Source: Comamonadaceae bacterium ALPHA2B (GTDB taxonomy: Bacteria > Pseudomonadota > Gammaproteobacteria > Burkholderiales > Burkholderiaceae_C). Taken from it: a stretch of DNA of 64,000 nucleotides. The notes under the pieces were generated by a model that ran no database searches, was not told the DNA's origin, and saw only the letters and a list, made by a program, of their open reading frames with translations. Shown here piece after piece: positions 1 to 64,000 of the stretch. The first letter of the stretch is position 1; each line of letters begins with the position of its first letter. The translations under genes and the position numbers were made by a program. The stretch spans positions 1-64,000 of the forward strand of contig SCOE01000009.1 in the NCBI GenBank assembly GCA_005503065.1. Reading direction: 5' to 3'.

Positions 1-21
1 CCCTGCACCCCTGCCCCACCC

Positions 22-1224
22 ATGCACAACATTCTCGCCCCGCGCCACCTGATCGCCGCCTTGGCCGCCTCGGCGTTCGCCTTCACTGCCACGGCCGCGG
101 AGCCGGGTGTCACCGACACGAAGATCATCCTCGGATCCGTGACACCGGTCAGCGGCCCACCCAGCCTGCTCGGCAAGGCCCACATGCTGGCCTTGAAGGT
201 GTGGGAGCAGGACATCAACGCCCGCGGCGGCATCAATGGCCGCAAGGTCGAGATCCGCCAGGACGACGACGGCTACGTGCCGCAGCGGGCGTTGCAGGGC
301 GTCAAGCGGCTCAACGAGGTGGAGAACATCTTCGCGCTGCTGGGCACGTCGGGCGCTGCGATGCTCCAGGCGATGCTGCCTTACATCGAGGAGCAGAAGA
401 TCCCCACCATCAACGGCATGGCGGTGTCGGCCTCGCACTTCACGCCGCCGCGCAAGACGGTGTTCATCCTCGGCCCGACCTACTGCCAGGAACTGGCCGC
501 CGGCATGGCGCACCTGGTCAGGAGCAAGAACCTGCAGAAGGAGAAGTTCTCGCTGGTCTACCAGGACGACGAGTTCGGCACCGACGTGCGCTGCGGCTAC
601 CAGAAAGCCGTCAAGGCGCTGGGCCTGGCGAGCGTGGCCGAGATCTCCTTCAAGCGCGGCACCAAGGACTTCTCGGCCGAGATGCTGAGCCTGAAGCAGG
701 CCGGGGCCACCTTCATCGCCTCGGGCGGCGTGGTGGCCGAACACTCGATGCTGCTGAAGGAGGCCGCGAAGAACCAGATGCCCATCACCTTCCTGGCCAT
801 CCACTCGGCACACCTGACGCCGGTGCAGGCCCTGGCCGGCCCGGCCGGAGACGGGTACTACGTGGCCGACTACGTGCCCCCGCTCACCGACCTGGCCGTG
901 CCTGGCATGGCCAAGTTCATCGCGCTGACGCAAAAGTATCTCAGCGCCGACGAACAGAAACTGCTCAATCGCTACTCCATCACCGCCTACGTCGGTGCGC
1001 TGTTGATGGAAGACGCCATCCGCCGCTGCGGCAAGGCATTGACGCGTTCCTGCGTGGTCGAGAAGCTGGAGACCACCAAGAACCTGGGCACTGACGGCCT
1101 CACCTCGCCGATCAGCTTCAGCGCCACGCAGCGGCAGTCGCCCAGCAGCGTGCTCGTGCTTCGCTCCGACGCCAAGGGAGGGAAGTTTGACCGGGTGTCC
1201 GATCCGATTCCGGTGACCGATTGA
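22..1224 (+). CDS. Liv-type ABC transporter substrate-binding protein
   Basis: Periplasmic binding protein of the branched-chain amino-acid (LivK, type 1 fold) family, 400 aa, expected to capture an organic acid or amino acid for an ABC importer. A signal peptide is visible: basic start, hydrophobic core at about residues 8-25, cleavage likely after Ala26. The mature part opens in the usual way for the family (ITLG-like strand, then a GGING turn). No transporter subunits are adjacent inside the window, so it is either an orphan receptor or belongs to an operon that begins upstream. There is no clear ribosome binding site in the 21 bases available. Its stop overlaps the start of the next gene (TTGA), so the two are probably co-translated. 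Ligand unknown. Confidence 0.9.
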   Translation: MHNILAPRHLIAALAASAFAFTATAAEPGVTDTKIILGSVTPVSGPPSLLGKAHMLALKVWEQDINARGGINGRKVEIRQDDDGYVPQRALQGVKRLNEVENIFALLGTSGAAMLQAMLPYIEEQKIPTINGMAVSASHFTPPRKTVFILGPTYCQELAAGMAHLVRSKNLQKEKFSLVYQDDEFGTDVRCGYQKAVKALGLASVAEISFKRGTKDFSAEMLSLKQAGATFIASGGVVAEHSMLLKEAAKNQMPITFLAIHSAHLTPVQALAGPAGDGYYVADYVPPLTDLAVPGMAKFIALTQKYLSADEQKLLNRYSITAYVGALLMEDAIRRCGKALTRSCVVEKLETTKNLGTDGLTSPISFSATQRQSPSSVLVLRSDAKGGKFDRVSDPIPVTD

Positions 1225-1661
1225 GCGACAAGCCTGTGTCTGTCCCGACACATGCGCATGGCCCGTTCCAGGAGTTGGTCGGGTACGAGACCCTCACTGA
1301 AGGGGATCGACCGTACCTGCGGCTGCATCTCAGGCGCGATCTGCTCAACCCGCACGGTGTCCTGCACGGCGGCGTGAGTCTGACGCTGCTGGACGCCATC
1401 GGCGGCCGCTCCCTGGTTGGCCAGTTGGTGCCCGCCACGGGGCAGCGCATCCTGTCGTCGGTGACCGTCACGCTGACCACCGACTTCATGCTCGGCGTGC
1501 GCGATGGCGTGCTGTTTGCCACTGGCTCGCCCGACCACATCGGGAAGACCGTGGCCTACGTGTCGGTGGAGTTGCGGCACAACGCGATGGACGGCCCGCT
1601 CGTCGCGCGCGGGCTGGGCACCTACCGCGTCTACACGCGCTCCCTGGTGAGCCCGGTGTGA
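1221..1661 (+). CDS. PaaI-type hotdog-fold acyl-CoA thioesterase
   Basis: A 146-aa hotdog protein of the PaaI/DUF4442 thioesterase group, predicted to hydrolyse acyl- or aryl-CoA esters in the cytoplasm. The diagnostic stretch HGVLHGGVSLTLLDAIGG lies at about residues 45-62 and includes the HGG turn and the helix Asp. The start codon is TTG at 1221, overlapping the stop of the upstream binding protein by TTGA, which supports translational coupling. It may recycle CoA from stalled intermediates. The exact substrate cannot be inferred. Confidence 0.85.
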   Translation: MSDKPVSVPTHAHGPFQELVGYETLTEGDRPYLRLHLRRDLLNPHGVLHGGVSLTLLDAIGGRSLVGQLVPATGQRILSSVTVTLTTDFMLGVRDGVLFATGSPDHIGKTVAYVSVELRHNAMDGPLVARGLGTYRVYTRSLVSPV

Positions 1662-1672
1662 CTGTGGCGGCG

Positions 1673-1692
1673 GCAGCCCGGGCCCGGGTTGC
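1673..1692. terminator. Palindrome between convergent genes, possible bidirectional terminator
   Basis: A 20-bp near-perfect palindrome (GCAGCCCGGGCCCGGGTTGC) lies between the convergent thioesterase and flavodoxin-like genes, 11 bp after the thioesterase stop. There is no T-tract, so intrinsic termination is only a suggestion from position and symmetry. Confidence 0.3.
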
Positions 1693-1701
1693 AGGCTTCC
1701 G

Positions 1702-2193
1702 TCAGAACACGCCGCTCGCCAGCCCCGCCGCCAGCGCCTGGCCCAGTTCGGCGCAGCGGCGCAGCGCGGCCTCGTCGATGCGTTTGGGCGCGAGGATGTC
1801 TTCGGGGGTCTGCGCCCCCGTGCGCACGATCAGCGGCTCCGCCACCGCGCGCAGCCGCCAGCCGGTGGCGATGCGTTCGATCTGGCGCACCGCCATGCTG
1901 CCGTCGGTGCCGGCACAGACCATCACGGCATAGGGCCGGCCGTTGATGCGGTCGAGCGCGGCGTAGTAGGTTCGGTCGAAGAAGTCCTTCAGCGCGCCGG
2001 ACATCGCGGCCAGGTTCTCCGGCGTGGCGAACAGGTAGCCGTCGGCGCCCAGCACGTCGGCTGCGGTGGCCTCGAACGCGCGCCGCAGCGCGAGCTCGAC
2101 ACCGCCCTCGCTGCGCGCCGCGCACACCGCGGCCTCGACCATCTGCGCGGTGCCGCCCGTCATGGTGTGGTGCACGATGAGCAGCGTCTTCAT
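1702..2193 (-). CDS. Flavodoxin-like / NADPH-dependent FMN reductase family protein
   Basis: A 163-aa flavodoxin-fold protein. The N-terminal strand and phosphate loop (LLIVHHTMTGGTAQMVEA, residues 4-21) and the later TPENLAAMSGALKDFFDR segment are typical of the flavodoxin/NAD(P)H-quinone reductase family that binds FMN and moves electrons in the cytoplasm. It follows the nitroreductase gene on the same strand by about 47 bp, so the two flavoproteins are likely co-transcribed. A specific role is not apparent. It could supply reduced flavin or reduce quinone-like compounds. Confidence 0.8.
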   Translation of the reverse strand: MKTLLIVHHTMTGGTAQMVEAAVCAARSEGGVELALRRAFEATAADVLGADGYLFATPENLAAMSGALKDFFDRTYYAALDRINGRPYAVMVCAGTDGSMAVRQIERIATGWRLRAVAEPLIVRTGAQTPEDILAPKRIDEAALRRCAELGQALAAGLASGVF

Positions 2194-2240
2194 CGGCCTG
2201 CCGCCCCCGCCCGGCGTTGGTCAGCCGCGCATGGCGTCCG

Positions 2241-2924
2241 TCAAGGCGCCACCTCGAAGCCCGCAAAGTGCGCAAACTCTTCCGGCTTGGCGCGCTCGGT
2301 GATGAAGGCGTTCTCGGGCGCTGCCAAGTCCTCGTGGCCGAGCGCGATGCCGCACGCCAGGATCTCGTGCTCCGACAGCGGCAGCTGCTCGCGCACGATC
2401 TTGTGGAACCAGGCAAACGCCGCCTGCGCGCAGGTATGCAGGCCCTGGGCCCGGGCCGCGACCATGATGTTCTGGATGAACATGCCCAGGTCCATGAAGC
2501 TGCCGGTGTTCAGGCGCCGGTCGAGCGTGACGAGCAGGCCCACCGGGGCGTCGAAGAAGACGTAGTTGCGCAGCATCTGCCGTTCGCGCGCGGCGGCGTC
2601 GTCGCGCGCAATGCCCAGCGTGGCGTACAGGCCGAAGCCGCAGCGCCGGCGCCGATCGAGGTAAGGCTCGACCCACTGCGTCGGGTAGTAGGCGTACTCG
2701 GGCTGATGCCGGTCGGCGTCGGTGGTGGCGGCCTGCACGATGGCGTCGCACAGGCGTTGCCGCGGTTCACCGGCAACGGCATAGACGCGCCAGGGCTGGA
2801 CGTTGTTGCCGCTCGGCGCATGCGCCGAGACCTGCAGGATATGGTGCACCGTCGACGCGGGCACCGGCGTGGGCAGGAAACGCCGCACGGACTTGCGGCT
2901 GCGGATGGCATCGTCGACGTGCAT
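2241..2924 (-). CDS. Nitroreductase family protein
   Basis: A 227-aa FMN-dependent nitroreductase-family oxidoreductase. The N-terminus carries the family opening (IRSRKSVRRFLPTPVP), followed by the SGNNVQPWR FMN-binding motif and, near the middle, the segment on which NfnB/BluB-like enzymes dimerise (SFMDLGMFIQNIM). The start chosen is the ATG at 2924 because GAGGAA lies a few bases upstream. The open frame continues further upstream, but that extension is rich in Arg and Gly and unlike the family. It is divergent from the acyl-CoA ligase at 3041. Substrate unknown; candidates are nitro compounds, enones or quinones. Confidence 0.85.
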   Translation of the reverse strand: MHVDDAIRSRKSVRRFLPTPVPASTVHHILQVSAHAPSGNNVQPWRVYAVAGEPRQRLCDAIVQAATTDADRHQPEYAYYPTQWVEPYLDRRRRCGFGLYATLGIARDDAAARERQMLRNYVFFDAPVGLLVTLDRRLNTGSFMDLGMFIQNIMVAARAQGLHTCAQAAFAWFHKIVREQLPLSEHEILACGIALGHEDLAAPENAFITERAKPEEFAHFAGFEVAP

Positions 2925-3040
2925 CGGGGGTTCCTCGTAGCGACCTTGGGCACCGGTTCGGCAGCAGGCATCCGTCGTGCCGCGGCGGCCGTCGCCGCGC
3001 GCGCTGGACGTCGGATGCGCCATGCGCTAATCTCGCGCCA

Positions 3041-5017
3041 ATGGATTCTACCAAACGACCGTTCGATTGGCTGCCCTCGGCGGCCACCATCGCCGGGTCC
3101 AACCTGACGGCCTTCATCCGCCACACGGGCCAGGGCGACCTGCCCAGCCTGCAGCGCCGCGCCGACGCCGACCCGGCCTGGCTGATGGAGCAGGTGTTCG
3201 GGTTCTGCGACTTCCGCTTCTACAAGCCCTGCGAGCGCATGCTCGACACCTCGCGCGGCATCGAGTGGGCGCGCTGGTGCGTCGGCGGCACGACCAACAT
3301 CGTGCTCAACTGCATCGACCGCCACCGCGGCACGCCCGCCTGGGACCGCACCTTCATCACCTGGGAGGGTGAGGACCCCAAGGCCCCGAACGCGCGTCGC
3401 GAACTCAGCTACCGCGAGTTCGACGCCGAGCTCTGCCGGCTGGCCGGCGCGCTCGAGGCGCTGGGCGTGCAGCGCGGCGACCGCGTGGGCTTGTACATGC
3501 CCAACCTGCCCGAGACCTTCATCGCCTTCTTCGCGGTGCTGAAGATCGGCGCCGTCATCATGCCGCTGTTCTCGGGCTTCGGGCCGCAGCCGCTGGTGGC
3601 GCGCCTGAACGACGGCGAGGCCAAGGTCGTGCTCACGGTCGACGGCACTTGGCGCCGCGGCAGCCCCGGCGCGATGAAGTCGGTGCTCGACGAGGCCTTG
3701 GCGTCGACGCCCAGCGTCGAACACGTGCTGGTGCTGCGCCACCTGGGCGATGCCTTGCCCTGCCCGATGACCGCCGGGCGCGACCTCGACTGGGCCACGG
3801 CCGTGGCCGGGCAGGCGGCCGAGCGGCAGACGGCCGAGATGGCCGCCGACGACGCCGCAGTGTTGCTCTACACCTCGGGCACCACCGGCAAGCCCAAGGG
3901 TTGCGTCTGGACGCACGTGGGCTTCCTCGGCTCGATGGTCACGCGCGACATGCACATCTGCGGTGACTTCCGCGCGGATGACCGCTTCTTCTTCATGAGC
4001 GACATGGGCTGGATGGTGGGCGCGATGTGCGCCTGCATCCCCAGCTACTTCGGCGGCAGCCTGCTGGTGGCTGAGGGCACGCCCGACTACCCCGACACCG
4101 GCCGCTTCTGGCGACTGCTGCAGGACCACCGGGTCACCTACCTCGGCGTGGCGCCCACGCTGATCCGTGGACTGATGCGCCACGGCGACCAGGACGTCGA
4201 GCGCTACGACCTCTCGGCGCTGCGCATCACCGTCTCCGGCGGCGAGGCCTGGACCGAATCGCCTTGGCGCTGGTTCTTCGAGCATGTGTGCAAGAAGAAA
4301 CTGCCGTTCCTGAACATCGTCGGCGGCACCGAGGTCGGCGGCTGCAACTTCACCGGCACCGTGCACCACCCGTTGCGCCCGGGCTCCTTCGGCATGGGCG
4401 GCCTGGGCGTGGGCGTTGACATCGTCGACGAAGCCGGCCAGCCCGTAGGTCCTGGCCAGGTGGGCGAACTGGTGCTGCGCAACCCCAACATCGGCTTCAC
4501 CAAGAGCCTGTGGCGCGACGACGAGCGCTATCTCGACAGCTACTGGCGCACCATCCCCGGCCTGTGGGTGCACGGCGACTTCGCGATGCGCGACGAGGAC
4601 GGCCTCGTCTACATCCTCGGCCGCAGCGACGACACCATCAAGGTCTCTGGCAAGCGCACCGGCCCTTCCGAGATCGAAACGCTGCTCACCGGCACGGGCA
4701 AGGTGTCGGAAGCGGCGGTGATCGGCGTGCCCGATGAGGTCAAGGGCTCGGCCATCGTCTGCGTGTGCGTGCCGATGCCCGGTGTGGCGGCCGACGGCAC
4801 GCTCGAGCAGGAGTTGGCGGCAGCCGTGGTCAAGGGCATGGGCAACTCGTACCGCCCGCGCCAGGTGCTGCTGGTGAGCGACTTGCCCAAGACGCGCAAC
4901 ATGAAGATCATGCGGCGCGTGGTGCGCGCGGTATACCGCGGCGACAACCCGGGGGATCTGTCCTCGCTGGTCAACCCGGAGGCCGTGGCGGATCTGCGGG
5001 CGAGGCTGTCGGCTTGA
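3041..5017 (+). CDS. AMP-forming acyl-CoA synthetase, acetyl-CoA-synthetase-like
   Basis: A 658-aa ANL-superfamily ligase that should adenylate a carboxylic acid and transfer it to CoA. It has the N-terminal ACS extension, the ATP P-loop LLYTSGTTGKPKG at about residue 275, the hinge region SGKRTGPSEIE at about 538, and the C-terminal PKTRNMKIMRR segment whose Lys (about 621) is the catalytic and acetylation-regulated lysine in acetyl-CoA synthetases. Length and layout match the acetyl/propionyl-CoA synthetase branch rather than medium- or long-chain ligases. A TAATCT hexamer at 3029-3034 lies just before the ATG and no Shine-Dalgarno is visible, so a short or absent leader is possible. Substrate undetermined. 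Confidence 0.88.
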   Translation: MDSTKRPFDWLPSAATIAGSNLTAFIRHTGQGDLPSLQRRADADPAWLMEQVFGFCDFRFYKPCERMLDTSRGIEWARWCVGGTTNIVLNCIDRHRGTPAWDRTFITWEGEDPKAPNARRELSYREFDAELCRLAGALEALGVQRGDRVGLYMPNLPETFIAFFAVLKIGAVIMPLFSGFGPQPLVARLNDGEAKVVLTVDGTWRRGSPGAMKSVLDEALASTPSVEHVLVLRHLGDALPCPMTAGRDLDWATAVAGQAAERQTAEMAADDAAVLLYTSGTTGKPKGCVWTHVGFLGSMVTRDMHICGDFRADDRFFFMSDMGWMVGAMCACIPSYFGGSLLVAEGTPDYPDTGRFWRLLQDHRVTYLGVAPTLIRGLMRHGDQDVERYDLSALRITVSGGEAWTESPWRWFFEHVCKKKLPFLNIVGGTEVGGCNFTGTVHHPLRPGSFGMGGLGVGVDIVDEAGQPVGPGQVGELVLRNPNIGFTKSLWRDDERYLDSYWRTIPGLWVHGDFAMRDEDGLVYILGRSDDTIKVSGKRTGPSEIETLLTGTGKVSEAAVIGVPDEVKGSAIVCVCVPMPGVAADGTLEQELAAAVVKGMGNSYRPRQVLLVSDLPKTRNMKIMRRVVRAVYRGDNPGDLSSLVNPEAVADLRARLSA

Positions 5018-5050
5018 CGGGCGGCGGCTCGGCGCTTCGGCCAACCGCGT

Positions 5051-5701
5051 TCACGGAACGCCAAGCGCGGCCAGAGCATCGATGTAGCCGGACTCCCGCG
5101 ACTCGATGCCGCCCACCGCGTCGCTGACCCGGTGCAGCAGCCCGTCTTCGAGCCCGTAGACGAAGCCGTGCACAGCCACCGCCTGGCCTCGGGCCCAGGC
5201 CCGGCGCAGCATCGTGGTACGACACACGTTGCTCACCTGCTCGATCACGTTCAGCTCGCACAGTCTCTGCGCGCGCTCGGCGGGTGACGAAGCTGCTTCG
5301 AGCCGGGCTTCATGCTTGCGCGCGACGTCCTCGATGTGTCGCAGCCAGTTATCGGCCAGCCCGGTGCGGCGCTGCTCGACCACCGCCTGCACTCCGCCGC
5401 AGCCGTAGTGGCCGACCACCAGCACATGCTCGACCTTCAGCACCTCCACGGCGTACTGCAGTACCGTCAGGCAGTTCAGATCCGAGTGCACCACCAGGTT
5501 GCCGACGTTGCGGTGCACGAAGATCTCGCCCGGCCGCAGGCCGACGATCTCGTTGGCCGGCACGCGGCTGTCGGAACAGCCGATCCACAAGTAGCGTGGC
5601 GTCTGCTGGCCCGCGAGCCGCGTGAAGAACTGCGGGTCCTCGGCGCGGCATCGGGCCGACCACGCGCGGTTGTTGCGGATCAGGGGGTCGATGCTGCACA
5701 T
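5051..5701 (-). CDS. can: Beta-class carbonic anhydrase
   Basis: A 216-aa beta carbonic anhydrase that interconverts CO2 and bicarbonate. The zinc ligands are visible as Cys42 (CSDSR, with the Asp44-Arg46 dyad), His98 and Cys101 (GHYGCGG). The start is the ATG at 5701, which has AAGGA upstream; a longer in-frame extension lacks family similarity. It lies 28 bp beyond the stop of the crotonase at 5730 on the same strand, so it appears to be the last gene of the long minus-strand operon that also encodes a biotin-dependent carboxylase. Bicarbonate is the carboxyl donor of that enzyme. The functional link is inferred from position. Confidence 0.92.
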   Translation of the reverse strand: MCSIDPLIRNNRAWSARCRAEDPQFFTRLAGQQTPRYLWIGCSDSRVPANEIVGLRPGEIFVHRNVGNLVVHSDLNCLTVLQYAVEVLKVEHVLVVGHYGCGGVQAVVEQRRTGLADNWLRHIEDVARKHEARLEAASSPAERAQRLCELNVIEQVSNVCRTTMLRRAWARGQAVAVHGFVYGLEDGLLHRVSDAVGGIESRESGYIDALAALGVP

Positions 5702-5729
5702 GCGGTTGTTCCTTCGCGGTGCTGCGGGC

Positions 5730-6530
5730 TCAGCGGCCCTTCCACACCGGCTTGCGCTTCTCGGCGAAGGCGCGCGGGCCTTCCTGCGCATCCTCGCTGG
5801 CGTAGGCGGCGCGGTAGATGTTGTGCGCCAGCGCCATGCCGGCGTCGCAGCCCGCGCTCATCGCGGTGAGGATCGACTCCTTGCCCGCCATCACCGACAG
5901 CGGCGCGTTATCGCGGATGCGCTCGGCGAGCGCCTGTGCGCGGGCGCGCACCGCGTCGGGCGTGTCCTCGAGGTAGTTGATGAAGCGAAGCTCGTGGAAG
6001 GTCTCGATCGGGTACAGCTCACCGGTCAGCACCATCTCCATCAGCAGCGGCTGCGGCAGCATCCACAGCAGCGGAATCGCCCACGGGCTGCCGCGGCCGG
6101 CGATGCGCGTCTCGGTGATACCAACCTGGGTGCCCTTCAGCCCGACGCGCAGGTCGGAGTTGAGCGACAGCATCATGCCGCCGGCGATCAGGTGCCCGGT
6201 CATCGCGGCGATGATCGGCTTGGCGACGCGGCGCTGGCGGGCGTGGAACGGGTCCTTCATCTTCGTGAGGATGTCCACGCCCTCCTCCTTCTTCACCCGC
6301 GAGGCCTCGCGCAGATCGAGCCCGGAGCAGAAGGTGCCGCAGTCGGCCGAGGTGAGGATCGCGACGCGCACGTCCTTGTCGGCATCGACCTGGTCCCAGC
6401 ATTCGTACAGGCGGTTGGCTGCCGCCGGCGACAGCGCATTGCGGATCTCGGGGCGGTTGATCTTGACGGTGGCGATGCCGTCACGCACCTCGTAGAGCAC
6501 GGTGTCGGCGTCGTTCATGGCGGTACTCAT
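5730..6530 (-). CDS. Crotonase-family protein (enoyl-CoA hydratase/isomerase like), GRGxPWA variant
   Basis: A 266-aa crotonase-fold protein. The ATG at 6530 overlaps the stop of the upstream crotonase (ATGA). The oxyanion-hole region (SGLDLREA, then AGGMMLSLNSD) is recognisable, but the first catalytic Glu of classical hydratases (GGCEL) is replaced by Met, while the second is retained in GITETRIAGRGSPWA. This pattern is shared with the crotonase at 40924-41685 and suggests an isomerase, hydrolase or lyase variant rather than a standard hydratase. It ends in the usual EGPRAFAEKRKPVWKGR tail. It is co-transcribed with the carboxylase operon. Confidence 0.85.
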   Translation of the reverse strand: MSTAMNDADTVLYEVRDGIATVKINRPEIRNALSPAAANRLYECWDQVDADKDVRVAILTSADCGTFCSGLDLREASRVKKEEGVDILTKMKDPFHARQRRVAKPIIAAMTGHLIAGGMMLSLNSDLRVGLKGTQVGITETRIAGRGSPWAIPLLWMLPQPLLMEMVLTGELYPIETFHELRFINYLEDTPDAVRARAQALAERIRDNAPLSVMAGKESILTAMSAGCDAGMALAHNIYRAAYASEDAQEGPRAFAEKRKPVWKGR

Positions 6531-7318
6531 CGGGCCACCTTCCAGTTGGCTGCGCGCTTGCCCAGGAAGGCGGCGATGCCTTCGGCAGCCTCGGGCGTCT
6601 CCCAGGCATCGGCCAGCGCGTTGGCGGTGTAGTCCATGCACTCGCGCGGTGGCCGGCCGTGCACGTCGTTGAACAGCTGCTTGGTCGCCGCGATCGAGCT
6701 CGCCGGCAGCGAGAGCACGAGATCGAGTTCCTCATCCACCGCGCGGTCCAGGTCTTCGGGCGCGACGACACGGTCCACCAGGCCGATGCGCTCGGCCTGC
6801 GCGGCGTCGATGAACTGCGTCGTCAGGCCGTAGCGGCGCGAACGCGCGAGGCCGATCTTGCGCGCGACGTACGGGCCGATGTTGGCCGGCACCAGCCCGA
6901 GCCGCGCCTCGGTGAGCGAGAAGCGCGCGGTGCTGGCCGCGACGGCCACGTCGCAGATGCAGGTCATGCCGAAGCCGCCGCCGGTGGCCGGGCCGTTGAT
7001 GCGACCGATCACCACCTTGGGCAGGCGGTCGAACTCGTAGAACAGGTCGGCCAGCGGCAGCGAGTCGGCGATGCGCTGCTCGCGGCTCTGCGACAGCACC
7101 GTCTGCATCCAGGTCAGGTCGCCGCCCGCACAGAACGACTTGCCTTCGCCGCTGAGCACCACCGCACGCAGCTTCGTGTCGGCGCCGATCGCGGCGATGG
7201 CGTGCAGCAGCTCGCGCACCACGTCCAGGCTCAGCGCGTTCTGGATCTCGGGGCGGGCGAGCGTGAGGCGGGCGACATACGCGCTGTCGCGCGTGAGGCG
7301 GATGGTCTTGTAGTCCAA
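6527..7318 (-). CDS. Enoyl-CoA hydratase, methylglutaconyl/isohexenylglutaconyl-CoA hydratase type
   Basis: A 263-aa crotonase. The start is taken as TTG at 7318 because GGAG lies just upstream and the protein then begins at the crotonase N-terminus; no ATG fits. The active-site pattern (GGGFGMTCICD without the first Glu, then SLTEARLGLVPANIGPYVA with the second) is typical of the LiuC/AtuE branch, which hydrates 3-methylglutaconyl-CoA or isohexenylglutaconyl-CoA made by a biotin carboxylase. It lies 20 bp after the carboxylase alpha-subunit gene, the same association as in liu and atu operons. The likely reaction is hydration of a carboxylated beta-methyl-branched enoyl-CoA; the chain is unknown. 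Confidence 0.82.
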   Translation of the reverse strand: MDYKTIRLTRDSAYVARLTLARPEIQNALSLDVVRELLHAIAAIGADTKLRAVVLSGEGKSFCAGGDLTWMQTVLSQSREQRIADSLPLADLFYEFDRLPKVVIGRINGPATGGGFGMTCICDVAVAASTARFSLTEARLGLVPANIGPYVARKIGLARSRRYGLTTQFIDAAQAERIGLVDRVVAPEDLDRAVDEELDLVLSLPASSIAATKQLFNDVHGRPPRECMDYTANALADAWETPEAAEGIAAFLGKRAANWKVAR

Positions 7319-7338
7319 CGGGTTCTCCAGGCGGGTTG

Positions 7339-9368
<2,030 letters not shown>

Positions 9369-9369
<1 letters not shown>

Positions 9370-10172
9370 CAGCGCCCGCTCCAGCGCGGCGGCCGCTTCT
9401 CGTTGAAGGCGCGCACGCCTTCGAGCCGGTCCTGCGACGACACGAGCACGTTGTAGGCGGCAATGTCGAGCGCGTAGCCGCTGTGGAAGTCGACCTCGCC
9501 GCCGCGCGACGCCGCCACCTTGGCGTAGTGCACGGCCATCGGCGCGGCCAGCGCCACCTCGCGCGCCTCGGCCACCGCGGTGGCAAGCGCCTGGCCGGGC
9601 TCGACCAGCGTGGTGGTGATGTTCCACTGTGCAGCCTGCTCCGCGCTGAAGCGGCGCGCGGTCAGCAGCAGTTGCTTGGCGCGCCGCGCCCCGGCCGCGC
9701 GCACCAGGTTCTGGATGCCGCCGCCGCCGGGCATGATGCCGCGCCGCACCTCGGGCAGCGAGAACACCGCCGAGCGCGCGGCCACGATCCAGTCGCACAT
9801 CAGCGCCAGTTCGCAACCGCCGCCATGCGCATGGCCTTCCACGGCGGCGATCACCGGGCACGGAAAGTCCTTCACCGCCAGCAGCACCTCCTCGGCCAGC
9901 TGGTGCTGTCGCCGCCACTGCTGGTCGGTCATGCCGTCGCGCTGCTTCAGGTCGCCGCCGGTGCTGAAGGCGCGCTCGCCGGCACCGGTGACGACGAGCA
10001 CGCGCAGGCCGTCGTCGTAGGCCAGATCATGCAGTGCGGCGCGCAGGTCGACGAACATCTGCGTGTTCATCGCGTTCATCACCTCGGGTCGGTTCAGCAC
10101 CAGGCAACGCACGCCCTCGTCGGGGGAGGTGCCCGGGGCTGGCTCGACGCGCAGCGTCTCGTAGGTTCCCAT
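9369..10172 (-). CDS. Enoyl-CoA hydratase
   Basis: A 267-aa crotonase that keeps both catalytic glutamates of classical enoyl-CoA hydratase: the first in HGGGCELALMCD and the second in SLPEVRRGIMPGGGG. It can therefore be expected to hydrate trans-2-enoyl-CoA. A tail of the form EGVRAFNEKRPPRWSGR closes the protein. It lies between a dehydrogenase and the carboxylase alpha gene in the same operon, 9 bp from the former and overlapping the latter by one base. Confidence 0.9.
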
Positions 10173-10181
10173 CGTGCGGTC

Positions 10182-11348
10182 TCAGTACGAACGCGGCATG
10201 CCAAGCAGATGCTCGGCCACCTGCGCCAGAACCAGGTTGTTGGAGATCGGCGCGGTGCGGAACAGGCGGCTTTCCTTCCACTTGCGCTCGATGTCGAACT
10301 CGCAGGCCACGCCGTAGCCGCCAAAGGTGGTCATCGCGGCCTCGGCCGCCTCCCAGGCGGCCTCGCTGGCGAGGTACTTCACCATCGTGGCCTCGCGGCC
10401 GCAGGGCTGGCCGGCGTCGAACAGCGTGGCCGCCTTGTTGCGCATCAGCTCGGCCGCCTCGACGTTGAGGTGCGCCCGCGCGATCGGGAACTGCACGCCC
10501 TGGTTGGAGCCGATCGGGCGGTCGAACACGACGCGCTCGCGCCCATAGGCCGCGGCCTTGCCGACGAACCAGTGGCCGTCGCCGATGGCCTCGCTGGCCA
10601 CCAGCAGGCGCTCGCTGTGCAGCGAATCGAGCAGGTAGTGGAAGCCCTTGCCTTCCTCGCCGATGCGATCGTCGTCGGCGAGCTCCAGGTTGTCGATGAA
10701 CACCTCGAAGGTGTGGTGGTTGATCATCGTCTTGATCTGGCGCGACTGCAGCGCCTTGCCGGCCTTGGCGATGTCGATCAGGAACAGGCTCAGGCCGTCG
10801 GTCTTCTTCTTCACCTCGGCGAGCGGCGTGGTGCGCGCGATCAGCAGGTACAGGTGCGAATGGCTGTAGCGCGAGGTCCAGATCTTCTGCCCGTTGAGCA
10901 CGTAGCCGCCGGGCACGCGGCGCGCGAAGGTCTTGATCGCCAGCGTGTTGGAACCGGCGTCGGGCTCGGTCACTCCGAAGGCCTGCAGGCGCAGGCTGCC
11001 GTCGGCGATGCGCGGCAGCGTGCGGCGCTTCTGCGCCTCGCTGCCGTGGCGCATGATCGAGGCCATCGTGTACATCTGCGCGTGGCAGTGCACGGCGCTG
11101 GCGCCGTTCTGGTTGATCTCCTGCAGGATCAGGCAGGCGTCGAGCAGCGGCAGGCCGGCGCCGCCGTATTCCTCGGGGATCAGTGCGGCCAGCCAACCGG
11201 CCTGGGCCATCGCATCGACGAAGGCCTCGGGGTACTGGCCGTCCTGCGCCAGCTGGCGCCAGTACGCGGGGCCGAAACGCGCGCACAGCTCCTTCACGGC
11301 GGCGCGGATCTGGGCCTGGGTGTCGGTGTAGTCGAAGTTCATCGGCAT
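10182..11348 (-). CDS. Acyl-CoA dehydrogenase, IVD-like catalytic arrangement
   Basis: A 388-aa FAD-dependent acyl-CoA dehydrogenase. The FAD motif FGVTEPDAGSNT and the substrate helix are present. The position of the canonical catalytic Glu near the C-terminus reads RTAPISNN, so that Glu is absent. A Glu in the earlier helix (HSERLLVAS) sits where isovaleryl-CoA dehydrogenase carries its base, suggesting an enzyme for branched acyl-CoA. The ATG at 11348 gives MPMNF; the second Met, two codons later, is an alternative. It precedes a hydratase and the carboxylase alpha gene, consistent with dehydrogenation before carboxylation. Confidence 0.88.
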   Translation of the reverse strand: MPMNFDYTDTQAQIRAAVKELCARFGPAYWRQLAQDGQYPEAFVDAMAQAGWLAALIPEEYGGAGLPLLDACLILQEINQNGASAVHCHAQMYTMASIMRHGSEAQKRRTLPRIADGSLRLQAFGVTEPDAGSNTLAIKTFARRVPGGYVLNGQKIWTSRYSHSHLYLLIARTTPLAEVKKKTDGLSLFLIDIAKAGKALQSRQIKTMINHHTFEVFIDNLELADDDRIGEEGKGFHYLLDSLHSERLLVASEAIGDGHWFVGKAAAYGRERVVFDRPIGSNQGVQFPIARAHLNVEAAELMRNKAATLFDAGQPCGREATMVKYLASEAAWEAAEAAMTTFGGYGVACEFDIERKWKESRLFRTAPISNNLVLAQVAEHLLGMPRSY

Positions 11349-11373
11349 GGGAAATTGACTCCTTCCGGTCGGT

Positions 11374-12567
11374 TCAGCCGATCACGCCGAGGCGCTGCAG
11401 CGCGGCCTGCGCCGCTGCATCGATGCCCAAGGCATGGAGCACGGCCGCGGTGTCGGCGCCCAGCGCCGGTGGCGCCGTGGGCGTGCGGCCACGCTCGCCG
11501 CCGCTGTTGAAGGGCAGGCCGATGGCGCGGTGCCCGGGTGCCTGCGGCAGCGGCACGTCGGTCAGCAGCCCCAGGGCCTGAACCTGCTCCTGCTCCAGCA
11601 CCTGGGCCACGTTGTTCAACTCGCTGCAGGGCGCGCCGGCCGCGCGCAGCAGGGCGATGCACTCGGCGGTGCTGCGCGTGCGCGTGTGCGCTGCCAGCGC
11701 CTCGTGCAGCGCGTCACGGTGGCCCACGCGCAAGGGGTTGTCGACGAAGCGCGCATCGCGCGCCAGCTCAGGGCAGCCCAGCGCGTCGCAGATGCGGGCG
11801 AACAGCCGGTCGTTGGCGGCCGCGATGAAGACCTGGCCGTCGGCCGTGTCGTACAGCTCGTAGGGCACCATCATAGCCATGCCCGAGCCCATCTTGCGCG
11901 GCAGCCGGCCCGTGGCCAGGTAGTTGGCGATCGGCACCGCCATCCACGCCAGGCCGGTCTCCAGCAGGCTGGCGCCCACACGCAAGCCCTGGCCGGTGGT
12001 GGCGCGCTGCAGCAGGGCCGCGAGCACGGCCATGGCGGCCCACATGCCGGTGCCCAGGTCGATCAGCGACACGCCCACCCGCGCCGGCTCGTCGCCTTCG
12101 TGGCCGGTGACGCTCATGATGCCGGTGAAGGCCTGCATCAGCGGGTCGTAGCCGGGCAGGCCACGCATCGGCCCCGCCTCGCCGAAGGCGCTGATGGCGC
12201 AGTACACGAGCCGTGGGTTCGCGGCGCGCAGCGGTTCGTCGCCCAGGCCGCGCGCCTCGGCGCTGCCCGGCTTGAGCGAATGCACCAGCACGTCGGCACC
12301 CGCGGCCAGCTGCGCCACGATGCGCTGGCCCTCGGGCCGGTCGAGGTCGAGCGCGACGCTCTTCTTGCTGCGGTTCAGCGCCGCAAAGCCGGTGCCCATG
12401 CCGCCGATCTCGGGCGGCCGCCAGGCGCGCGCGTCGTCGCCGCCGCCCGGCCGCTCGATCTTGATGACGTCGGCGCCGAGGTCGGCGAGCACCTGCGTGC
12501 AGTACGGGCCGGCGACGTTCTGCGTCAGGTCGATGACGCGCAGGCCCTGGAGGACGGAGCCGAGCAT
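11374..12567 (-). CDS. Type III CoA-transferase (CaiB/BaiF family)
   Basis: A 397-aa family III CoA-transferase. The N-terminal signature GLRVIDLTQNVAGPYCTQVL and the catalytic aspartate at about residue 170 (SLIDLGTGMW), equivalent to Asp169 of formyl-CoA transferase, are visible. Such enzymes move CoA between carboxylates and spare ATP. The start at 12567 is 5 bp downstream of the stop of the carboxyltransferase gene; an in-frame GTG one codon earlier is an alternative. In this operon it could activate the incoming acid at the expense of a later CoA thioester. Donor and acceptor are unknown. Confidence 0.88.
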   Translation of the reverse strand: MLGSVLQGLRVIDLTQNVAGPYCTQVLADLGADVIKIERPGGGDDARAWRPPEIGGMGTGFAALNRSKKSVALDLDRPEGQRIVAQLAAGADVLVHSLKPGSAEARGLGDEPLRAANPRLVYCAISAFGEAGPMRGLPGYDPLMQAFTGIMSVTGHEGDEPARVGVSLIDLGTGMWAAMAVLAALLQRATTGQGLRVGASLLETGLAWMAVPIANYLATGRLPRKMGSGMAMMVPYELYDTADGQVFIAAANDRLFARICDALGCPELARDARFVDNPLRVGHRDALHEALAAHTRTRSTAECIALLRAAGAPCSELNNVAQVLEQEQVQALGLLTDVPLPQAPGHRAIGLPFNSGGERGRTPTAPPALGADTAAVLHALGIDAAAQAALQRLGVIG

Positions 12568-12572
12568 CACCG

Positions 12573-14180
12573 TCACATCCTGAACACGCCGAAACGCGTG
12601 TCGCGTTGCGGCTGGCGGCCGGCCAGCTCGAACAGCAGGGCCAGCGTGTCGCGCGTCTCTAGCGGGTCGATGACCATGTCGCACCACAGGTTGGAGGCGA
12701 AGTTGTAGGGGCTGGCGAAGGCCTCGAACTGCTCGCGGATCGGCTGCTTGAAGCGCTCGCGCTCGGCGTCGGTCCAGCTCATGCCTTCGCGTTCGTGGAT
12801 GCGGTCGCGCACCATCGTCAGCGTGGTGGCGGCCTGCTCGGGGCCCATCAGCGCGGCACGGCCGCTCGGCCACATCAGCATCGCATGCGGCTTGAACGGC
12901 CGCCCGCACATCGCAAGGTACGCCGCGGCGTACGAGCCGCCGGTGATGAGCGTGTAGCGCGGCACGCTGGCCGAGGCCATGGCGGTGATGAACTTGGCGC
13001 CGTGCTTGGCGATGCCCTCGCGCTCCACCGCCTGCCCGACCATGAAGCCCGACACGTCGGCCACGAACAGCAGCGGGATGTCGCGCTGGCAGGCCAGCTC
13101 GATGAAGTGCGCGCCCTTGACCGCAGCCTCGGAAAAGATGACGCCGTTGTTGGCCAGGATGCCGACCTGGAAGCCCTTGATGCGCGCGAAGCCACAGACC
13201 AGCGTGTCGCCGTACAGCGGCTTGAATTCCTGGAACTCGCTGCCATCGACCAGACGCGCGACGACCTCGCGGTTGTCGGTGGGGTGGCGCGTGTCGGCGC
13301 TGACGATGCCGTAGATCTCTCGCGGGTCGTGCAGCGGCGCGCGGCTCGGGGCCACGTTCCAGCGCTGCTTCGGCGGCGTGCCGAGGTTGGCCACGATGTC
13401 GCGCACGATGGCGATGGCGTGGCCGTCGTTCTCGGCCAGGTGGTCGGTGACGCCGCTGACGCGGCTGTGCATCTCGCCGCCGCCCAGCGTCTCGACATCG
13501 ACCTCTTCCTTGGTGGCCGCATACACCAGCTCGGGCCCGCCGAGGAACATCGCGCCCTGCTTGCGCACGATGACGGCGATGTCGCACAGCGCCGGCAGGT
13601 AGGCACCGCCCGCGGTGGACGGGCCATGCACGGTGGCGATCTGCGTGATGCCCTCGGCCGACATGCGGATCTGGTTGTAGAAGATCGACCCGAACTGGCC
13701 GTCGTCCGGGAAGATGTGCGCCTGCTCGGGCAGGTTGGCGCCGCCGGACTGGACCATCGTGATGCATGGCAGCCGGTGCTGCCAGGCGAACATCTGCGCC
13801 CGCACGTGCTTCTTCGCGGTGATGCCGTAGTAGGTGGCGCCCTTCACCGTGGCGTCGTGGATCATCAGCATGCACGGCCGGCCGCTGACCAGGCCCACGC
13901 CGGTGATGATGCTGCCGCCGGGCGGCACGCCCTCGTACAGGCCCTCGCCCGCGAGCTGGCCGAACTCCAGGAACGGCGAGCCGGGGTCGAGCACCGCTGC
14001 CAGCCGCTCGCGCGGCAGCAGCTGGCCGCGCTGCTGGTGCAGGCGGCGCGCCTTCTCGGGCCCGCCGATGAGCGCCCGCGCACGGCGTGCGTGCAGGTCG
14101 GCGATGCGCGCGAGGTAAGCCTCGTGGTTGCGCGCGAAGGCCTCGCCGCCGGGCGAGACCGTGGAGGGCATCACCGTCAT
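12573..14180 (-). CDS. Acyl-CoA carboxylase beta subunit (carboxyltransferase)
   Basis: A 535-aa carboxyltransferase of the methylcrotonyl/geranyl-CoA carboxylase type. Both halves look intact: in the N domain VQSGGANLPEQAHIFPDD and the oxyanion loop PSTAGGAYLPALCD, in the C domain SGFMVGQ, GGSYAAAYLAMCGR and MGPEQAATTL. It should transfer the carboxyl group from carboxybiotin (alpha subunit at 7339-9369) to an enoyl-CoA gamma carbon. The ATG at 14180 overlaps the upstream dehydrogenase stop (ATGA). It is the canonical reference for the three aberrant paralogues at 48841-53633. Confidence 0.92.
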   Translation of the reverse strand: MTVMPSTVSPGGEAFARNHEAYLARIADLHARRARALIGGPEKARRLHQQRGQLLPRERLAAVLDPGSPFLEFGQLAGEGLYEGVPPGGSIITGVGLVSGRPCMLMIHDATVKGATYYGITAKKHVRAQMFAWQHRLPCITMVQSGGANLPEQAHIFPDDGQFGSIFYNQIRMSAEGITQIATVHGPSTAGGAYLPALCDIAVIVRKQGAMFLGGPELVYAATKEEVDVETLGGGEMHSRVSGVTDHLAENDGHAIAIVRDIVANLGTPPKQRWNVAPSRAPLHDPREIYGIVSADTRHPTDNREVVARLVDGSEFQEFKPLYGDTLVCGFARIKGFQVGILANNGVIFSEAAVKGAHFIELACQRDIPLLFVADVSGFMVGQAVEREGIAKHGAKFITAMASASVPRYTLITGGSYAAAYLAMCGRPFKPHAMLMWPSGRAALMGPEQAATTLTMVRDRIHEREGMSWTDAERERFKQPIREQFEAFASPYNFASNLWCDMVIDPLETRDTLALLFELAGRQPQRDTRFGVFRM

Positions 14181-15334
14181 GGCCGCGTCCCGAGTTCCTT
14201 GCGCTGCGATTGCGCGAAGCGTTGCAGGTGGTGGTCGATGCCGCCGTCGGCCTTCTCGAACAGGGTCAGGCGGCGGAAGTAGTGGCCGATGTCCAGATCC
14301 TCGGTCATGCCGACGCCGCCGTGCAACTGCACGCCCTGCTGGGCGACGTAGCGCGCGCGCTCGCCGACCGCCACCTTGGCCGCCGACGCCGCACGCGCCC
14401 GCTCGGCCGGTGCAGCATCGGCATGCAGCGCCGCCATCACCACCATCGAGCGCGACGCTTCGAGCGCCGCGAACATGTCCACCATGCGGTGCTGCAGCAC
14501 CTGGAAGCTCGCCAGCGGCGCGCCGAACTGCTTGCGCGTGGCCAGGTAGGCGCCGGTCTTGTGCAGCACGGCCGTCATCGCGCCCAGCGCGTCGGCGCAG
14601 GCGGCGATGGTCGACAGGTCGACGGCGCGCTCCAGCGCCTCCAGTGCACGCCCCGGGTCGCCCAGCAGTGCCGCGGCGTCGAGCTGCACGCTGTCGAGCC
14701 GCAGCTCGCCGGCGGACACGCCGTCGTAGCGCCGGTAGGGTTCGATGCGCACGCCGGCCGTGCCCACCGGCAGCGCGAACAGCGCAAGACCGGCGCGCTC
14801 GCCCGGGCGGCCGTCGAGGCGCGCACTGACGATGGCCATGTCGGCCTGCGGCAGGCCGACGACGCCGGTCTTGCGGCCGTCGAGCACCCAACCGCTGCCC
14901 TGACGCTTTGCGCGCGTTTCGACCCACGCGAGCGTGGGGCCCGAGTCGGCCTCGGTGCAGGCCAGCGCCAGCCGGCTGCGCCCTTCGACCAGCGGCGTCA
15001 GCAGCGCCAGTTGCTGCCCGGCGTCGGCCGCAGCAGCCACCGCCTGGGCCGCCAGCACGGTGGATGCGACGTAGGGCTCGAGTGAGAGCGCCGCGCCCAT
15101 CGCCTCGCACACGGCGATCAACTCGGGCATGCCGCCGAAGCCGCCCACGGCCTCCGGCAGGCCGAGGCCCAGCCAGCCGAATTCGGCAAAGCGCGTCCAG
15201 TGCGCCGCCCCGGCCACGGCGTCGTCGGCTGACGCCAGCCGCTTCGCGCGCGCGTCGAAGCGGTACTCGGCGCGGAAGTACTTCTGCGCCGCATCACGCA
15301 GCATCTTCTGTTCGGGGGTGGGGTTCAGGTCCAT
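14177..15334 (-). CDS. Acyl-CoA dehydrogenase, small subunit type
   Basis: A 385-aa acyl-CoA dehydrogenase-like chain of the kind annotated as pimeloyl-CoA dehydrogenase small subunit or as one chain of actinobacterial heterotetrameric steroid dehydrogenases. The C-terminal segment (VQLHGGVGMTEDLDIGHYF, then LTLFEKADGG) has no canonical catalytic Glu, which fits a partner chain rather than a complete enzyme. The gene immediately follows the large-subunit gene (15 bp gap, same strand), strongly suggesting a two-chain enzyme with shared FAD sites. The heteromer is an inference from the family and the gene pair. Confidence 0.85.
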   Translation of the reverse strand: MDLNPTPEQKMLRDAAQKYFRAEYRFDARAKRLASADDAVAGAAHWTRFAEFGWLGLGLPEAVGGFGGMPELIAVCEAMGAALSLEPYVASTVLAAQAVAAAADAGQQLALLTPLVEGRSRLALACTEADSGPTLAWVETRAKRQGSGWVLDGRKTGVVGLPQADMAIVSARLDGRPGERAGLALFALPVGTAGVRIEPYRRYDGVSAGELRLDSVQLDAAALLGDPGRALEALERAVDLSTIAACADALGAMTAVLHKTGAYLATRKQFGAPLASFQVLQHRMVDMFAALEASRSMVVMAALHADAAPAERARAASAAKVAVGERARYVAQQGVQLHGGVGMTEDLDIGHYFRRLTLFEKADGGIDHHLQRFAQSQRKELGTRP

Positions 15335-15349
15335 GCGCGTGTCATCCGT

Positions 15350-16531
15350 TCAACGTGCCACGCCGGCCAGCATGGACTTGGCCAGCACCGTCTTCTGCAC
15401 CTCGTCGCTGCCGCCGTAGATGGTGGCGGCTCGCAGGAAGGCAAAGCGCTCCATCGCATGGGCGTGGGGTGAATCGGCCAGCGCGCCCTGCGCGTGCCAG
15501 GGCCAGGCCTGTTCGGCGCCGACCTCGAGCGCCAGCTCCGACAATGTCTGCTGCACCGCGGTGCCCATCAGCTTGAGCATCGACGACTCCGGGCCCGGCG
15601 CTTTACCCGCAGCCATGGAGGAGAGCACGCGCAGATTGGTGAACTCCAGCGCCATCAGGTCGATCTCGGCACGCGCCAGGCGGGCGGACATGCCGGGCTG
15701 GTCGATCAGCCGTCCACCGCCCCAGCCGCGCGATTCGGCCGAGCGCAACACGTTGGCCATCGCCGCCTTCGAGTCGGCCACGCCGGCGATGCTGGTGCGC
15801 TCGTGCGTGAGCAGGTACTTGGCGATCTCCCAGCCCTGCCCTTCCTTGCCCACCAGGTTGCTGCGCGGCACGCGCAGGTCCGTGAAGAAGACCTGGTTCA
15901 GGTGGTGCTCGCCGTCGATCGAGACGATGGGCCGCACCTCGATGCCGGGACGGTCCATCTCGATCAGCAGGAAGGAGATGCCCTCCTGCTTCTTGCCGGT
16001 GCTGGCCGTGCGCACCAGGCAGAACATGTGCGTGGCCCAGTGCGCGTAGGTGGTCCAGATCTTCGAGCCGTTGATGACGTAGTCGTCGCCGTCGGCCACC
16101 GCGGTGGTGGCCAGACTCGCCAGGTCGGAGCCCGCGCCGGGCTCGGAATAGCCCTGGCACCACCAGTCCTCGCAGCGGCGGATGCGCGGCAGGTACTGCG
16201 CCTTCTGCGCCTCGGTGCCGAAGGCGATCAGCACCGGGCCCAGCATGATCACGCCCATCGACAGGCCCACCGGCGCGTTGGCGGCGGCGCGCTCCAGGTC
16301 GTACAGATAGCGCTGCGTCGGCGTCCAGCCGGGCCCGCCGTGCTCCTTGCGCCAGCCCACGACCAGGTAGCCCTGCTCGTCGAGGCGGCGCTGCCAGTGC
16401 ACGATGTCGTCGCGCGTCAGCATCTGCCCGCTCTGGACCTTGCGCCGCAGGGCTTCGGGGGTGTTGGCCGCGAACCAAGCGCGCACGCCGCGCTGGAAGG
16501 CGCGGTCCTCGTCACTGAATGTCAGGTCCAT
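15350..16531 (-). CDS. Acyl-CoA dehydrogenase, large subunit type
   Basis: A 393-aa acyl-CoA dehydrogenase of the large-subunit (PimC-like) type. It shows WCQGYSEPGAGSDLASL, the GSKIWTTYAHWATHMF substrate segment, a Glu in LLTHERTSIAG that can serve as the base, and the C-terminal IYGGSDEVQKTVLAKSML motif in place of the canonical EGT motif. It pairs with the small-subunit gene at 14177-15334. The same two modules occur fused in one chain at 58232-60571. The substrate is probably a bulky or dicarboxylic-type acyl-CoA, judging from family members. Confidence 0.87.
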   Translation of the reverse strand: MDLTFSDEDRAFQRGVRAWFAANTPEALRRKVQSGQMLTRDDIVHWQRRLDEQGYLVVGWRKEHGGPGWTPTQRYLYDLERAAANAPVGLSMGVIMLGPVLIAFGTEAQKAQYLPRIRRCEDWWCQGYSEPGAGSDLASLATTAVADGDDYVINGSKIWTTYAHWATHMFCLVRTASTGKKQEGISFLLIEMDRPGIEVRPIVSIDGEHHLNQVFFTDLRVPRSNLVGKEGQGWEIAKYLLTHERTSIAGVADSKAAMANVLRSAESRGWGGGRLIDQPGMSARLARAEIDLMALEFTNLRVLSSMAAGKAPGPESSMLKLMGTAVQQTLSELALEVGAEQAWPWHAQGALADSPHAHAMERFAFLRAATIYGGSDEVQKTVLAKSMLAGVAR

Positions 16532-16597
16532 CGGGTGGCAAACCTTCTTCGAAAGCGGGTCGAGCCGACGCGCGTGCGGCGCGGCGGCTTGCAGGCT

Positions 16598-17425
16598 TCA
16601 GAGCGAGATGCCGCCGCCGCAGATCAGCACCTGGCCACTGATGTAGTTGGATTCGGGCGTGCACAGCAGGTACACCGAGCCCGCGGCCTCTTCGGGCGTG
16701 CCGCCGCGGCCGAGCGGGATGGTGCGCTCCATCATCGTCATCAGCTCGGGGTTGACCCCCACCTTGATCTGCCGGCCCTCGACGTCGATCGAGGCGTTGC
16801 CGCCGGCGGTGGCTTCGGTCAGGCGGGTCTTGATCAGGCCGAAGGCCACCGCATTGACGTTGACCTTGTAGCGCCCCCACTCCTTGGACAGCGCCTTGGT
16901 CAGGCCGATGATGCCGGCCTTGCCGGCCGAGTAGTTGGCCTGGCCGGCATTGCCGCCGGTACCGGCGACCGACGAGATGTTGACCACCTTGCGGAACACT
17001 TCCTTGCCGGCATCGGCCTCGACCTTGGACTGGTGGCGGAAGTAGTCGGCCGCGGCGCGCAGGATCTTGAACGGCGCCGTCAGGTGCACGTCGAGGATCG
17101 CGTGCCACTGTTCGTCGGTCATCTTCTGCACCACGTTGTCCCAGGTGTAGCCGGCGTTGTTGACGATGATGTCCAGGCCGCCGAAGCCGTCGATCGCGGT
17201 CTTGACGAACTTCTCGGCAAAGCCTTCGGCGGTGACGCTGCCGGCACAGGCCAGGGCCTGGCCGCCCGCGGCCTTGATGGCGGCGACGGTTTCTTCGGCC
17301 GGTCCGGCGTCGAGGTCATTCACGACGACCTTGGCGCCTTCGCCGGCCAGTTTCATCGCGATGGCGCGGCCGATGCCGCGGCCGGAGCCGGAAACGATGG
17401 CCACTTTGCCTTCGAGCTTCTTCAT
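16598..17425 (-). CDS. Short-chain dehydrogenase/reductase, FabG-like
   Basis: A 275-aa classical SDR. The cofactor glycine motif GSGRGIG is near residue 14, NNAG near 90, and the catalytic Ser and Tyr-Lys pair in NISSVAG and YSAGKAG. It is longer than FabG because of an insertion after the catalytic helix region (around NASIDVEGRQIKVGVNPEL). It likely oxidises a 3-hydroxyacyl-CoA with NAD(P)+, following the two hydratases encoded next to it. GGAG precedes the ATG at 17425. Confidence 0.87.
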   Translation of the reverse strand: MKKLEGKVAIVSGSGRGIGRAIAMKLAGEGAKVVVNDLDAGPAEETVAAIKAAGGQALACAGSVTAEGFAEKFVKTAIDGFGGLDIIVNNAGYTWDNVVQKMTDEQWHAILDVHLTAPFKILRAAADYFRHQSKVEADAGKEVFRKVVNISSVAGTGGNAGQANYSAGKAGIIGLTKALSKEWGRYKVNVNAVAFGLIKTRLTEATAGGNASIDVEGRQIKVGVNPELMTMMERTIPLGRGGTPEEAAGSVYLLCTPESNYISGQVLICGGGISL

Positions 17426-17464
17426 GGGTGTCTCCAGAGAATGGGATTCGGTGTGGATGCGGGG

Positions 17465-17881
17465 TCAGTCCAGCGCGACGATGGCGTCGCCGCTGAGCGT
17501 GACCTGCTCGCCGTTGCGCAAGGCCGTCAGCTCAATGCGCGCGCAGGGGCGGCCGCGGTACTCGAGCTTCTCGACGACCTTGCCGCTGCACTGCACGCGG
17601 TCGGCCACCTGGGTGATGGCCGCGAAGCGCACGCCGTAGTTGAGCACGCGGCTTTGCGGCACCCACTGGGTGAGCGCGCGCGCCAGGTAGGCCATCGACA
17701 GCATGCCGTGCGCGAACACGTCCTTCATGCCGGCCTTGCGGGCAAAGTCGAGGTCGATGTGGATGGGGTTGTGGTCACCCGAGGCGCCGGCAAACAGGGC
17801 CAGCGTGGTGCGCGAGATCGGCGGCAGCTCGAGCATGGGCATGGCGTCGCCCACGTTCACGTTCTTGGGATCGAAACTCAT
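17465..17881 (-). CDS. MaoC-like (R)-specific enoyl-CoA hydratase
   Basis: A 138-aa single-hotdog MaoC-type hydratase. The hydratase motif GASGDHNPIHIDLDFARKAG with the Asp/His dyad is followed by FAHGMLSMAY. It would add water to a 2-enoyl-CoA to give the (R)-3-hydroxyacyl-CoA. The start at 17881 is supported by GAGAGGAGA upstream. Together with the FAS1-like protein encoded 20 bp upstream it probably forms a two-chain hydratase, since the other gene encodes the complementary hotdog; this pairing is inferred. Confidence 0.87.
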   Translation of the reverse strand: MSFDPKNVNVGDAMPMLELPPISRTTLALFAGASGDHNPIHIDLDFARKAGMKDVFAHGMLSMAYLARALTQWVPQSRVLNYGVRFAAITQVADRVQCSGKVVEKLEYRGRPCARIELTALRNGEQVTLSGDAIVALD

Positions 17882-17901
17882 CGTGCGTCTCCTCTCACTT
17901 C

Positions 17902-18345
17902 TCAACCGTGGCGCACGACAAGAATGCCGCGCATGTCGGCGACGTGCTCGCCGAGCTGGTTGGTGACCTTGGACTCGCGCACCACGAACTCGAGCAGGCC
18001 GCCCTTCTTGTCGTAGATGTCGGTGACCCTGGTCTCGATGCGCAGGGTGTCGCCGGCGCACACCGGGGCGTGGTAGTCGAAGTGCTGCTCACCGTGCAGC
18101 ACCTTGCCCAGGTCGATCTCGAATTCCTGGATCATCTTCATCGACACGCCGGCATCGCTCTCGGCGCCGAAGAAGAAGGTGGGCGGCGCGACGATGCCGC
18201 GATAGCCCGCGGCCTTGGCCGCGGCTTCATCGGTGTGGATCGGGTCGGTGAGGCCGATCACCTTGGCGAAGAAGGCGATGCGCCCCTTTTCAACCGTCCA
18301 CAGCGTGGGCGGCGGCGCATAGCCGATGTGCTTCCTGTCGATCAT
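17902..18345 (-). CDS. FAS1-like / MaoC N-terminal dehydratase domain protein
   Basis: A 147-aa hotdog protein of the FAS1-like dehydratase (MaoC N-terminal) family. Recognisable features are the opening IDRKHIGYAPPP, FAKVIGLTDPIHTDEAAAK, APPTFFFG and HGEQHFDYHAPVCAGD. In two-gene hydratases of actinobacteria and proteobacteria this half binds the CoA ester and the MaoC half supplies the catalytic dyad. The start at 18345 has AAAGGG upstream. It sits directly upstream of the MaoC gene in the same operon. Confidence 0.83.
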   Translation of the reverse strand: MIDRKHIGYAPPPTLWTVEKGRIAFFAKVIGLTDPIHTDEAAAKAAGYRGIVAPPTFFFGAESDAGVSMKMIQEFEIDLGKVLHGEQHFDYHAPVCAGDTLRIETRVTDIYDKKGGLLEFVVRESKVTNQLGEHVADMRGILVVRHG

Positions 18346-18371
18346 GGGTGTTGGCCCTTTGTTGATGGCAT

Positions 18372-19556
18372 TCAAGCCGCTTGGTACAGGGTCACGACGC
18401 AGGCGCCGCCGAGCCCCAGGTTGTGCTGCAGGGCGGTGCGCGCACCCTTCACCTGCCGCTGCTCTGCCGTGCCGCGCAGCTGGTGCGTCAACTCGTAGCA
18501 CTGCGCCAGCCCGGTCGCGCCCAGCGGGTGGCCCTTGGAGAGCAGGCCGCCCGACGGGTTGGTGACGACCTTGCCGCCATAGGTGTTGTCGCCATCGCGC
18601 ACGAACTTCTCGGCGCCGCCCTCGGGGCACAGGCCCAGGCTCTCGTAGGTGATGAGCTCATTCTGCGCGAAGCAGTCGTGCAGCTCGACGACGTCGATGT
18701 CCTTCGGGCCGATGCCGGCCGCCTCGTAGACCTTGCGGCCGGCCTCCTTGGCCATGTCGTAGCCGACCACGCGCATCATGTCGTGCGCCTCGAACGTGCT
18801 GGGGAAGTCGGTGGTCATGGCCTGCGCGGCGATGCGCACCTGGCGGTTCAAGCCGTGCTTCTTGGCGTAGGCCTCCGAGCAGATGACGGCCGCGGCGGCG
18901 CCGCAGGTGGGCGGGCAGGCCATCAGGCGCGTCATCACGCCCTCCCACATCATCGGCGCGGCCATCACGTCGTCCACGCTGACCTCCTTGCGGAACAGCG
19001 CCAGCGGGTTGTTCACCGCATGGCGGCTGGCCTTGGCGCGGATGGCGGCGAAGGTTTCGAGCTTGGTGCCGTACTTGTCCATGTGCGCCTTGCCGGCGCC
19101 GCCGAAGTAGCGCAGCGCGAGCGGGATCTCAGGGTGCCCGACTAGTTCGTCGGTGACCTGGTCGAACTGCTCGAACGGCGTCGGGCGGTCGGGGAAGGCG
19201 GCCTTGATCGCCCCGGGCTGCATCTGCTCGAAGCCGAGTGCCAGCACGCACTCGGCAGCGCCCGACTGCACCGCCTGGCGCGCCAGGAACAGCGCCGATG
19301 AGCCGGTGGAGCAGTTGTTGTTGACGTTGAGCACCGGGATGCCCGTCATGCCCAGCGGGTACAGCGCGCGCTGGCCGCAGGTGGAGTCGCCATACACGTA
19401 GCCGACGAAGGCCTGTTCGATGGCCTTGTAGTCCACGCCGGCATCCTGGAGCGCCTGGCGCGCGGCCTTCTCGCCCATCACGTTGTAGGGCTCGCTGGCG
19501 CCGGGTTTGGCGAAGGGAATCATGCCGACGCCGGCAACGATGACTGTGTGGCTCAT
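18372..19556 (-). CDS. Thiolase, SCP-x/lipid-transfer type
   Basis: A 394-aa thiolase-fold enzyme of the SCP-x type, predicted to cleave a 3-oxoacyl-CoA. The nucleophilic Cys is at about residue 82 (VNNNCSTGSSAL) and the catalytic His is in LLSKGHPLGATG. The ATG at 19556 is supported by AGGAG; an upstream in-frame start is not. It is followed by the hydratase pair and preceded by the acyl-CoA ligase, giving a complete beta-oxidation set in this operon. Confidence 0.9.
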   Translation of the reverse strand: MSHTVIVAGVGMIPFAKPGASEPYNVMGEKAARQALQDAGVDYKAIEQAFVGYVYGDSTCGQRALYPLGMTGIPVLNVNNNCSTGSSALFLARQAVQSGAAECVLALGFEQMQPGAIKAAFPDRPTPFEQFDQVTDELVGHPEIPLALRYFGGAGKAHMDKYGTKLETFAAIRAKASRHAVNNPLALFRKEVSVDDVMAAPMMWEGVMTRLMACPPTCGAAAAVICSEAYAKKHGLNRQVRIAAQAMTTDFPSTFEAHDMMRVVGYDMAKEAGRKVYEAAGIGPKDIDVVELHDCFAQNELITYESLGLCPEGGAEKFVRDGDNTYGGKVVTNPSGGLLSKGHPLGATGLAQCYELTHQLRGTAEQRQVKGARTALQHNLGLGGACVVTLYQAA

Positions 19557-19620
19557 GGAAAGCTCCTGGGGTTGGACAAGACGTTGATGCCGCGGGGCCG
19601 GCACGTGGCCACGGCGCGGT

Positions 19621-21138
19621 TCATTCGGCGAGCCATTGACGCTCGACCTCGTGGCGCTGGATCTTTCCGGTGCTGCTGCGCGGGAACGCGGCCAGCTCGA
19701 CGAACCGGATCTCCTTGGGAACCTTGAAGCCGGCGAGCTGCTCGCGGCAGCGGCTCAGCAGGGGCTCGCCGTCGGCAGCCGCACCCGGCTGCACGGCGAC
19801 GAAGGCCACCGGTACCTCGCCCCAGCGCTCGTCGCGTCGGCGCACCACCACGGCGTCGGCCACCGCGGGCTGGGCCAGCAGCACGCGCTCGATCTCGGCC
19901 GGGTAGATGTTCTCGCCGCCGGACTTGATGAGGTACTTGACGCGGTCGACGAAGTCGAGCGAACCGTCGGCGCGGCGCACGAACAGGTCGCCCATGTGGA
20001 ACCAGCCGCCGCGGAAGTCGTGCGCGTTCACCTCGGGCGCGTTCCAGTAGCCGGAGAAGAGCGTCGGGCCGCGCAGCACGGCCTCCCCGGGTGTGCCCGG
20101 TGGCACGTCGCGGTCGTCGGCGTCGACCAGCCGCACGCGGCAGAAGCCCGACTCGCGCTTGGCCAGGCTCGTGGGCACGACGCCCGGCGCCAGCAGCGCG
20201 CCGGAGGCCGGCGCCAGACCGGTCTCGGTGGCGCCGAAGCTGTTGATGTAGGGCGCACCGAGCAGGCCGGTCAGCTCGGCGATCTGCTGCAGTGGCACCA
20301 GGTCGGCCATCGCGCCCACCAGCCGCACGCCGCGCGGGCGCGTGCGGTGGCGCTTCAGACCCTCGATGAGCAGGTCGATCATGCCGGGCATCGCCACCAG
20401 CCAGCCGATGGTCTCGCGCTCGATGGTCGCGCACAGGCGTTCGATGTCCAGACCGTCCTGCACGACGACCTTGCCGCCGAGCATCAGCGTGGCCAGGCTG
20501 AAGTCGGTGGCGGCCATGTGGAACAGCGGGCTCCAGGCCACGTAGGCGTGTTCGGCGCCGATGCCGTAGTCGGCGGCGAAGCACATCGCACGCGCCACCA
20601 TCGCGCGCTGGCTGATGACGGCGCCCTTGGGCAGGCCGGTGGTGCCGCTGGTGTAGAGGATGACCAAGCCCTGCTCGGCGTCGACCTCTTGCTGTGGATC
20701 GTCCTCGCTGCGGCCCTCAAGAAGGCCGTCGAACTCGGCATCCAGCCCGATCACCGGGCAGTCCGCCCAGCCGATGCGCGCCAGCACATCGGCATGGCGC
20801 CGCGAGACGAACACCAGGCGCGGCGACACGAGGCCGAGGCAATGCGCCGCCTCGCCGTCCGCCAGCCGCCAGTTCAGGCAGGCCACGATGGCACCGATCT
20901 TGGCCGCCGCGAGCTGCAGCCCGATGTACTCGCGCCGATTCTCCGCCAGCACCGCGATGCGATCGCCGGCACCCACGCCGCCGGCCAGCAGGGCCTGCGC
21001 GATGCGGCAGGCCCAGCCATCGAGTTGCCCGAAGCTCAGCGCGCCCTGCGCGTCCTGCAGCGCGGGCGCGTCGCGGCGCACGACCGCCTGCTTGCGCAGC
21101 AGGTCGGCGACGGTCAGGGGCAATGCCTTGCTCTGCAT
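19621..21138 (-). CDS. AMP-dependent acyl-CoA synthetase
   Basis: A 505-aa ANL-family ligase, first gene of the long minus-strand operon. Visible motifs are ILYTSGTTGLPKGAVIS (ATP loop), the NSFGATETGLAP region, GWFHMGDL, the hinge DRVKYLIKSGGENIYPAEIE, and the C-terminal catalytic lysine in RSSTGKIQRHEV. The size suits medium- to long-chain, aryl or alicyclic acid ligases. It probably performs the entry step of the pathway encoded downstream. The substrate is not deducible. Confidence 0.9.
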   Translation of the reverse strand: MQSKALPLTVADLLRKQAVVRRDAPALQDAQGALSFGQLDGWACRIAQALLAGGVGAGDRIAVLAENRREYIGLQLAAAKIGAIVACLNWRLADGEAAHCLGLVSPRLVFVSRRHADVLARIGWADCPVIGLDAEFDGLLEGRSEDDPQQEVDAEQGLVILYTSGTTGLPKGAVISQRAMVARAMCFAADYGIGAEHAYVAWSPLFHMAATDFSLATLMLGGKVVVQDGLDIERLCATIERETIGWLVAMPGMIDLLIEGLKRHRTRPRGVRLVGAMADLVPLQQIAELTGLLGAPYINSFGATETGLAPASGALLAPGVVPTSLAKRESGFCRVRLVDADDRDVPPGTPGEAVLRGPTLFSGYWNAPEVNAHDFRGGWFHMGDLFVRRADGSLDFVDRVKYLIKSGGENIYPAEIERVLLAQPAVADAVVVRRRDERWGEVPVAFVAVQPGAAADGEPLLSRCREQLAGFKVPKEIRFVELAAFPRSSTGKIQRHEVERQWLAE

Positions 21139-21195
21139 CCTTGGTTCGGGTTGATCGCGACTCGCGCCGAAGTCGGGGCGCCACGGGTCGGCCTG

Positions 21196-21224
21196 AGTCT
21201 ACCTAACGCTTGACAGTTTTACAA
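21196..21224 (-). promoter_or_regulatory. Candidate sigma-70 promoter for the minus-strand operon
   Basis: Read on the minus strand, TTGTAA (21224-21219) and TAGACT (21201-21196) are separated by 17 bp, upstream of the ligase gene at 21138. A CTAAC half-site (21203-21207) lies between them. Each hexamer matches the consensus at four of six positions. Prediction by eye only. Confidence 0.4.
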
Positions 21225-21238
21225 CGCCCCGTTAACCT
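21210..21238 (+). promoter_or_regulatory. Candidate sigma-70 promoter for the plus-strand operon
   Basis: TTGACA (21210-21215) and TAACCT (21233-21238) with a 17-bp spacer lie about 75 bp before the crotonase start. It overlaps the oppositely oriented promoter at 21196-21224, so one bound regulator could control both operons. Confidence 0.5.
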
Positions 21239-21313
21239 TGTCGACGAATCTGGAGGCTGGCGCGCTCTTCCTGGGCGCGGCCCGCCAAGAACACAAAATC
21301 CAAGGAGACAGCC

Positions 21314-22114
21314 TTGCATTCGTACACGGCGCTGCGCTACGAGAGGCGGGCGCAGACCGCCTGGCTCACGTTGAACCGCCCCGACGCGATGAACGCGCTG
21401 TCGGACGCGTTGTGCGACGAACTCGCCGATGCCATCGGCCGCATTGAGCGCGACCGCGACGTGCGCGTGGCGGTGCTCACCGGCGCGGGGCGGGCCTTTT
21501 GCGCCGGCGCCGACCTGAAGGGCGTGTTCGAAGGTGGCACCGCTGCGCCGGACGATGAAGACCCGCTCAACGCCTTTCTCGACCGCATTGCCGGGATGAT
21601 CGACCGGCTGCGCGTGCTGCCCAAACCCACCATCGCTGCACTCAACGGCCTGACGATGGCCGGCGGCCTCGAGCTGGCGATGGCCTGCGACTTGATCATC
21701 GCCGCCGAAGGCGCGCGCATCGGCGATGCGCACGCCAACTTCGGCGTCTTTCCTGGCGCAGGCGGCGCGGCCGTGCTGCCGCGGCGCATCGGCCCCACGG
21801 CGGCCAAGTACCTGCTGTTCACCGGCGACACGCTGCCGGCGGCCGAGCTGGTGCCGCTGGGCCTGGTGAACCGCGTCGTCCCCGACGCCGAACTCGCTGC
21901 CGAGGTGGACAAGCTCGCCACGCGCATCGCCTCCAAGAGCCCGCTGGTGCTGCGGCGCATGAAGCAGGCCGTGGCCGACGGGCTGGATCAGCCGCAGGCC
22001 ACCGCGCTGCGCCTGGAGCGCCTGGTGCTGGATGCCCACCGCCACTCGCACGACATCCGCGAAGGGGTCGCCGCCTTCGTTGGCAAGCGCAAGCCCGAGT
22101 TCAAGGGCTGCTGA
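21314..22114 (+). CDS. Enoyl-CoA hydratase/isomerase family protein
   Basis: A 266-aa crotonase. The start codon is TTG at 21314, with AAGGAG at the right distance; no ATG fits the N-terminus. The first catalytic Glu is present (MAGGLELAMACD), but the second position reads His in IGDAHANFGVFPGAGG, so only one acid remains. This may indicate an isomerase-like or altered hydratase chemistry. It is the first gene of the plus-strand operon, followed closely by a thiolase gene. Confidence 0.87.
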   Translation: MHSYTALRYERRAQTAWLTLNRPDAMNALSDALCDELADAIGRIERDRDVRVAVLTGAGRAFCAGADLKGVFEGGTAAPDDEDPLNAFLDRIAGMIDRLRVLPKPTIAALNGLTMAGGLELAMACDLIIAAEGARIGDAHANFGVFPGAGGAAVLPRRIGPTAAKYLLFTGDTLPAAELVPLGLVNRVVPDAELAAEVDKLATRIASKSPLVLRRMKQAVADGLDQPQATALRLERLVLDAHRHSHDIREGVAAFVGKRKPEFKGC

Positions 22115-22132
22115 CCCTTTCAAGGAATGCCC

Positions 22133-23383
22133 GTGAGCACCGCCGCCCTCCCCCCCGCCTACGTCGCCGGCGTCGGCATGACGCCGACCGGCAAGTTCCT
22201 CGACCGCAGCATCAAGCAGCTCACCGCCGACGCGGTGACCGCCGCTCTGGCCGATGCCGGGCTGGCCGTCGCCGACATCCAGGCCGCCTACTTCTCCAAT
22301 GCCACGCAGGGCGTGCTCGAGGGTCAGACCATGGTGCGCGGCCAGATCGCGCTGCGCCCGCTGGGTATCGAGGGCATCCCGGTCTACAACCTGGAGAACG
22401 CCTGCGCCAGCGCCAGCTCAGCCTTCAACCTGGCAGTGCAGGCGGTGCGTTCGGGCGAGGTGGAGGTGGCACTGGCCGTCGGCGCCGAGAAGATGTTCTG
22501 CACCGACAAGGCCAAGATGTTCAGTGTCTTCGACGGGGCCTGGGACCTGCAGGACATCGAGGGCAACAAGACGACGCTGCTGGCCATGGGCCGCGGCATC
22601 GAGCCGCCCGACGGCAGCACCTCGAAGGCGCCTTACAGCCTGTTCATGGACATCTACGCCGCATTCGGCCGCTTCCACATGCGCGAGTTCGGCACCACGC
22701 AGCGGCAGTTCGCCGCGGTCGCCGCCAAGAACCACGGCCACTCGGCGCACAACCCGCTGGCGCAGTACCGCAACACCTACACCGTCGAGCAGGTGCTCGC
22801 GGCGCCGCCGATCACCTACCCGCTGACCCTGCCGATGTGCGCGCCGATCAGCGACGGCGCCGCCGCCGCCATCGTCTGCTCCGAGGCGGCGCTGGCGCGC
22901 CTCGCCGACCGGCGCCGCGCCGTGCGTGTGCTGGCCTCGGTGGTGGCCACCGGTACCACGCGCAAGCCCGAGGACGTGGGCGGGCACATCACCGCGAAGG
23001 CGTCCAGGCTCGCCTACGAGCGCGCCGGCGTCGGCCCGCAGGACATCTCGGTGGCCGAGGTGCACGATGCCACCGCCATCGGCGAGATCGTGCAGTCCGA
23101 GAACCTGGGCTTCTGCGAGTTCGGTGCCGGCGGCGCGCTGGCCGAGAGCGGCGCCACCACGGTGGGCGGGCGCATCCCGATCAACACCTCGGGCGGGCTC
23201 GAATCCAAGGGCCATCCGATCGGCGCCACCGGCATCGGCCAGTTGCACGAGCTGGTCACGCAGCTGCGCGGCGAGGCCGGCGCGCGCCAGGTGCAGGGCG
23301 CGCGGCTGGCCATGGCCGAGAACGGCGGCGGCCTCTACGGCATCGAGGAAGCCGTCTGCGCCATCACCATCCTCGGCCGCTGA
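22133..23383 (+). CDS. Thiolase family protein (SCP-x type)
   Basis: A 416-aa thiolase-fold protein. GTG at 22133 is preferred because AAGGA ends 6 bases before it; the ATG at 22127 directly abuts the AAGGA. The nucleophilic Cys is at about residue 91 (ENACASASSAF) and the catalytic His is in LESKGHPIGATG. The second Cys of classical thiolases is not conserved (MAENGGGLYG), as is common in the SCP-x group. It lies 18 bp after the crotonase and before a dehydrogenase. Confidence 0.88.
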   Translation: MSTAALPPAYVAGVGMTPTGKFLDRSIKQLTADAVTAALADAGLAVADIQAAYFSNATQGVLEGQTMVRGQIALRPLGIEGIPVYNLENACASASSAFNLAVQAVRSGEVEVALAVGAEKMFCTDKAKMFSVFDGAWDLQDIEGNKTTLLAMGRGIEPPDGSTSKAPYSLFMDIYAAFGRFHMREFGTTQRQFAAVAAKNHGHSAHNPLAQYRNTYTVEQVLAAPPITYPLTLPMCAPISDGAAAAIVCSEAALARLADRRRAVRVLASVVATGTTRKPEDVGGHITAKASRLAYERAGVGPQDISVAEVHDATAIGEIVQSENLGFCEFGAGGALAESGATTVGGRIPINTSGGLESKGHPIGATGIGQLHELVTQLRGEAGARQVQGARLAMAENGGGLYGIEEAVCAITILGR

Positions 23384-23421
23384 CGGCCCGCCGCAACAAG
23401 CCTCCGACAAGCCGACCGATC

Positions 23422-24582
23422 ATGAATTTCCTGCCGACCGACGAACAACGCCTCGCCGTCGAGGGCTTCAACCGCTTCCTCGACACCAGGCTCGAGCCCA
23501 TCGTGCGCCGCTACCAGCCCGACAAGCTGATCGAGAAGGAGCGCATGCTGGAGATCTTCCAGATGATGCTGCCCTACGGGATGGGCGGCAACGGCCTGAT
23601 CTCGGAAGCGAACGGCGGCCTGGGCATGCCGTGGCTGACCTACGCGATGATGTACGACAACCTCGCCCGCGTCTCGGGCGACGTCGCCATCTCGCTGCTG
23701 ATCCAGCAGTTGGGCGCCTACTCGCTGGAGGTGTGCAGCAACGACGCGATGCGGCAGAAGTACCTGCCGCGCATGGTGCGCGCCGAGATCATCGCCTGCA
23801 GCGGCATCAGCGAGCCGGGCGTGGGCAGCAACGTCGCCGAGGTCACCTGCCGCGCCAAGGCCGACGGTGACCACTTCATCGTCAGCGGCGAGAAGACCTG
23901 GATCTCCAACGGCCACTACTCCGATTTCTGCATGGTCATCGTACGCACGTCGGACGAGGGCGCGCGCGGCCTGTCGATGATCCTGGTCGACCGCCAGGAG
24001 CACGGCTACGAGAGCCGCAACATCGACAAACTGGGCCTGAACAGCACCTCCACCGCGCAACTCTTCTTCGACAACGTGCGCGTGCCGGCCGGCAACATGA
24101 TGATCCAGGCCGGCACCGGCCTGAAGAACACGCTGGTGCTGTTCGAGAAGGCGCGGCCCATGGTCGGCCTGACCTCGGTGGGCATCGCGCAGGCGGCGCT
24201 GAACAAGGCCGTGGCCTACGCCAAGGAACGCCGCCAGCACGGCAAGCCGATCGGCCAGCACCAGCTGATCCAGGGCATGCTGGCCGACTCGGCGATCCAG
24301 CTCGACGCAGCGCGTCTCCTGATCTACCGCGCCTTCAACCTCATCGACCACGGTGTGCGCAGCGAGGTCGAAAGTGCCATGGCCAAGTGCTATGCCACGG
24401 AAATTGCGGTGGACGTCGCCTCCAAGGCGGTGCAGATCCACGGCGGCAACGGCATCACCAAGGACTTCGGCGTCGAGCTGCTGTTCCGCAACGCCCGCAT
24501 GATGACCATCCCCGACGGCACCACCGAGATCCAGAAGCTGATCATCGGCCGCGCGCTGACCGGTCTCAATGCCTTCTCCTGA
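23422..24582 (+). CDS. Acyl-CoA dehydrogenase with Asp at the catalytic Glu position
   Basis: A 386-aa acyl-CoA dehydrogenase of the medium-/short-chain architecture. SGISEPGVGSNVAEV, the WISNG segment, FEKARPMVGLTSVGIAQ and VQIHGGNGITKDFGVE are all in place. Where the canonical motif reads EGT, this protein has IPDGTTEIQ, so the expected catalytic base is Asp instead of Glu, and the helix position used by isovaleryl-type enzymes is Ala. It therefore likely uses the shorter acid or has altered substrate geometry. The last 14 bp overlap the following ATPase gene. Confidence 0.9.
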   Translation: MNFLPTDEQRLAVEGFNRFLDTRLEPIVRRYQPDKLIEKERMLEIFQMMLPYGMGGNGLISEANGGLGMPWLTYAMMYDNLARVSGDVAISLLIQQLGAYSLEVCSNDAMRQKYLPRMVRAEIIACSGISEPGVGSNVAEVTCRAKADGDHFIVSGEKTWISNGHYSDFCMVIVRTSDEGARGLSMILVDRQEHGYESRNIDKLGLNSTSTAQLFFDNVRVPAGNMMIQAGTGLKNTLVLFEKARPMVGLTSVGIAQAALNKAVAYAKERRQHGKPIGQHQLIQGMLADSAIQLDAARLLIYRAFNLIDHGVRSEVESAMAKCYATEIAVDVASKAVQIHGGNGITKDFGVELLFRNARMMTIPDGTTEIQKLIIGRALTGLNAFS

Positions 24583-25378
24583 CGTGACGTCGACAGCCCC
24601 CTCGTCCACGACGGCCGCGGTGCTGAAGGCCGAAGGCGTGACCCTGCGCTTCGGCGGCGTCACGGCGCTGTCGGACGTGAGCATCGAGGTGCGCGCCGAC
24701 GAGATGCTCGCCGTGATCGGCCCCAATGGCGCGGGAAAGAGCTCGCTGATGAACGTGCTCAGCGGCTTCTACCGCCCCCAGCAGGGCCGGCTCGCGTACG
24801 AAGGACGCGACCTGCTCGGCCGCCCGGTGCACGAGATCGCGCGCCAGGGCGTAGTGCGCACCTTCCAGGGCACGCACCTGTTCCCGCACATGACGGTGCT
24901 GGACAACATCCTCATCGGCCGCCACGCGCACATGCGCGGCGGCCTGCTGCAGGCCTTTGCCTACTTCCCGTGGACGCAGCGCGAGGAAGCCCGGCATCGC
25001 CAGGTGGCCGAGGACATCGTCGACTTCCTCGAGATCGAGAACATCCGCCACCAGCCGGTGGGCTCGCTCGGCTACGGCCTGCGCAAGCGCGTCGATCTCG
25101 GCCGCGCGCTGGCCATGGAGCCCAAGGTGCTGCTGATGGACGAGCCGATGGCCGGCATGAACACCGAGGAGAAGGAAGACCTCGCCCGCTTCGTCATCGA
25201 CGTGCGCGAGGCGCGCCGCATCCCGGTGGTGCTGGTCGAACACGACATGGGTGTGGTGATGGACCTCGCCGATCGCGTGGCCGTGCTCGACTTCGGGCGC
25301 AAGATCGCCGACGGCACGCCGGCCCAGGTGCAGGCCGACCCGGCGGTGATCCAGGCCTATCTGGGAGCGGCCGCTTGA
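24569..25378 (+). CDS. livG: Liv-type ABC transporter ATP-binding protein (LivG-like)
   Basis: A 269-aa ATPase subunit of a branched-chain-amino-acid-type (HAAT) importer. The Walker A motif GPNGAGKSS is at residues 51-59 and Walker B VLLMDEP at about 188. The signature segment is LGYGLRKRVDLGRAL at about 167, a departure from the usual LSYGQQR form. The C-terminal LivG-like region includes LVEHDMGVVMDLADRV. It overlaps the dehydrogenase gene and is followed by a ligase gene inserted before the permease genes. Confidence 0.92.
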   Translation: MPSPDVTSTAPSSTTAAVLKAEGVTLRFGGVTALSDVSIEVRADEMLAVIGPNGAGKSSLMNVLSGFYRPQQGRLAYEGRDLLGRPVHEIARQGVVRTFQGTHLFPHMTVLDNILIGRHAHMRGGLLQAFAYFPWTQREEARHRQVAEDIVDFLEIENIRHQPVGSLGYGLRKRVDLGRALAMEPKVLLMDEPMAGMNTEEKEDLARFVIDVREARRIPVVLVEHDMGVVMDLADRVAVLDFGRKIADGTPAQVQADPAVIQAYLGAAA

Positions 25379-27396
25379 ACGCAATGGACGTTAGCCTGAA
25401 GCAGGCTGCCGGCAGCGGCGCCGCGATGGCCGAGCCGGCCCGTGGCGCCGTCGCGGCGACAGCAATGAAGACTCAGACGCTTCCGCAGATGCTGCTGGCC
25501 CACGCGCGCACGCGGCCGCAGCAACTGGCGCAGCGCGTCAAGCGCAAGGGCATCTGGCGCTGCCACACCTGGGCCGAGGTGCAGGACACCGTGCGCGCCC
25601 TCGCGCTTGGCGCGGCGGCACTCGGCCTCGAGCGCGGCGACACCGCGGTCGTCGTCGGCGAAAACGAGCCCGAGCACTTCTGGTCGCTGTTCGCGGCCCA
25701 GTCGCTGGGCGCGAAGACCGTGTCGATCTACCCCGACGCCACGGCCGACGAACTGCTCTACCTGTGCGAAGACTCGCAGGCCCGATTCATTTTCGCGCAG
25801 GACCAGGAACAGGTCGACAAGGCACTGGCCATCGCCGCCAAGCTGCCCGGCCTGTGCGGCATCGCCTACTGGGACGACGCCGGCATGTGGTCGTACCGGC
25901 ACGACCTGCTGCACGGTTTCGACACCCTGTGCGCCGCCGGCCGCAAGGAGCACGAGCGCCACCCAGAGCGCTTCGAGCAGGCCGTCGAAGCGGGGCGCTT
26001 CGACGACCTGGCGCTGCTCACCTACACCTCGGGCACCACCAGCAAGCCCAAGGGCGTGATGGTCAGCCACCGCTGGCTGGTGGACAACGCCAGCCGCATG
26101 CTCAGCGCGCTGCCGCTGGAACCCGGCATGGAGTACCTGTCTTACACGCCGCTGGCCTGGATCACCGAGCAGCTGCTGGGCGTCACGCTCGGGCTGATGC
26201 TGCCGCTGGTGGTCAACTTCCCCGAGGGCCCGGATCAGGTGCTGCCCAACATCCGCGAGCTGTCGCCGCACATGGTGCTGTTCGGGCCGCGGCAGTGGGA
26301 GAGCATCGCCGCCACCATCGAGGCGCGCATGCTGCACGCCAGCCGCCTGCCGCGCGCGCTGTACCGGTGGAGCGTACGCGTGGGCCATGCGGTGCGCGTG
26401 GCGCGTCTCGAAGGGCGCACCGCGCCGCTGTCGGCTCGCCTGCTGCTGCCGCTCGCCGAACTTCTGACCCTGCACGCGGTGCGCGACCAGTTCGGCTTCC
26501 TGCGTTCGCGCATCGCGGTCTCGGGCGGCACCGCGATGGCGCCGGACGTGTTCCGCCTGTTCCACGCCCTGGGCGTGCCGCTGCGCAACATCTACGGCTG
26601 CTCGGAGTTCGGCCTCATCGCCGGCCACCGCGGCGAGCGCTACGACCTCGAGACCGTGGGGCCGCTGCTGACGGTGGCACCGGGCTTCGGCGCGGCGCTG
26701 GAATCCAGGGTCGATGCCAATGGCGAGCTGCTGCTGCGCGGCGGCACCGGTTTCCTCGGCTACTGGCAAAAGCCAGAGAAGACCGCCGCGCTCGACCGCG
26801 ACGGCTGGTTCGCCAGCGGCGACGCGGTGCGCGCCACCGAGCGCGGCGAGATCGTCTTCCTCGACCGCGTGGAGCACCTCGTCAAGCTCGCCGGAGGACA
26901 CGCGTATCCGCCGCAGTTCATCGAGACGCGGCTGCGCTTCTCGCCCTTCATCAAGGACGTGATGGTGCTGGGCGACGCGACGCGACCCTGGGTGGGCGCG
27001 CTGGTCAACATCGACATGGGCGTGGCCTCGCGCTGGGCCGAGGAGCGCCGCATCGCGTTCTCCACCTTCACCGATCTGTCGCAGCGGCGGGAGATCCGTG
27101 CCCTGGTGCGCGACGAGATCGCGCGCATCAATGCCTTCCTGCCCGAGGGCTCGCGCGTCGTGCGCTTCGCCAACTTCCCGAAGGAGCTGGACGCCGACGA
27201 AGGCGAGCTCACGCGCACGCGCAAGCTGCGCCGCGAGTTCCTCGAACAGCGCTATCGCGTGCTGATCGAAGGGCTGTACGGCGGCGCCACCGACATCGAC
27301 TGCCAGATCGCCGTCACCTACCAGGACGGCCGACAGGGCGTGCTGCGCGCCAAGGTGACAGGCACCGATGTGATTACAGCGGCGGGCACGACATGA
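25375..27396 (+). CDS. Long-chain-type AMP-dependent acyl-CoA synthetase embedded in the liv operon
   Basis: A 673-aa ligase of the FadD/ACSL type. Motifs: LLTYTSGTTSKPKGVMVSH, YTPLAWITEQ, NIYGCSEFG, GWFASGDAV and a C-terminal region with long-chain-type layout, LTRTRKLRREFLEQRY. TTG at 25375 has GGGAG 7 bases upstream and overlaps the livG stop (TTGA); ATG at 25384 is the alternative, and MAEPARG a later one. Its stop overlaps the livH start (ATGA). Insertion between livG and livH suggests that uptake is coupled to CoA activation of an imported acid. Confidence 0.88.
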   Translation: MNAMDVSLKQAAGSGAAMAEPARGAVAATAMKTQTLPQMLLAHARTRPQQLAQRVKRKGIWRCHTWAEVQDTVRALALGAAALGLERGDTAVVVGENEPEHFWSLFAAQSLGAKTVSIYPDATADELLYLCEDSQARFIFAQDQEQVDKALAIAAKLPGLCGIAYWDDAGMWSYRHDLLHGFDTLCAAGRKEHERHPERFEQAVEAGRFDDLALLTYTSGTTSKPKGVMVSHRWLVDNASRMLSALPLEPGMEYLSYTPLAWITEQLLGVTLGLMLPLVVNFPEGPDQVLPNIRELSPHMVLFGPRQWESIAATIEARMLHASRLPRALYRWSVRVGHAVRVARLEGRTAPLSARLLLPLAELLTLHAVRDQFGFLRSRIAVSGGTAMAPDVFRLFHALGVPLRNIYGCSEFGLIAGHRGERYDLETVGPLLTVAPGFGAALESRVDANGELLLRGGTGFLGYWQKPEKTAALDRDGWFASGDAVRATERGEIVFLDRVEHLVKLAGGHAYPPQFIETRLRFSPFIKDVMVLGDATRPWVGALVNIDMGVASRWAEERRIAFSTFTDLSQRREIRALVRDEIARINAFLPEGSRVVRFANFPKELDADEGELTRTRKLRREFLEQRYRVLIEGLYGGATDIDCQIAVTYQDGRQGVLRAKVTGTDVITAAGTT

Positions 27397-28280
27397 TCAT
27401 CGAGTTCCTCAACTACGCCCTCAACGGCGCCCTGCTCGGCCTGCTGTACGCACTGGTGGCGATGGGCTTCGTCGTCATCTACCGCGCCAGCAAGGTGTTC
27501 AACATGGCCACCGGCGAGATGCTGGTGCTCGGCGCCTTCCTCGTGTGGTGGGCGGTGGCCTCGCGCGGGCTGCACCCGGCGCTGGGCATCGCCGCGGCGC
27601 TGGTCATCGCGGTGGTGGTGGGGCTGGCGATCGAGCGGCTGTTCTTCCGCCGCCTGATCGGCGAATCGGTGTTCTCGATGATCATGGTCACGATCGGCCT
27701 GCTCATTCTCACGCGCGGCCTGGTGCTGGTGATCTGGGGGCCGCAGGAACGCGCGTTCCCCGCGCTCATCCCGCTCGCGCCGCTGATCGTCGGCGAGATG
27801 ATCATCCCGCGCCCGCTCGCCGCGGCCGGCGTGGTGGCGGTGGTCTTCGCGCTCGCCCTGCATTGGTTCTTCAACCGCAGCCGCACGGGCCTGGCGATGT
27901 CGGCGGTGGCCGAAGACCACCAGATCGCGCTGTCCATGGGCATCAGCGTGCGCCGCTCGATCGCCTTCGCGTGGGCACTGGGCGGCGTGCTGTCGGTGAT
28001 CTCGTCCATCGTCTACCTGAGCGGCAAGTCGCTGACCTTCCTGTCGTCCGAGATCGGCTTCGCGGCGCTGCCGGTGGCCCTGCTCGCGGGGCTGGAGTCG
28101 ATCCGCGGGCTGCTGCTGGCCGGCCTGATCGTCGGCGTCGTGCAGGGTCTCACCTCGGCCTACATCGACCCTCTGATCGGCGGCAACGCCGCGTCGGTGG
28201 TGCCCTACATCTTCATGCTCGTCGTGCTGGCGGTGCGTCCCAACGGGATGTTCGGCTGGAAGCGCATCGAGCGGGTCTGA
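27393..28280 (+). CDS. livH: Liv-type ABC transporter permease (LivH-like)
   Basis: A 295-aa integral membrane permease with about eight hydrophobic segments. The family signatures are near the N-terminus (GLLYALVAMGFVVIYRASKVFNMATGE) and the conserved GISVRRSIAFAWALGG loop. It would form the inner-membrane channel with the LivM-like protein encoded next. The ATG at 27393 overlaps the stop of the ligase gene. Confidence 0.92.
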   Translation: MIIEFLNYALNGALLGLLYALVAMGFVVIYRASKVFNMATGEMLVLGAFLVWWAVASRGLHPALGIAAALVIAVVVGLAIERLFFRRLIGESVFSMIMVTIGLLILTRGLVLVIWGPQERAFPALIPLAPLIVGEMIIPRPLAAAGVVAVVFALALHWFFNRSRTGLAMSAVAEDHQIALSMGISVRRSIAFAWALGGVLSVISSIVYLSGKSLTFLSSEIGFAALPVALLAGLESIRGLLLAGLIVGVVQGLTSAYIDPLIGGNAASVVPYIFMLVVLAVRPNGMFGWKRIERV

Positions 28281-28295
28281 AAGAGTCTGCCCGCG

Positions 28296-29348
28296 ATGGA
28301 TCCCTCCGGCACCTTCTTCACGCGCTACGAGCACGACAGTGCGCTCGTGCGCACGCGCGCGCAGTGGCTCGCGCTGGCGCTGTTCGCAGCGGCGCTGCTG
28401 GTGTTTCCCTGGTTCGCCTCGCCGCGCTTGGTGGCGGTGGCCAACCTGATGTTCATCACCGCCATCGTCGTCGTCGGGCTGCAGATCACCACCGGCTGCG
28501 CCGGGCAGATCAACCTCGGCCAGGCGGCTTTCATGGGCGTGGGCGCCTACGGCGCCAGCGTGATGGAGGTCAAGCTCGGCCTGCCGTTCTGGGTGGCGGT
28601 GCCGGTGGGCGGCGTGCTGGCCGCCTCGGCCGGCTGGGCCTTCGGGCTCACCGCTTCGCGCATCAAGGGCTTCTACCTGGCACTGACCACCATCGCCGCG
28701 CAGTTCCTGTTCGTGTTCGTGGTGCTGAACCTGCCCTCGTCGTGGTTGGGCGGGGTCAACGGCTTCAGCCTGCAGCCGGCGCGGCTGGGGGCCCTGGTGT
28801 TCGACAGCGACCGCGCGCTGTACCACCTCTTCCTCGCCGCCACCGCGGTGATGGTGTTCGGCGCCTTCGGCATCCTGCGCAGCCGCCACGGCCGCGCGTT
28901 CGAGGCGGTGCGCGACGACGACGTGGCCGCCGGCATGATGGGCATTGACGTGGCCGGCACCAAGGCGCGCGCCTTCGTCGTCGGCGCCTTCTACGCCGGC
29001 ATCGGCGGCGCGCTGTGGGCCTACCAGATCCGCTTCGTCTCGGTCGACCAGTTCACGCTGTTCAACTCGATCTGGTTCATCGCGATGATGATCGTCGGCG
29101 GGCTCGGCTCGATCGTCGGCGCACTGATCGGCACCGTGGTCATCCGCGCCGTGCAGGAGACCATCACCAGCGTCGGACCCGACCTGATCGAGCGCTTCCC
29201 GGCGCTCAGCACCGATCTGGTCTTCGCCAGCATGAACGTTTTCCTGGGGCTGGTGATCACCGGCTTCCTGCTGCTCGAGCCCAAGGGCCTGATGCACCGC
29301 TGGAACATCTTCAAGGCCACCTATCGCTTGTGGCCCTTCCCGCACTGA
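28296..29348 (+). CDS. livM: Liv-type ABC transporter permease (LivM-like)
   Basis: A 350-aa permease, partner of the LivH-like protein. It has about nine to ten hydrophobic segments, the QINLGQAAFMGVGAYGAS signature, and the conserved cytoplasmic loop GRAFEAVRDDDVAAGMMGID, followed by GGLGSIVGALIG. It ends with a short polar tail. The gap to livH is 15 bp. Confidence 0.92.
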   Translation: MDPSGTFFTRYEHDSALVRTRAQWLALALFAAALLVFPWFASPRLVAVANLMFITAIVVVGLQITTGCAGQINLGQAAFMGVGAYGASVMEVKLGLPFWVAVPVGGVLAASAGWAFGLTASRIKGFYLALTTIAAQFLFVFVVLNLPSSWLGGVNGFSLQPARLGALVFDSDRALYHLFLAATAVMVFGAFGILRSRHGRAFEAVRDDDVAAGMMGIDVAGTKARAFVVGAFYAGIGGALWAYQIRFVSVDQFTLFNSIWFIAMMIVGGLGSIVGALIGTVVIRAVQETITSVGPDLIERFPALSTDLVFASMNVFLGLVITGFLLLEPKGLMHRWNIFKATYRLWPFPH

Positions 29349-29401
29349 ACCCGACCACCGACCCGCGCCGACATCGGCGCTTCAACCACGAGGAGATCCT
29401 C

Positions 29402-30628
29402 ATGCATCGGCGCCATCTCGTCTCCAGCGGCCTCGTGCTCGCCACCGGCCTTGCGCTCGGCTCGGCGGCCTCGGCGCAGACCACCGTCAACATCGCCGCC
29501 CTCGCCGATTTCGCCGGGCCCTACGCCAACGTCATGAACGACATGCAGGGCGGGCGCAACGCCGTGGTCGACTGGTGGAACAAGGAGGTCGGCGAGAAGA
29601 TGGGCGTGCGCATCGCCATCAAGACCTACGACACCCGCTACGACGTGGCCCAGACCGCGAGCCTGTGGCCGGGCATCAAGGCCGAGCTGAAGCCGGCAAT
29701 CGTGCTCGGCCTGGGCGGGCCCGACGCCGCGGCGCTGCAGCAGCGCCTGCCCGAGGACAAGGTGCCGATGTTGTTCGGCACTGCCGCCTACGGCTTCGGC
29801 TGGAAGCCCGGGCAGTGGGCGCTGAACGTGCGCCCGACCTACCCGCACGAGGCGGCCGGCTTCCTCGAGTGGTTCCGCACTGCCAGGCTCGAGGGCAAGC
29901 GACCGGTCAAGGTGGCCATCATCACCTCGGAGGCCACGCCGGCCTACGCCGACATGGCCAAGGGCCTGCAGGCCTACGCCAAGGCCAACCCGGAAAAGGC
30001 CACCTTCGTCGAGGCCATCTGGACCGAGGTGCAGCCCGCCGACCTGACGCTGCAGGTGCGGCGCCTGGCCAACGCCGGCACCGACGTCATCGTCATCCAG
30101 ACCAATACCGCGCAGGCCGTGGCCACCAAGCGTGCGCTGCAGGCGCTGGGCAAGAACATCCCGATCATGTTGTCGCTGCACAACGGCTTGCTCGGTTCGT
30201 CCAAGGCGCTGGGCAACCCCAACGGCTTCGCCGGCGACTTCGAGGTCGGCGCGATCGCCGACGCAAGCGAGGACGACACGCCGGCGCGCAAGTTCTTTGC
30301 GATGCTGCAGACGAAGTACGGCCTGAAGTCGAACTGGAACTCGATGACGATGCTCGGCCTGGGGCAGGCCATCGTCGCCGTCCGCTCGGTCGAGGCGGCG
30401 GCCAAGGCCAAGGGCGCCGCCGGCGTCACTGGCGAGGCCGTGCATGCGGTGCTGCTGGGCACCGCCTTCAGCGGCGCCGAGCTGATGGGCATTCTGCCCG
30501 GCGTGGACTTCAACCCGGAGAACCCATTCCCCACCGGGACGGCGAAGGTGAACGTCGCCACGATGAAGGACGGCAAGGTCGTCCGCGTGGCCGCCGACGC
30601 CCCGGTGCCCGCGATCCCGAAGTGGTGA
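29402..30628 (+). CDS. Liv-type ABC transporter substrate-binding protein
   Basis: A 408-aa periplasmic receptor of the same transporter. A signal peptide with a Ser/Ala-rich core ends near ASA-Q at residue 25. The mature protein begins TTVNIAALADFAGPYANV, typical of type 1 receptors. GAGGAG is placed well before the ATG at 29402. It is more diverged from amino-acid receptors than from organic-acid receptors by general appearance, but the ligand cannot be assigned. It sits between the permease genes and the second ATPase gene. Confidence 0.9.
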   Translation: MHRRHLVSSGLVLATGLALGSAASAQTTVNIAALADFAGPYANVMNDMQGGRNAVVDWWNKEVGEKMGVRIAIKTYDTRYDVAQTASLWPGIKAELKPAIVLGLGGPDAAALQQRLPEDKVPMLFGTAAYGFGWKPGQWALNVRPTYPHEAAGFLEWFRTARLEGKRPVKVAIITSEATPAYADMAKGLQAYAKANPEKATFVEAIWTEVQPADLTLQVRRLANAGTDVIVIQTNTAQAVATKRALQALGKNIPIMLSLHNGLLGSSKALGNPNGFAGDFEVGAIADASEDDTPARKFFAMLQTKYGLKSNWNSMTMLGLGQAIVAVRSVEAAAKAKGAAGVTGEAVHAVLLGTAFSGAELMGILPGVDFNPENPFPTGTAKVNVATMKDGKVVRVAADAPVPAIPKW

Positions 30629-30632
30629 GCCG

Positions 30633-31523
30633 GTGGCCGATGTGAGCGAGTCCGCCGTGGGCGAGGCGCGGCGCAGCGAGACCCCGGGCGCCACTGGCGC
30701 GGGCCCGGCGGTGGGCGCCGCAGGAGCGCCGCTGCTGGCGCTGCTCAACGTCGAGGTGCTGTATGCCGAGGTGATCCTGGCGCTCAAGGGCGTGTCGCTG
30801 CAGGTCGCGCCGGGGGGCTGCGTGGCGCTGCTGGGCGCCAACGGCGCCGGCAAGAGCACCACGCTGAAGGCCATCTCGGGTGTCATCGAGTCCGACGACG
30901 GACGCGTCTCGGGCGGCAGCATCGCCTTTCGCGGCCTCCCCATCCACGGCCACGAAACGGCCAGCGTCGTGCGCGGCGGCCTGGTGCACGTGATGGAGGG
31001 CCGGCGCGTGCTGCCGCACATGACGGTGGAGCAGAACCTGATCATCGGTGGCCACATGTTCCCGCGTGCCGCGCAGATGCGCCGCGCGCTCGACGGCGTG
31101 TACCACGCCATCCCGCGCCTGGCCGATCTGCGCACGCGCACCGCCGGCTACCTGTCGGGCGGCGAGCAGCAGATGCTGGTGATCGGCCGCGCCATCATGG
31201 CCGAGCCCAAGCTGATTCTGATCGACGAGCCCTCGCTGGGCCTGGCGCCGCGCATGATCGAGGAGGTCTTCGCGGTGCTGCACCGGTTGCGCGCGCAGGG
31301 GCTGGCGCTGCTGATCGTCGAGCAGAACACGCGCGTCGCGCTGGAGATCGCCGACTACGGCTACGTGATGGAAGGCGGGCGCATCGTGCTCGAGGGCCGC
31401 GCCGACGAATTGCGCGCCAACGAGGACGTGCGCGAGTTCTACCTCGGCCTGGACCGCGAGGGCGGGCGCAAGAGCTTCCGCGAGGTCAAGCACTACCGGC
31501 GGCGCAAGCGCTGGCTGGGTTGA
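30633..31523 (+). CDS. livF: Liv-type ABC transporter ATP-binding protein (LivF-like)
   Basis: A 296-aa second ATPase of the importer. GTG start at 30633, 4 bp after the receptor stop. Walker [11 protein letters not shown] is at about residue 67, the signature [15 protein letters not shown] near 174, Walker [14 protein letters not shown], and the H-loop region is replaced by [11 protein letters not shown], as in LivF proteins. There is an unusually long N-terminal extension of about 30 residues, rich in Gly and Ala, and a basic C-terminal tail ([10 protein letters not shown]). Confidence 0.92.
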
Positions 31524-31554
31524 ATCCGACACATCGTCGATGGAGAGGCAAGGC

Positions 31555-32661
31555 ATGCCGGGTCCGCTGCAGGGTTTGAAGGTCATCGAGTTCGGCGGCA
31601 TCGGCCCCGGCCCCTTCTGCGCCATGATGCTGTCGGACATGGGCGCCGAAGTGATCCGCCTGGATCGGAAGGCGGACAAGGGTAAGGACCGCGGCGCGCC
31701 CGGCTTCCTGGCCTCGGGCCGGCGCAGCGTGCTGCACCGCGGCCGGCGCTCGGTGGCGGTGGACCTGAAGGACCCGGCCCACCGCGACAAGGTGCTGGCG
31801 ATGATCGACGGCGCCGACGCGGTGATCGAGGGCTACCGCCCCGGAGTGCTGGAGCGCCTCGGCCTCGGGCCCGACGTGCTGCTGGCGCGCAACCCGAAGC
31901 TCGTCATCGGGCGCATGACAGGCTGGGGGCAGGACGGCCCGCTGGCGCAGGCCGCCGGCCACGACATCAACTACATCGCGCTGTCGGGCGCGCTGGCGAC
32001 CATCGGCCGCAAGGAAGGCGGGCCGGTGGCGCCGGCGGCAATGATCGGCGACCTGGGCGGCGGCGGCATGATGCTGGCGTTCGGCATCGTTTGCGCGGTG
32101 CTCGAGGCGCGCACCTCGGGCAAGGGTCAGGTGGTGGACGCGGCGGTGCTCGACGGTGCCGCGCTGCTCACCTCGATCGTCTGCGAGCTGCGCGCGCTGG
32201 GCCTGTGGCGCGACGAGCGGCAGACCAACCTGCTCGACGGCGGCTCGCACTTCTACGACACCTACGAATGCGCCGACGGCCGCTGGGTCTCGATCGGCTC
32301 GCTCGAGCCGCAGTTCTATGCGCTGCTGCTGCAAAAGCTCAGTCTCGACAAGGACCCCGAGTTTGCGCGCCAGCGCGACCCGGCGGCCTGGCCGGCGTTG
32401 AAGGCCAGGCTCGCCGCCTTGTTCCGCACGCAGCCGGCAGCGCACTGGTGCGCGCTGTTCGAGAACACCGACGTCTGCTTCGCCCCGGTGCTCACCACCG
32501 TCGAAGCAGCCGCGCACCCGCACAACGCTGCGCGGGCCACCTTCTTCGAAAGCGAAGGCGTGGTGCAGCCTTCGCCGGCGCCGCGCTTCAGCCGCACGCC
32601 GGCGGCGCGGCCGGGGCCGGCGCCCTTCATCGGCGAGCACGACGACGAGTTGCTGGCTTGA
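31555..32661 (+). CDS. Alpha-methylacyl-CoA racemase (family III CoA-transferase fold)
   Basis: A 368-aa protein of the alpha-methylacyl-CoA racemase branch, which epimerises the C2 methyl centre so that (S)-specific dehydrogenases can act. The N-terminal motif is [20 protein letters not shown]. The catalytic pair is visible as His136 (GHDINYI) and Asp166 (GDLGGGGM), 30 residues apart, matching His126/Asp156 of the mycobacterial racemase. The ATG at 31555 is preferred over 31540 because GGAGAGGCAAGG precedes it. Its presence points to a methyl-branched (isoprenoid or steroid-like) acid as substrate of the pathway. Confidence 0.88.
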
Positions 32662-32695
32662 GCGTGCTAGCAGCCATGCGACCGAGGGGCGCGAC

Positions 32696-33448
32696 ATGCA
32701 GCTGGGTCTGAAGGACCGGGTCGCCATCGTCACCGGCTCGGCGCGCGGCATCGGCGCCGAGACGGCGCTGGCGCTGGCGGAAGAAGGTGCATGCATCGTC
32801 GTCACCGACATCAACGGCGACGCCGCCGCGGCGCACTGCGCGGCGCTGCAAGGCGCAGGCCACCGGGCCATCGCCGTGGCGGCCGACGTGACGCGCCAAG
32901 CCGATGTCGAGCGCCTGGCGCAGGCCGCGGTGGCCGCCTTCGGTGGCGTGCACGTGCTCGTCAACAACGCCGGCTTCGCGCGCGATGCCCGCATCACCCG
33001 CCTCAGCGAAGCGGACTGGGATGCGGTGGTCGACACCGTGCTCAAGGGCGCGTTTCTCTGCACCCAGGCCGTGGCGCCGCTGATGGCCGCAGCGAAGTGG
33101 GGGCGCGTCGTCAACATCTCCTCCCGCGCGCACCTGGGCAACCCCGGCCAGGCCAACTACTCGGCGGCCAAGGCCGGCATCCTGGGCTTTTCGGCGGCGC
33201 TGGCGCTCGAGCTCGGCCGCGACGGCATCACCGTCAATACCATCGCGCCGGGCTTCATCGAGACCGACGGCGTGCGCAAGCTGCCGCACTACGCGAAGAT
33301 CCGCGACAACGCGCTCGCCCGCACGCCCATCGGTCGCCTAGGCGTGCCGCGCGACATCGCCGCCGCCGTGTGCTTCCTCGCCAGCGAAGCGGCGGGGTAC
33401 ATCACCGGCGCCACGCTGCACGTGACGGGCGGACGCTACGCCACCTGA
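32696..33448 (+). CDS. Short-chain dehydrogenase/reductase, FabG-like
   Basis: A 250-aa classical SDR with GSARGIG (cofactor loop), NNAGFARDA, NISSRAH and the catalytic YSAAKAG. The C-terminal ITGATLHVTGGRYAT closes the fold. Length and motifs match FabG or 3-hydroxyacyl-CoA dehydrogenases. It follows the racemase and precedes a ligase in the plus-strand operon. Confidence 0.88.
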   Translation: MQLGLKDRVAIVTGSARGIGAETALALAEEGACIVVTDINGDAAAAHCAALQGAGHRAIAVAADVTRQADVERLAQAAVAAFGGVHVLVNNAGFARDARITRLSEADWDAVVDTVLKGAFLCTQAVAPLMAAAKWGRVVNISSRAHLGNPGQANYSAAKAGILGFSAALALELGRDGITVNTIAPGFIETDGVRKLPHYAKIRDNALARTPIGRLGVPRDIAAAVCFLASEAAGYITGATLHVTGGRYAT

Positions 33449-33471
33449 ACGCACCTGAAGGAGCCGACACG

Positions 33472-34998
33472 ATGGGCATGCCGCTGCTGCATGCGCTGCG
33501 CCTGAACGCACGCCGCCTGCCGCACCGCGAGGCGCTGCGATTTGGAGAGCAGGCCTGGCGCTACCCCGAGCTGCTGGCGCGCGCCGAGCGCGCCGCGGCA
33601 GCGCTGGCGGCGCTGGGCATCGCACCGGGCGAGAAGGTGCCGATGCTGTCGTACAACCATCCCGATTTGCTGGTGGCCTACTTCGCGCTGACCGGCATCG
33701 GCGCCGTGCCGGCGCCGCTGAACTACCGCCTCGCGGACCACGACCTGCGCCACGGCATCGCGGCCGCGCACGCGCGCTTCGTGCTGCTCGGCTCGGGCTT
33801 CGCCGAGCGCGCCGGGGCGCTGGCCGATGCCGCGTGGCAGCCGATCGTGTTTGCCGACTTCCCGCATGACGCGCCCGCGGGCGCCTGGCGCTGGGAAGAA
33901 CTCCTGCAGTCCGCCGCGCCAGCCCCGCCCCAAGGCCGCGAGGGCAGCACGATCATGCTGCACACCTCGGGCACCACGGGCCGGCCGAAGGGCGCTTTAC
34001 GCTCTCGCTTCGGTTTCGAGCAGCGCGCCATCGCGCAGGGCTTCGGCATCGACGACCGTACCTTGGCCGCCCTGCCGTTGTGCCTGAGTGCCGGCTGCGT
34101 GTACACGCTGCTGCCGTTGTACCTGGGCGCCAGCGTCACGCTGCTCGAACACTTCGACGCCGGCGCGGCGATCGAGGCGATCGAGCGCGAGCGCATCACA
34201 TCCACCATGCTGCTGCCGGCGATGCTGCAGGCGATGGTCGATCAGCCGCGCTGGCGCGATGCCGACCTGTCGAGCCTGCGCGTCATCCAGTCGGGTGCGG
34301 GCACGCTGTCGGGCACGCTCAAGCGCCGGCTGCTCGAGCGCCTGGGCGAAGGGGTGCTCAACATCTACGCCGCCTCCACCGAGGTCGGACCCTATGCCAA
34401 CCTCGACGGTGCCGACGTCAGCCGCCACCTGGAAGGCAACTGCGTCGGCCGGCCGTTCTTCGGCGTCGACCTGAAACTGCTGGGCGACGACGGCCACGAG
34501 GTGGCGCCCGGCGAGGTGGGCGAGATCTGCTGCCGCAGCGACTCGCAGTACGACGGCTACTTCGAGGACGAAGAACTCACCCAAAGCACGCGCCGCGGCG
34601 ACTACCTCACCGTCGGCGACCTCGGCCGCATCGACGCCGACGGGCTGCTGCACTTCGTCGGCCGCAAGCGCGACATCATCAAGAGCGGTGGCATCAACAT
34701 CTACGCCTCCGAGATCGAACAGGTGCTGCAGCAGCACCCCGCCGTGGCCGAGGTGCACTGCATCGGACTGCCCGACGAGCGGCTGACCGAGCTGATCTGC
34801 GCCGTGGTCGTGCCGCTCCCCGGTGCCGCGCCCGCGGCGGACGAACTGGCCGCCTTCGCCGCCGCCCGGCTGGCCGCCTACAAGAAACCTCGCCGCGTCG
34901 TCTTCATGCCCGAGGTGCCGAAGAACCTGACCGGCCGCGTGCTCAAGGCGCAACTCGTCGAGCAGGTGCTCGCGCTGCCCGCGGCGCAACCGGAGTAG
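33472..34998 (+). CDS. AMP-dependent acyl-CoA synthetase
   Basis: A 508-aa ANL-family ligase. The ATP loop is IMLHTSGTTGRPKGALRS, then NIYAASTEVGPY, GDYLTVGDL, the hinge GRKRDIIKSGGINIYASEIE, and the C-terminal lysine in KNLTGRVLKAQL. AAGGAG precedes the ATG at 33472. It is similar in size to the ligase at 19621-21138 but clearly a different paralogue. Substrate unknown. Confidence 0.9.
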   Translation: MGMPLLHALRLNARRLPHREALRFGEQAWRYPELLARAERAAAALAALGIAPGEKVPMLSYNHPDLLVAYFALTGIGAVPAPLNYRLADHDLRHGIAAAHARFVLLGSGFAERAGALADAAWQPIVFADFPHDAPAGAWRWEELLQSAAPAPPQGREGSTIMLHTSGTTGRPKGALRSRFGFEQRAIAQGFGIDDRTLAALPLCLSAGCVYTLLPLYLGASVTLLEHFDAGAAIEAIERERITSTMLLPAMLQAMVDQPRWRDADLSSLRVIQSGAGTLSGTLKRRLLERLGEGVLNIYAASTEVGPYANLDGADVSRHLEGNCVGRPFFGVDLKLLGDDGHEVAPGEVGEICCRSDSQYDGYFEDEELTQSTRRGDYLTVGDLGRIDADGLLHFVGRKRDIIKSGGINIYASEIEQVLQQHPAVAEVHCIGLPDERLTELICAVVVPLPGAAPAADELAAFAAARLAAYKKPRRVVFMPEVPKNLTGRVLKAQLVEQVLALPAAQPE

Positions 34999-35002
34999 CT
35001 TC

Positions 35003-35479
35003 ATGCAGCTGTCGAGCGTGGGGCCAGAGCCCTGCTTCTTCGAAGACCTGGAGGTCGGTGCCGCCTTCGACAGCCCGACGCGCACGATGACCGAGGCCGA
35101 TGTCGTCAACTTCGCGGGCCTGTCGGCCGACTTCAACCGCCTGCACGTCGACGCCGAGTATGCAGCCGGCACGCCCTACGGCCAGCGCATCGCGCACGGG
35201 CTGCTGGTGCTGGCGCTGATGTCGGGGCTGGTCACGCGCATGCTGCTCAACCAGCAGCTGGAGCCCAGCCTGATGGGGTTGCTCGACATCCAGTGCCGCT
35301 TTCCGAAGCCCATCTTCATCGGCGACACGCTGCGCGTGCGCGTGGAAGTGGCGGCGAAGAACGAGACATCGAAGCCCGACCGCGGCGTGGTGGCCTTCCG
35401 CCGCCAAGCGCTGAACCAGCGCGGCGAGGTGGTCGTCGAAGGGACCTGGAAGCTGCTCGTGCGCCGCCGCCCGGTGTGA
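35003..35479 (+). CDS. MaoC-like hydratase
   Basis: A 158-aa MaoC-type hotdog protein, last gene of the plus-strand operon, with CGGAG before the ATG and only 4 bp after the ligase stop. The hydratase motif is NFAGLSADFNRLHVDAEYA with the Asp/His dyad, followed by GQRIAHGLLVLAL. It likely acts as an (R)-specific enoyl-CoA hydratase. It is longer than the MaoC protein at 17465 and closer in layout to the one at 45129. Confidence 0.86.
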   Translation: MQLSSVGPEPCFFEDLEVGAAFDSPTRTMTEADVVNFAGLSADFNRLHVDAEYAAGTPYGQRIAHGLLVLALMSGLVTRMLLNQQLEPSLMGLLDIQCRFPKPIFIGDTLRVRVEVAAKNETSKPDRGVVAFRRQALNQRGEVVVEGTWKLLVRRRPV

Positions 35480-36097
35480 AGCTCAACGCCTCGTCGCACG
35501 ACGGGCCATCAGCAGTGCCGACAGCAGCGCCAGCGTGAAGGTCAGCCCGACCAGCAAGAAGGGGTCGCGGTGGCCACCCCGGAGCCCTGCGCGGCGAACA
35601 CGCTGCCGAGGTAGTTCGCCGCCCCTGACTGCCACAGCGCCGTGGTGGCGTCGCTCTGTGCCAGCAGGCCCGTCAAGCCGCGCAACGGCTTGACGGTCGT
35701 GCCATTGGCAGCGTCCTGTGCGCCGTGTAGGTGTCGATGTGGAGCATCAGCCACCGCTCCAGCGCGATCCATAGCAGGTTGACCCCGATCACCCCCGAGC
35801 TAGCACGCGCTGCCGTGGCAGCGGCCCACCTGCCGACCATCGTAGCGCCCCGCGGGGCGAATCGCTGTCCAAGGATGGGGCGTCGTCAGGCTCGACGGCG
35901 CTCAAACGCGACGAGGTTCAGCGCGTTCTGGACGAAGTTTAGGCGCAACTTCGCAGCGGCGGCATTCGCGTCCAGGTGCATCTGGCCCATTGCAACGCGG
36001 CCGAGGAGATCGGTCGGCGCGTCGCCGTTGACGCACGCCCCGTGCAGCACTCTCGTCGCCGTATCGCACACGGAGGAAGGTTAAACCTTGCCCGCCC
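35480..36097. other. 618-bp gap without an intact gene; decayed remnants
   Basis: No complete gene with a recognisable family or start site is present. Short stretches on the minus strand still read like protein ends in shifting frames. One ends at 35483-35485 with a hydrophobic helix (DPFLLVGLTFTLALLSALL). Another, around 35740-35800, reads VIGVNLLWIALERWL. A third ends at 35886 (MGQMHLDANAAAAKLRLNF). They resemble C-terminal pieces of membrane transporters and an unknown protein. No insertion sequence or flanking repeat is evident. Confidence 0.5.
35483..35700 (-). pseudogene. Possible transporter C-terminal remnant
   Basis: Minus-strand reading gives a hydrophobic C-terminus (residues DPFLLVGLTFTLALLSALL, then MARRATRR and a stop at 35483-35485). 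The preceding stretch (LRGLTGLLAQSDATTALWQSG) continues only after a change of frame near 35570. It looks like the end of a multi-pass carrier, possibly of the major facilitator type, that lost the rest of its gene. Low confidence. Confidence 0.25.
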
Positions 36098-36880
36098 TCA
36101 ACGAAAGCGCGAGAAGTCCGGCTTGCGCTTTTCGAGAAAGGCGGTAGCGCCTTCCAACTGCTCGCCGGTCTCGAAGTAGTTCGGCGCAACCTCCTCGATC
36201 AGCTCCTTCATGTCGCGCTGCATGATCGGCGCCATGTGGTGATAGAAGGACCTTTTGAGGATGCGCAGGCAGGTGGGGCTCAGCGCCAGCAGTTCGTCGG
36301 CGAACTTGCGCACCTCGTCGTCGAGCTTTTCCTTGGGAACAACCGAGTTCGCCAAACCCCAGTCGAGCGCCTGCTGGGCCGTGTAGCGACGGCACAGCAT
36401 CCACAGCTCGCGGGCGCGCTTATGGCCGAGCACGTTGGCCGCGTGCGAAACGATGTAGCCACCCGCCGGCGAGCCGACGCGCGGCCCGTTCTGGCCGAAG
36501 ATGGAGTGGTCGGCTGCCACGGTGAGGTCGCAGAAGTAGGCGATGTGGTGGCCGCCGCCGATAGCGTAGCCGCTGACGCGCGCGATCACTGGCTTGGGGC
36601 ACTCGACGATCTGGCGATTGAACGTGAAGTTCAGGTCCTCCAGCCCGCTCTTGCCGCCGCTGCCCTTCTCCCAGTTGACGTCGCCGCCGACGCAGAACGC
36701 GCGGTCACCGGTGCCGGTGAGCACGATCACGCCGACCTTGCGGTCATTGGCCGCGACATCCAGTAGCCGCTGCATCTCGACGATGTTGTCGCCGGTGAAG
36801 GCGTTGAGCTGCTTGGGCCGGTTGATGGTGATGGTGGCGACGTAGTCCTTGACCTCGAGATAGACCTCTTTGTCCGACAT
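36098..36880 (-). CDS. Crotonase of the BadI/MenB (ring-acting) subgroup
   Basis: A 260-aa crotonase whose signatures differ from ordinary hydratases. TGDRAFCVGGDVNWEKG, FGQNGPRVGSPAGGY, KRARELWMLCRRYTAQQALDWGL and the tail EKRKPDFSRF all match the naphthoate synthase MenB / 2-ketocyclohexanecarboxyl-CoA hydrolase BadI group. BadI opens an alicyclic beta-keto ring; MenB closes one. The Asp that normally follows the GS pair (GSFDGGYG or GSVDPGYG) is Ala here. This hints at an alicyclic beta-ketoacyl-CoA hydrolase with altered chemistry. It is encoded after a Bug receptor and a ligase gene on the same strand. Confidence 0.82.
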   Translation of the reverse strand: MSDKEVYLEVKDYVATITINRPKQLNAFTGDNIVEMQRLLDVAANDRKVGVIVLTGTGDRAFCVGGDVNWEKGSGGKSGLEDLNFTFNRQIVECPKPVIARVSGYAIGGGHHIAYFCDLTVAADHSIFGQNGPRVGSPAGGYIVSHAANVLGHKRARELWMLCRRYTAQQALDWGLANSVVPKEKLDDEVRKFADELLALSPTCLRILKRSFYHHMAPIMQRDMKELIEEVAPNYFETGEQLEGATAFLEKRKPDFSRFR

Positions 36881-36919
36881 GCTCGTAAATCTCCTGTAGC
36901 GGTTGAAGGGAAGCTCGGT

Positions 36920-37895
36920 TCAGTTGACCTTGATATTGGCGTCGCGCACCACCTTGCCCAGGCGCGCCATCTCCGAACGGATGTGCGCTGCGAACTCCTC
37001 GGGCGTGGAGGTGGTGACCTCGCCGCCGAAGGCGGCCAGGCGCTCGCGCGTTTCGGGCAGTGCCATCACGTCCAGCACCGCCGTGTGCAGGCGCTCGATC
37101 ACCGGCCGCGGCGTGCCCGCAGGCGCCAGCAGCCCGACCCAGGCGGTCGACTGGAAGCCCGCATAACCGGACTCGGCCACCGTGGGCAGTTCGGGCAGCA
37201 CCGCGAGCCGCTTCAGGCTCGTCGCCGCCAGCGCCTTGAGCTTGCCGGCCTTGACGTGCGCCGTCGACGACGACACGCTGTCCACCAGCACCGGCACCTG
37301 GCCGGCGATGACATCGCCCACCGCCGGCGCACTGCCCTTGTACGGGATATGCAGCATGTCGATGCCCGCGGTGGCCTTGAAGAGTTCGGCCGCCAGGTGC
37401 GTGGAGGTGCCATTGCCCGACGAGGCGTAGCTCAGCTTGCCCGGCTGCGACTTGGCCAGCGCCACCAGTTCGGCGAGGCTGTTCACCGGCACCGCCGGGT
37501 GCACCGAGATGACGTTGGGCACCGCTGCGAGCAGGCTGATGGGCGCGAAGTCGGCCACCGGGTCGTAGGCGAGCTTGCCGAACAGCGCCAGGTTGGCGCC
37601 GTGCGTGGCGTTGAAGCCGATGAACAGCGTGTAGCCGTCGGCTGGCGAGCGCGCCGCCGCCTCGGCGCCGATGTTGCCGCCGGCACCGCCCTTGTTGTCG
37701 ATGACGATCGGCTGCCCGAGCCGGTCGGCCAGGCGCAGCGCCAGCGCGCGCCACGTTGTCGAGCACGCCGGCCGGGGTCGACGGCACGATGATGCGCACC
37801 GGCTTGTCCGGATAACGCGTTTGCGCCCAGCCCGCGTGCGGCATCGCCAGGGCGAGCATGGTACCGGCGGCCATGAGGATCATCCGTCTGCGCAT
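36920..37895 (-). pseudogene. Bug/TctC-type periplasmic receptor, frameshifted
   Basis: A tripartite-tricarboxylate-type (Bug) extracytoplasmic receptor. The N-terminal part begins at 37895 (MRRRMILMAAG signal peptide, YPDKPVRIIVPSTPAG), with AAGGAG upstream and a 16-bp overlap with the ligase stop. The frame then breaks within a GC-dinucleotide run at 37744-37751. The rest (LADRLGQPIVIDNKGGAGG through to VVRDANIKVN) is intact in another frame. Restoring two bases in the run would give about 325 aa, the normal family length. Either a recent mutation, a phase-variable repeat or a sequencing error. Such receptors bind carboxylates. Confidence 0.8.
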
Positions 37896-39892
37896 GGCGC
37901 TCGCTCCTTCGCGGTGACGGCGGCACGTTGCCGCGCGAAATCGATGAACCAGTCGAGGCTCGCCGGGTTGGCCATCGCGTCGCGATGGGCCACCTTCTCC
38001 GCCGGCTGGCCCAGCAACAGCTTCTTCAGCGGCACCTCCAGCTTCTTGCCGGTAAGCGTGCGCGGGATCTCCGGCGCCTCGATCACGTCGTCGGGCACAT
38101 GGCGAGCCGACAGCTGCCCGCGAATCGCGCCCTTGATGCGGTCCACCAGCCCCGGCTCGAGCGCGCAGCCCGGCCGCAGCGTCACGAACAGCGACATCCA
38201 GCTCTCGCGCCCGAGGTACTCGAGGTCGACGACCAGGCTGTCCGTCACCTCGGGCATCGCCTCCACCACGCGGTACAGCTCGCTGGTGCCCATGCGCACG
38301 CCGTGTCGGTTGATGGTGGCGTCGCTGCGGCCGTAGATGACGGCGCCGCCGCGCGGCGTGATGCGCAGCCAGTCGCCATGACGCCACACGCCGGGGTAGA
38401 CGTCGAAGTAGGTCTCTTGCAGGCGCTTGCCGCCGGAGTCGTTCCACAGGTACAGCGGCATCGACGGGATCGGCGCCACGCAGACGAGCTCGCCCACCTC
38501 GTCGACCAACTCGCGCCCGGCCTCGTCCCAGGCCTGCACGTCGGCGCCGAGGCAGCGCGCCTGCATTTCGCCCTCGTACACCGGCAGCGTCGGCACGCCG
38601 CCGACGAAGGCGCCGGCGAAGTCGGTGCCGCCGGACATCGGCGTCAGCCACACGTCGCGGCGCACCTGCTCGTACACCCAGCGGTAGCTCTGCGGCGCCA
38701 GCGGCGAGCCGGTGGAGCCGATGGTGCGCAGCCGGCCCAGCGCCGCGAGCTGGCGCGGTTCGATGCCGTTCTTCTCGCACATCGAGAAGAACGCCGCACC
38801 GGCGCCGAAGAAGTCGAGGTTCATCTCGCCGCAGAAGCGCCACAGCGTTCCGTAGTCGGGCCAGGCCGGGTTGCCGTCGTAGATGCACATCACCGCGCCG
38901 ACCAGCAGCGCGGCAACGTTGAGGTTCCACATCACCCAGCCGGTGGTGGTGTACCAGTGGAAGCGGTCGCCGGGCAGCACGTCGTTGTGCAGCGCCATCG
39001 TCTTGACGTGCTCGATCAGGATGCCGCCGTGGCCGTGCACGATGGCCTTGGGCAGGCCGGTGGTGCCTGAGGAGTACACCACCCACAGCGGATGGTCGAA
39101 GGCCAGCGCCTCCACCCGCAGCGGCGTGGCGCGCGCGATCGTCTCGGCCCAGGCCACGCCGCGCAGCCAGGCCTGCGCGTCGGCGGCTGCATCCAGGTAA
39201 GGCACGAGCACAAGCCGCTCCACGCTCGGCAACGCCTGCAGCAGACTGGCGACGATCTCGCGCCGGTCGTGCGCGCGGCCGCTCCAGCGGTAGCCGTCGA
39301 CGGCGATCAGCACCTTGGGCTCGATTTGGCGGAAGCGGTCGACCACCGCAGCCGTCCCCATCTCGGGCGAGCACAGCGACCACACGGCGCCGACGCTTGC
39401 CGCGGCCAGGAAGGCGGTCACCGCCTGAGGGATGTTCGGCAGGTAGGCCGCCACGCGATCGCCCGGGCGCACACCTTGCTCGCGCAGCCACTGGGCGAGC
39501 GCGGCCGTTTCGCATTCCAGACGCTCCCAAGAGACTTCGTCTCTCGCGCCGGCTTCGTTGCGGAACATCAGCGCCGGACGCTCGCTGCTGCGCTGGCGGA
39601 AGATCTGGTTCACGTAGTTCGTGCGCGTGTTCGGAAACCAGCGCGCCCCGGGCATCGAGCGCTCGGCCAGCGCCGGTGTCCGCTCTCCCTCCAGTGGCAG
39701 GTCGAAGTACTCGACCAGTGCACCCCAGAACGCGTCGATGTCGCCGACCGACCAGCGCCAGAGCGCCTCGTAGTCGGCAAAACGCAGGCCCTTCTCGCGC
39801 GCGAGCCAACCCTGGAAAGCGGTGATGCGGGCCGCTGCCGAGCGCTCGGCAGCGGGCTGCCAGATCAAGGAAGTGTCGTCATCGACGGTCAT
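37880..39892 (-). CDS. Acetoacetyl-CoA-synthetase-like acyl-CoA ligase
   Basis: A 670-aa ANL-family ligase of the acetoacetate-CoA ligase type. Features are the N-terminal cap (FADYEALWRWSVGDIDAFW), the ATP loop WVVYSSGTTGLPKAIVHGHGG, TTTGWVMWNL, SGGTDFAGAF and the hinge region YGRSDATINRHGVRMGTSELYR, ending with LTGKKLEVPLKKLLLG, where the catalytic Lys is found. The family activates acetoacetate and other beta-keto or short acids. A paralogue lies at 53683-55704. It is divergent from the IclR regulator gene. Confidence 0.88.
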   Translation of the reverse strand: MTVDDDTSLIWQPAAERSAAARITAFQGWLAREKGLRFADYEALWRWSVGDIDAFWGALVEYFDLPLEGERTPALAERSMPGARWFPNTRTNYVNQIFRQRSSERPALMFRNEAGARDEVSWERLECETAALAQWLREQGVRPGDRVAAYLPNIPQAVTAFLAAASVGAVWSLCSPEMGTAAVVDRFRQIEPKVLIAVDGYRWSGRAHDRREIVASLLQALPSVERLVLVPYLDAAADAQAWLRGVAWAETIARATPLRVEALAFDHPLWVVYSSGTTGLPKAIVHGHGGILIEHVKTMALHNDVLPGDRFHWYTTTGWVMWNLNVAALLVGAVMCIYDGNPAWPDYGTLWRFCGEMNLDFFGAGAAFFSMCEKNGIEPRQLAALGRLRTIGSTGSPLAPQSYRWVYEQVRRDVWLTPMSGGTDFAGAFVGGVPTLPVYEGEMQARCLGADVQAWDEAGRELVDEVGELVCVAPIPSMPLYLWNDSGGKRLQETYFDVYPGVWRHGDWLRITPRGGAVIYGRSDATINRHGVRMGTSELYRVVEAMPEVTDSLVVDLEYLGRESWMSLFVTLRPGCALEPGLVDRIKGAIRGQLSARHVPDDVIEAPEIPRTLTGKKLEVPLKKLLLGQPAEKVAHRDAMANPASLDWFIDFARQRAAVTAKERAPCADG

Positions 39893-39928
39893 GCTGCCGC
39901 ACCAGCAGATTGCATGGGTCCCATGTTA

Positions 39929-39949
39929 CTCGAACAACTGTTAGTTTGA
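39929..39949. promoter_or_regulatory. Weak TGTTAG-containing operator candidate
   Basis: The divergent region between the ligase and iclR-type genes contains CGAACAACTGTTAGTTTG. It shares the TGTTAG half-site with the stronger elements at 50565 and 60734, and is only partly symmetrical. Confidence 0.3.
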
Positions 39950-39988
39950 TTCTTGCCGACCCTAGGGTCACCACGGAGGCTCGATCCG

Positions 39989-40017
39989 TTGACGCGTCGG
40001 ACCGGGCTTGTTAACGT
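39989..40017 (+). promoter_or_regulatory. Candidate promoter of the iclR-type gene
   Basis: TTGACG (39989-39994) and TAACGT (40012-40017) with a 17-bp spacer lie about 40 bp before the regulator start codon. Predicted by eye; the palindrome at 40038-40053 would lie just downstream of the transcription start. Confidence 0.45.
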
Positions 40018-40027
40018 GGTCGCTCAC

Positions 40028-40053
40028 CCGAACACTCGTTCCGATATCAGAAC
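40028..40053. promoter_or_regulatory. Palindromic operator candidate for the IclR-type regulator
   Basis: GTTCCGATATCAGAAC (40038-40053) is a 16-bp palindrome with a single mismatched pair. It overlaps a second inverted repeat, CCGAAC-N4-GTTCCG (40028-40043), giving three alternating GAAC/GTTC half-sites. IclR-family activators of the PcaU/PobR type bind GTTCGAT-like palindromes and repeated half-sites. Its position between the predicted promoter and the ATG at 40058 suggests autoregulation. Confidence 0.55.
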
Positions 40054-40057
40054 ACCC

Positions 40058-40927
40058 ATGGAGACACTGGAATCGCGGGCTGTGCCGCTCGACGCATCGG
40101 CGGCCGCGCTGGCCGATGCGCCAGCGCGGGCCGACGCGGCACCGATGTCGCTGTCGCGAGTGCTGACCCTGCTTCGACTGCTGGCAGCCCAGCCTGCCGG
40201 CCTCACGCTCGCGCAGCTGCACCCGATGCTCGGCGCACCGAAGACCAGCGTGCACGTGCTGCTGCGCGGGCTGCTCAGCGAGGGCTATGTGCAACGCGAC
40301 GGTGTGATGCATCGGCTCGGCCCGCAGTCCTTCGTGCTCGGTGCCGCCCTGGTATCGGCGCGCTCGCTGGCGGCGATGGCAGTGCCTTTCCTGCACGCGG
40401 CGCAAGCGAGGTCGGGCGAGACGGTGGTGTTGGCGGTGATCGACAGGTCCGCCCGGACGCTGACCTACGTCGAGGTCGCCGAAAGCCAACAGCTGGTGCG
40501 CTATTCGGTGCCCGTGGGCACCACGCGGCCCCTGTACGCCACGTCCGCCGGTCGGGTGCTGCTGGCGCACCAGGATCCGGCCTGGCTGGCCGAATACCTG
40601 CGGACGGTCGAGCTGCGTCCGCTGACTGCCAAGACCCTGACCGACCAGCGGCAGCTCGCCCGCGTGATCAAGCGCACGCGCGAGCAGGGCTGGGGCTCGA
40701 CGCTCGGCGAGGTGACGTCGGACGTCGCCGGCTTCGCAGCCCCGGTGTTCGAGCACGACGGCCGCGTCGACGCCGCCATCATCGTGGCTGCGCCGCTCGA
40801 CCGTGGCCGCGCCGCCGCCCAGCGGCTCACGGCCGCGGCGCAGGAAGCCGCGGCCGGGCTGTCCAAGGCGCTGGGCTACGCGGGCCGGCATTCACCCGCT
40901 CCTGGAAAGACGCGCGAAACCGCATGA
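40058..40927 (+). CDS. IclR-family transcriptional regulator
   Basis: A 289-aa regulator. A winged helix-turn-helix lies at about residues 29-90 (LSRVLTLLRLLAAQPAGLTLAQLH, then TSVHVLLRGLLSEGYV), followed by the IclR effector domain (VPVGTTRPLYATSAGRVLLA, GWGSTLGEVTSDVAGFAAPVF, AAIIVAAP). The ATG at 40058 is chosen because it starts the conserved region; the frame is open further upstream. Its stop overlaps the next gene (ATGA). It probably controls the operon 40058-46784 and perhaps the divergent ligase operon. Confidence 0.9.
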   Translation: METLESRAVPLDASAAALADAPARADAAPMSLSRVLTLLRLLAAQPAGLTLAQLHPMLGAPKTSVHVLLRGLLSEGYVQRDGVMHRLGPQSFVLGAALVSARSLAAMAVPFLHAAQARSGETVVLAVIDRSARTLTYVEVAESQQLVRYSVPVGTTRPLYATSAGRVLLAHQDPAWLAEYLRTVELRPLTAKTLTDQRQLARVIKRTREQGWGSTLGEVTSDVAGFAAPVFEHDGRVDAAIIVAAPLDRGRAAAQRLTAAAQEAAAGLSKALGYAGRHSPAPGKTRETA

Positions 40928-41685
40928 GCAACGAACTCCTCTACGAAGTCAGCGACGGCATCGCCGTCATCACCATCAACCGCCCCGAGCGCAAGAACGC
41001 GATCAACCGCGCCGTGCGCCAGGCCATGTTCGAGGTCTGGCCGCGCTTCGAGGCCGACGAGTCGGCGCAGATCGCGATCCTGACCGGTGCAGGCGACACC
41101 TTCTGCGCCGGCATGGACCTGGTCGAAGCCGCCGACACCGCGCTGCGCATCCCGCCGCGCAATTTCATGCCCGTGCTTGGCGAGACCATCGAGGTCACCA
41201 AGCCGGTGATCGCGGCCGTACAGGGCTACGCCTTTGCCGGCGGCTGGCTGCTGGCGCAGATGTGTGACCTGTGCGTGGCCGACGAAACGGCCAAGTTCGC
41301 CATCACCGAAGGCCGCGTGGGCCGCGGCATGCCCTGGGCTTCACCGGTGATCCACATGCTGCCGCAGCGCATTCTGATGGAAGTGGCGATGACCTGCGAC
41401 CCGTTGTCGGCCCAGCGCGCCTACGAGCTCGGCTACGTCAATCGGGTCACGCCACCGGGGCAAGCCCTGCAAGGCGCCAGGGAGCTGGCCGCACGCATCC
41501 TCGTGAACGCGCCGCTCACGGTGCGCGGCGCCAAGGAAATGGTGCGCATGGCCACCGAGATGGGCCGCACGGCGGCACTGCGCGCGTCCTGGCGGGCCTT
41601 CGACGCCGTGTATCTCAGCGAAGACGCGCTGGAAGGGCCGCGCGCCTTCCGCGAGAAGCGCAAGCCGCAGTGGAAAGGACGTTGA
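40924..41685 (+). CDS. Crotonase-family protein, GRGxPWA variant
   Basis: A 253-aa crotonase, close in motif pattern to the one at 5730-6530. The first catalytic Glu is replaced (FAGGWLLAQMCD has Leu), the second is kept in AITEGRVGRGMPWASP. The tail is EGPRAFREKRKPQWKGR. It is translationally coupled to the regulator gene through ATGA. Function is more likely an isomerase, hydrolase or specialised hydratase than a standard hydratase; that is an inference from the active-site pattern. Confidence 0.85.
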   Translation: MSNELLYEVSDGIAVITINRPERKNAINRAVRQAMFEVWPRFEADESAQIAILTGAGDTFCAGMDLVEAADTALRIPPRNFMPVLGETIEVTKPVIAAVQGYAFAGGWLLAQMCDLCVADETAKFAITEGRVGRGMPWASPVIHMLPQRILMEVAMTCDPLSAQRAYELGYVNRVTPPGQALQGARELAARILVNAPLTVRGAKEMVRMATEMGRTAALRASWRAFDAVYLSEDALEGPRAFREKRKPQWKGR

Positions 41686-41686
41686 C

Positions 41687-43129
41687 ATGATTGCGAACAC
41701 CTCCTACTCGCCCCTCTCGCCGCTGGCACGAGCCCCCATGGCCGTCGGCCGCGTCGGCAGCGCGCCCTGCCTCACCGCCGCGCTGGCGGAGCGCGCCGCC
41801 GCGTGGCGGCACGAGGCGCTGGACGCCGACGTGCGCGAGCTCGTGCGCCAGTGCGTGCTCGACTGGATCGCGGTGTGCCTGGCCGGCGCCAACGAACCGC
41901 TGACGCGCATGCTCGCCGAAGAGGCGCGCGAACAGGGCGGGCACGCGCAGGCCACGGTCGTCGGCCAGGGCTTCGCGACCAGTTGCCGGCAGGCGGCCCT
42001 GGTCAACGGCGCTGCTTCGCACGCGCTCGACTTCGACGACGTCAACATGAGCTTCAGCGGCCACCCGAGCGTGGTGCTGGTGCCGCCGCTGCTGGCCCTG
42101 GCGGAGGCGCGCGGCGCCAGCGGGCCGGAGTTCATGGCCGCCTTCGTCGCCGGCTACGAAACGCTGTGCCGCATCGGCGCGGCCGTCTCGCCAGGCCACT
42201 ACGCGGCGGGGTTCCATGCTACCGCCACGCTCGGCACCTTCGGCGCCGCGGCCGCCTGCGCGCACCTGCTCGGCCTGCGCGCCGACGACACCGCGGTGGC
42301 GTTGGGCATTGCGGCCACCGAGGCGGCGGGCCTGAAGTCGATGTTCGGCACGATGTGCAAGCCCTTGCACGCTGGCAAGGCGAGTGCCGACGGGCTGCTG
42401 GCCGCGCAGCTGGCGGCGCGCGGCTTCACCAGTCGCGTGGACGCGATCGAAGCCAGCCAGGGCTTCGCATCGACGCATGGCCCCGACTTCCATCCCGATG
42501 CGGCCTTGCGCGACCCTGCATGCGGGCTCTACCTGCGCCAGAACCTGTTCAAGTACCACGCCGCCTGTTATGGAACGCATGCGGCCATCGAGGCCGCACG
42601 CCAACTGGCCGAGCGCCACGAGCTCTGTGCCGACGATGTGATGAGCGTCATCGTGCACGCGTCCGCCGTCAGCGACGGGGTGTGCAACATCGCCGATCCC
42701 CGCAGCGGCCTCGAAGCCAAGTTCAGCCTGCGCCACACGGTCGCGATGGCGATTGCCGGCGTGGATACGGCTTCGTTGGCGAGCTATTCGGACGAGCAGA
42801 CTGCCGACCCCGATCTGCAGTGCTTGCGTGACCGCGTGCGCGTGGAGCTGCACGCCGATTGCGCCGAGCTGACCAAGACCGAAGTGGTAATCAAGACGAG
42901 CGCTGGCGCCACGCTGCGCCAGCGCCACGACGCCGGTGTGCCGGCCTCGGACCTGCGTGCACAGCGCGCGCGGCTGGAGTGCAAGTTCCGCTCGATGGCG
43001 GCGCCGGTGGTAAGCACCGAGGCGTGCGAGGAGCTGCTCGGGTTGGTGGACCGCCTCGACGAACTGCCCGACCTGTCGCCGCTGGCCGGGCTGCTCGCCG
43101 GCGTGCCCTTCGACGCAGCCCGGCACTGA
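41687..43129 (+). CDS. MmgE/PrpD family protein
   Basis: A 480-aa MmgE/PrpD-fold protein. This family includes 2-methylcitrate dehydratase and cis-aconitate decarboxylase. Recognisable segments are NGAASHALDFDDVNMSFSGHPSVV, GYETLCRIGAA, HATATLGTFGAAAACAHLLGL and GTMCKPLHAGKASADGLLAA. The enzyme probably dehydrates, decarboxylates or isomerises a hydroxy- or oxo-polycarboxylate derived from the pathway. It follows the crotonase by one base, between it and a dehydrogenase. Confidence 0.87.
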   Translation: MIANTSYSPLSPLARAPMAVGRVGSAPCLTAALAERAAAWRHEALDADVRELVRQCVLDWIAVCLAGANEPLTRMLAEEAREQGGHAQATVVGQGFATSCRQAALVNGAASHALDFDDVNMSFSGHPSVVLVPPLLALAEARGASGPEFMAAFVAGYETLCRIGAAVSPGHYAAGFHATATLGTFGAAAACAHLLGLRADDTAVALGIAATEAAGLKSMFGTMCKPLHAGKASADGLLAAQLAARGFTSRVDAIEASQGFASTHGPDFHPDAALRDPACGLYLRQNLFKYHAACYGTHAAIEAARQLAERHELCADDVMSVIVHASAVSDGVCNIADPRSGLEAKFSLRHTVAMAIAGVDTASLASYSDEQTADPDLQCLRDRVRVELHADCAELTKTEVVIKTSAGATLRQRHDAGVPASDLRAQRARLECKFRSMAAPVVSTEACEELLGLVDRLDELPDLSPLAGLLAGVPFDAARH

Positions 43130-43136
43130 GGCAGCG

Positions 43137-44279
43137 ATGAACTTCCTCGACGAAGAGCGCCAGGCCTGGAAGGACTCGGTCCGCCGCTGGCTCGACCGCG
43201 ACGTCGGCCGCGAGTACGTGCGCAAGTGCGACATGGACCGCGCCTTCCCCTACGAGGCCTACGAGAAGGCGGCCCAACTCGGTTTTCACCGCCTGCTGGT
43301 ACCGGAGGCCGACGGCGGAGATGGCGGCGACGTGTTCTCCTACGCGCTGATGTGCGAGGCGCTGTCGGCCTACGGCGTGGACTTCTCGGTGGCCATCGCC
43401 GGCGGCATCTTCACCGCGATGAACTTCTCGCTGCACGGCACCGAGGATCAGAAGCAGCGTTTCCTGCAGCCCTTCATGCGCGGCGAAGTGCGCTTCCCGA
43501 TCTCGATGTCGGAGCCCGGCGCGGGCTCCGACGTGGCCAACGTGCAGACACGCGCTGAAGCAGACGGCGATCACTACGTGCTCAACGGCCAGAAGCTGTG
43601 GTGCAGCGGCGCGGCCAACCGCGGCGCCGTGATCCTGATGCTGGTGCGCACCGCGCAGACCCCCGACAAGCGCGACGGTCTGAGCGTCTTCATCGTTCCG
43701 AACGAGCTGCCGGGCCTCACGATCCGGCCGCTGCAGACCCTGGCGCGCCGCTCGGTCGTGACCACCGAAATCTTCCTCGACAACGTGCGCGTCCCGGCGT
43801 CCAACATGCTGGGCGCCCCGGGCGAGGGCTTCAAGATCATCGCCGGCGAACACCTGGCGCTCGAGCGCGTGGCAGTGGCGGCCAGCTACGTCGGTAACGC
43901 CCAGGGCGCGGTGGACGATGCGCTGGCCTACGCCAAGCAGCGCGTGCAATTCGGCAAGCCCATCTTCGACTTCCAGGTCATCCGCCACATGCTGGCCGAC
44001 ATGCAGACGCAGACCGACGCGGCGCGACTGCTCACCTACCGGGCTGCCGACCTGGCGGCGCGGGGCCTGCCCTGCCGCAAGGAGGTGGCGATGGCCAAGC
44101 TGTTCGCGTCGGAGACGCTGCAGACCGTGAGCCGCCAGGCGGTGCAGATCTTCGGCGGCCTGGGCACAACGCCCGAAGCCGACGTCGAGCGCTACTTCCG
44201 CGAGGGCATGCAGGCCACCATCGGTGGCGGTACCTCGCAGATCCAGCGCACGATCATCGCCCAGGAACTGCGCGTCTGA
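43137..44279 (+). CDS. Acyl-CoA dehydrogenase, IVD-like catalytic arrangement
   Basis: A 380-aa acyl-CoA dehydrogenase. ISMSEPGAGSDVANVQT, LNGQKLWCSGAANRG and VQIFGGLGTTPEADVERYFREG are present. The canonical Glu position reads IGGGTSQIQR (Gly), while GEHLALERVAVAASYVG carries a Glu in the helix used by isovaleryl-CoA dehydrogenase. That arrangement suits branched acyl-CoA substrates. The ATG at 43137 follows the MmgE/PrpD stop by 7 bp. Confidence 0.9.
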   Translation: MNFLDEERQAWKDSVRRWLDRDVGREYVRKCDMDRAFPYEAYEKAAQLGFHRLLVPEADGGDGGDVFSYALMCEALSAYGVDFSVAIAGGIFTAMNFSLHGTEDQKQRFLQPFMRGEVRFPISMSEPGAGSDVANVQTRAEADGDHYVLNGQKLWCSGAANRGAVILMLVRTAQTPDKRDGLSVFIVPNELPGLTIRPLQTLARRSVVTTEIFLDNVRVPASNMLGAPGEGFKIIAGEHLALERVAVAASYVGNAQGAVDDALAYAKQRVQFGKPIFDFQVIRHMLADMQTQTDAARLLTYRAADLAARGLPCRKEVAMAKLFASETLQTVSRQAVQIFGGLGTTPEADVERYFREGMQATIGGGTSQIQRTIIAQELRV

Positions 44280-44293
44280 AGCAAGGAGCCTCC

Positions 44294-45103
44294 ATGGCAG
44301 ACCCCGTGGCTCCTCCGAGTGTGCAGGCGCTGGCGGCTGCCACGGTGGTGCTGGTGCGCGATGGGCCGCAGGGCCTCGAGGCCCTCATGGTCGTGCGTCA
44401 CCACGAGATCGACTTTGCCCGCGGCGCGGCGGTGTTCCCGGGCGGCAAGGTGGACGCGGCCGACCGTGCCGCGCTGCTGCGCCAGCATGTCCCATCGGGC
44501 GTGCACTTCGTCGAGGACGACCTCGTGCTGCGCATCGCCGCCGTGCGCGAGGCCTTCGAGGAGAGCGGCCTGCTGCTGGCGCGCCGCTACGGGCGGCTGC
44601 TCGACGCCGCGGCGCTCGGGGATCTGTGGCAGCGCTGGCACGAGCGCATTGCCGCGTCGGCCGAGGCCTTCGTCGACATGGTGCACAGCGAGGGCCTCGA
44701 ACTGGCGCTCGACCTGCTGCAGCCGTTCGCGCACTGGGTGACGCCAGAGATTTCTCCCAAGCGCTTCGACACCTACTTCTACATCGCCGAGGCGCCGCCC
44801 GGCCAGGTGGCCGCGCACGACGGCCGCGAGGCGGTGGACTCGTTCTGGATCCATCCCCACGACGCGCTGCGCGACTGCGCGGAACGGCGCCGCGTCATCA
44901 TCTTCCCGACCCTGTGCAACCTGGCGCTGCTCGGCAACAGCGCCAATGCCGCCCAGGCCCTGGCCGCCGCAAAGGCGCGCCCGGTGCAGCGCATCCAGCC
45001 CACACTGGGCTTGCACACCGACGGGCGGCGCATCCCGGTGCTTCCGGCCGACAGCGGCTATCCGGCGCTGTCGGCGGCGTTGATGGACCTGGTCGCACGC
45101 TGA
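44294..45103 (+). CDS. NUDIX hydrolase, NUDT19-like, possible CoA or acyl-CoA diphosphatase
   Basis: A 269-aa NUDIX protein with the box interrupted by an insertion. The first half is GAAVFPGGKVDAADRA at about residue 44, the second half AVREAFEESGLLLARR at about 83, giving the REx2EE core. This split box is typical of NUDT19/RP2-type proteins, some of which cleave CoA and acyl-CoA to phosphopantetheine derivatives. AAGGAG precedes the ATG. Its place between dehydrogenase and MaoC genes suggests control or disposal of stalled CoA esters. Substrate not proven. Confidence 0.83.
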   Translation: MADPVAPPSVQALAAATVVLVRDGPQGLEALMVVRHHEIDFARGAAVFPGGKVDAADRAALLRQHVPSGVHFVEDDLVLRIAAVREAFEESGLLLARRYGRLLDAAALGDLWQRWHERIAASAEAFVDMVHSEGLELALDLLQPFAHWVTPEISPKRFDTYFYIAEAPPGQVAAHDGREAVDSFWIHPHDALRDCAERRRVIIFPTLCNLALLGNSANAAQALAAAKARPVQRIQPTLGLHTDGRRIPVLPADSGYPALSAALMDLVAR

Positions 45104-45128
45104 ACCCGAACCAAGCGAGGCAGAACAC

Positions 45129-45598
<470 letters not shown>

Positions 45599-45599
<1 letters not shown>

Positions 45600-46784
45600 T
45601 GACGGTGCTCGGCGCCGGCACGAGCAACGCGCCGGCCTTCGCCCTCGGCGAAGAGCAGCGCCAGATCCGTCAGATGGTGCGCCGGCTGGCGCGCGAGCGT
45701 GTGGCGCCGCGCGCCGACGCCATCGACCGCACGGCCGAGTACCCGCAGGACATGTTCGAGCTGCTGCGCGAGGCCGGGCTGTTCGCGATCCCGTTCCCGG
45801 CCGAGTACGGCGGCACCGGCAGCATGCTGTCGGCCGCGGTGGCCATCGAGGAGCTGGCGCGCGTCTGCTACAACACCGCGTACCTGCTGGTCGTGCAGTG
45901 GGTACCCTTCGGCGCCATCCTCGCCGCCGGCACTGAGCAGCAGAAGCAACGCCTGCTCGGGCCGCTGGCCGCCGGTCAGTTGCGCGGTGCCTTTTCCACC
46001 ACCGAGCCGCAAAGCGGCTCCGACGTGGCCGGCATTCGGACGCGCGCGCGCCGCTGCGAAGGAGGCTACCGCATCAGCGGCTCGAAGATCTGGTGCACCA
46101 ACTCGCCGGTGGCCGACTTCGTGCTCGTCGCCGCCAAGACCGGCGAGGCCGACACCACGGGCGCCATCAACCTGTTCATCGTCGAGCGGGGCAGCAAGGG
46201 CTTCACGGTCGGGCGCCACGAGGACGATGGGCGCGCGCGGTGTGCCTTCGTGCCCCCTCTTCCTCGACGAGGTCTTCGTTCCCGAGGCCAACCGAATTGG
46301 CGATGACGGGCGCGGCTTCAAGGCAGTGATGGAAGCCTTCAACAAGAGCCGGCCGCTGATCGGCGCGCGCGGCGTGGGCCTGGCGCAGGGCGCGGTCGAT
46401 CTCGCCATCGAGTTCGTGCAGGGCCGCGTCACCTGGGGCCGTGCGGTGAGCGAGTACCAGGGCATCCGCTGGATGCTGGCGGACATGGCCACGCAAACCG
46501 AGGCCGCGCGTCAGCTGGTGTACAGCGCCGCCGCAGCGGTGGACGCGGGCCTGACCGGCACCGCCCTGGCCCCGGTGGCGGCCATGGCCAAGTGCTTTGC
46601 CACCGACACCGCGATGCGCGTGGCCACCGACGCGGTGCAGCTGTTCGGCGCCGCGGGCATCTCAGCCGACGTGCCGATCAACCGCTACTTCCGCGACGCC
46701 AAGGTGCTGCAGATCATCGAGGGCACCAACCAGATCCAGCGCAACATCATCGGCGACAGCCTGCTGGGAAAGGTGAGGCGCTGA
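45599..46784 (+). pseudogene. Acyl-CoA dehydrogenase with a frameshift near 46224
   Basis: An acyl-CoA dehydrogenase split by a frameshift. The first frame runs from ATG 45599 (LGEEQRQIRQMVRRLA, STTEPQSGSDVAGIRT, GSKIWCTNSPVADF) to GRHEDDG. The sequence then continues in another frame as MGARGVPSCPLFLDEVFVPE through to IIEGTNQIQRNIIG, which holds the canonical catalytic Glu. Two bases (probably from a Lys codon, as in EDKMG of relatives) appear to be missing near 46224-46226. Repairing it would give about 395 aa. Real mutation or sequencing error. Confidence 0.82.
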
Positions 46785-46788
46785 TGGG

Positions 46789-46805
46789 CGCGGCCATCGG
46801 CCGCG
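46789..46805. terminator. Hairpin between convergent operons
   Basis: CGCGGCC-ATC-GGCCGCG, a perfect 7-bp stem with a 3-base loop, lies in the 38-bp gap between the convergent dehydrogenase and biotin carboxylase genes. There is no T-tract. A bidirectional terminator role is inferred from position. Confidence 0.4.
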
Positions 46806-46822
46806 GACCCTTCCCCCCAATG

Positions 46823-48826
46823 TCACTCCGGCATGACCGACACCACCACCGCGTTGCGCTCGACCGTCTGCCCGACGCGGCAATTCACCGCCGCCACCGT
46901 GCCGGCGCAGTCCGCGGTGATGCGCATCTCCATCTTCATCGACTCGAGGATCGCGACCACCGTACCCTTGTCGACGCGGTCACCCGGCGCGACGTTTACC
47001 TTCAGGATCAGCCCCATCATCGGCGCCTTCACGTCGCCGCTGGCCTGTGCCGACGCGCTGATGTAGGACAGGTACGGCACCGCCTTCAGCGCGTGCGTGC
47101 CACGGCCGTCCTGCACGTGCAGCATGTCGCCGTCACGGTGCACGGTCACCAGCTCGCGCAGGCCGTCGGCAATGGCCAGGAAGCGGCCCTCTCCGCCAGC
47201 CGGTCCGAGCCGCAGGCGCAGCCGCGCGGTACCGACCCCGATGAGCAGGCTGCCGTCGCGCGCCACCGGCCCGAAGCGGATCTCGGCGCTGGCGCCGTCG
47301 GAGCCTTCCACGTGCACGCTGGGCACCGGTGCCAGGCCATCGTCGCCGCTGTTCAGCTGCCAGCCGCTGCCGCCCCACGCGGCCCACGGGCTGCGGGCGC
47401 TGCCGGCACTGTCACCTCGCTCGCCGCGCAGCCAGTGCATGGCACCGATGGCCAGTGTGCGTTCGTCGTGCTCGGCCTTGCCCAGCGCCCAGCCCTCGAT
47501 CTGCTCGTCGATCAGCCGTGTGTGGAAGGTCGCCTTGCGCGTCTCGGGCAGGTCGATCAGGCGCTGCAGGAAGCCGATGTTGCTGGTGACGCCGAAGACC
47601 CGCGTGTCGTCCAGCGCCCGCTCCAGCCGGTCGAGTGCCTCGTCGCGTGTCGGTGCGTGCGTGATCAGCTTGGCCAGCATCGAGTCGTAGTACGGCGTGA
47701 CCTCGCCGCCCGACTCCACACCGGTCTCCACGCGCACGCCCGCGCTCGGGAAGCCCACGTGCGAGAGCCTCCCGGTGGAAGGCAGGAAGTTCGCCGCCGG
47801 GTCCTCGGCGCAGATGCGCGCCTCGACCGCGTGGCCGCTGATGCGCACGTCCTCCTGCGCCAGCGGCAGGCCCTCGCCCGAGGTGATGCGCATCATCAGC
47901 TCGACGATGTCCAGGCCGGTGATGGCCTCCGTCACCGGGTGCTCGACCTGCAGCCGCGGGTTGACCTCGAGGAAGTGGTAGTCCTTCTCGCCGACGATGA
48001 ACTCGACCGTGCCGACGCCGCGGTACTTCAGCCGCTCGCCCAGGCGCACGGCATCGGCCGCCATACGGTCGCGCATCGCCGCGCTCAGGTTCGCGGCGGG
48101 CGCTTCTTCGATCACCTTCTGGTGGCGTCGTTGCAGCGTGCACTCGCGCTCGAAGAGATGGATGACCTTGCCCTGGCCGTCGCCGGCGATCTGGATCTCG
48201 ATGTGGCGCCCGCGCCGGATCAGCTTCTCGACGATCAACCCGGCATCGCCGAAGGCGTTCTTCGCCTCGCGCATCGCCGACTCGATCTCCTGCGCCAGGC
48301 CGTCCATTGTCTCGATGCCGCGCATGCCCTTGCCGCCGCCGCCCGCGGCGGCCTTCAGCATGACCGGCAGACCGACGCGCCGCACGGTGGCGGCGATCTC
48401 GGCGGGGTCGGTGCTCGGCGACTGGCTGCCGGGCACGATGGGAACGCCGGCCGCGTCGGCCTCGCGCTTGGCCGCCGCCTTGTCGCCCAGGCGCTCGATG
48501 ACTTCGGGCGTCGGGCCGATGAAAACCAGCCCGGCGGCCTCGACCGCGCGCGCGAACGCCGCGTTCTCGGCCAGGAAGCCGAAGCCGGGGTGGATGGCCT
48601 GCGCGCCGACCGACTTCGCGGCAGCAATCACCGCGTCGATGCGCAGGTAGCTCTCGGAAGCCGCGGCACCGCCGATCTCGACGGACTCGCCGATCTCGCG
48701 CACATGCAGCGCGTCGCGGTCGGCAGCCGAGTGCACGCCCGCCACCGCCACGCCCAGGCGGCGGCAGGTGCGGGCGATGCGGCAGGCGATCTCGCCGCGG
48801 TTCGCAATCAGAATCTTCTTGAACAT
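46823..48826 (-). CDS. Acyl-CoA carboxylase alpha subunit (biotin carboxylase + BCCP)
   Basis: A 667-aa biotin carboxylase/carrier subunit, paralogue of the one at 7339-9369. It has FKKILIANRGEIACR, the ATP-grasp loop KAAAGGGGKGM, FLEVNPRLQVEHPVTE, a linker region, and the biotinyl motif ESMKMEM with Lys631. The ATG at 48826 lies 14 bp after the carboxyltransferase stop at 48841. It is the only biotin-carrying subunit near three carboxyltransferase genes, so it may serve all of them. Confidence 0.92.
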   Translation of the reverse strand: MFKKILIANRGEIACRIARTCRRLGVAVAGVHSAADRDALHVREIGESVEIGGAAASESYLRIDAVIAAAKSVGAQAIHPGFGFLAENAAFARAVEAAGLVFIGPTPEVIERLGDKAAAKREADAAGVPIVPGSQSPSTDPAEIAATVRRVGLPVMLKAAAGGGGKGMRGIETMDGLAQEIESAMREAKNAFGDAGLIVEKLIRRGRHIEIQIAGDGQGKVIHLFERECTLQRRHQKVIEEAPAANLSAAMRDRMAADAVRLGERLKYRGVGTVEFIVGEKDYHFLEVNPRLQVEHPVTEAITGLDIVELMMRITSGEGLPLAQEDVRISGHAVEARICAEDPAANFLPSTGRLSHVGFPSAGVRVETGVESGGEVTPYYDSMLAKLITHAPTRDEALDRLERALDDTRVFGVTSNIGFLQRLIDLPETRKATFHTRLIDEQIEGWALGKAEHDERTLAIGAMHWLRGERGDSAGSARSPWAAWGGSGWQLNSGDDGLAPVPSVHVEGSDGASAEIRFGPVARDGSLLIGVGTARLRLRLGPAGGEGRFLAIADGLRELVTVHRDGDMLHVQDGRGTHALKAVPYLSYISASAQASGDVKAPMMGLILKVNVAPGDRVDKGTVVAILESMKMEMRITADCAGTVAAVNCRVGQTVERNAVVVSVMPE

Positions 48827-48840
48827 GGTGCTGGCCCGCC

Positions 48841-50412
48841 TTACATCCGGAACACGCCGAAGCGCGAGGGCACCGCCGGCACGCGGCCGGCCAGGTCGAG
48901 CAGCATCGCCATCACGTCGCGCGTTTCGGCCGGCTCGACGATCAGGTCGCACCAGGTGTTGCGCGCAAAGTTGTAGGCGTTGGCGAAGTCCTCGAAGGTC
49001 TTGCGCACCGGCGCCTTGTAGGCTTCGCGCTCGGCGTCGGTCCAGCTCGTGCCGTCGCGCTTGTGCTGGTCGTCCTTGACCATCGCCAAGGTGGTGGCGG
49101 CCTGGTCGGGGCCCATGATCGCGGCACGGCCGTTGGGCCACATCATCATCGCATTGGGCTTGAACGCGCGGCCGCACATCGCGAGGTAGCCCGCGCCGTA
49201 GGAGCCGCCGATGATCAAGGTGTACTTGGGCACGTTGGCGCAGGTCATCGCGGTGATCATCTTCGCGCCGTGCTTGGCGATGCCGGCCTCCTCGGCCTCG
49301 CGGCCGACCATGAAGCCGTTGATGTCGGCCATGAACAGCAGCGGGATGTCGCGCTTGCAGCACAGGTCGATGAACTGCGTGGCCTTGAGCGCGCTCTCGG
49401 AGAACAGCACGCCGTTGTTGCACAGGATGCCGATGTCGAAACCCTGGATGCGCGCGAAGCCGGTGATCAGCGTGTCGCCGAACTCGGGCTTGAACTCGTG
49501 CAGGTCGCTGCCGTCGATCAGGCGCAGCACGATCTCGCGGTTGCTGGTGGGCACGCGCGGGTCGGCGCTGACGAGGCCGTAGATCTCGCGCGTGTCGTGC
49601 AGCGGCTCGCGCGGCTCGGCCACGTCGCGCCGCTGCTTGGGCACATCGCCCAGGTGGCCGACCAGGTCGCGCAGGATGGCGATGGCGTGCGCATCACTCT
49701 CGGCCAGCCGGTCGGTGACGCCGTCCTCGCGGTTGGCGCGCTCGGCGTCGGCGGGCGCCGGAACGGCTGCGCCGAAGGCCAACGCACCGCGCTCGCGCAC
49801 CACGACCACCTCGTCGCACATCGCGGCCACGAACGCCGCCGCATCCGCCGCGGGGCCGTGCACGCTGCAGATCTGCGCGATGCCCTCGCGCGACATGCGC
49901 GTCTGGTTGTACAGGATCGAGCCGAACTGGCCCTCGTCGGCGAACACACCCTGCCTGGCGCCGGGCGGCTGCGCGCCGGGCTGCAGCATCGTCACGCACG
50001 GCAGGCGGTGCTGCCACGCGAAGCGCTGCGCGCGCACGTGCCGCTTGCAGGTATGGGCGTTGTAGGCGCCGTCGTTGACCGTGGGATCGCTGGCGATGAC
50101 CATGCATGGCCGCCCGGCGATCATGCCCACGCCGGTGACGACGCCGGCGCCGGGTGGATCGTCGCCGTACAGGCCCTCACCAGCCAGCTGGCACAGTTCG
50201 AGGAAGGGCGAGCCCGGGTCGAGCAAGGCGCTGATGCGCTCGCGCACCAGCATCTGGCCGCCGTCGCGCAGCTGCTGGCGGGCCGCGGCCGAGCCGGCCG
50301 CCAATGCCGCCGTGCGGCGCGCGCGCAGATCGGCCACGCGGGCCTCATAGGCCACGCGGTTGGCCTGCAGCTCCTCGGGGCTGGCGGTGATGGCGGATGC
50401 CAGGATGCTCAT
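48841..50412 (-). CDS. Carboxyltransferase subunit with degenerate N (acyl-CoA) domain
   Basis: A 523-aa member of the acyl-CoA carboxylase beta family. The C domain is canonical: INGFMVGR at about 364-371, GGSYGAGYLAMCGR from 402, MGPDQAATTL from 433, and a full-length C-terminus. The N domain has lost its conserved elements. VQSGGA is LQPGAQ (143-148), the oxyanion loop PSTAGGAY is PAADAAAF (187-194), TVKGG is TVNDG, and about 12 residues around FLGGP to LGGxxHSRxSG are missing (about 214-230). On its own it is unlikely to bind and carboxylate an acyl-CoA in the usual way. It may complement the paralogues encoded divergently at 50603 and 52134. Confidence 0.88.
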   Translation of the reverse strand: MSILASAITASPEELQANRVAYEARVADLRARRTAALAAGSAAARQQLRDGGQMLVRERISALLDPGSPFLELCQLAGEGLYGDDPPGAGVVTGVGMIAGRPCMVIASDPTVNDGAYNAHTCKRHVRAQRFAWQHRLPCVTMLQPGAQPPGARQGVFADEGQFGSILYNQTRMSREGIAQICSVHGPAADAAAFVAAMCDEVVVVRERGALAFGAAVPAPADAERANREDGVTDRLAESDAHAIAILRDLVGHLGDVPKQRRDVAEPREPLHDTREIYGLVSADPRVPTSNREIVLRLIDGSDLHEFKPEFGDTLITGFARIQGFDIGILCNNGVLFSESALKATQFIDLCCKRDIPLLFMADINGFMVGREAEEAGIAKHGAKMITAMTCANVPKYTLIIGGSYGAGYLAMCGRAFKPNAMMMWPNGRAAIMGPDQAATTLAMVKDDQHKRDGTSWTDAEREAYKAPVRKTFEDFANAYNFARNTWCDLIVEPAETRDVMAMLLDLAGRVPAVPSRFGVFRM

Positions 50413-50534
50413 GGCGCCGCCCGATCCATGCCGACAGAAAGCGTCGGGGATGTTGGCCGGGTAAAGAAATGCATGTCGTTCAGCATGTGCGTCGGGAGAT
50501 TGGGGACTGCCGGCGATCGGAGATCAGGGCCGCA

Positions 50535-50564
50535 TTGCGCGTACGGCAGTCACACCGCTAGAAT
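50535..50564 (+). promoter_or_regulatory. Candidate promoter for the plus-strand carboxyltransferase pair
   Basis: TTGCGC (50535-50540) and TAGAAT (50559-50564) with an 18-bp spacer lie about 40 bp before the ATG at 50603. The palindrome at 50565-50582 begins immediately downstream, where a repressor would block initiation. Confidence 0.4.
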
Positions 50565-50582
50565 ACCAAACATTTGTTAGGT
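50565..50582. promoter_or_regulatory. Palindromic operator candidate
   Basis: ACCAAACATTTGTTAGGT is an 18-bp palindrome with mismatches only at the fourth and ninth pairs. It sits in the divergent region between the two sets of carboxyltransferase genes. A related element (CCAAAC with TTTGTTAG, wider spacing) occurs at 60734-60752. TetR-family repressors of acyl-CoA pathways bind sites of this size; the regulator is not in the window. Confidence 0.5.
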
Positions 50583-50602
50583 CATCAAATTTCAACTCGC
50601 CC

Positions 50603-52102
50603 ATGACATCGCCAGCAACGTTAGACACCCTCCGCGACGAGCGTTTTGCCCGGCGCGAGCAGGCCTACCGCCAACTGATGGCCCGCCTGAGCGCGCGGCT
50701 CGACGAGGCCCTGACCGGCGGCAGCGAGAAGGCGCGCAAACTGCACAAGAGCCGCGGCCAGATGCTGCCGCGCGAGCGCGTGCAGGCGCTGCTCGACCCC
50801 GGCTCGCCTTTCTTCGAGATCGGCCAACTCGCCGGCGCCGACCTGTACGAGGGCGTGCCCCCAGGCGCCACGATGATCACCGGCGTGGGCCAGGTCTGCG
50901 GGCGCTGGTGCATGTTGCTGGTGAATGACGCCACGGTGAAGGGCGGCACCATGTTCGGCATGACCACCAAGCGGCACACGCGGGCACAGCTGTTTGCGTG
51001 GCACCACCGCCTGCCGTGCATCACGATGGTCCAGTCCGGTGGCGGCTTCCTGCCCGATCTGGCCAACATCTTCCCCGACGAAGGCCAGGCTGGCTCGATC
51101 ATGTACAACCAGGTCAAGATGTCGGCCGAAGGCATTGCACAGATCGCCCTCGTGCACGGCCCCTCCACGGCGGGCGGAGCCTACATCCCCGCGCTGTGCG
51201 ACGAGGTGGTGATCATCCGCAAGCAGGGCGCCATGTTCCTGGGCAGCCCTCAGCTGGTGTTCGCCGCCACCGGCGAGGTCATCGACATCGAGCCGCTGGG
51301 CGGCGCCGAGATGCACAGCCGCCTGAGCGGCGTCACCGACCACATGGCCGATGACGACGAGCACGCGCTGGCCATCACCCGGCGCATCGTCGCACACCTG
51401 GGCGAGCCGCCGCGGCTGCGCTGGACACGCGCCGAGCCCGCGCCGCCGCTGCACGACCCTCGGGAACTGGCGGGCCTGGCCGCCGTCGGCGCGGTCGAAG
51501 GCGCCGACTGCCGCGACATCCTGGCGCGGCTGGTGGACGGCAGCCAGTTCCAGGAGTTCAAGCAGCTGCACGGCGAGACGCTGGTGTGCGGCTTCGCCCG
51601 CATCGAAGGCTTCGAGGTCGGCATCGTCGCCGGCCACGGCCTGCTCACCGCGCAGGCCGGTGCCAAGGGCGCGCACTTCGTGCAGCTGTGCGGCCAGCGC
51701 GACATCCCGCTGGTGTTCCTCGTCGACTCCCCCGGCTTCGCCGACAGCAGCCGGCCGGGCCAGACCAACGTCGGCCGCCACGGCGCCAAGCTGCTGAACG
51801 CGGTGGCCAACGCCGACGTGCCCAAGTTCACCGTCATCACCGGCCGCGCCCACGGCGCGGCCTACCACGCGCTGGGTGGCCGCGCCTTCAAGCCCAACGC
51901 GCTGCTGATGTGGCCCGGCGCCCGCGCCTCGGCATCGCCCGACGCGCCCGACGACGAGGCCGGGGCGCTGAACTGGGCGCGCCAGCTGTGGTGCGATGCC
52001 ATCGTCGAGCCCGAGCGCACCCGTGCTGTGCTGGCACAACTGCTCGACGTCGCGGGCCGCCTGTCCGCACAGCCCGCGGCCTACGGCGCTTTCCGCATGT
52101 AG
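50603..52102 (+). CDS. Carboxyltransferase subunit with altered, shortened C domain (copy 1)
   Basis: A 499-aa acyl-CoA carboxylase beta-family protein. The N domain is canonical: TVKGGTMFGM, VQSGGGFLPDLANIFPDE (143-160), the oxyanion loop PSTAGGAYIPALCD (187-200), FLGSPQLVFAATGE and LGGAEMHSRLSGVTDH. The C domain deviates: DSPGFADS in place of xGFMVG, GRAHGAAYHALGGR (414-427) where GGSxGAG is expected, and ASPDAPDDEAG where the MGxxxA element lies. About 36 residues of the following helical segment are absent. Acyl-CoA binding should be retained; carboxybiotin handling is doubtful without a partner. No clear Shine-Dalgarno is seen. Confidence 0.88.
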   Translation: MTSPATLDTLRDERFARREQAYRQLMARLSARLDEALTGGSEKARKLHKSRGQMLPRERVQALLDPGSPFFEIGQLAGADLYEGVPPGATMITGVGQVCGRWCMLLVNDATVKGGTMFGMTTKRHTRAQLFAWHHRLPCITMVQSGGGFLPDLANIFPDEGQAGSIMYNQVKMSAEGIAQIALVHGPSTAGGAYIPALCDEVVIIRKQGAMFLGSPQLVFAATGEVIDIEPLGGAEMHSRLSGVTDHMADDDEHALAITRRIVAHLGEPPRLRWTRAEPAPPLHDPRELAGLAAVGAVEGADCRDILARLVDGSQFQEFKQLHGETLVCGFARIEGFEVGIVAGHGLLTAQAGAKGAHFVQLCGQRDIPLVFLVDSPGFADSSRPGQTNVGRHGAKLLNAVANADVPKFTVITGRAHGAAYHALGGRAFKPNALLMWPGARASASPDAPDDEAGALNWARQLWCDAIVEPERTRAVLAQLLDVAGRLSAQPAAYGAFRM

Positions 52103-52133
52103 CCCCGGCCGCGGCGTGGCACCGGCGAAAGAC

Positions 52134-53633
52134 ATGCAGGCAATCAGCAGCGCGGCGGCAACTACCGGCGCCGATTTCGAAACCCGCCGCGCCCGCTTCG
52201 ACGCGCTGGCCTCGGCGCTGCAGGCGCGGCGCGACGAAGCCTCGGCCGGCGGCAACGAGCGCGCGCGCAAGCTGCACCAGAGCCGCGGCCAGCTGCTGCC
52301 GCGCGAACGCATCGCGGCGCTGCTCGATGCGGGCGCGCCTTTCTTCGAGATCGGCCAACTCGCCGCCGCCGACCTGTACGACGGCGTGCCACCGGGCGCC
52401 ACGCTGATTACCGGTGTGGGCCGCGTGGCCGGGCGCGAGTGCATGCTGATCGTCAACGACCCCACGGTGAAGGGCGGCACGATGTTCGGCATGACCACCA
52501 AGCGCCATGTGCGGGCGCAGATGTTCGCCTGGCAGCACCGGCTGCCGTGCATCACGATGGTCCAGTCGGGCGGTGCCTTCCTGCCCGACCTGGCCAACAT
52601 CTTCCCCGACGACGGCCAGGGCGGATCAGTGATGTACAACCAAGTGAAGATGTCGGCCGAAGGCATCGCGCAGATCGCCCTCGTCTTCGGCCCCTCGACG
52701 GCCGGCGGCGCCTACATTCCCGCGCTGTGCGACGAACTCGTCATCGTGCGCAACCAGGGCGCGATGTTTCTCGGCAGCCCGCAGCTCGTGTATGCCGCCA
52801 CCGGCGAGGTGGCCGATTCCGAGGCACTGGGCGGCGCGCTAATGCACTGCAGCCTGAGCGGCGTGGCCGACCACCTGGGCGACGACGACGCCGATGCGCT
52901 CGCCATCGCGCGGCGCATCGTCCGTCATCTGGGCGAACCGGCGCCGCTGCGCTGGACGCGCGCTGCGGCCGAAGAGCCGCTGCACCCCGCCATCGAACTG
53001 CGGGGCCTGGTGCGTCTGAACGGCGAACCCGCGGCCGATGCCGGCGAGCTGATCGTGCGCCTGGTCGACGGCGGCCGCTTCCAGGAGTTCAAGCCGCTGC
53101 ACGGCGAGTCCCTGCGGTGCGCCTTCGCCCGCATCGAGGGCTTCGAGGTCGGCATCGTCGCCGGCGCCGGCGCGCTCACCGCGCAGGCAGCGGCCAAGGG
53201 CGCCCACTTCATCGAGCTGTCCGTACAGCGCGACATCCCGCTCGTATTCCTGGTCGATTCCCCCGGCTTTGCCGACAGCGGCGAGGCGTCGCAGGGCAGC
53301 ATCGGCCGCCACGGCGCGAAGCTGCTCAACGCGGCGGCCAATGCCGATGTGCCCAAGATCACCGTCATCGTCGGACAGGCCCATGGCGCCGCCTACCACG
53401 CGCTGTGCGGCCGCGCCTTCAGGCCCAACGCGCTGCTGATGTGGCCCAACGCGCGCGCCGCCGCGTCGCCCGATGCGCCCGACAACGAAACCGGTGCGCT
53501 GAACTGGGCGCGCCAGCTGTGGTGCGACGCCGTGATCGAGCCCGAGCAGACGCGCGGGGTGCTCGCACAGCTGCTCGATGCGGCCGGCCGCACGCCGGCG
53601 CGGCCGGGCGGCTGGGGCGTGTTTCGCATGTGA
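52134..53633 (+). CDS. Carboxyltransferase subunit with altered, shortened C domain (copy 2)
   Basis: A 499-aa tandem paralogue of the preceding protein, 31 bp downstream of it. The N domain again keeps VQSGGAFLPDLANIFPDD, the PSTAGGAYIPALCD loop and FLGSPQLVYAATGE, though LGGALMHCSLSGVADH has drifted. The C domain has DSPGFADSG, GQAHGAAYHALCGR and ASPDAPDNETG with the same shortening as copy 1, so the change predates the duplication. Two closely related copies may widen substrate range or assemble as distinct hetero-oligomers. The start is the ATG at 52134. Confidence 0.88.
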   Translation: MQAISSAAATTGADFETRRARFDALASALQARRDEASAGGNERARKLHQSRGQLLPRERIAALLDAGAPFFEIGQLAAADLYDGVPPGATLITGVGRVAGRECMLIVNDPTVKGGTMFGMTTKRHVRAQMFAWQHRLPCITMVQSGGAFLPDLANIFPDDGQGGSVMYNQVKMSAEGIAQIALVFGPSTAGGAYIPALCDELVIVRNQGAMFLGSPQLVYAATGEVADSEALGGALMHCSLSGVADHLGDDDADALAIARRIVRHLGEPAPLRWTRAAAEEPLHPAIELRGLVRLNGEPAADAGELIVRLVDGGRFQEFKPLHGESLRCAFARIEGFEVGIVAGAGALTAQAAAKGAHFIELSVQRDIPLVFLVDSPGFADSGEASQGSIGRHGAKLLNAAANADVPKITVIVGQAHGAAYHALCGRAFRPNALLMWPNARAAASPDAPDNETGALNWARQLWCDAVIEPEQTRGVLAQLLDAAGRTPARPGGWGVFRM

Positions 53634-53640
53634 GCAGCCA

Positions 53641-53680
53641 GCGGGCTGCAGGCTCCAGGCTGGGTCGGAGCCTGCCCGCC
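53641..53680. terminator. Inverted repeat between convergent operons
   Basis: GCAGGCTCC (53648-53656) and GGAGCCTGC (53667-53675) form a perfect 9-bp stem with a 10-base loop. The stem can be extended by GCGGGC/GCCCGC across a small bulge. It lies in the 49-bp gap between convergent genes, so a bidirectional terminator is likely. A short T-run (GCTTTTCG) follows on the plus strand. Confidence 0.5.
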
Positions 53681-53682
53681 GT

Positions 53683-55704
53683 TCACCGCTGCTTTTCGCC
53701 GGCCTCGACCATGCGCCGGACCTCGCCTGCGAAGTCCACGAAAAACTGCAGCGACGCCGGGTTCATCATCGCATCGCGGCTGGCCACCTTCTCGGGCGCC
53801 GCGCCCAGCAGGATCTTGCGCACCGGCACTTCGAGCTTCTTGCCGGTGAGCGTGTAGGGCACGGCGGCGATGGCGACGTAGCGGTCGGGCACGTGGCGCG
53901 GCGAGCCCTGCATGCGCAGCGCCTGGGTGATGCGCGACTGCATCGCCTCGTCGAGCATGAAGCCCGGCTTGGGCACCACGAACATCGGCATGAAGAAGCT
54001 GCCGCCGGGCAGGTCGAGGTTGAGCACCAGGCTGTCCTGCACGCCTTCGACGTTCTCGACGATGCGGTAGATCTCGGCCGTGCCGATGCGCACGCCGGCG
54101 CGGTTGAGCGTGGAGTCGGAGCGACCGTAGATGTAGCAGCCGCCGCGCTGGTTGACCTTGAAGAAGTCGCCGTGCCGCCACTGGCCGGGGTAGACGTCGA
54201 AGTAGCTGTCGTGGTAGCGCCGGTTGTCGGCGTCACCCCAGAAGTACAGCGGCATCGAGGGCATGGGCTTGCGGATTACGAGCTCGCCCACGCCGTCGGT
54301 GAGCGGTTCTCCCTCATCGCTCAGCGCGTGTGCATCCACGCCCAGCAGCCGCGTCTGGATCTCGCCGGCGTACACCGGCAGCGTGGGCGAGGCGCCGACG
54401 AAGGCCGAGCAGACGTCGGTACCGCCGCTTTGCGAGGTGACCCACAGGTCGCGCTTGACCTCGCGGTAGAACCACGCGAAGGTCTCGGGCGAGGCCGGCG
54501 AGCCGCCCAGCAGCACACCCTCCAGCGCCGACAGGTCGTACTTCTTCGCCGGCCGCACGCCGGCTTTGATCATCATCTGCACGAAGGTCGGGCTGGCGCC
54601 GAACATCGTCACGTGGTGCTCGGCTGCCAACTGCCACAGCCGCTCGACATGGGGCGCCAGCGGGTTGCCGTCGAACAGCACGATGCGCCCGCCACTGCAC
54701 AGGCCCATGACCATGAAGTTGAACATCATCCAGCCGGTGGTCGTGTAGAAGAACAGGCAAGAATCCGCCGTCTGGTTGGCATGGAAGGTGATGACCTTGT
54801 GTGTCTCGAGCGTCATGCCGCCGTGGCTGTGCGTGATCGCCTTGGGCAGGCCGGTGGTGCCCGAGGAGTACAGGATCCACAGCGGGTGCGAGAATTCCAC
54901 GTCCTCATAGCGGAAGTCCTCGTAGTGCTCCGGCTGCTCGGCCATGACCTCCGACCACAGGCGCACAGCCGGCTCAGGACGCAGCGTCGGCCGCGGCGCG
55001 GCCGGGTCGAGGTCGGGCAGGAACACCAGGTGCTCGAGCGTGGGCAGGCCTTCGACGAGCCGGGCGAGATCGGTGCAGCGGTCGAAGTCCTTGCCGCCGA
55101 AGCGATAACCGTCCACTGCGAACAGCAACCGCGGTTCGATCTGCTGGAAGCGGTCGAGGATGCTGCGCGCGCCGAAGTCGGGCGAGCAGGCCGACCAGAC
55201 GGCACCGATGGCCGTGGTGGCCAGCAGGGCGATCACGGCTTCTGGCGTGTTCGGCAGCGTCGAGACAATGCGATCACCGGGGCGGATGCCCATGCGGCGC
55301 ATCGCCTCGGCGAGCGTGGCCACCTGGTCGCGCAAGTCCTCCCAGTTCAGCGTGGCCGATGGCCGGATTTCGCTGCGATGATGGATGGCCGGCCACCCGC
55401 GCCGGCCCTTGCGCAGCATGTGCTTCGCGAAGTTCACCCGCGCACCGGGAAACCACTCCGCGCCGGGCATCGTGCGCTCCTTCAGAACGCACTCGTGCGG
55501 CGTGGAGGACTCGATCTCGAAGTACTCCCACACCGCGGCCCAGAAGTCCTCCAGGCAGTCCACGGACCACTGCCACAGCGCAGCGTAGTCGGTGAACTCC
55601 AGCTGGCGGTGCACGCGCAGCCAGTCCATGAACGACGCGAGCTGCGACGACTTTGCGAAGGCCTCTCGCGGGGTCCAGAGCAGTTCACCTTCCTGGATGG
55701 TCAT
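53683..55704 (-). CDS. Acetoacetyl-CoA-synthetase-like acyl-CoA ligase
   Basis: A 673-aa ligase, paralogue of the one at 37880-39892. The N-terminal cap (FTDYAALWQWSVDCLEDFW), ATP loop WILYSSGTTGLPKAITHSHGG, TTTGWMMFNFM, SGGTDVCSAF, hinge YGRSDSTLNRAGVRIGTAEIYR and C-terminal LTGKKLEVPVRKILLG are visible. It should activate acetoacetate or a related keto acid. It is the last gene of the minus-strand unit containing the hydrolase, thiolase-like, DUF35 and fused dehydrogenase genes, 2 bp from the hydrolase. Confidence 0.88.
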   Translation of the reverse strand: MTIQEGELLWTPREAFAKSSQLASFMDWLRVHRQLEFTDYAALWQWSVDCLEDFWAAVWEYFEIESSTPHECVLKERTMPGAEWFPGARVNFAKHMLRKGRRGWPAIHHRSEIRPSATLNWEDLRDQVATLAEAMRRMGIRPGDRIVSTLPNTPEAVIALLATTAIGAVWSACSPDFGARSILDRFQQIEPRLLFAVDGYRFGGKDFDRCTDLARLVEGLPTLEHLVFLPDLDPAAPRPTLRPEPAVRLWSEVMAEQPEHYEDFRYEDVEFSHPLWILYSSGTTGLPKAITHSHGGMTLETHKVITFHANQTADSCLFFYTTTGWMMFNFMVMGLCSGGRIVLFDGNPLAPHVERLWQLAAEHHVTMFGASPTFVQMMIKAGVRPAKKYDLSALEGVLLGGSPASPETFAWFYREVKRDLWVTSQSGGTDVCSAFVGASPTLPVYAGEIQTRLLGVDAHALSDEGEPLTDGVGELVIRKPMPSMPLYFWGDADNRRYHDSYFDVYPGQWRHGDFFKVNQRGGCYIYGRSDSTLNRAGVRIGTAEIYRIVENVEGVQDSLVLNLDLPGGSFFMPMFVVPKPGFMLDEAMQSRITQALRMQGSPRHVPDRYVAIAAVPYTLTGKKLEVPVRKILLGAAPEKVASRDAMMNPASLQFFVDFAGEVRRMVEAGEKQR

Positions 55705-55706
55705 GG

Positions 55707-56594
55707 TCACGCTCCCGGCGGGACTGAAACTCGTGCATGTTCGGCGGCGGGTGCGTTGCGGTGCACGAATCGGGCGACCAGGCGGTTGACCTCGTCGGGC
55801 GCCTCGAACGCCACCCAGTGGCTCGCATCGGGGACGACCCGGCACACGATGTGCGACGCGCAGCGGCGCAGGTATTCGGCGCGCGCCGCGACATCCGGGC
55901 GCGGCAGCGGGTCGAGCGCGGGCAGCACCGCCAGCACCGGGCCTGTGAGCATTCGCAGGCTCGGGCCCAGCGTGTCGCGATAGCCCAGGAAGCGCGACTT
56001 GAATCGCGTCATGCCGTGGTTGCGCCGCTGCATGGCCACGGCCAGGTCGTCGATGCGCCGCGGGTCGGCGATCATCATCATCTCGAGGTTGGCGCGGTGG
56101 ATGGCGTCGGTCTCGGCGTCGCTCGCCCCTGGCGGCACGGGCTTCAGCGGCGGCCGATGCCACCCATCCGGCGGAAAGCCGCCCGGGGCCAGCAGGCAGG
56201 CCGCGAACACCCGCTCAGGCAGGCGCGCCGCCAGCCAGGCAGTCACCACCCCGCCCCACGAGAAGCCGGCGACGGCGAAGCGCAGGCCGGGCGGCACCAG
56301 ACCGGCATCGATGGCCGCCAGGATGAAGGCGCCGTAGCCGTCGAGATCGGTGTCGCGCGGCACGCCGATCGATTCGCCCATGCCCGGCAGGTCGGGGATG
56401 ACCAGGCTGAAGCGGCGCGACAGCGGCTCGATGTTGCGCACCCAATGCGTCCACGAGCCCGTGCCGCCGTGCAGCAGCAACAGCGTCGGCCCGCTGCCCA
56501 CCCGCAACGCCTTCACGCCGGCCGCCGTGACATGCTCGATCTGCAGGCCGGGGTAGAACGCCTCGGGCCGGAAGTCGTGCACCGCCGAACTCAC
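55707..56594 (-). CDS. Alpha/beta hydrolase
   Basis: A 295-aa alpha/beta-hydrolase fold protein. The oxyanion region LLLLHGGTGSWTHW, nucleophile elbow GFSWGG (Ser112) and the C-terminal DASHWVAFEAP with the catalytic His are visible. The GTG start at 56594 overlaps the stop of the thiolase-like gene (GTGA). It could be a thioesterase, lactonase or C-C hydrolase acting on a product of the neighbouring lyase. No narrower assignment is possible. Confidence 0.85.
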   Translation of the reverse strand: MSSAVHDFRPEAFYPGLQIEHVTAAGVKALRVGSGPTLLLLHGGTGSWTHWVRNIEPLSRRFSLVIPDLPGMGESIGVPRDTDLDGYGAFILAAIDAGLVPPGLRFAVAGFSWGGVVTAWLAARLPERVFAACLLAPGGFPPDGWHRPPLKPVPPGASDAETDAIHRANLEMMMIADPRRIDDLAVAMQRRNHGMTRFKSRFLGYRDTLGPSLRMLTGPVLAVLPALDPLPRPDVAARAEYLRRCASHIVCRVVPDASHWVAFEAPDEVNRLVARFVHRNAPAAEHARVSVPPGA

Positions 56595-57751
56595 AGCGTG
56601 GCCTCGGTGCCGAGCACGTTGGTGATCTGGCTGGACAGCACGCCGCCGTTGCCGTGGCACAGCGCCAGCTCGGCACCCGCCACCTGCCGCTCGCCGGCTT
56701 CGCCGCGCAGCTGCTGCACGGCTTCGACCAGCGTGAACATGCCGTACATGCCCGGATGCACACACGACAGCCCGCCGCCGTTGGTGTTCACCGGCAGCGC
56801 GCCCCCGGGGGCGATGGCGCCGCTGGCGACAAACGCCCCGCCCTCGCCCTTGGCGCAGAAGCCGAGGTCTTCGAGGAACAGGATCGTGTTGATGGTGAAG
56901 GCGTCGTAGAGCTCCACCACGTCGATGTCGCGCGGCGCCACGCCGGCCATCGCCATCGCGCGCTGCCCTGAGTCGACCGCCGCGGTGCGCGTGAGGTCGG
57001 CCATGGCGACGATGTTCATGTGCGTGGTGGCCGCCGCCGCGCCGAGCAGGTACACCGGCTTCTTCGGCAGGTGGCGTGCGCGGTCGGCACGTGTCATGAC
57101 GATCGCCGCGCCGCCGTCGGTGACGAGGCAGCAGTCGCGCACCGTCAGCGGGCTGGACACCATGCGCGAGGCCAGTACGTCGGCCACACTGAGCGGGCCA
57201 CGCATGAAGGCCTGCGGGTTGAGGTTGGCCCAGGCGCGCGCCGCCACCGCCACCGCGGCGAGCTGCTCGCGCGTGGTGCCGTACGCGTGCATGTGGCGCG
57301 AGGCCGCCAGCGCGTACGAGGTGGCCGGGAAGATCGGCGCGTACGGCGCCTCGTAGGCGAAGGGCTTGACCGACGACACCAGCTTGCCGCTGGCGGTGCG
57401 CTGGTTGCTGCCGTAGAAGATCAGCGCCGTCTCGCACAGGCCTTCCTTCAGCGCCATCGCCGCCATCAGCGTGTACGACAGGAAGGTGGAGCCGCCGGTG
57501 CGGTTGTTGTCGGTGAACTTCGGCTGGATGCCCAGCATCTCGGCGATCAGCAACGCCGACAGCGGGTTGGCGTTGCCCGGTAGCGAGCCGAACACCGCAT
57601 CGACGTGCCGCGTCGTCAGGCCGGCCTCGGCGAGCGCCCTGACGCTGGCCTCGATGGCGATGTCTTCCGAGCTGCTGCCGGGCGCCTCGCCCAGGCCGGC
57701 CAGCGCCGCGCCGACGATCGCGGCGCTGCCGCGGAGGCTGCTGCCGCTCAT
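56591..57751 (-). CDS. Thiolase-fold protein lacking the nucleophilic Cys (Ltp2-like)
   Basis: A 386-aa SCP-x/lipid-transfer-type thiolase homologue. Where active thiolases have NNCSTG, this protein reads DNNRTGGS (Arg84), so the acylated cysteine is missing; the C-terminal His (LSCVHPGMYG) remains. The same loss characterises Ltp2, a retro-aldolase of steroid side-chain degradation that works in complex with a DUF35 domain. Here a DUF35 protein is encoded directly upstream with an ATGA overlap. A lyase that releases acyl-CoA from a tertiary beta-hydroxyacyl-CoA is therefore more likely than thiolysis. Confidence 0.85.
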   Translation of the reverse strand: MSGSSLRGSAAIVGAALAGLGEAPGSSSEDIAIEASVRALAEAGLTTRHVDAVFGSLPGNANPLSALLIAEMLGIQPKFTDNNRTGGSTFLSYTLMAAMALKEGLCETALIFYGSNQRTASGKLVSSVKPFAYEAPYAPIFPATSYALAASRHMHAYGTTREQLAAVAVAARAWANLNPQAFMRGPLSVADVLASRMVSSPLTVRDCCLVTDGGAAIVMTRADRARHLPKKPVYLLGAAAATTHMNIVAMADLTRTAAVDSGQRAMAMAGVAPRDIDVVELYDAFTINTILFLEDLGFCAKGEGGAFVASGAIAPGGALPVNTNGGGLSCVHPGMYGMFTLVEAVQQLRGEAGERQVAGAELALCHGNGGVLSSQITNVLGTEATL

Positions 57752-58188
57752 CGTGTACACCCTTCCCTGCCGGTGGCGGCGTCGGGGTCAAGCGGGTCGA
57801 AGACGACGCAGGGCTCGCCGCCGGCGCCCTGCCCGACACGCGCCCGTACCGCCATGCCGATGCGCACCGCGTCGTTCGCGATGCCGTCCACGCGCCCCAT
57901 CATGCGCGGGCCCTCGGCCAGGTCGATCAGCACCACGTTGTACGGGCCACCCTTGTCGGCGCTGCGGTTGACGACGCTGACCGCATACACAGTGCCGCGC
58001 CCGCTCGGCGCCTGCCACGCGAGCTCGACGCTGCCGCAATGGCTGCACGCCAGCCGCGGGTAGAAGACGTGGCGCGCGCAGGCGGCACAGCGCTGGATGC
58101 GGAACTCGCCTGCCGCCAGGTGCTGGGCGAAGATGACGTCGGGGCCCGGGCCCTCGGTCCAGGTGCCGGTCGCAGGAGGGTGGGTCAT
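57748..58188 (-). CDS. DUF35 / OB-fold zinc-ribbon acyl-CoA-associated protein
   Basis: A 146-aa protein with a zinc ribbon at Cys34, Cys37, Cys48 and Cys51 (QRCAACARHVFYPRLACSHCG) followed by an OB-fold (GRGTVYAVSVVNRS through GMAVRARV). Such proteins accompany SCP-x thiolases; in ChsH2 the DUF35 domain binds the aldolase Ltp2 and helps form its active site. It probably forms a complex with the thiolase-like protein encoded next, with which its gene overlaps by ATGA. Confidence 0.87.
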   Translation of the reverse strand: MTHPPATGTWTEGPGPDVIFAQHLAAGEFRIQRCAACARHVFYPRLACSHCGSVELAWQAPSGRGTVYAVSVVNRSADKGGPYNVVLIDLAEGPRMMGRVDGIANDAVRIGMAVRARVGQGAGGEPCVVFDPLDPDAATGREGCTR

Positions 58189-58231
58189 GGGCGTCTTTCT
58201 AAGGTGTTGCAGGGGTACGGTGCGCGCCGTG

Positions 58232-60571
58232 TCAGCCCGGCAGCTCGAGCACCGCCTTGGCCAGGATGTTGCGCTGGATCTCGTTGCTGCCGCCGTAGAT
58301 GCTGGCCGGGCGGGCCGAGAAGAACACGTGCGCCGGGTGCAGCGCGCCGCCCGGCAGCGCCATCGATGCGTCGCTCACGCCGGCGGCACCCGCGGTCTCG
58401 AGCATCAGGTCGGCCACCCGCTGCTGCGCCTCGGTGATCCAGACCTTCAGCATCGACACCTCGGCACCGAGTTCATGCCCGCGGCGCAGCACCTCGACGC
58501 AGCGCACGAACATCGCCTCAAGGTCATCGATGTCCAGCCGCAGCTGCTCGTGCCGCGCGCGCCAGGCACCGTCGCGGTCAAGGCCGGTGGCGCGCGCCAG
58601 CTCCGCCAGGCGCGCGAATGGCGCGCGCGCGCCGCGCGGGTTGCCGATCATGATGCGCTCGCTGCCCAGCAGCGACTTGGCCATCGTCCAGCCCTGGTTC
58701 AGCCCGCCGACGAGGTTGGCCTTCGGCACGCGCACGTTGTCGAAGAAGGTCTCGCAGAACTCGGCGTTGCCGCCCAGGTTGCGGATGCGCTTGACGGTGA
58801 TGCCGGGCGCGCGCATGTCCGCCAGCAGGAAGCTGATGCCTTCCTGCTTCTTGGCCTTGGGGTCGGTGCGCACGAGCATGAAGATCCAGTCGGCCTCGTG
58901 CGCGAACGAGGTCCAGATCTTCTGCCCGTTGACGACGAACTCGTCGCCGTCGAGCACGGCCGTCGTGCGCAGGCTGGCCAGGTCGGAGCCCGCCGAGGGC
59001 TCGGAGTAGCCCTGGCACCAGCGCACCTCGCCCGACAGGATGCGCGGCAGCACCTCGCGCTTCTGCTGCTCGGTGCCGTAGCGGATGATCAGCGGCCCGA
59101 GCATGATCACCGCCATGTTCGGCGCGATAACGATGCCGTGGCGGTCGAACTCCGACTGCAGCGCCACCTGCTCGTAGCCAGATAGCCCCATGCCGCCGTA
59201 GGCCTTGGGCCAGTTCGGCGCCACCCAGCCCTTCTCGTGGAGCTTGTCGTGCCAGGCGCGCGTTTCCTTCAGGCTCATGCGGCTGGCCGGGAAGCGCCAC
59301 GCGGGCGGGAAGTTCTCGGCCAGCCAGCGGCGCAGCTCGTCGCGGCGGATCGGCTGCTCGCCGCCGGCGATCAGCTCGGGCGCCGAGGCTTGGTCGCCGT
59401 CGCCGGCCAATTCGTTGTAGCGGCGCCGGTGCAGCGCCGCGTTGCCCAGCCAGGCCGCGCCGACCATCGCCTTCTTCAGGTACAGGCCGATGTCGCATTC
59501 GTCGGTGTAGCCGATGCCGCCGTGCAGCTGGATGCAGCCCTTGGTGACCTCCAGCGCCGCCGCCGAGGCCCGTGCCTTGGCCTGGCTGGCGGCGATGGCC
59601 AGCCGCCGCGCATCGCTGCCATGCGTGTCGGCCGCCGCGGCCGCCTGCAGCACCACCGAGCGCGTGAGCTCGACCTGGATCAGCAGGTCTGCGGCGCGGT
59701 GCTGCAGCGCCTGGAAGCTGCCGATGGCGCGACCGAACTGCTCCCGCATCGCGATGTAGGCGACGCTGGTTTCGAGCGCCTGGCTCATCACGCCCAGCAG
59801 CTCGGCGGCTTCGGCGATGCGCGCCAGGTCGAGCGCGCGCTGCAGCACGCCCTGCGCGTGCGCCGGCCCGGCGACCAGCTGCGCGCCGGAGACTTCGGCG
59901 CCCTCGAACCGCAGTTCGGTCCAGAAGCCGCCGTCCACGCGCGGTTGCGTGCTGGTCTGCAGGCCGCGCTGGCTGGCCTCCACCAGCAGCAGCAGCACAC
60001 CCTGCGCGCCCTCCGCCGCCACCACGAAAGCGTCGGCCCCTGCGCCGCCGGCCACGAAGCGGCAGCGCCCGTCGAGCACGAAGCCCGCGCCGCGCGAAGC
60101 GGCTCGCGGGGCTTCGACGCTGCGGCGGCCTCCGGCAGCGTCGCCGTCGTCTTCATCCAGTTCATCGGCCTGCGCTCCGGCCGCCAGCGCGAGTTGCACC
60201 TCGCCGCGCGCCAGTGCCGGCAGCCAGCGCTCGCGCAGCGCCTGCGAGTCGCCGTGCAGCAGCGCCCAGGCCGGCAGCAGCGCACCGGCCACCAGCGGCT
60301 CGGGCGCGAGCGCGCGGCCGCAGCGCTCTAGCAGCACCGCCGCCTCGCCGGCGCCGAGCCCGCTGCCGCCCAGCGCCTCGGGCAGGCACAGGCCGAGCCA
60401 GCCCAGGCCGGCCATGCGCCGCCAGCGCTCGCGGTCGTGCCCGGGCAGCGTGCCGCGCCATTCGCGCAGGCGACGGCCCGGGCCGTCGGCGGCGAAGAAG
60501 GCGGCGGCGGCGTCGCGCAGCATGCGTTGCACCTCGGTGGGTGCGTCGAGCCGTTCGGTCAGATCGATCAT
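58232..60571 (-). CDS. Fused two-domain acyl-CoA dehydrogenase (FadE34-like)
   Basis: A 779-aa single chain made of two acyl-CoA dehydrogenase modules. The first (about 1-390) is of the small-subunit type (LGWLGLCLPEALGG, CIQLHGGIGYTDECDIGLYLKKA). The second (about 395-779) is of the large-subunit type (CQGYSEPSAGSDLASLR, NGQKIWTSFAHEADW, LLGSERIMIG with a candidate base, IYGGSNEIQRNIL). The order is that of mycobacterial FadE34, where the fusion replaces a heterotetramer. Here it precedes the DUF35 and thiolase-like genes, as expected for a side-chain-shortening module. The start is the ATG at 60571. Confidence 0.88.
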   Translation of the reverse strand: MIDLTERLDAPTEVQRMLRDAAAAFFAADGPGRRLREWRGTLPGHDRERWRRMAGLGWLGLCLPEALGGSGLGAGEAAVLLERCGRALAPEPLVAGALLPAWALLHGDSQALRERWLPALARGEVQLALAAGAQADELDEDDGDAAGGRRSVEAPRAASRGAGFVLDGRCRFVAGGAGADAFVVAAEGAQGVLLLLVEASQRGLQTSTQPRVDGGFWTELRFEGAEVSGAQLVAGPAHAQGVLQRALDLARIAEAAELLGVMSQALETSVAYIAMREQFGRAIGSFQALQHRAADLLIQVELTRSVVLQAAAAADTHGSDARRLAIAASQAKARASAAALEVTKGCIQLHGGIGYTDECDIGLYLKKAMVGAAWLGNAALHRRRYNELAGDGDQASAPELIAGGEQPIRRDELRRWLAENFPPAWRFPASRMSLKETRAWHDKLHEKGWVAPNWPKAYGGMGLSGYEQVALQSEFDRHGIVIAPNMAVIMLGPLIIRYGTEQQKREVLPRILSGEVRWCQGYSEPSAGSDLASLRTTAVLDGDEFVVNGQKIWTSFAHEADWIFMLVRTDPKAKKQEGISFLLADMRAPGITVKRIRNLGGNAEFCETFFDNVRVPKANLVGGLNQGWTMAKSLLGSERIMIGNPRGARAPFARLAELARATGLDRDGAWRARHEQLRLDIDDLEAMFVRCVEVLRRGHELGAEVSMLKVWITEAQQRVADLMLETAGAAGVSDASMALPGGALHPAHVFFSARPASIYGGSNEIQRNILAKAVLELPG

Positions 60572-60616
60572 GGACTCTCGCCTCGGGTTCAGGTCCTGGC
60601 ATCGGATTCGGGCTTG

Positions 60617-60647
60617 CCGGGGTCGCCGCCCTGCGGCGCCACCCCGG
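60617..60647. other. Nested hairpin in the divergent leader region
   Basis: CCGGGGT (60617-60623) pairs with ACCCCGG (60641-60647), and inside it CGCCGC pairs with GCGGCG around a CCT loop. On the minus strand it would lie about 46 nt before the start of the fused dehydrogenase and could shape its leader RNA. No function can be assigned. Confidence 0.3.
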
Positions 60648-60733
60648 CGGCACAACGTCAGCGCGCGGCGCGCCCTGCCGCACCCCGGGTGCCGGCCCCT
60701 GGTGCTGCCCTCCATCCTGTGGCATCGTTGAGT

Positions 60734-60752
60734 CTAACAAACACTCGTTTGG
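60734..60752. promoter_or_regulatory. Operator candidate upstream of the SDR gene
   Basis: CTAACAAACACTCGTTTGG reads on the other strand as CCAAAC, five bases, then TTTGTTAG. It uses the same two arms as the 50565-50582 palindrome with a longer spacer. It lies 15 bp before the ATG at 60767 in the divergent region and ends just before the ribosome binding site. Confidence 0.45.
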
Positions 60753-60766
60753 CAAAGGAGCGGTCG

Positions 60767-61525
60767 ATGTTCAGCGGAAAAGCTCTCGAAAACAAGGTCG
60801 CGATCGTCACCGGCGCCGGCCAGGGCATCGGCGCGGGCATCGCGCGCGCTTACGGCGCGCAAGCCGCCAAGGTCGCGGTGGTCGACTGGAACCTCGAGAC
60901 CGCCGAGCAGGTGGCGCAGTCGATCCGCGACGCCGGCGGGCAGGCCGCGGCGTTCAAGTGTGACGTGGCCGACCGTGCCGCCGTGGACGCGATGGTGGCG
61001 GCGGTGGTGGCGAAGTTCGGCCCGGTGGACGTGCTCGTCAACAACGCCGGCATCACGCGTACGGCGATGCTGCACAAGATGAGCGCGCACCAGTGGCAGC
61101 AGGTGATCGACGTGCACCTCACGGGCAGCTTCAACTGCCTGCAGGCGGTCGTGGACGGCATGATGGAACGCCAGCGCGGCTGGATCATCAACACCATTTC
61201 CACCGCCGGCATCCTGGGCACCATCGGCCAGATCAATTACGGCTCGGCCAAGGCCGGGCTGATCGGCTTCACCAAGTCGGCCGCGCGCGAACTGGCGCGC
61301 TACAACATCATCGTCAACTGCGTCGCCCCGGGCGCGGCTACGCCGATGACGGAGACCATCCGCACCGACGAGCGCTTCAAGCAGCGCACGCTCGATCGCA
61401 TTCCGCTGGGCCGCTGGGCCGAGCCGGAGGAGATTGCGCCGGTGTGGGTGTTCCTGGCCAGCGAAGGCGCGAGCTACGTGACCGGGCAGCTGATCGGCGT
61501 GGACGGCGGCATGTCGATCCACTGA
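60767..61525 (+). CDS. Short-chain dehydrogenase/reductase, FabG-like
   Basis: A 252-aa classical SDR: GAGQGIGAGIARAYG (cofactor loop), NNAGITRTAML, NTISTAG and catalytic YGSAKAG, with the end VTGQLIGVDGGMS. AAAGGAG is well placed before the ATG. It is likely a 3-hydroxyacyl-CoA dehydrogenase. Only 4 bp separate it from the synthetase gene. Confidence 0.88.
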   Translation: MFSGKALENKVAIVTGAGQGIGAGIARAYGAQAAKVAVVDWNLETAEQVAQSIRDAGGQAAAFKCDVADRAAVDAMVAAVVAKFGPVDVLVNNAGITRTAMLHKMSAHQWQQVIDVHLTGSFNCLQAVVDGMMERQRGWIINTISTAGILGTIGQINYGSAKAGLIGFTKSAARELARYNIIVNCVAPGAATPMTETIRTDERFKQRTLDRIPLGRWAEPEEIAPVWVFLASEGASYVTGQLIGVDGGMSIH

Positions 61526-61529
61526 CCCC

Positions 61530-63659
61530 ATGGCCTCGCCCACCGCTTCCCGCGGCTCGCTCGCGCCGCTGTTCGAACCGCGAGCGATCGCCGTCTACGG
61601 CGCGTCGTCCGACCCCACCAAGATCGGCGGCCGTCCGCTGGATTTCCTCAAGTCCAGCGGCTTCGACGGGGCCTTGTACCCGATCAACCCGAAGGCGGCG
61701 CAGATCCAGGGCCTGCCCGCATTCGCCACCGTCAGCGCGGTGCCCGGGCCGGTGGATCTGGCCATCGTGGCCGTGCCGGCACCTGGCGTGCTGGCCGCGC
61801 TTGAGGACTGCGCGGCCAAGGGCGTGGGCGGCGCGGTCGTGCTCAGCTCGGGTTTCGCCGAAACCGGCGGCCAGGGCATTGCATGGCAGGCCGGCATCTC
61901 GGCGCTGGCGCGGCGCACCGGCATGCGCGTGGTCGGTCCCAACTGCATGGGGCTGATCAACGTGCGGCGGCGCCTGCTCGGCACCTTCACGCCCAGCGCC
62001 GCCGGCTTCGGCCTGGTACCGGGCCGCATCAGCCTGGTCAGCCAGAGCGGCGCCTTCGGGGGCTACTGCCTGTCGCTGATCCGGCAGCGCGGTCTGGGGC
62101 TGAATTTGTGGATCACCACCGGCAACCAGTGCGACGTGGATGTCGCCGACTGCATCACCCATTTCGCGGACGACGACGGCACGCAGGTCATCGTGACCTA
62201 CCTCGAGGCCGCCACCGACAAGGACCGCCTGGTCGCCGCGCTGGCGCTGGCGCGCGAGCGCGGCAAGCGCGTCGTCGTCATGAAGGTCGGGCGCTCGGAG
62301 GCGGGCGCGCAGGCGGCGGCATCGCACACTGCGTCGCTGGCCGGCTCGGACCAGGTCTACGAAGGCCTGTTCCGCCAGTACGGCGTCTGGCGCGCGCGCA
62401 GCATCGACGAGTTGTTCGACGTGGCCTATGCCTGCTCGGTGAACGCGCCGGCGCCGCTCGGGCGGCGTCTGGGCCTGCTCACCGTGTCGGGCGGCGTCGG
62501 CGCACTGATGGCCGACGTGGCCAGCGACTGCGCGCTCGACGTGGCGCCGATGCCCGAGGACGCGCAGCGCCGGCTGAAGGAACTGGTGCCGTTCTGCGGT
62601 CCGCGCAACCCGGTGGACATGACGGCACAGCTCGTCAACGATCTCACGCTGTTCGGCAGCAACTTCCAGATCATGCTGGAGGAAGGCGGCTACGACGTGG
62701 TGGTGGCGTTCCTGTCCAGCGTCGGCCAGGTGACGGAGCTGAGCCGCTCGCTGCTGGAGCAGCTGCAGGCCGTGCTGCGGCGTTTCCCCGATCGGGCCGT
62801 GGTCTTCTCGTCGCTGGCCTCCCCCGAGGTGCGCAGGATGTACGAGGCCGCCGGCGTGCTGCTCTTCGACGAGCCCACGCGTGCCGTGCGCGCCGCCGCG
62901 GCGCTGGTGTACTTCGCCGAACAGTCGCGGCGCGCGGCGCAGGCCGACCCGCCGCCCGCCCTGCCCGCGGGTGCACTGCCGCCGCCGGTACGGGCCATCA
63001 ACGAGACGCAGGCCAAGACCATCCTTGCCAGTGCCGGCATCGCTGCCGTGCCAGAACGCATCGCGGCGGATGAGGACGCCGCCGCACGCGAGGCCGCGGC
63101 ACTGGGTTACCCCGTGGTGCTGAAGATCGCCTCGGCCGACATCGCGCACAAGAGCGAGATCGGCGGCGTGATCGTGGGCCTGGCCGACGAGGCGCAGCTG
63201 CGCAAGGCGTTCCGCACCTTGACGCAGCGCGCCGCCACGCACGCCCCGCAGGCGCGCGTTGACGGCGTGGTCGTGGCGCGCATGGCCGAGCGCGGCGTCG
63301 AGACCATCCTCGGCGTCGTGCGCGATCCGGTGTTCGGGGCCGTGGTGATGTTCGGGTTGGGTGGGGTCTTCGTCGAGGCCTTCCAGGACGTGGCCTTCCG
63401 CGTCGCGCCGTTCGGCGTGGCCGAGGCGCGCGCGATGATCGGCGAGGTCAAGGGCCGTGTGCTGCTGCGCGGCGTGCGCGGGCAACCGCCGGCCGACGAA
63501 GACGCGCTGGCCGCGGCGCTGGCGGCGCTGTCGGTCTACGCGGCGCGCCACACCGACGGCATCGAGAGCATCGACATCAACCCGCTGCTGGTGCTGCCGC
63601 GCGGCCGCGGCGTGCAGGCGCTCGATGCCCTGATCGTGCCCACGACGGGCGCGGCCTGA
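61530..63659 (+). CDS. ADP-forming acyl-CoA synthetase (fused alpha-beta)
   Basis: A 709-aa NDP-forming acyl-CoA synthetase. The N-terminal CoA-binding domain (IAVYGASSDPTKIGG), the succinyl-CoA-ligase-like domain with SLVSQSGAFG and the phosphorylated His region ASHTASLAG, and a C-terminal ATP-grasp part (ETQAKTILASAGI, VLKIASADIAHKSEIGGV, IDINPLLVLPRG) are all in one chain. Unlike the AMP-forming ligases nearby it works reversibly, so it could make ATP from an acyl-CoA end product or activate an acid cheaply. Confidence 0.9.
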   Translation: MASPTASRGSLAPLFEPRAIAVYGASSDPTKIGGRPLDFLKSSGFDGALYPINPKAAQIQGLPAFATVSAVPGPVDLAIVAVPAPGVLAALEDCAAKGVGGAVVLSSGFAETGGQGIAWQAGISALARRTGMRVVGPNCMGLINVRRRLLGTFTPSAAGFGLVPGRISLVSQSGAFGGYCLSLIRQRGLGLNLWITTGNQCDVDVADCITHFADDDGTQVIVTYLEAATDKDRLVAALALARERGKRVVVMKVGRSEAGAQAAASHTASLAGSDQVYEGLFRQYGVWRARSIDELFDVAYACSVNAPAPLGRRLGLLTVSGGVGALMADVASDCALDVAPMPEDAQRRLKELVPFCGPRNPVDMTAQLVNDLTLFGSNFQIMLEEGGYDVVVAFLSSVGQVTELSRSLLEQLQAVLRRFPDRAVVFSSLASPEVRRMYEAAGVLLFDEPTRAVRAAAALVYFAEQSRRAAQADPPPALPAGALPPPVRAINETQAKTILASAGIAAVPERIAADEDAAAREAAALGYPVVLKIASADIAHKSEIGGVIVGLADEAQLRKAFRTLTQRAATHAPQARVDGVVVARMAERGVETILGVVRDPVFGAVVMFGLGGVFVEAFQDVAFRVAPFGVAEARAMIGEVKGRVLLRGVRGQPPADEDALAAALAALSVYAARHTDGIESIDINPLLVLPRGRGVQALDALIVPTTGAA

Positions 63660-63777
63660 GCGCCCCGGTCGACCGGATGCGGCTGGCGCTTCAACCCGTT
63701 GCCTGGTGGGTGAGCCCGCTGCGCGGCACCTCGAGGCCGCTGCCTGGACGCGGCCCGCTTTTGCGCCCGACAGCGGC

Positions 63778-63811
63778 GCGTGCGGCCGGGCCCGACGAAC
63801 CGGCCGCACGC
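63778..63811. terminator. Strong hairpin between convergent genes
   Basis: GCGTGCGGCCGG (63778-63789) and CCGGCCGCACGC (63800-63811) form a perfect 12-bp stem with a 10-base loop, between the synthetase stop and the convergent gene ending at 63820. There is no T-tract on either side, but position and stability suggest a bidirectional terminator. Confidence 0.55.
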
Positions 63812-63819
63812 ACACAAAG

Positions 63820-64000
63820 TCAGGCGGCGCCGAACGCTGCCGCGTGGGCCTTGGCGAACTCCGCGAACGTGCGCGCCGGTCGGCCCGTGACCTTGGGCAC
63901 CGTGTCGAGCACGCCCGCCAGGTAGCCCGGCGGCGCGAGGGCATACAGCTCGTTCATCGCATCGGCCAGGGACTCGGGCATGCCCATGCCGGTCATCGCC
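63820..64000 (-). CDS. NmrA-like NAD(P)-binding protein, C-terminus only
   Basis: Partial gene running off the window. About 60 C-terminal residues are visible: PESLADAMNELYALAPPGY, then VTGRPARTFAEFAKAHAAAF and a stop at 63820-63822. The TGRPARTFAEFAKAHA end is typical of NAD(P)H-binding proteins of the atypical SDR/NmrA group. The catalytic and cofactor-binding part lies outside the window. Confidence 0.6.
   Translation of the reverse strand, partial: AMTGMGMPESLADAMNELYALAPPGYLAGVLDTVPKVTGRPARTFAEFAKAHAAAFGAA

Follow-up and report, generated by a model that had tools for sequence, protein, structure and literature searches.

The carboxylase locus described here lies within a stretch of 64,000 nucleotides (the window) and comprises one biotin carboxylase gene and three carboxyltransferase genes, referred to below as alpha, b, c and d. 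The alpha subunit (46823..48826, minus strand; 667 aa) joins a biotin carboxylase to a BCCP (Pfam Biotin_carb_N, CPSase_L_D2, Biotin_carb_C and Biotin_lipoyl) with the biotinylation motif MKM (in ESMKMEM) close to the C end, and its gene begins 14 bp past the end of b (48841..50412, minus strand; 523 aa). An intergenic region of 190 bp (50413..50602) separates b from the divergently transcribed c (50603..52102, plus strand; 499 aa), which is followed by d (52134..53633, plus strand; 499 aa) with 75% identity to c. All three carboxyltransferases match Pfam Carboxyl_trans (PF01039) far above its cut-off of 22.3 bits (343.5 bits for b, 340.4 for c and 335.4 for d), c and d only up to profile position 404-405 of 493. 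Their matches to PF03255 ACCA also exceed the cut-off of 23 (50.6, 25.8 and 33.3 bits for b, c and d, respectively) but are weak and overlapped by the far stronger Carboxyl_trans ones. None of the three proteins reached the cut-off of any NCBIfam carboxyltransferase model; the AccA models gave b 24.4-53.8 bits against cut-offs of 300-406, and c and d scored less than b or were missing from the matches listed.

AlphaFold models of b (pLDDT 85.6) and c (pLDDT 86.9) both show the MCC-beta fold, with Foldseek TMq values of 0.89-0.94 over the best 20 matches for b and 0.88-0.94 over the best 21 for c. The low values to PCC-beta (0.40-0.45) set against these best matches indicate N-C connectivity of the MCC type, and the matches are to full-length two-domain MCC-beta rather than to the single crotonase domain of AccA or AccD. 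A long N-terminal helix, a criterion for MCC/GCC beta subunits taken from PMC4673880, is present in both models (residues 12-38 of b and 13-38 of c). Confidence is lowest at 147-159 in c and at 411-414 in b, close to retained active-site segments. The likeness to MCC/GCC beta subunits extends over sequence family, N-to-C domain order, fold, N-terminal helix and the biotin carboxylase alpha subunit with its BCCP. However, an MCC/GCC polypeptide carries both halves of the active site and forms a homohexamer, whereas b, c and d each have one working half.

The damage to b falls on its N domain, where the alignment places PGAQ at the position of SGGA (49969..49980, minus strand) and DAAAF at that of AGGAY in the oxyanion segment (49831..49845, minus strand; TAGGAY to ADAAAF). 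A stretch following FGA is deleted relative to the canonical copy at 12573 (535 aa), than which b is 12 residues shorter, while GGSYGAG (49189..49209, minus strand) and the MGPDQAA element (49096..49116, minus strand; within MGPDQAATT) of the C domain are intact. Conversely, c has intact SGGG (51035..51046, plus strand) and AGGAY (51170..51184, plus strand; within TAGGAY), but GRAHGAA replaces GGSYGAG (51842..51862, plus strand) and the MGxxxA element is deleted together with the residues after it (deletion point at 51931..51932, plus strand). The same holds for d, with SGGA and TAGGAY intact, GQAHGAA in place of GGSYGAG and the MGxxxA region deleted; c and d are each 36 residues shorter than the canonical copy. 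In the relatives collected, MGxxxA and two glycines of GGSxGAG are absent from all complete c and d rows, and every one of the 15 b rows is altered at Gly191 and Tyr194 of AGGAY, at Lys113 and at two residues that follow SGG. The N domain is in a milder state in four of them (L085, L086, L089 and L091), which retain SGG and one of the AGGAY glycines (ADSGAF), and b is more decayed in L177-L179 (LAQPAPP, ADILAF or ADVLAF). The altered segments are partly conserved, as ADxxAF or AW in b and as a GAAY-like segment in c.

We counted changes at those positions that do not vary among 18 canonical relatives (72 in the N domain and 48 in the C domain; the truncated G046_25 was left out). By this measure b is altered at 24/72 N and 1/48 C positions, c at 0/72 and 14/48 and d at 1/72 and 13/48, compared with 0-4 N and 0-8 C positions for canonical rows scored leave-one-out. 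A looser panel gave the same direction, with 36/90 N versus 18/90 C positions for b (Fisher p 0.005), 13/90 versus 34/90 for c (p 0.0006) and 14/90 versus 34/90 for d (p 0.001). Canonical, complete relatives of the clade had 6-15 N and 14-22 C changes in this panel, not counting L002_C33 (0 and 0; an MCC like the panel itself) and the truncated G046_25 (9 N and 27 C, 15 of these being gaps). The invariant-position count is the sharper test because two canonical rows, L183 (p 0.015) and L090_10662 (p 0.041), also reach low p values in the looser panel. The original prediction had the coordinates, strands and motifs of b, c and d right, and its estimates of about 12 and about 36 missing residues turned out to be exact against the 535-aa copy. 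Its proposal of opposite, domain-restricted decay agrees with these counts. The C domain of c retains a GAA(Y) segment and 34/48 invariant positions and may have some residual function. Of the two halves of the active site, b retains the C-domain one alone, and c and d the N-domain one alone.

According to PMC4673880, the acyl pocket of GCC is formed mainly by the N domain, and alignment numbering places Ala163 of c (51089..51091, plus strand) at the position of human MCC Phe191 and GCC Gly162. The corresponding residue of d is Gly163 (52620..52622, plus strand), so that c and d differ at the specificity residue within their intact N domains, in line with the alternative acyl-CoA specificities suggested for them originally. 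All rows agree within each subunit, with Phe for b (15/15), Ala for c (15/15) and Gly for d (7/7). None of the three fits MCC-beta or GCC-beta at this site: MCC-beta has Phe in a working N domain, but the Phe of b lies in a decayed one and c and d have Ala and Gly; GCC-beta has Gly without the short MCC insertion before it, but Gly occurs in d only and both c and d have the MCC-type loop length.

With near-identical loci counted once, about 15 distinct loci show the reciprocal decay, and it is present in separately sequenced isolates of Xenophilus azovorans, Schlegelella koreensis, Ramlibacter albus, Hydrogenophaga intermedia and Caenimonas sedimenti as well as in several MAGs. Genes b and c are neighbours and divergent in every locus that has both, and alpha adjoins b wherever the contig extends far enough. 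Among 399 genomes of the family, b (at least 74% identity) and a decayed c are found in the same 7, although the loci are related to each other and these counts are therefore not independent. Both the expected co-occurrence and the linkage to a biotin carboxylase gene were thus found, but the three-gene unit originally envisaged stands only in part: alpha-b-c recurs, whereas a fixed trio is rejected, given that 4 of the 7 pair-bearing family genomes (G537, G599, G621 and G690) hold a single decayed C domain among the best 8 candidates scored per genome in these draft assemblies. The recurring unit is alpha-b-c, with b-c as its minimum and d optional. Plasmids held no near orthologue of b, all 382 records lying below 60% identity (54.6% for the best among the matches listed). 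The genes neighbouring the unit vary among loci.

Domain trees, built after dropping 10 of 66 rows (including the duplicates L175, L176 and L180, the broken L185 and the cut c of L091), gave stem lengths of 0.41 (N) and 0.11 (C) for b and 0.20 (N) and 0.66 (C) for c and d together, compared with 0.16 and 0.14 for the canonical clade of the copy at 12573 and two relatives. Median dN/dS is below 1 in each half (N and C, respectively: 0.32 and 0.15 for b, 0.23 and 0.28 for c, 0.23 and 0.27 for d), based on 102/105 pairs for b, 104/105 for c and 20/21 for d, with the c of L091, rows without DNA mapping (three of G046, and L002) and pairs too close to each other dropped. The median dN of b is 0.046 in the C domain versus 0.177 in the N domain. 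For c, the within-clade ratio of median dN between N and C domain is 0.80, a slight shift against controls that themselves vary (0.92, 1.88 and 1.25), and we read its asymmetry as clear on the stem and at invariant positions, not in current rates.

We propose, with a probability of roughly 78%, that alpha, b and c (or d) form an obligate hetero-oligomeric carboxylase of the MCC/GCC type with complementary half-sites that arose by reciprocal degeneration. The hetero-oligomer with hybrid active sites originally predicted is thereby supported at the level of sequence. Together the subunits would constitute one biotin-dependent, gamma-carboxylating acyl-CoA carboxylase whose beta part may be a mixed hexamer, built from b-c dimers and arranged as in MCC. 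Within a dimer, acyl-CoA would bind to the N domain of c, and the carboxybiotin brought by alpha to the C domain of b, making one working site. The other composite site, N(b) with C(c), would combine the two decayed halves and is expected to be dead, so that about 3 of the 6 sites per hexamer would be live. That b and c are maintained side by side in a group of soil and water bacteria, each having lost the half that the other keeps, points to a joint restoration of one working site at the cost of a dead one. The literature searched, with subscription papers mostly outside its scope and judged by titles and abstract openings of the matches listed, contained no description of such an enzyme.

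It seems unlikely that c (and d) is instead a competent homo-oligomer with a remodelled C domain, b being a structural or regulatory pseudo-subunit. The GAAY segment and the other C-domain positions kept by c would suit this view, as would the high confidence with which that domain is modelled and its median dN/dS, but the loss of MGxxxA and two GGSxGAG glycines from every complete c and d row speaks against it, and b keeps 47/48 C-domain invariants and evolves far more slowly there than in its N domain, which would be needless for a scaffold. Both sites of the b-c dimer might also be active, the altered N(b)-C(c) site serving another reaction or another acyl group; dN/dS values below 1 in every half, the partly conserved altered segments and the four milder b rows lean this way, but the residues altered in all 15 b rows and the stronger decay in L177-L179 make it decidedly improbable. 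Relaxed selection or pseudogenisation after loss of function could explain the deletions and lost motifs and would fit the d broken across frames in L086 and the alpha likewise broken in L087 (both MAGs), but the frames of b and c are open across loci down to 74% b identity, median dN/dS is 0.15-0.32, the b-c pairing holds in 7/7 genomes and the intact halves are nearly unchanged, and we reject it as very improbable. An assembly or annotation artefact, for which nothing but the oddity itself speaks, is rejected with a probability close to nil, as the pattern appears in five independently sequenced isolates and in several MAGs.

Several known systems resemble parts of the proposed carboxylase. 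AccA and AccD have the N- and C-domain functions on separate polypeptides (PMC11077971) and, as stated in PMC3199775, originated from the splitting of one subunit in two; the b/c arrangement would re-create this split by decay, but AccA and AccD are single-domain proteins whereas b, c and d have two domains, one of them decayed. The paralogues of trypanosomatid deoxyhypusine synthase complement each other in a heterotetramer in which each heterodimer interface comprises one catalytic and one inactive site (PMC10820115), the same principle as proposed for b-c, although this is an unrelated eukaryotic enzyme without a separate carrier-bound substrate. Two different beta subunits per complex, as we predict for b and c from their co-occurrence and linkage, are found in the mycobacterial long-chain acyl-CoA carboxylase, where AccD4 and AccD5 interact (PMC4347857). 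That complex, with 12 and 24 chains across 6 PDB entries, differs in being connected in the PCC manner, its Foldseek TMq to b being about 0.44. We know of no reciprocal decay in AccD4/AccD5. If our reading is true, the locus would offer a traceable passage from a homo-oligomer with composite sites to an obligate hetero-oligomer through loss of opposite halves, would open ideas about half-site redundancy and the neutral growth of complexity to direct testing in a large carboxylase, and would supply natural parts for mixing acyl-CoA specificity. An automatic annotation that calls b or c by itself a working carboxylase is probably mistaken.

Complete relatives (L090 and G046) still exist alongside the milder states of b. 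Both genomes, a Rhodocyclaceae MAG and a second one from the order, have them together with one orthologous alpha: L090 has three complete copies next to alpha, with Gly, Phe and Ala at the pocket position, and G046 has two in tandem and a third interrupted by the end of another contig, their alphas being 68-71% identical to that of the window. The decayed genes may have originated by reciprocal degeneration in an operon that formerly encoded one alpha next to complete subunits of the Phe and the Ala/Gly type, and d would substitute for c with a larger acyl group expected, given Gly rather than Ala in the pocket. More tentatively, at somewhat short of even odds, the whole could be a modular carboxylase derived from an operon of complete enzymes through reciprocal decay, with b as common C-domain donor, c (Ala pocket) and d (Gly pocket) as interchangeable N-domain donors and one biotin carboxylase serving several acyl-CoA sizes, each dimer having a live and a dead site. 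The odds of this modular reading are reduced by the N-domain tree, where c and d share one clade (100/100). This grouping does not favour separate descent from Ala-type and Gly-type complete copies and counts against the main reading too; in the C-domain tree, c and d group with complete copies at 85/88 only. The G046 operon also contains an HMG-CoA-lyase-like gene, which fits gamma-carboxylation.

The three carboxyltransferase (beta) genes b (48841-50412, minus strand), c (50603-52102, plus strand) and d (52134-53633, plus strand) all encode proteins with a Carboxyl_trans domain match, and their group adjoins alpha (46823-48826), a biotin carboxylase/BCCP subunit by domain match. Alignment with canonical relatives, the genome's own copies included, bore out the original observation of reciprocal domain decay: SGG, AGGAY and a loop are gone from the N domain of b, which keeps GGSYGAG and MGPDQAA in its C domain; c and d retain the N motifs, have lost two GGSxGAG glycines and MGxxxA, and are a net 36 residues shorter. 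In a strict test on positions invariant among 18 canonical sequences of the neighbourhood (72 in the N and 48 in the C domain), b shows 22 to 26 N and 1 to 3 C changes (15 rows), c and d show 0 to 3 N and 9 to 15 C changes (22 complete rows), and the canonical sequences, each left out in turn, show 0 to 4 N and 0 to 8 C changes. A second, looser panel drew on 38 non-redundant MCC-type sequences out of 118 collected and on 90 columns per domain that are at least 95% conserved; it gave 36 N and 18 C changes for b, 13 and 34 for c, 14 and 34 for d, and 6 to 15 and 14 to 22 for the complete canonical relatives of the clade, leaving out L002_C33 and the truncated G046_25. Since two canonical rows also have a nominal N/C imbalance in this panel (p 0.015 and 0.041), the 18-sequence test is the sharper one.

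To follow these genes across genomes, we used the C domains of c and d to scan contigs; of 430 relatives, the best 80 were retained, and gene content was examined in the first 16 loci (L076-L091). At least one decayed-type gene is present in 15 of them, from Xenophilus azovorans, Schlegelella koreensis (two loci), Ramlibacter albus, Hydrogenophaga intermedia, Caenimonas sedimenti and several MAGs; the sole exception, L090 of a Rhodocyclaceae MAG, has three complete copies. One locus (L088) holds only a d-type gene and belongs to the same MAG as L085, and contig ends cut b in L081 and c in L091. The same b-c pair recurs in three loci of another genus (L177-L179; 74% identity for b), with the N domain of b decayed further and a different deletion in c. 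Merging near-identical loci (L076 and the window, 99.985% across 20.5 kb; L082/L083, 99.8%; L080/L081, 99.0%) leaves about 15 distinct ones.

As predicted, the genes are linked, b and c being adjacent and divergent in every locus that has both. Alpha adjoins b wherever the contig is long enough; it is partly cut in L085, and the contigs of L081 and L088 do not reach it. No further neighbour among those tested is constant: thiolase, DUF35, acyl-CoA dehydrogenase and acetoacetyl-CoA synthetase genes were found in some loci and not in others. A single decayed C domain was found in each of the genomes G599, G621, G690 and G537, so d is not needed alongside b and c. In two MAG loci, alpha (L087, 5542-7727) spans two and d (L086, 10575-12204) three overlapping frames, each broken or misassembled.

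The anticipated co-occurrence also held among 399 family genomes, where b (at least 74% identity) and a decayed C domain occur together in one set of seven genomes; the other four of 11 genomes within the E-value limit of the b search contain relatives of 55-58% identity. Across the order (399 genomes), the next best matches to b are at most 54% identical, and G046, examined among them, is canonical; across the class (369 genomes), nothing fell within the limit except the window's own genome. Within the genus of the window, b occurs in one of 14 other genomes searched (G005), which, together with a 20.5-kb stretch of Schlegelella koreensis that is 98.2% identical to the window, suggests from sequence comparison that the module moved horizontally. 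This species has two module copies, L077 and L080, one being this stretch and the other 85% identical to the window.

In the beta subunits of MCC and PCC, the N domain of one protomer and the C domain of another flank the active site. Heteromeric ACC is described as having an interface site too, CT-alpha contributing the carboxybiotin side and CT-beta the acetyl-CoA side (PMC11077971). On this basis, we infer that a b-c dimer would pair the two intact halves in one site and the two decayed halves in the other. Once such a heteromer had formed, the second site would be redundant and both of its halves free to decay together, which would explain the reciprocity of decay without coincidence. Trypanosomatid deoxyhypusine synthase is likewise described as having, at each heterodimer interface, a catalytic site and an inactive one (PMC10820115). 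AlphaFold models of the b (pLDDT 85.6, pTM 0.88) and c (pLDDT 86.9, pTM 0.89) monomers match MCC-beta chains along their full length, so that even the decayed domains are expected to fold. The least confident regions are c 147-159 and b 411-414, near kept active-site segments.

The acyl pocket of GCC is reported to consist mostly of N-domain residues, and exchange at the position of MCC Phe191, which corresponds to GCC Gly162, to alter substrate preference (PMC4673880). To locate this position we counted residues in 8j4z and 5ikl, taking residue 2 as the assumed start of the 5ikl chain, and found Phe in 15/15 b, Ala in 15/15 c and Gly in 7/7 d proteins; the three complete L090 copies have Gly, Phe and Ala. 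Because the N domain is intact in c and d only, the putative complex should, judging from sequence, accept acyl groups larger than 3-methylcrotonyl, the largest with d. The complete copies of G046 lie beside an HMG-CoA-lyase-like gene and CoA-transferase genes, neighbours that would fit gamma-carboxylation.

In both of the separate trees built for the N and C domains (56 rows), b clusters with the complete L090 and G046 copies of Phe type, and c and d fall near complete Ala/Gly-type copies (support 100/98 for N and 85/88 for C). The N tree joins c and d in one clade, and the Ala of c and the Gly of d may either be inherited from Ala- and Gly-type complete copies or have arisen after a c/d duplication. 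Stem lengths are 0.41 (N) and 0.11 (C) for b, 0.20 and 0.66 for c and d, and 0.16 and 0.14 for the clade of the window's own complete carboxyltransferase (12573-14180, minus strand). The alpha proteins beside the complete copies in L090 and G046 are 68-71% identical to that of the window, and the loci thus look like the pre- and post-decay states of a single operon. Median dN/dS is below 1 throughout, and the median N/C ratio of dN is 3.94 for b, 0.80 for c and 0.86 for d, with 0.92, 1.88 and 1.25 in three canonical groups, so the asymmetry is clear in present rates for b only. Among b orthologues, median dS is 0.28 in the C domain, about half of the 0.61 in the N domain.

The complete carboxyltransferase at 12573-14180 is Phe-type and a canonical counterpart of b, to which it is about 58-60% identical, and lies near a biotin carboxylase alpha subunit gene (7339-9918, minus strand). 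In the N tree its clade groups with Phe-type copies and in the C tree with Ala-type ones, which looks like an exchange of domains within the family. The complete tandem copies of G046 (L039, 3802-5445 and 5520-7127) have near-identical N-domain segments and are divergent elsewhere, as if by gene conversion. Elsewhere in the window, an acyl-CoA dehydrogenase gene (about 45600-46784, plus strand) lies in two overlapping frames, possibly through a frameshift or sequencing error; in L077 the related gene (3888-5225) is a single open frame. An 827-aa frame at 58232-60715 (minus strand), apparently a fusion of two acyl-CoA dehydrogenases, adjoins thiolase-like and DUF35 (ChsH2-like) genes.
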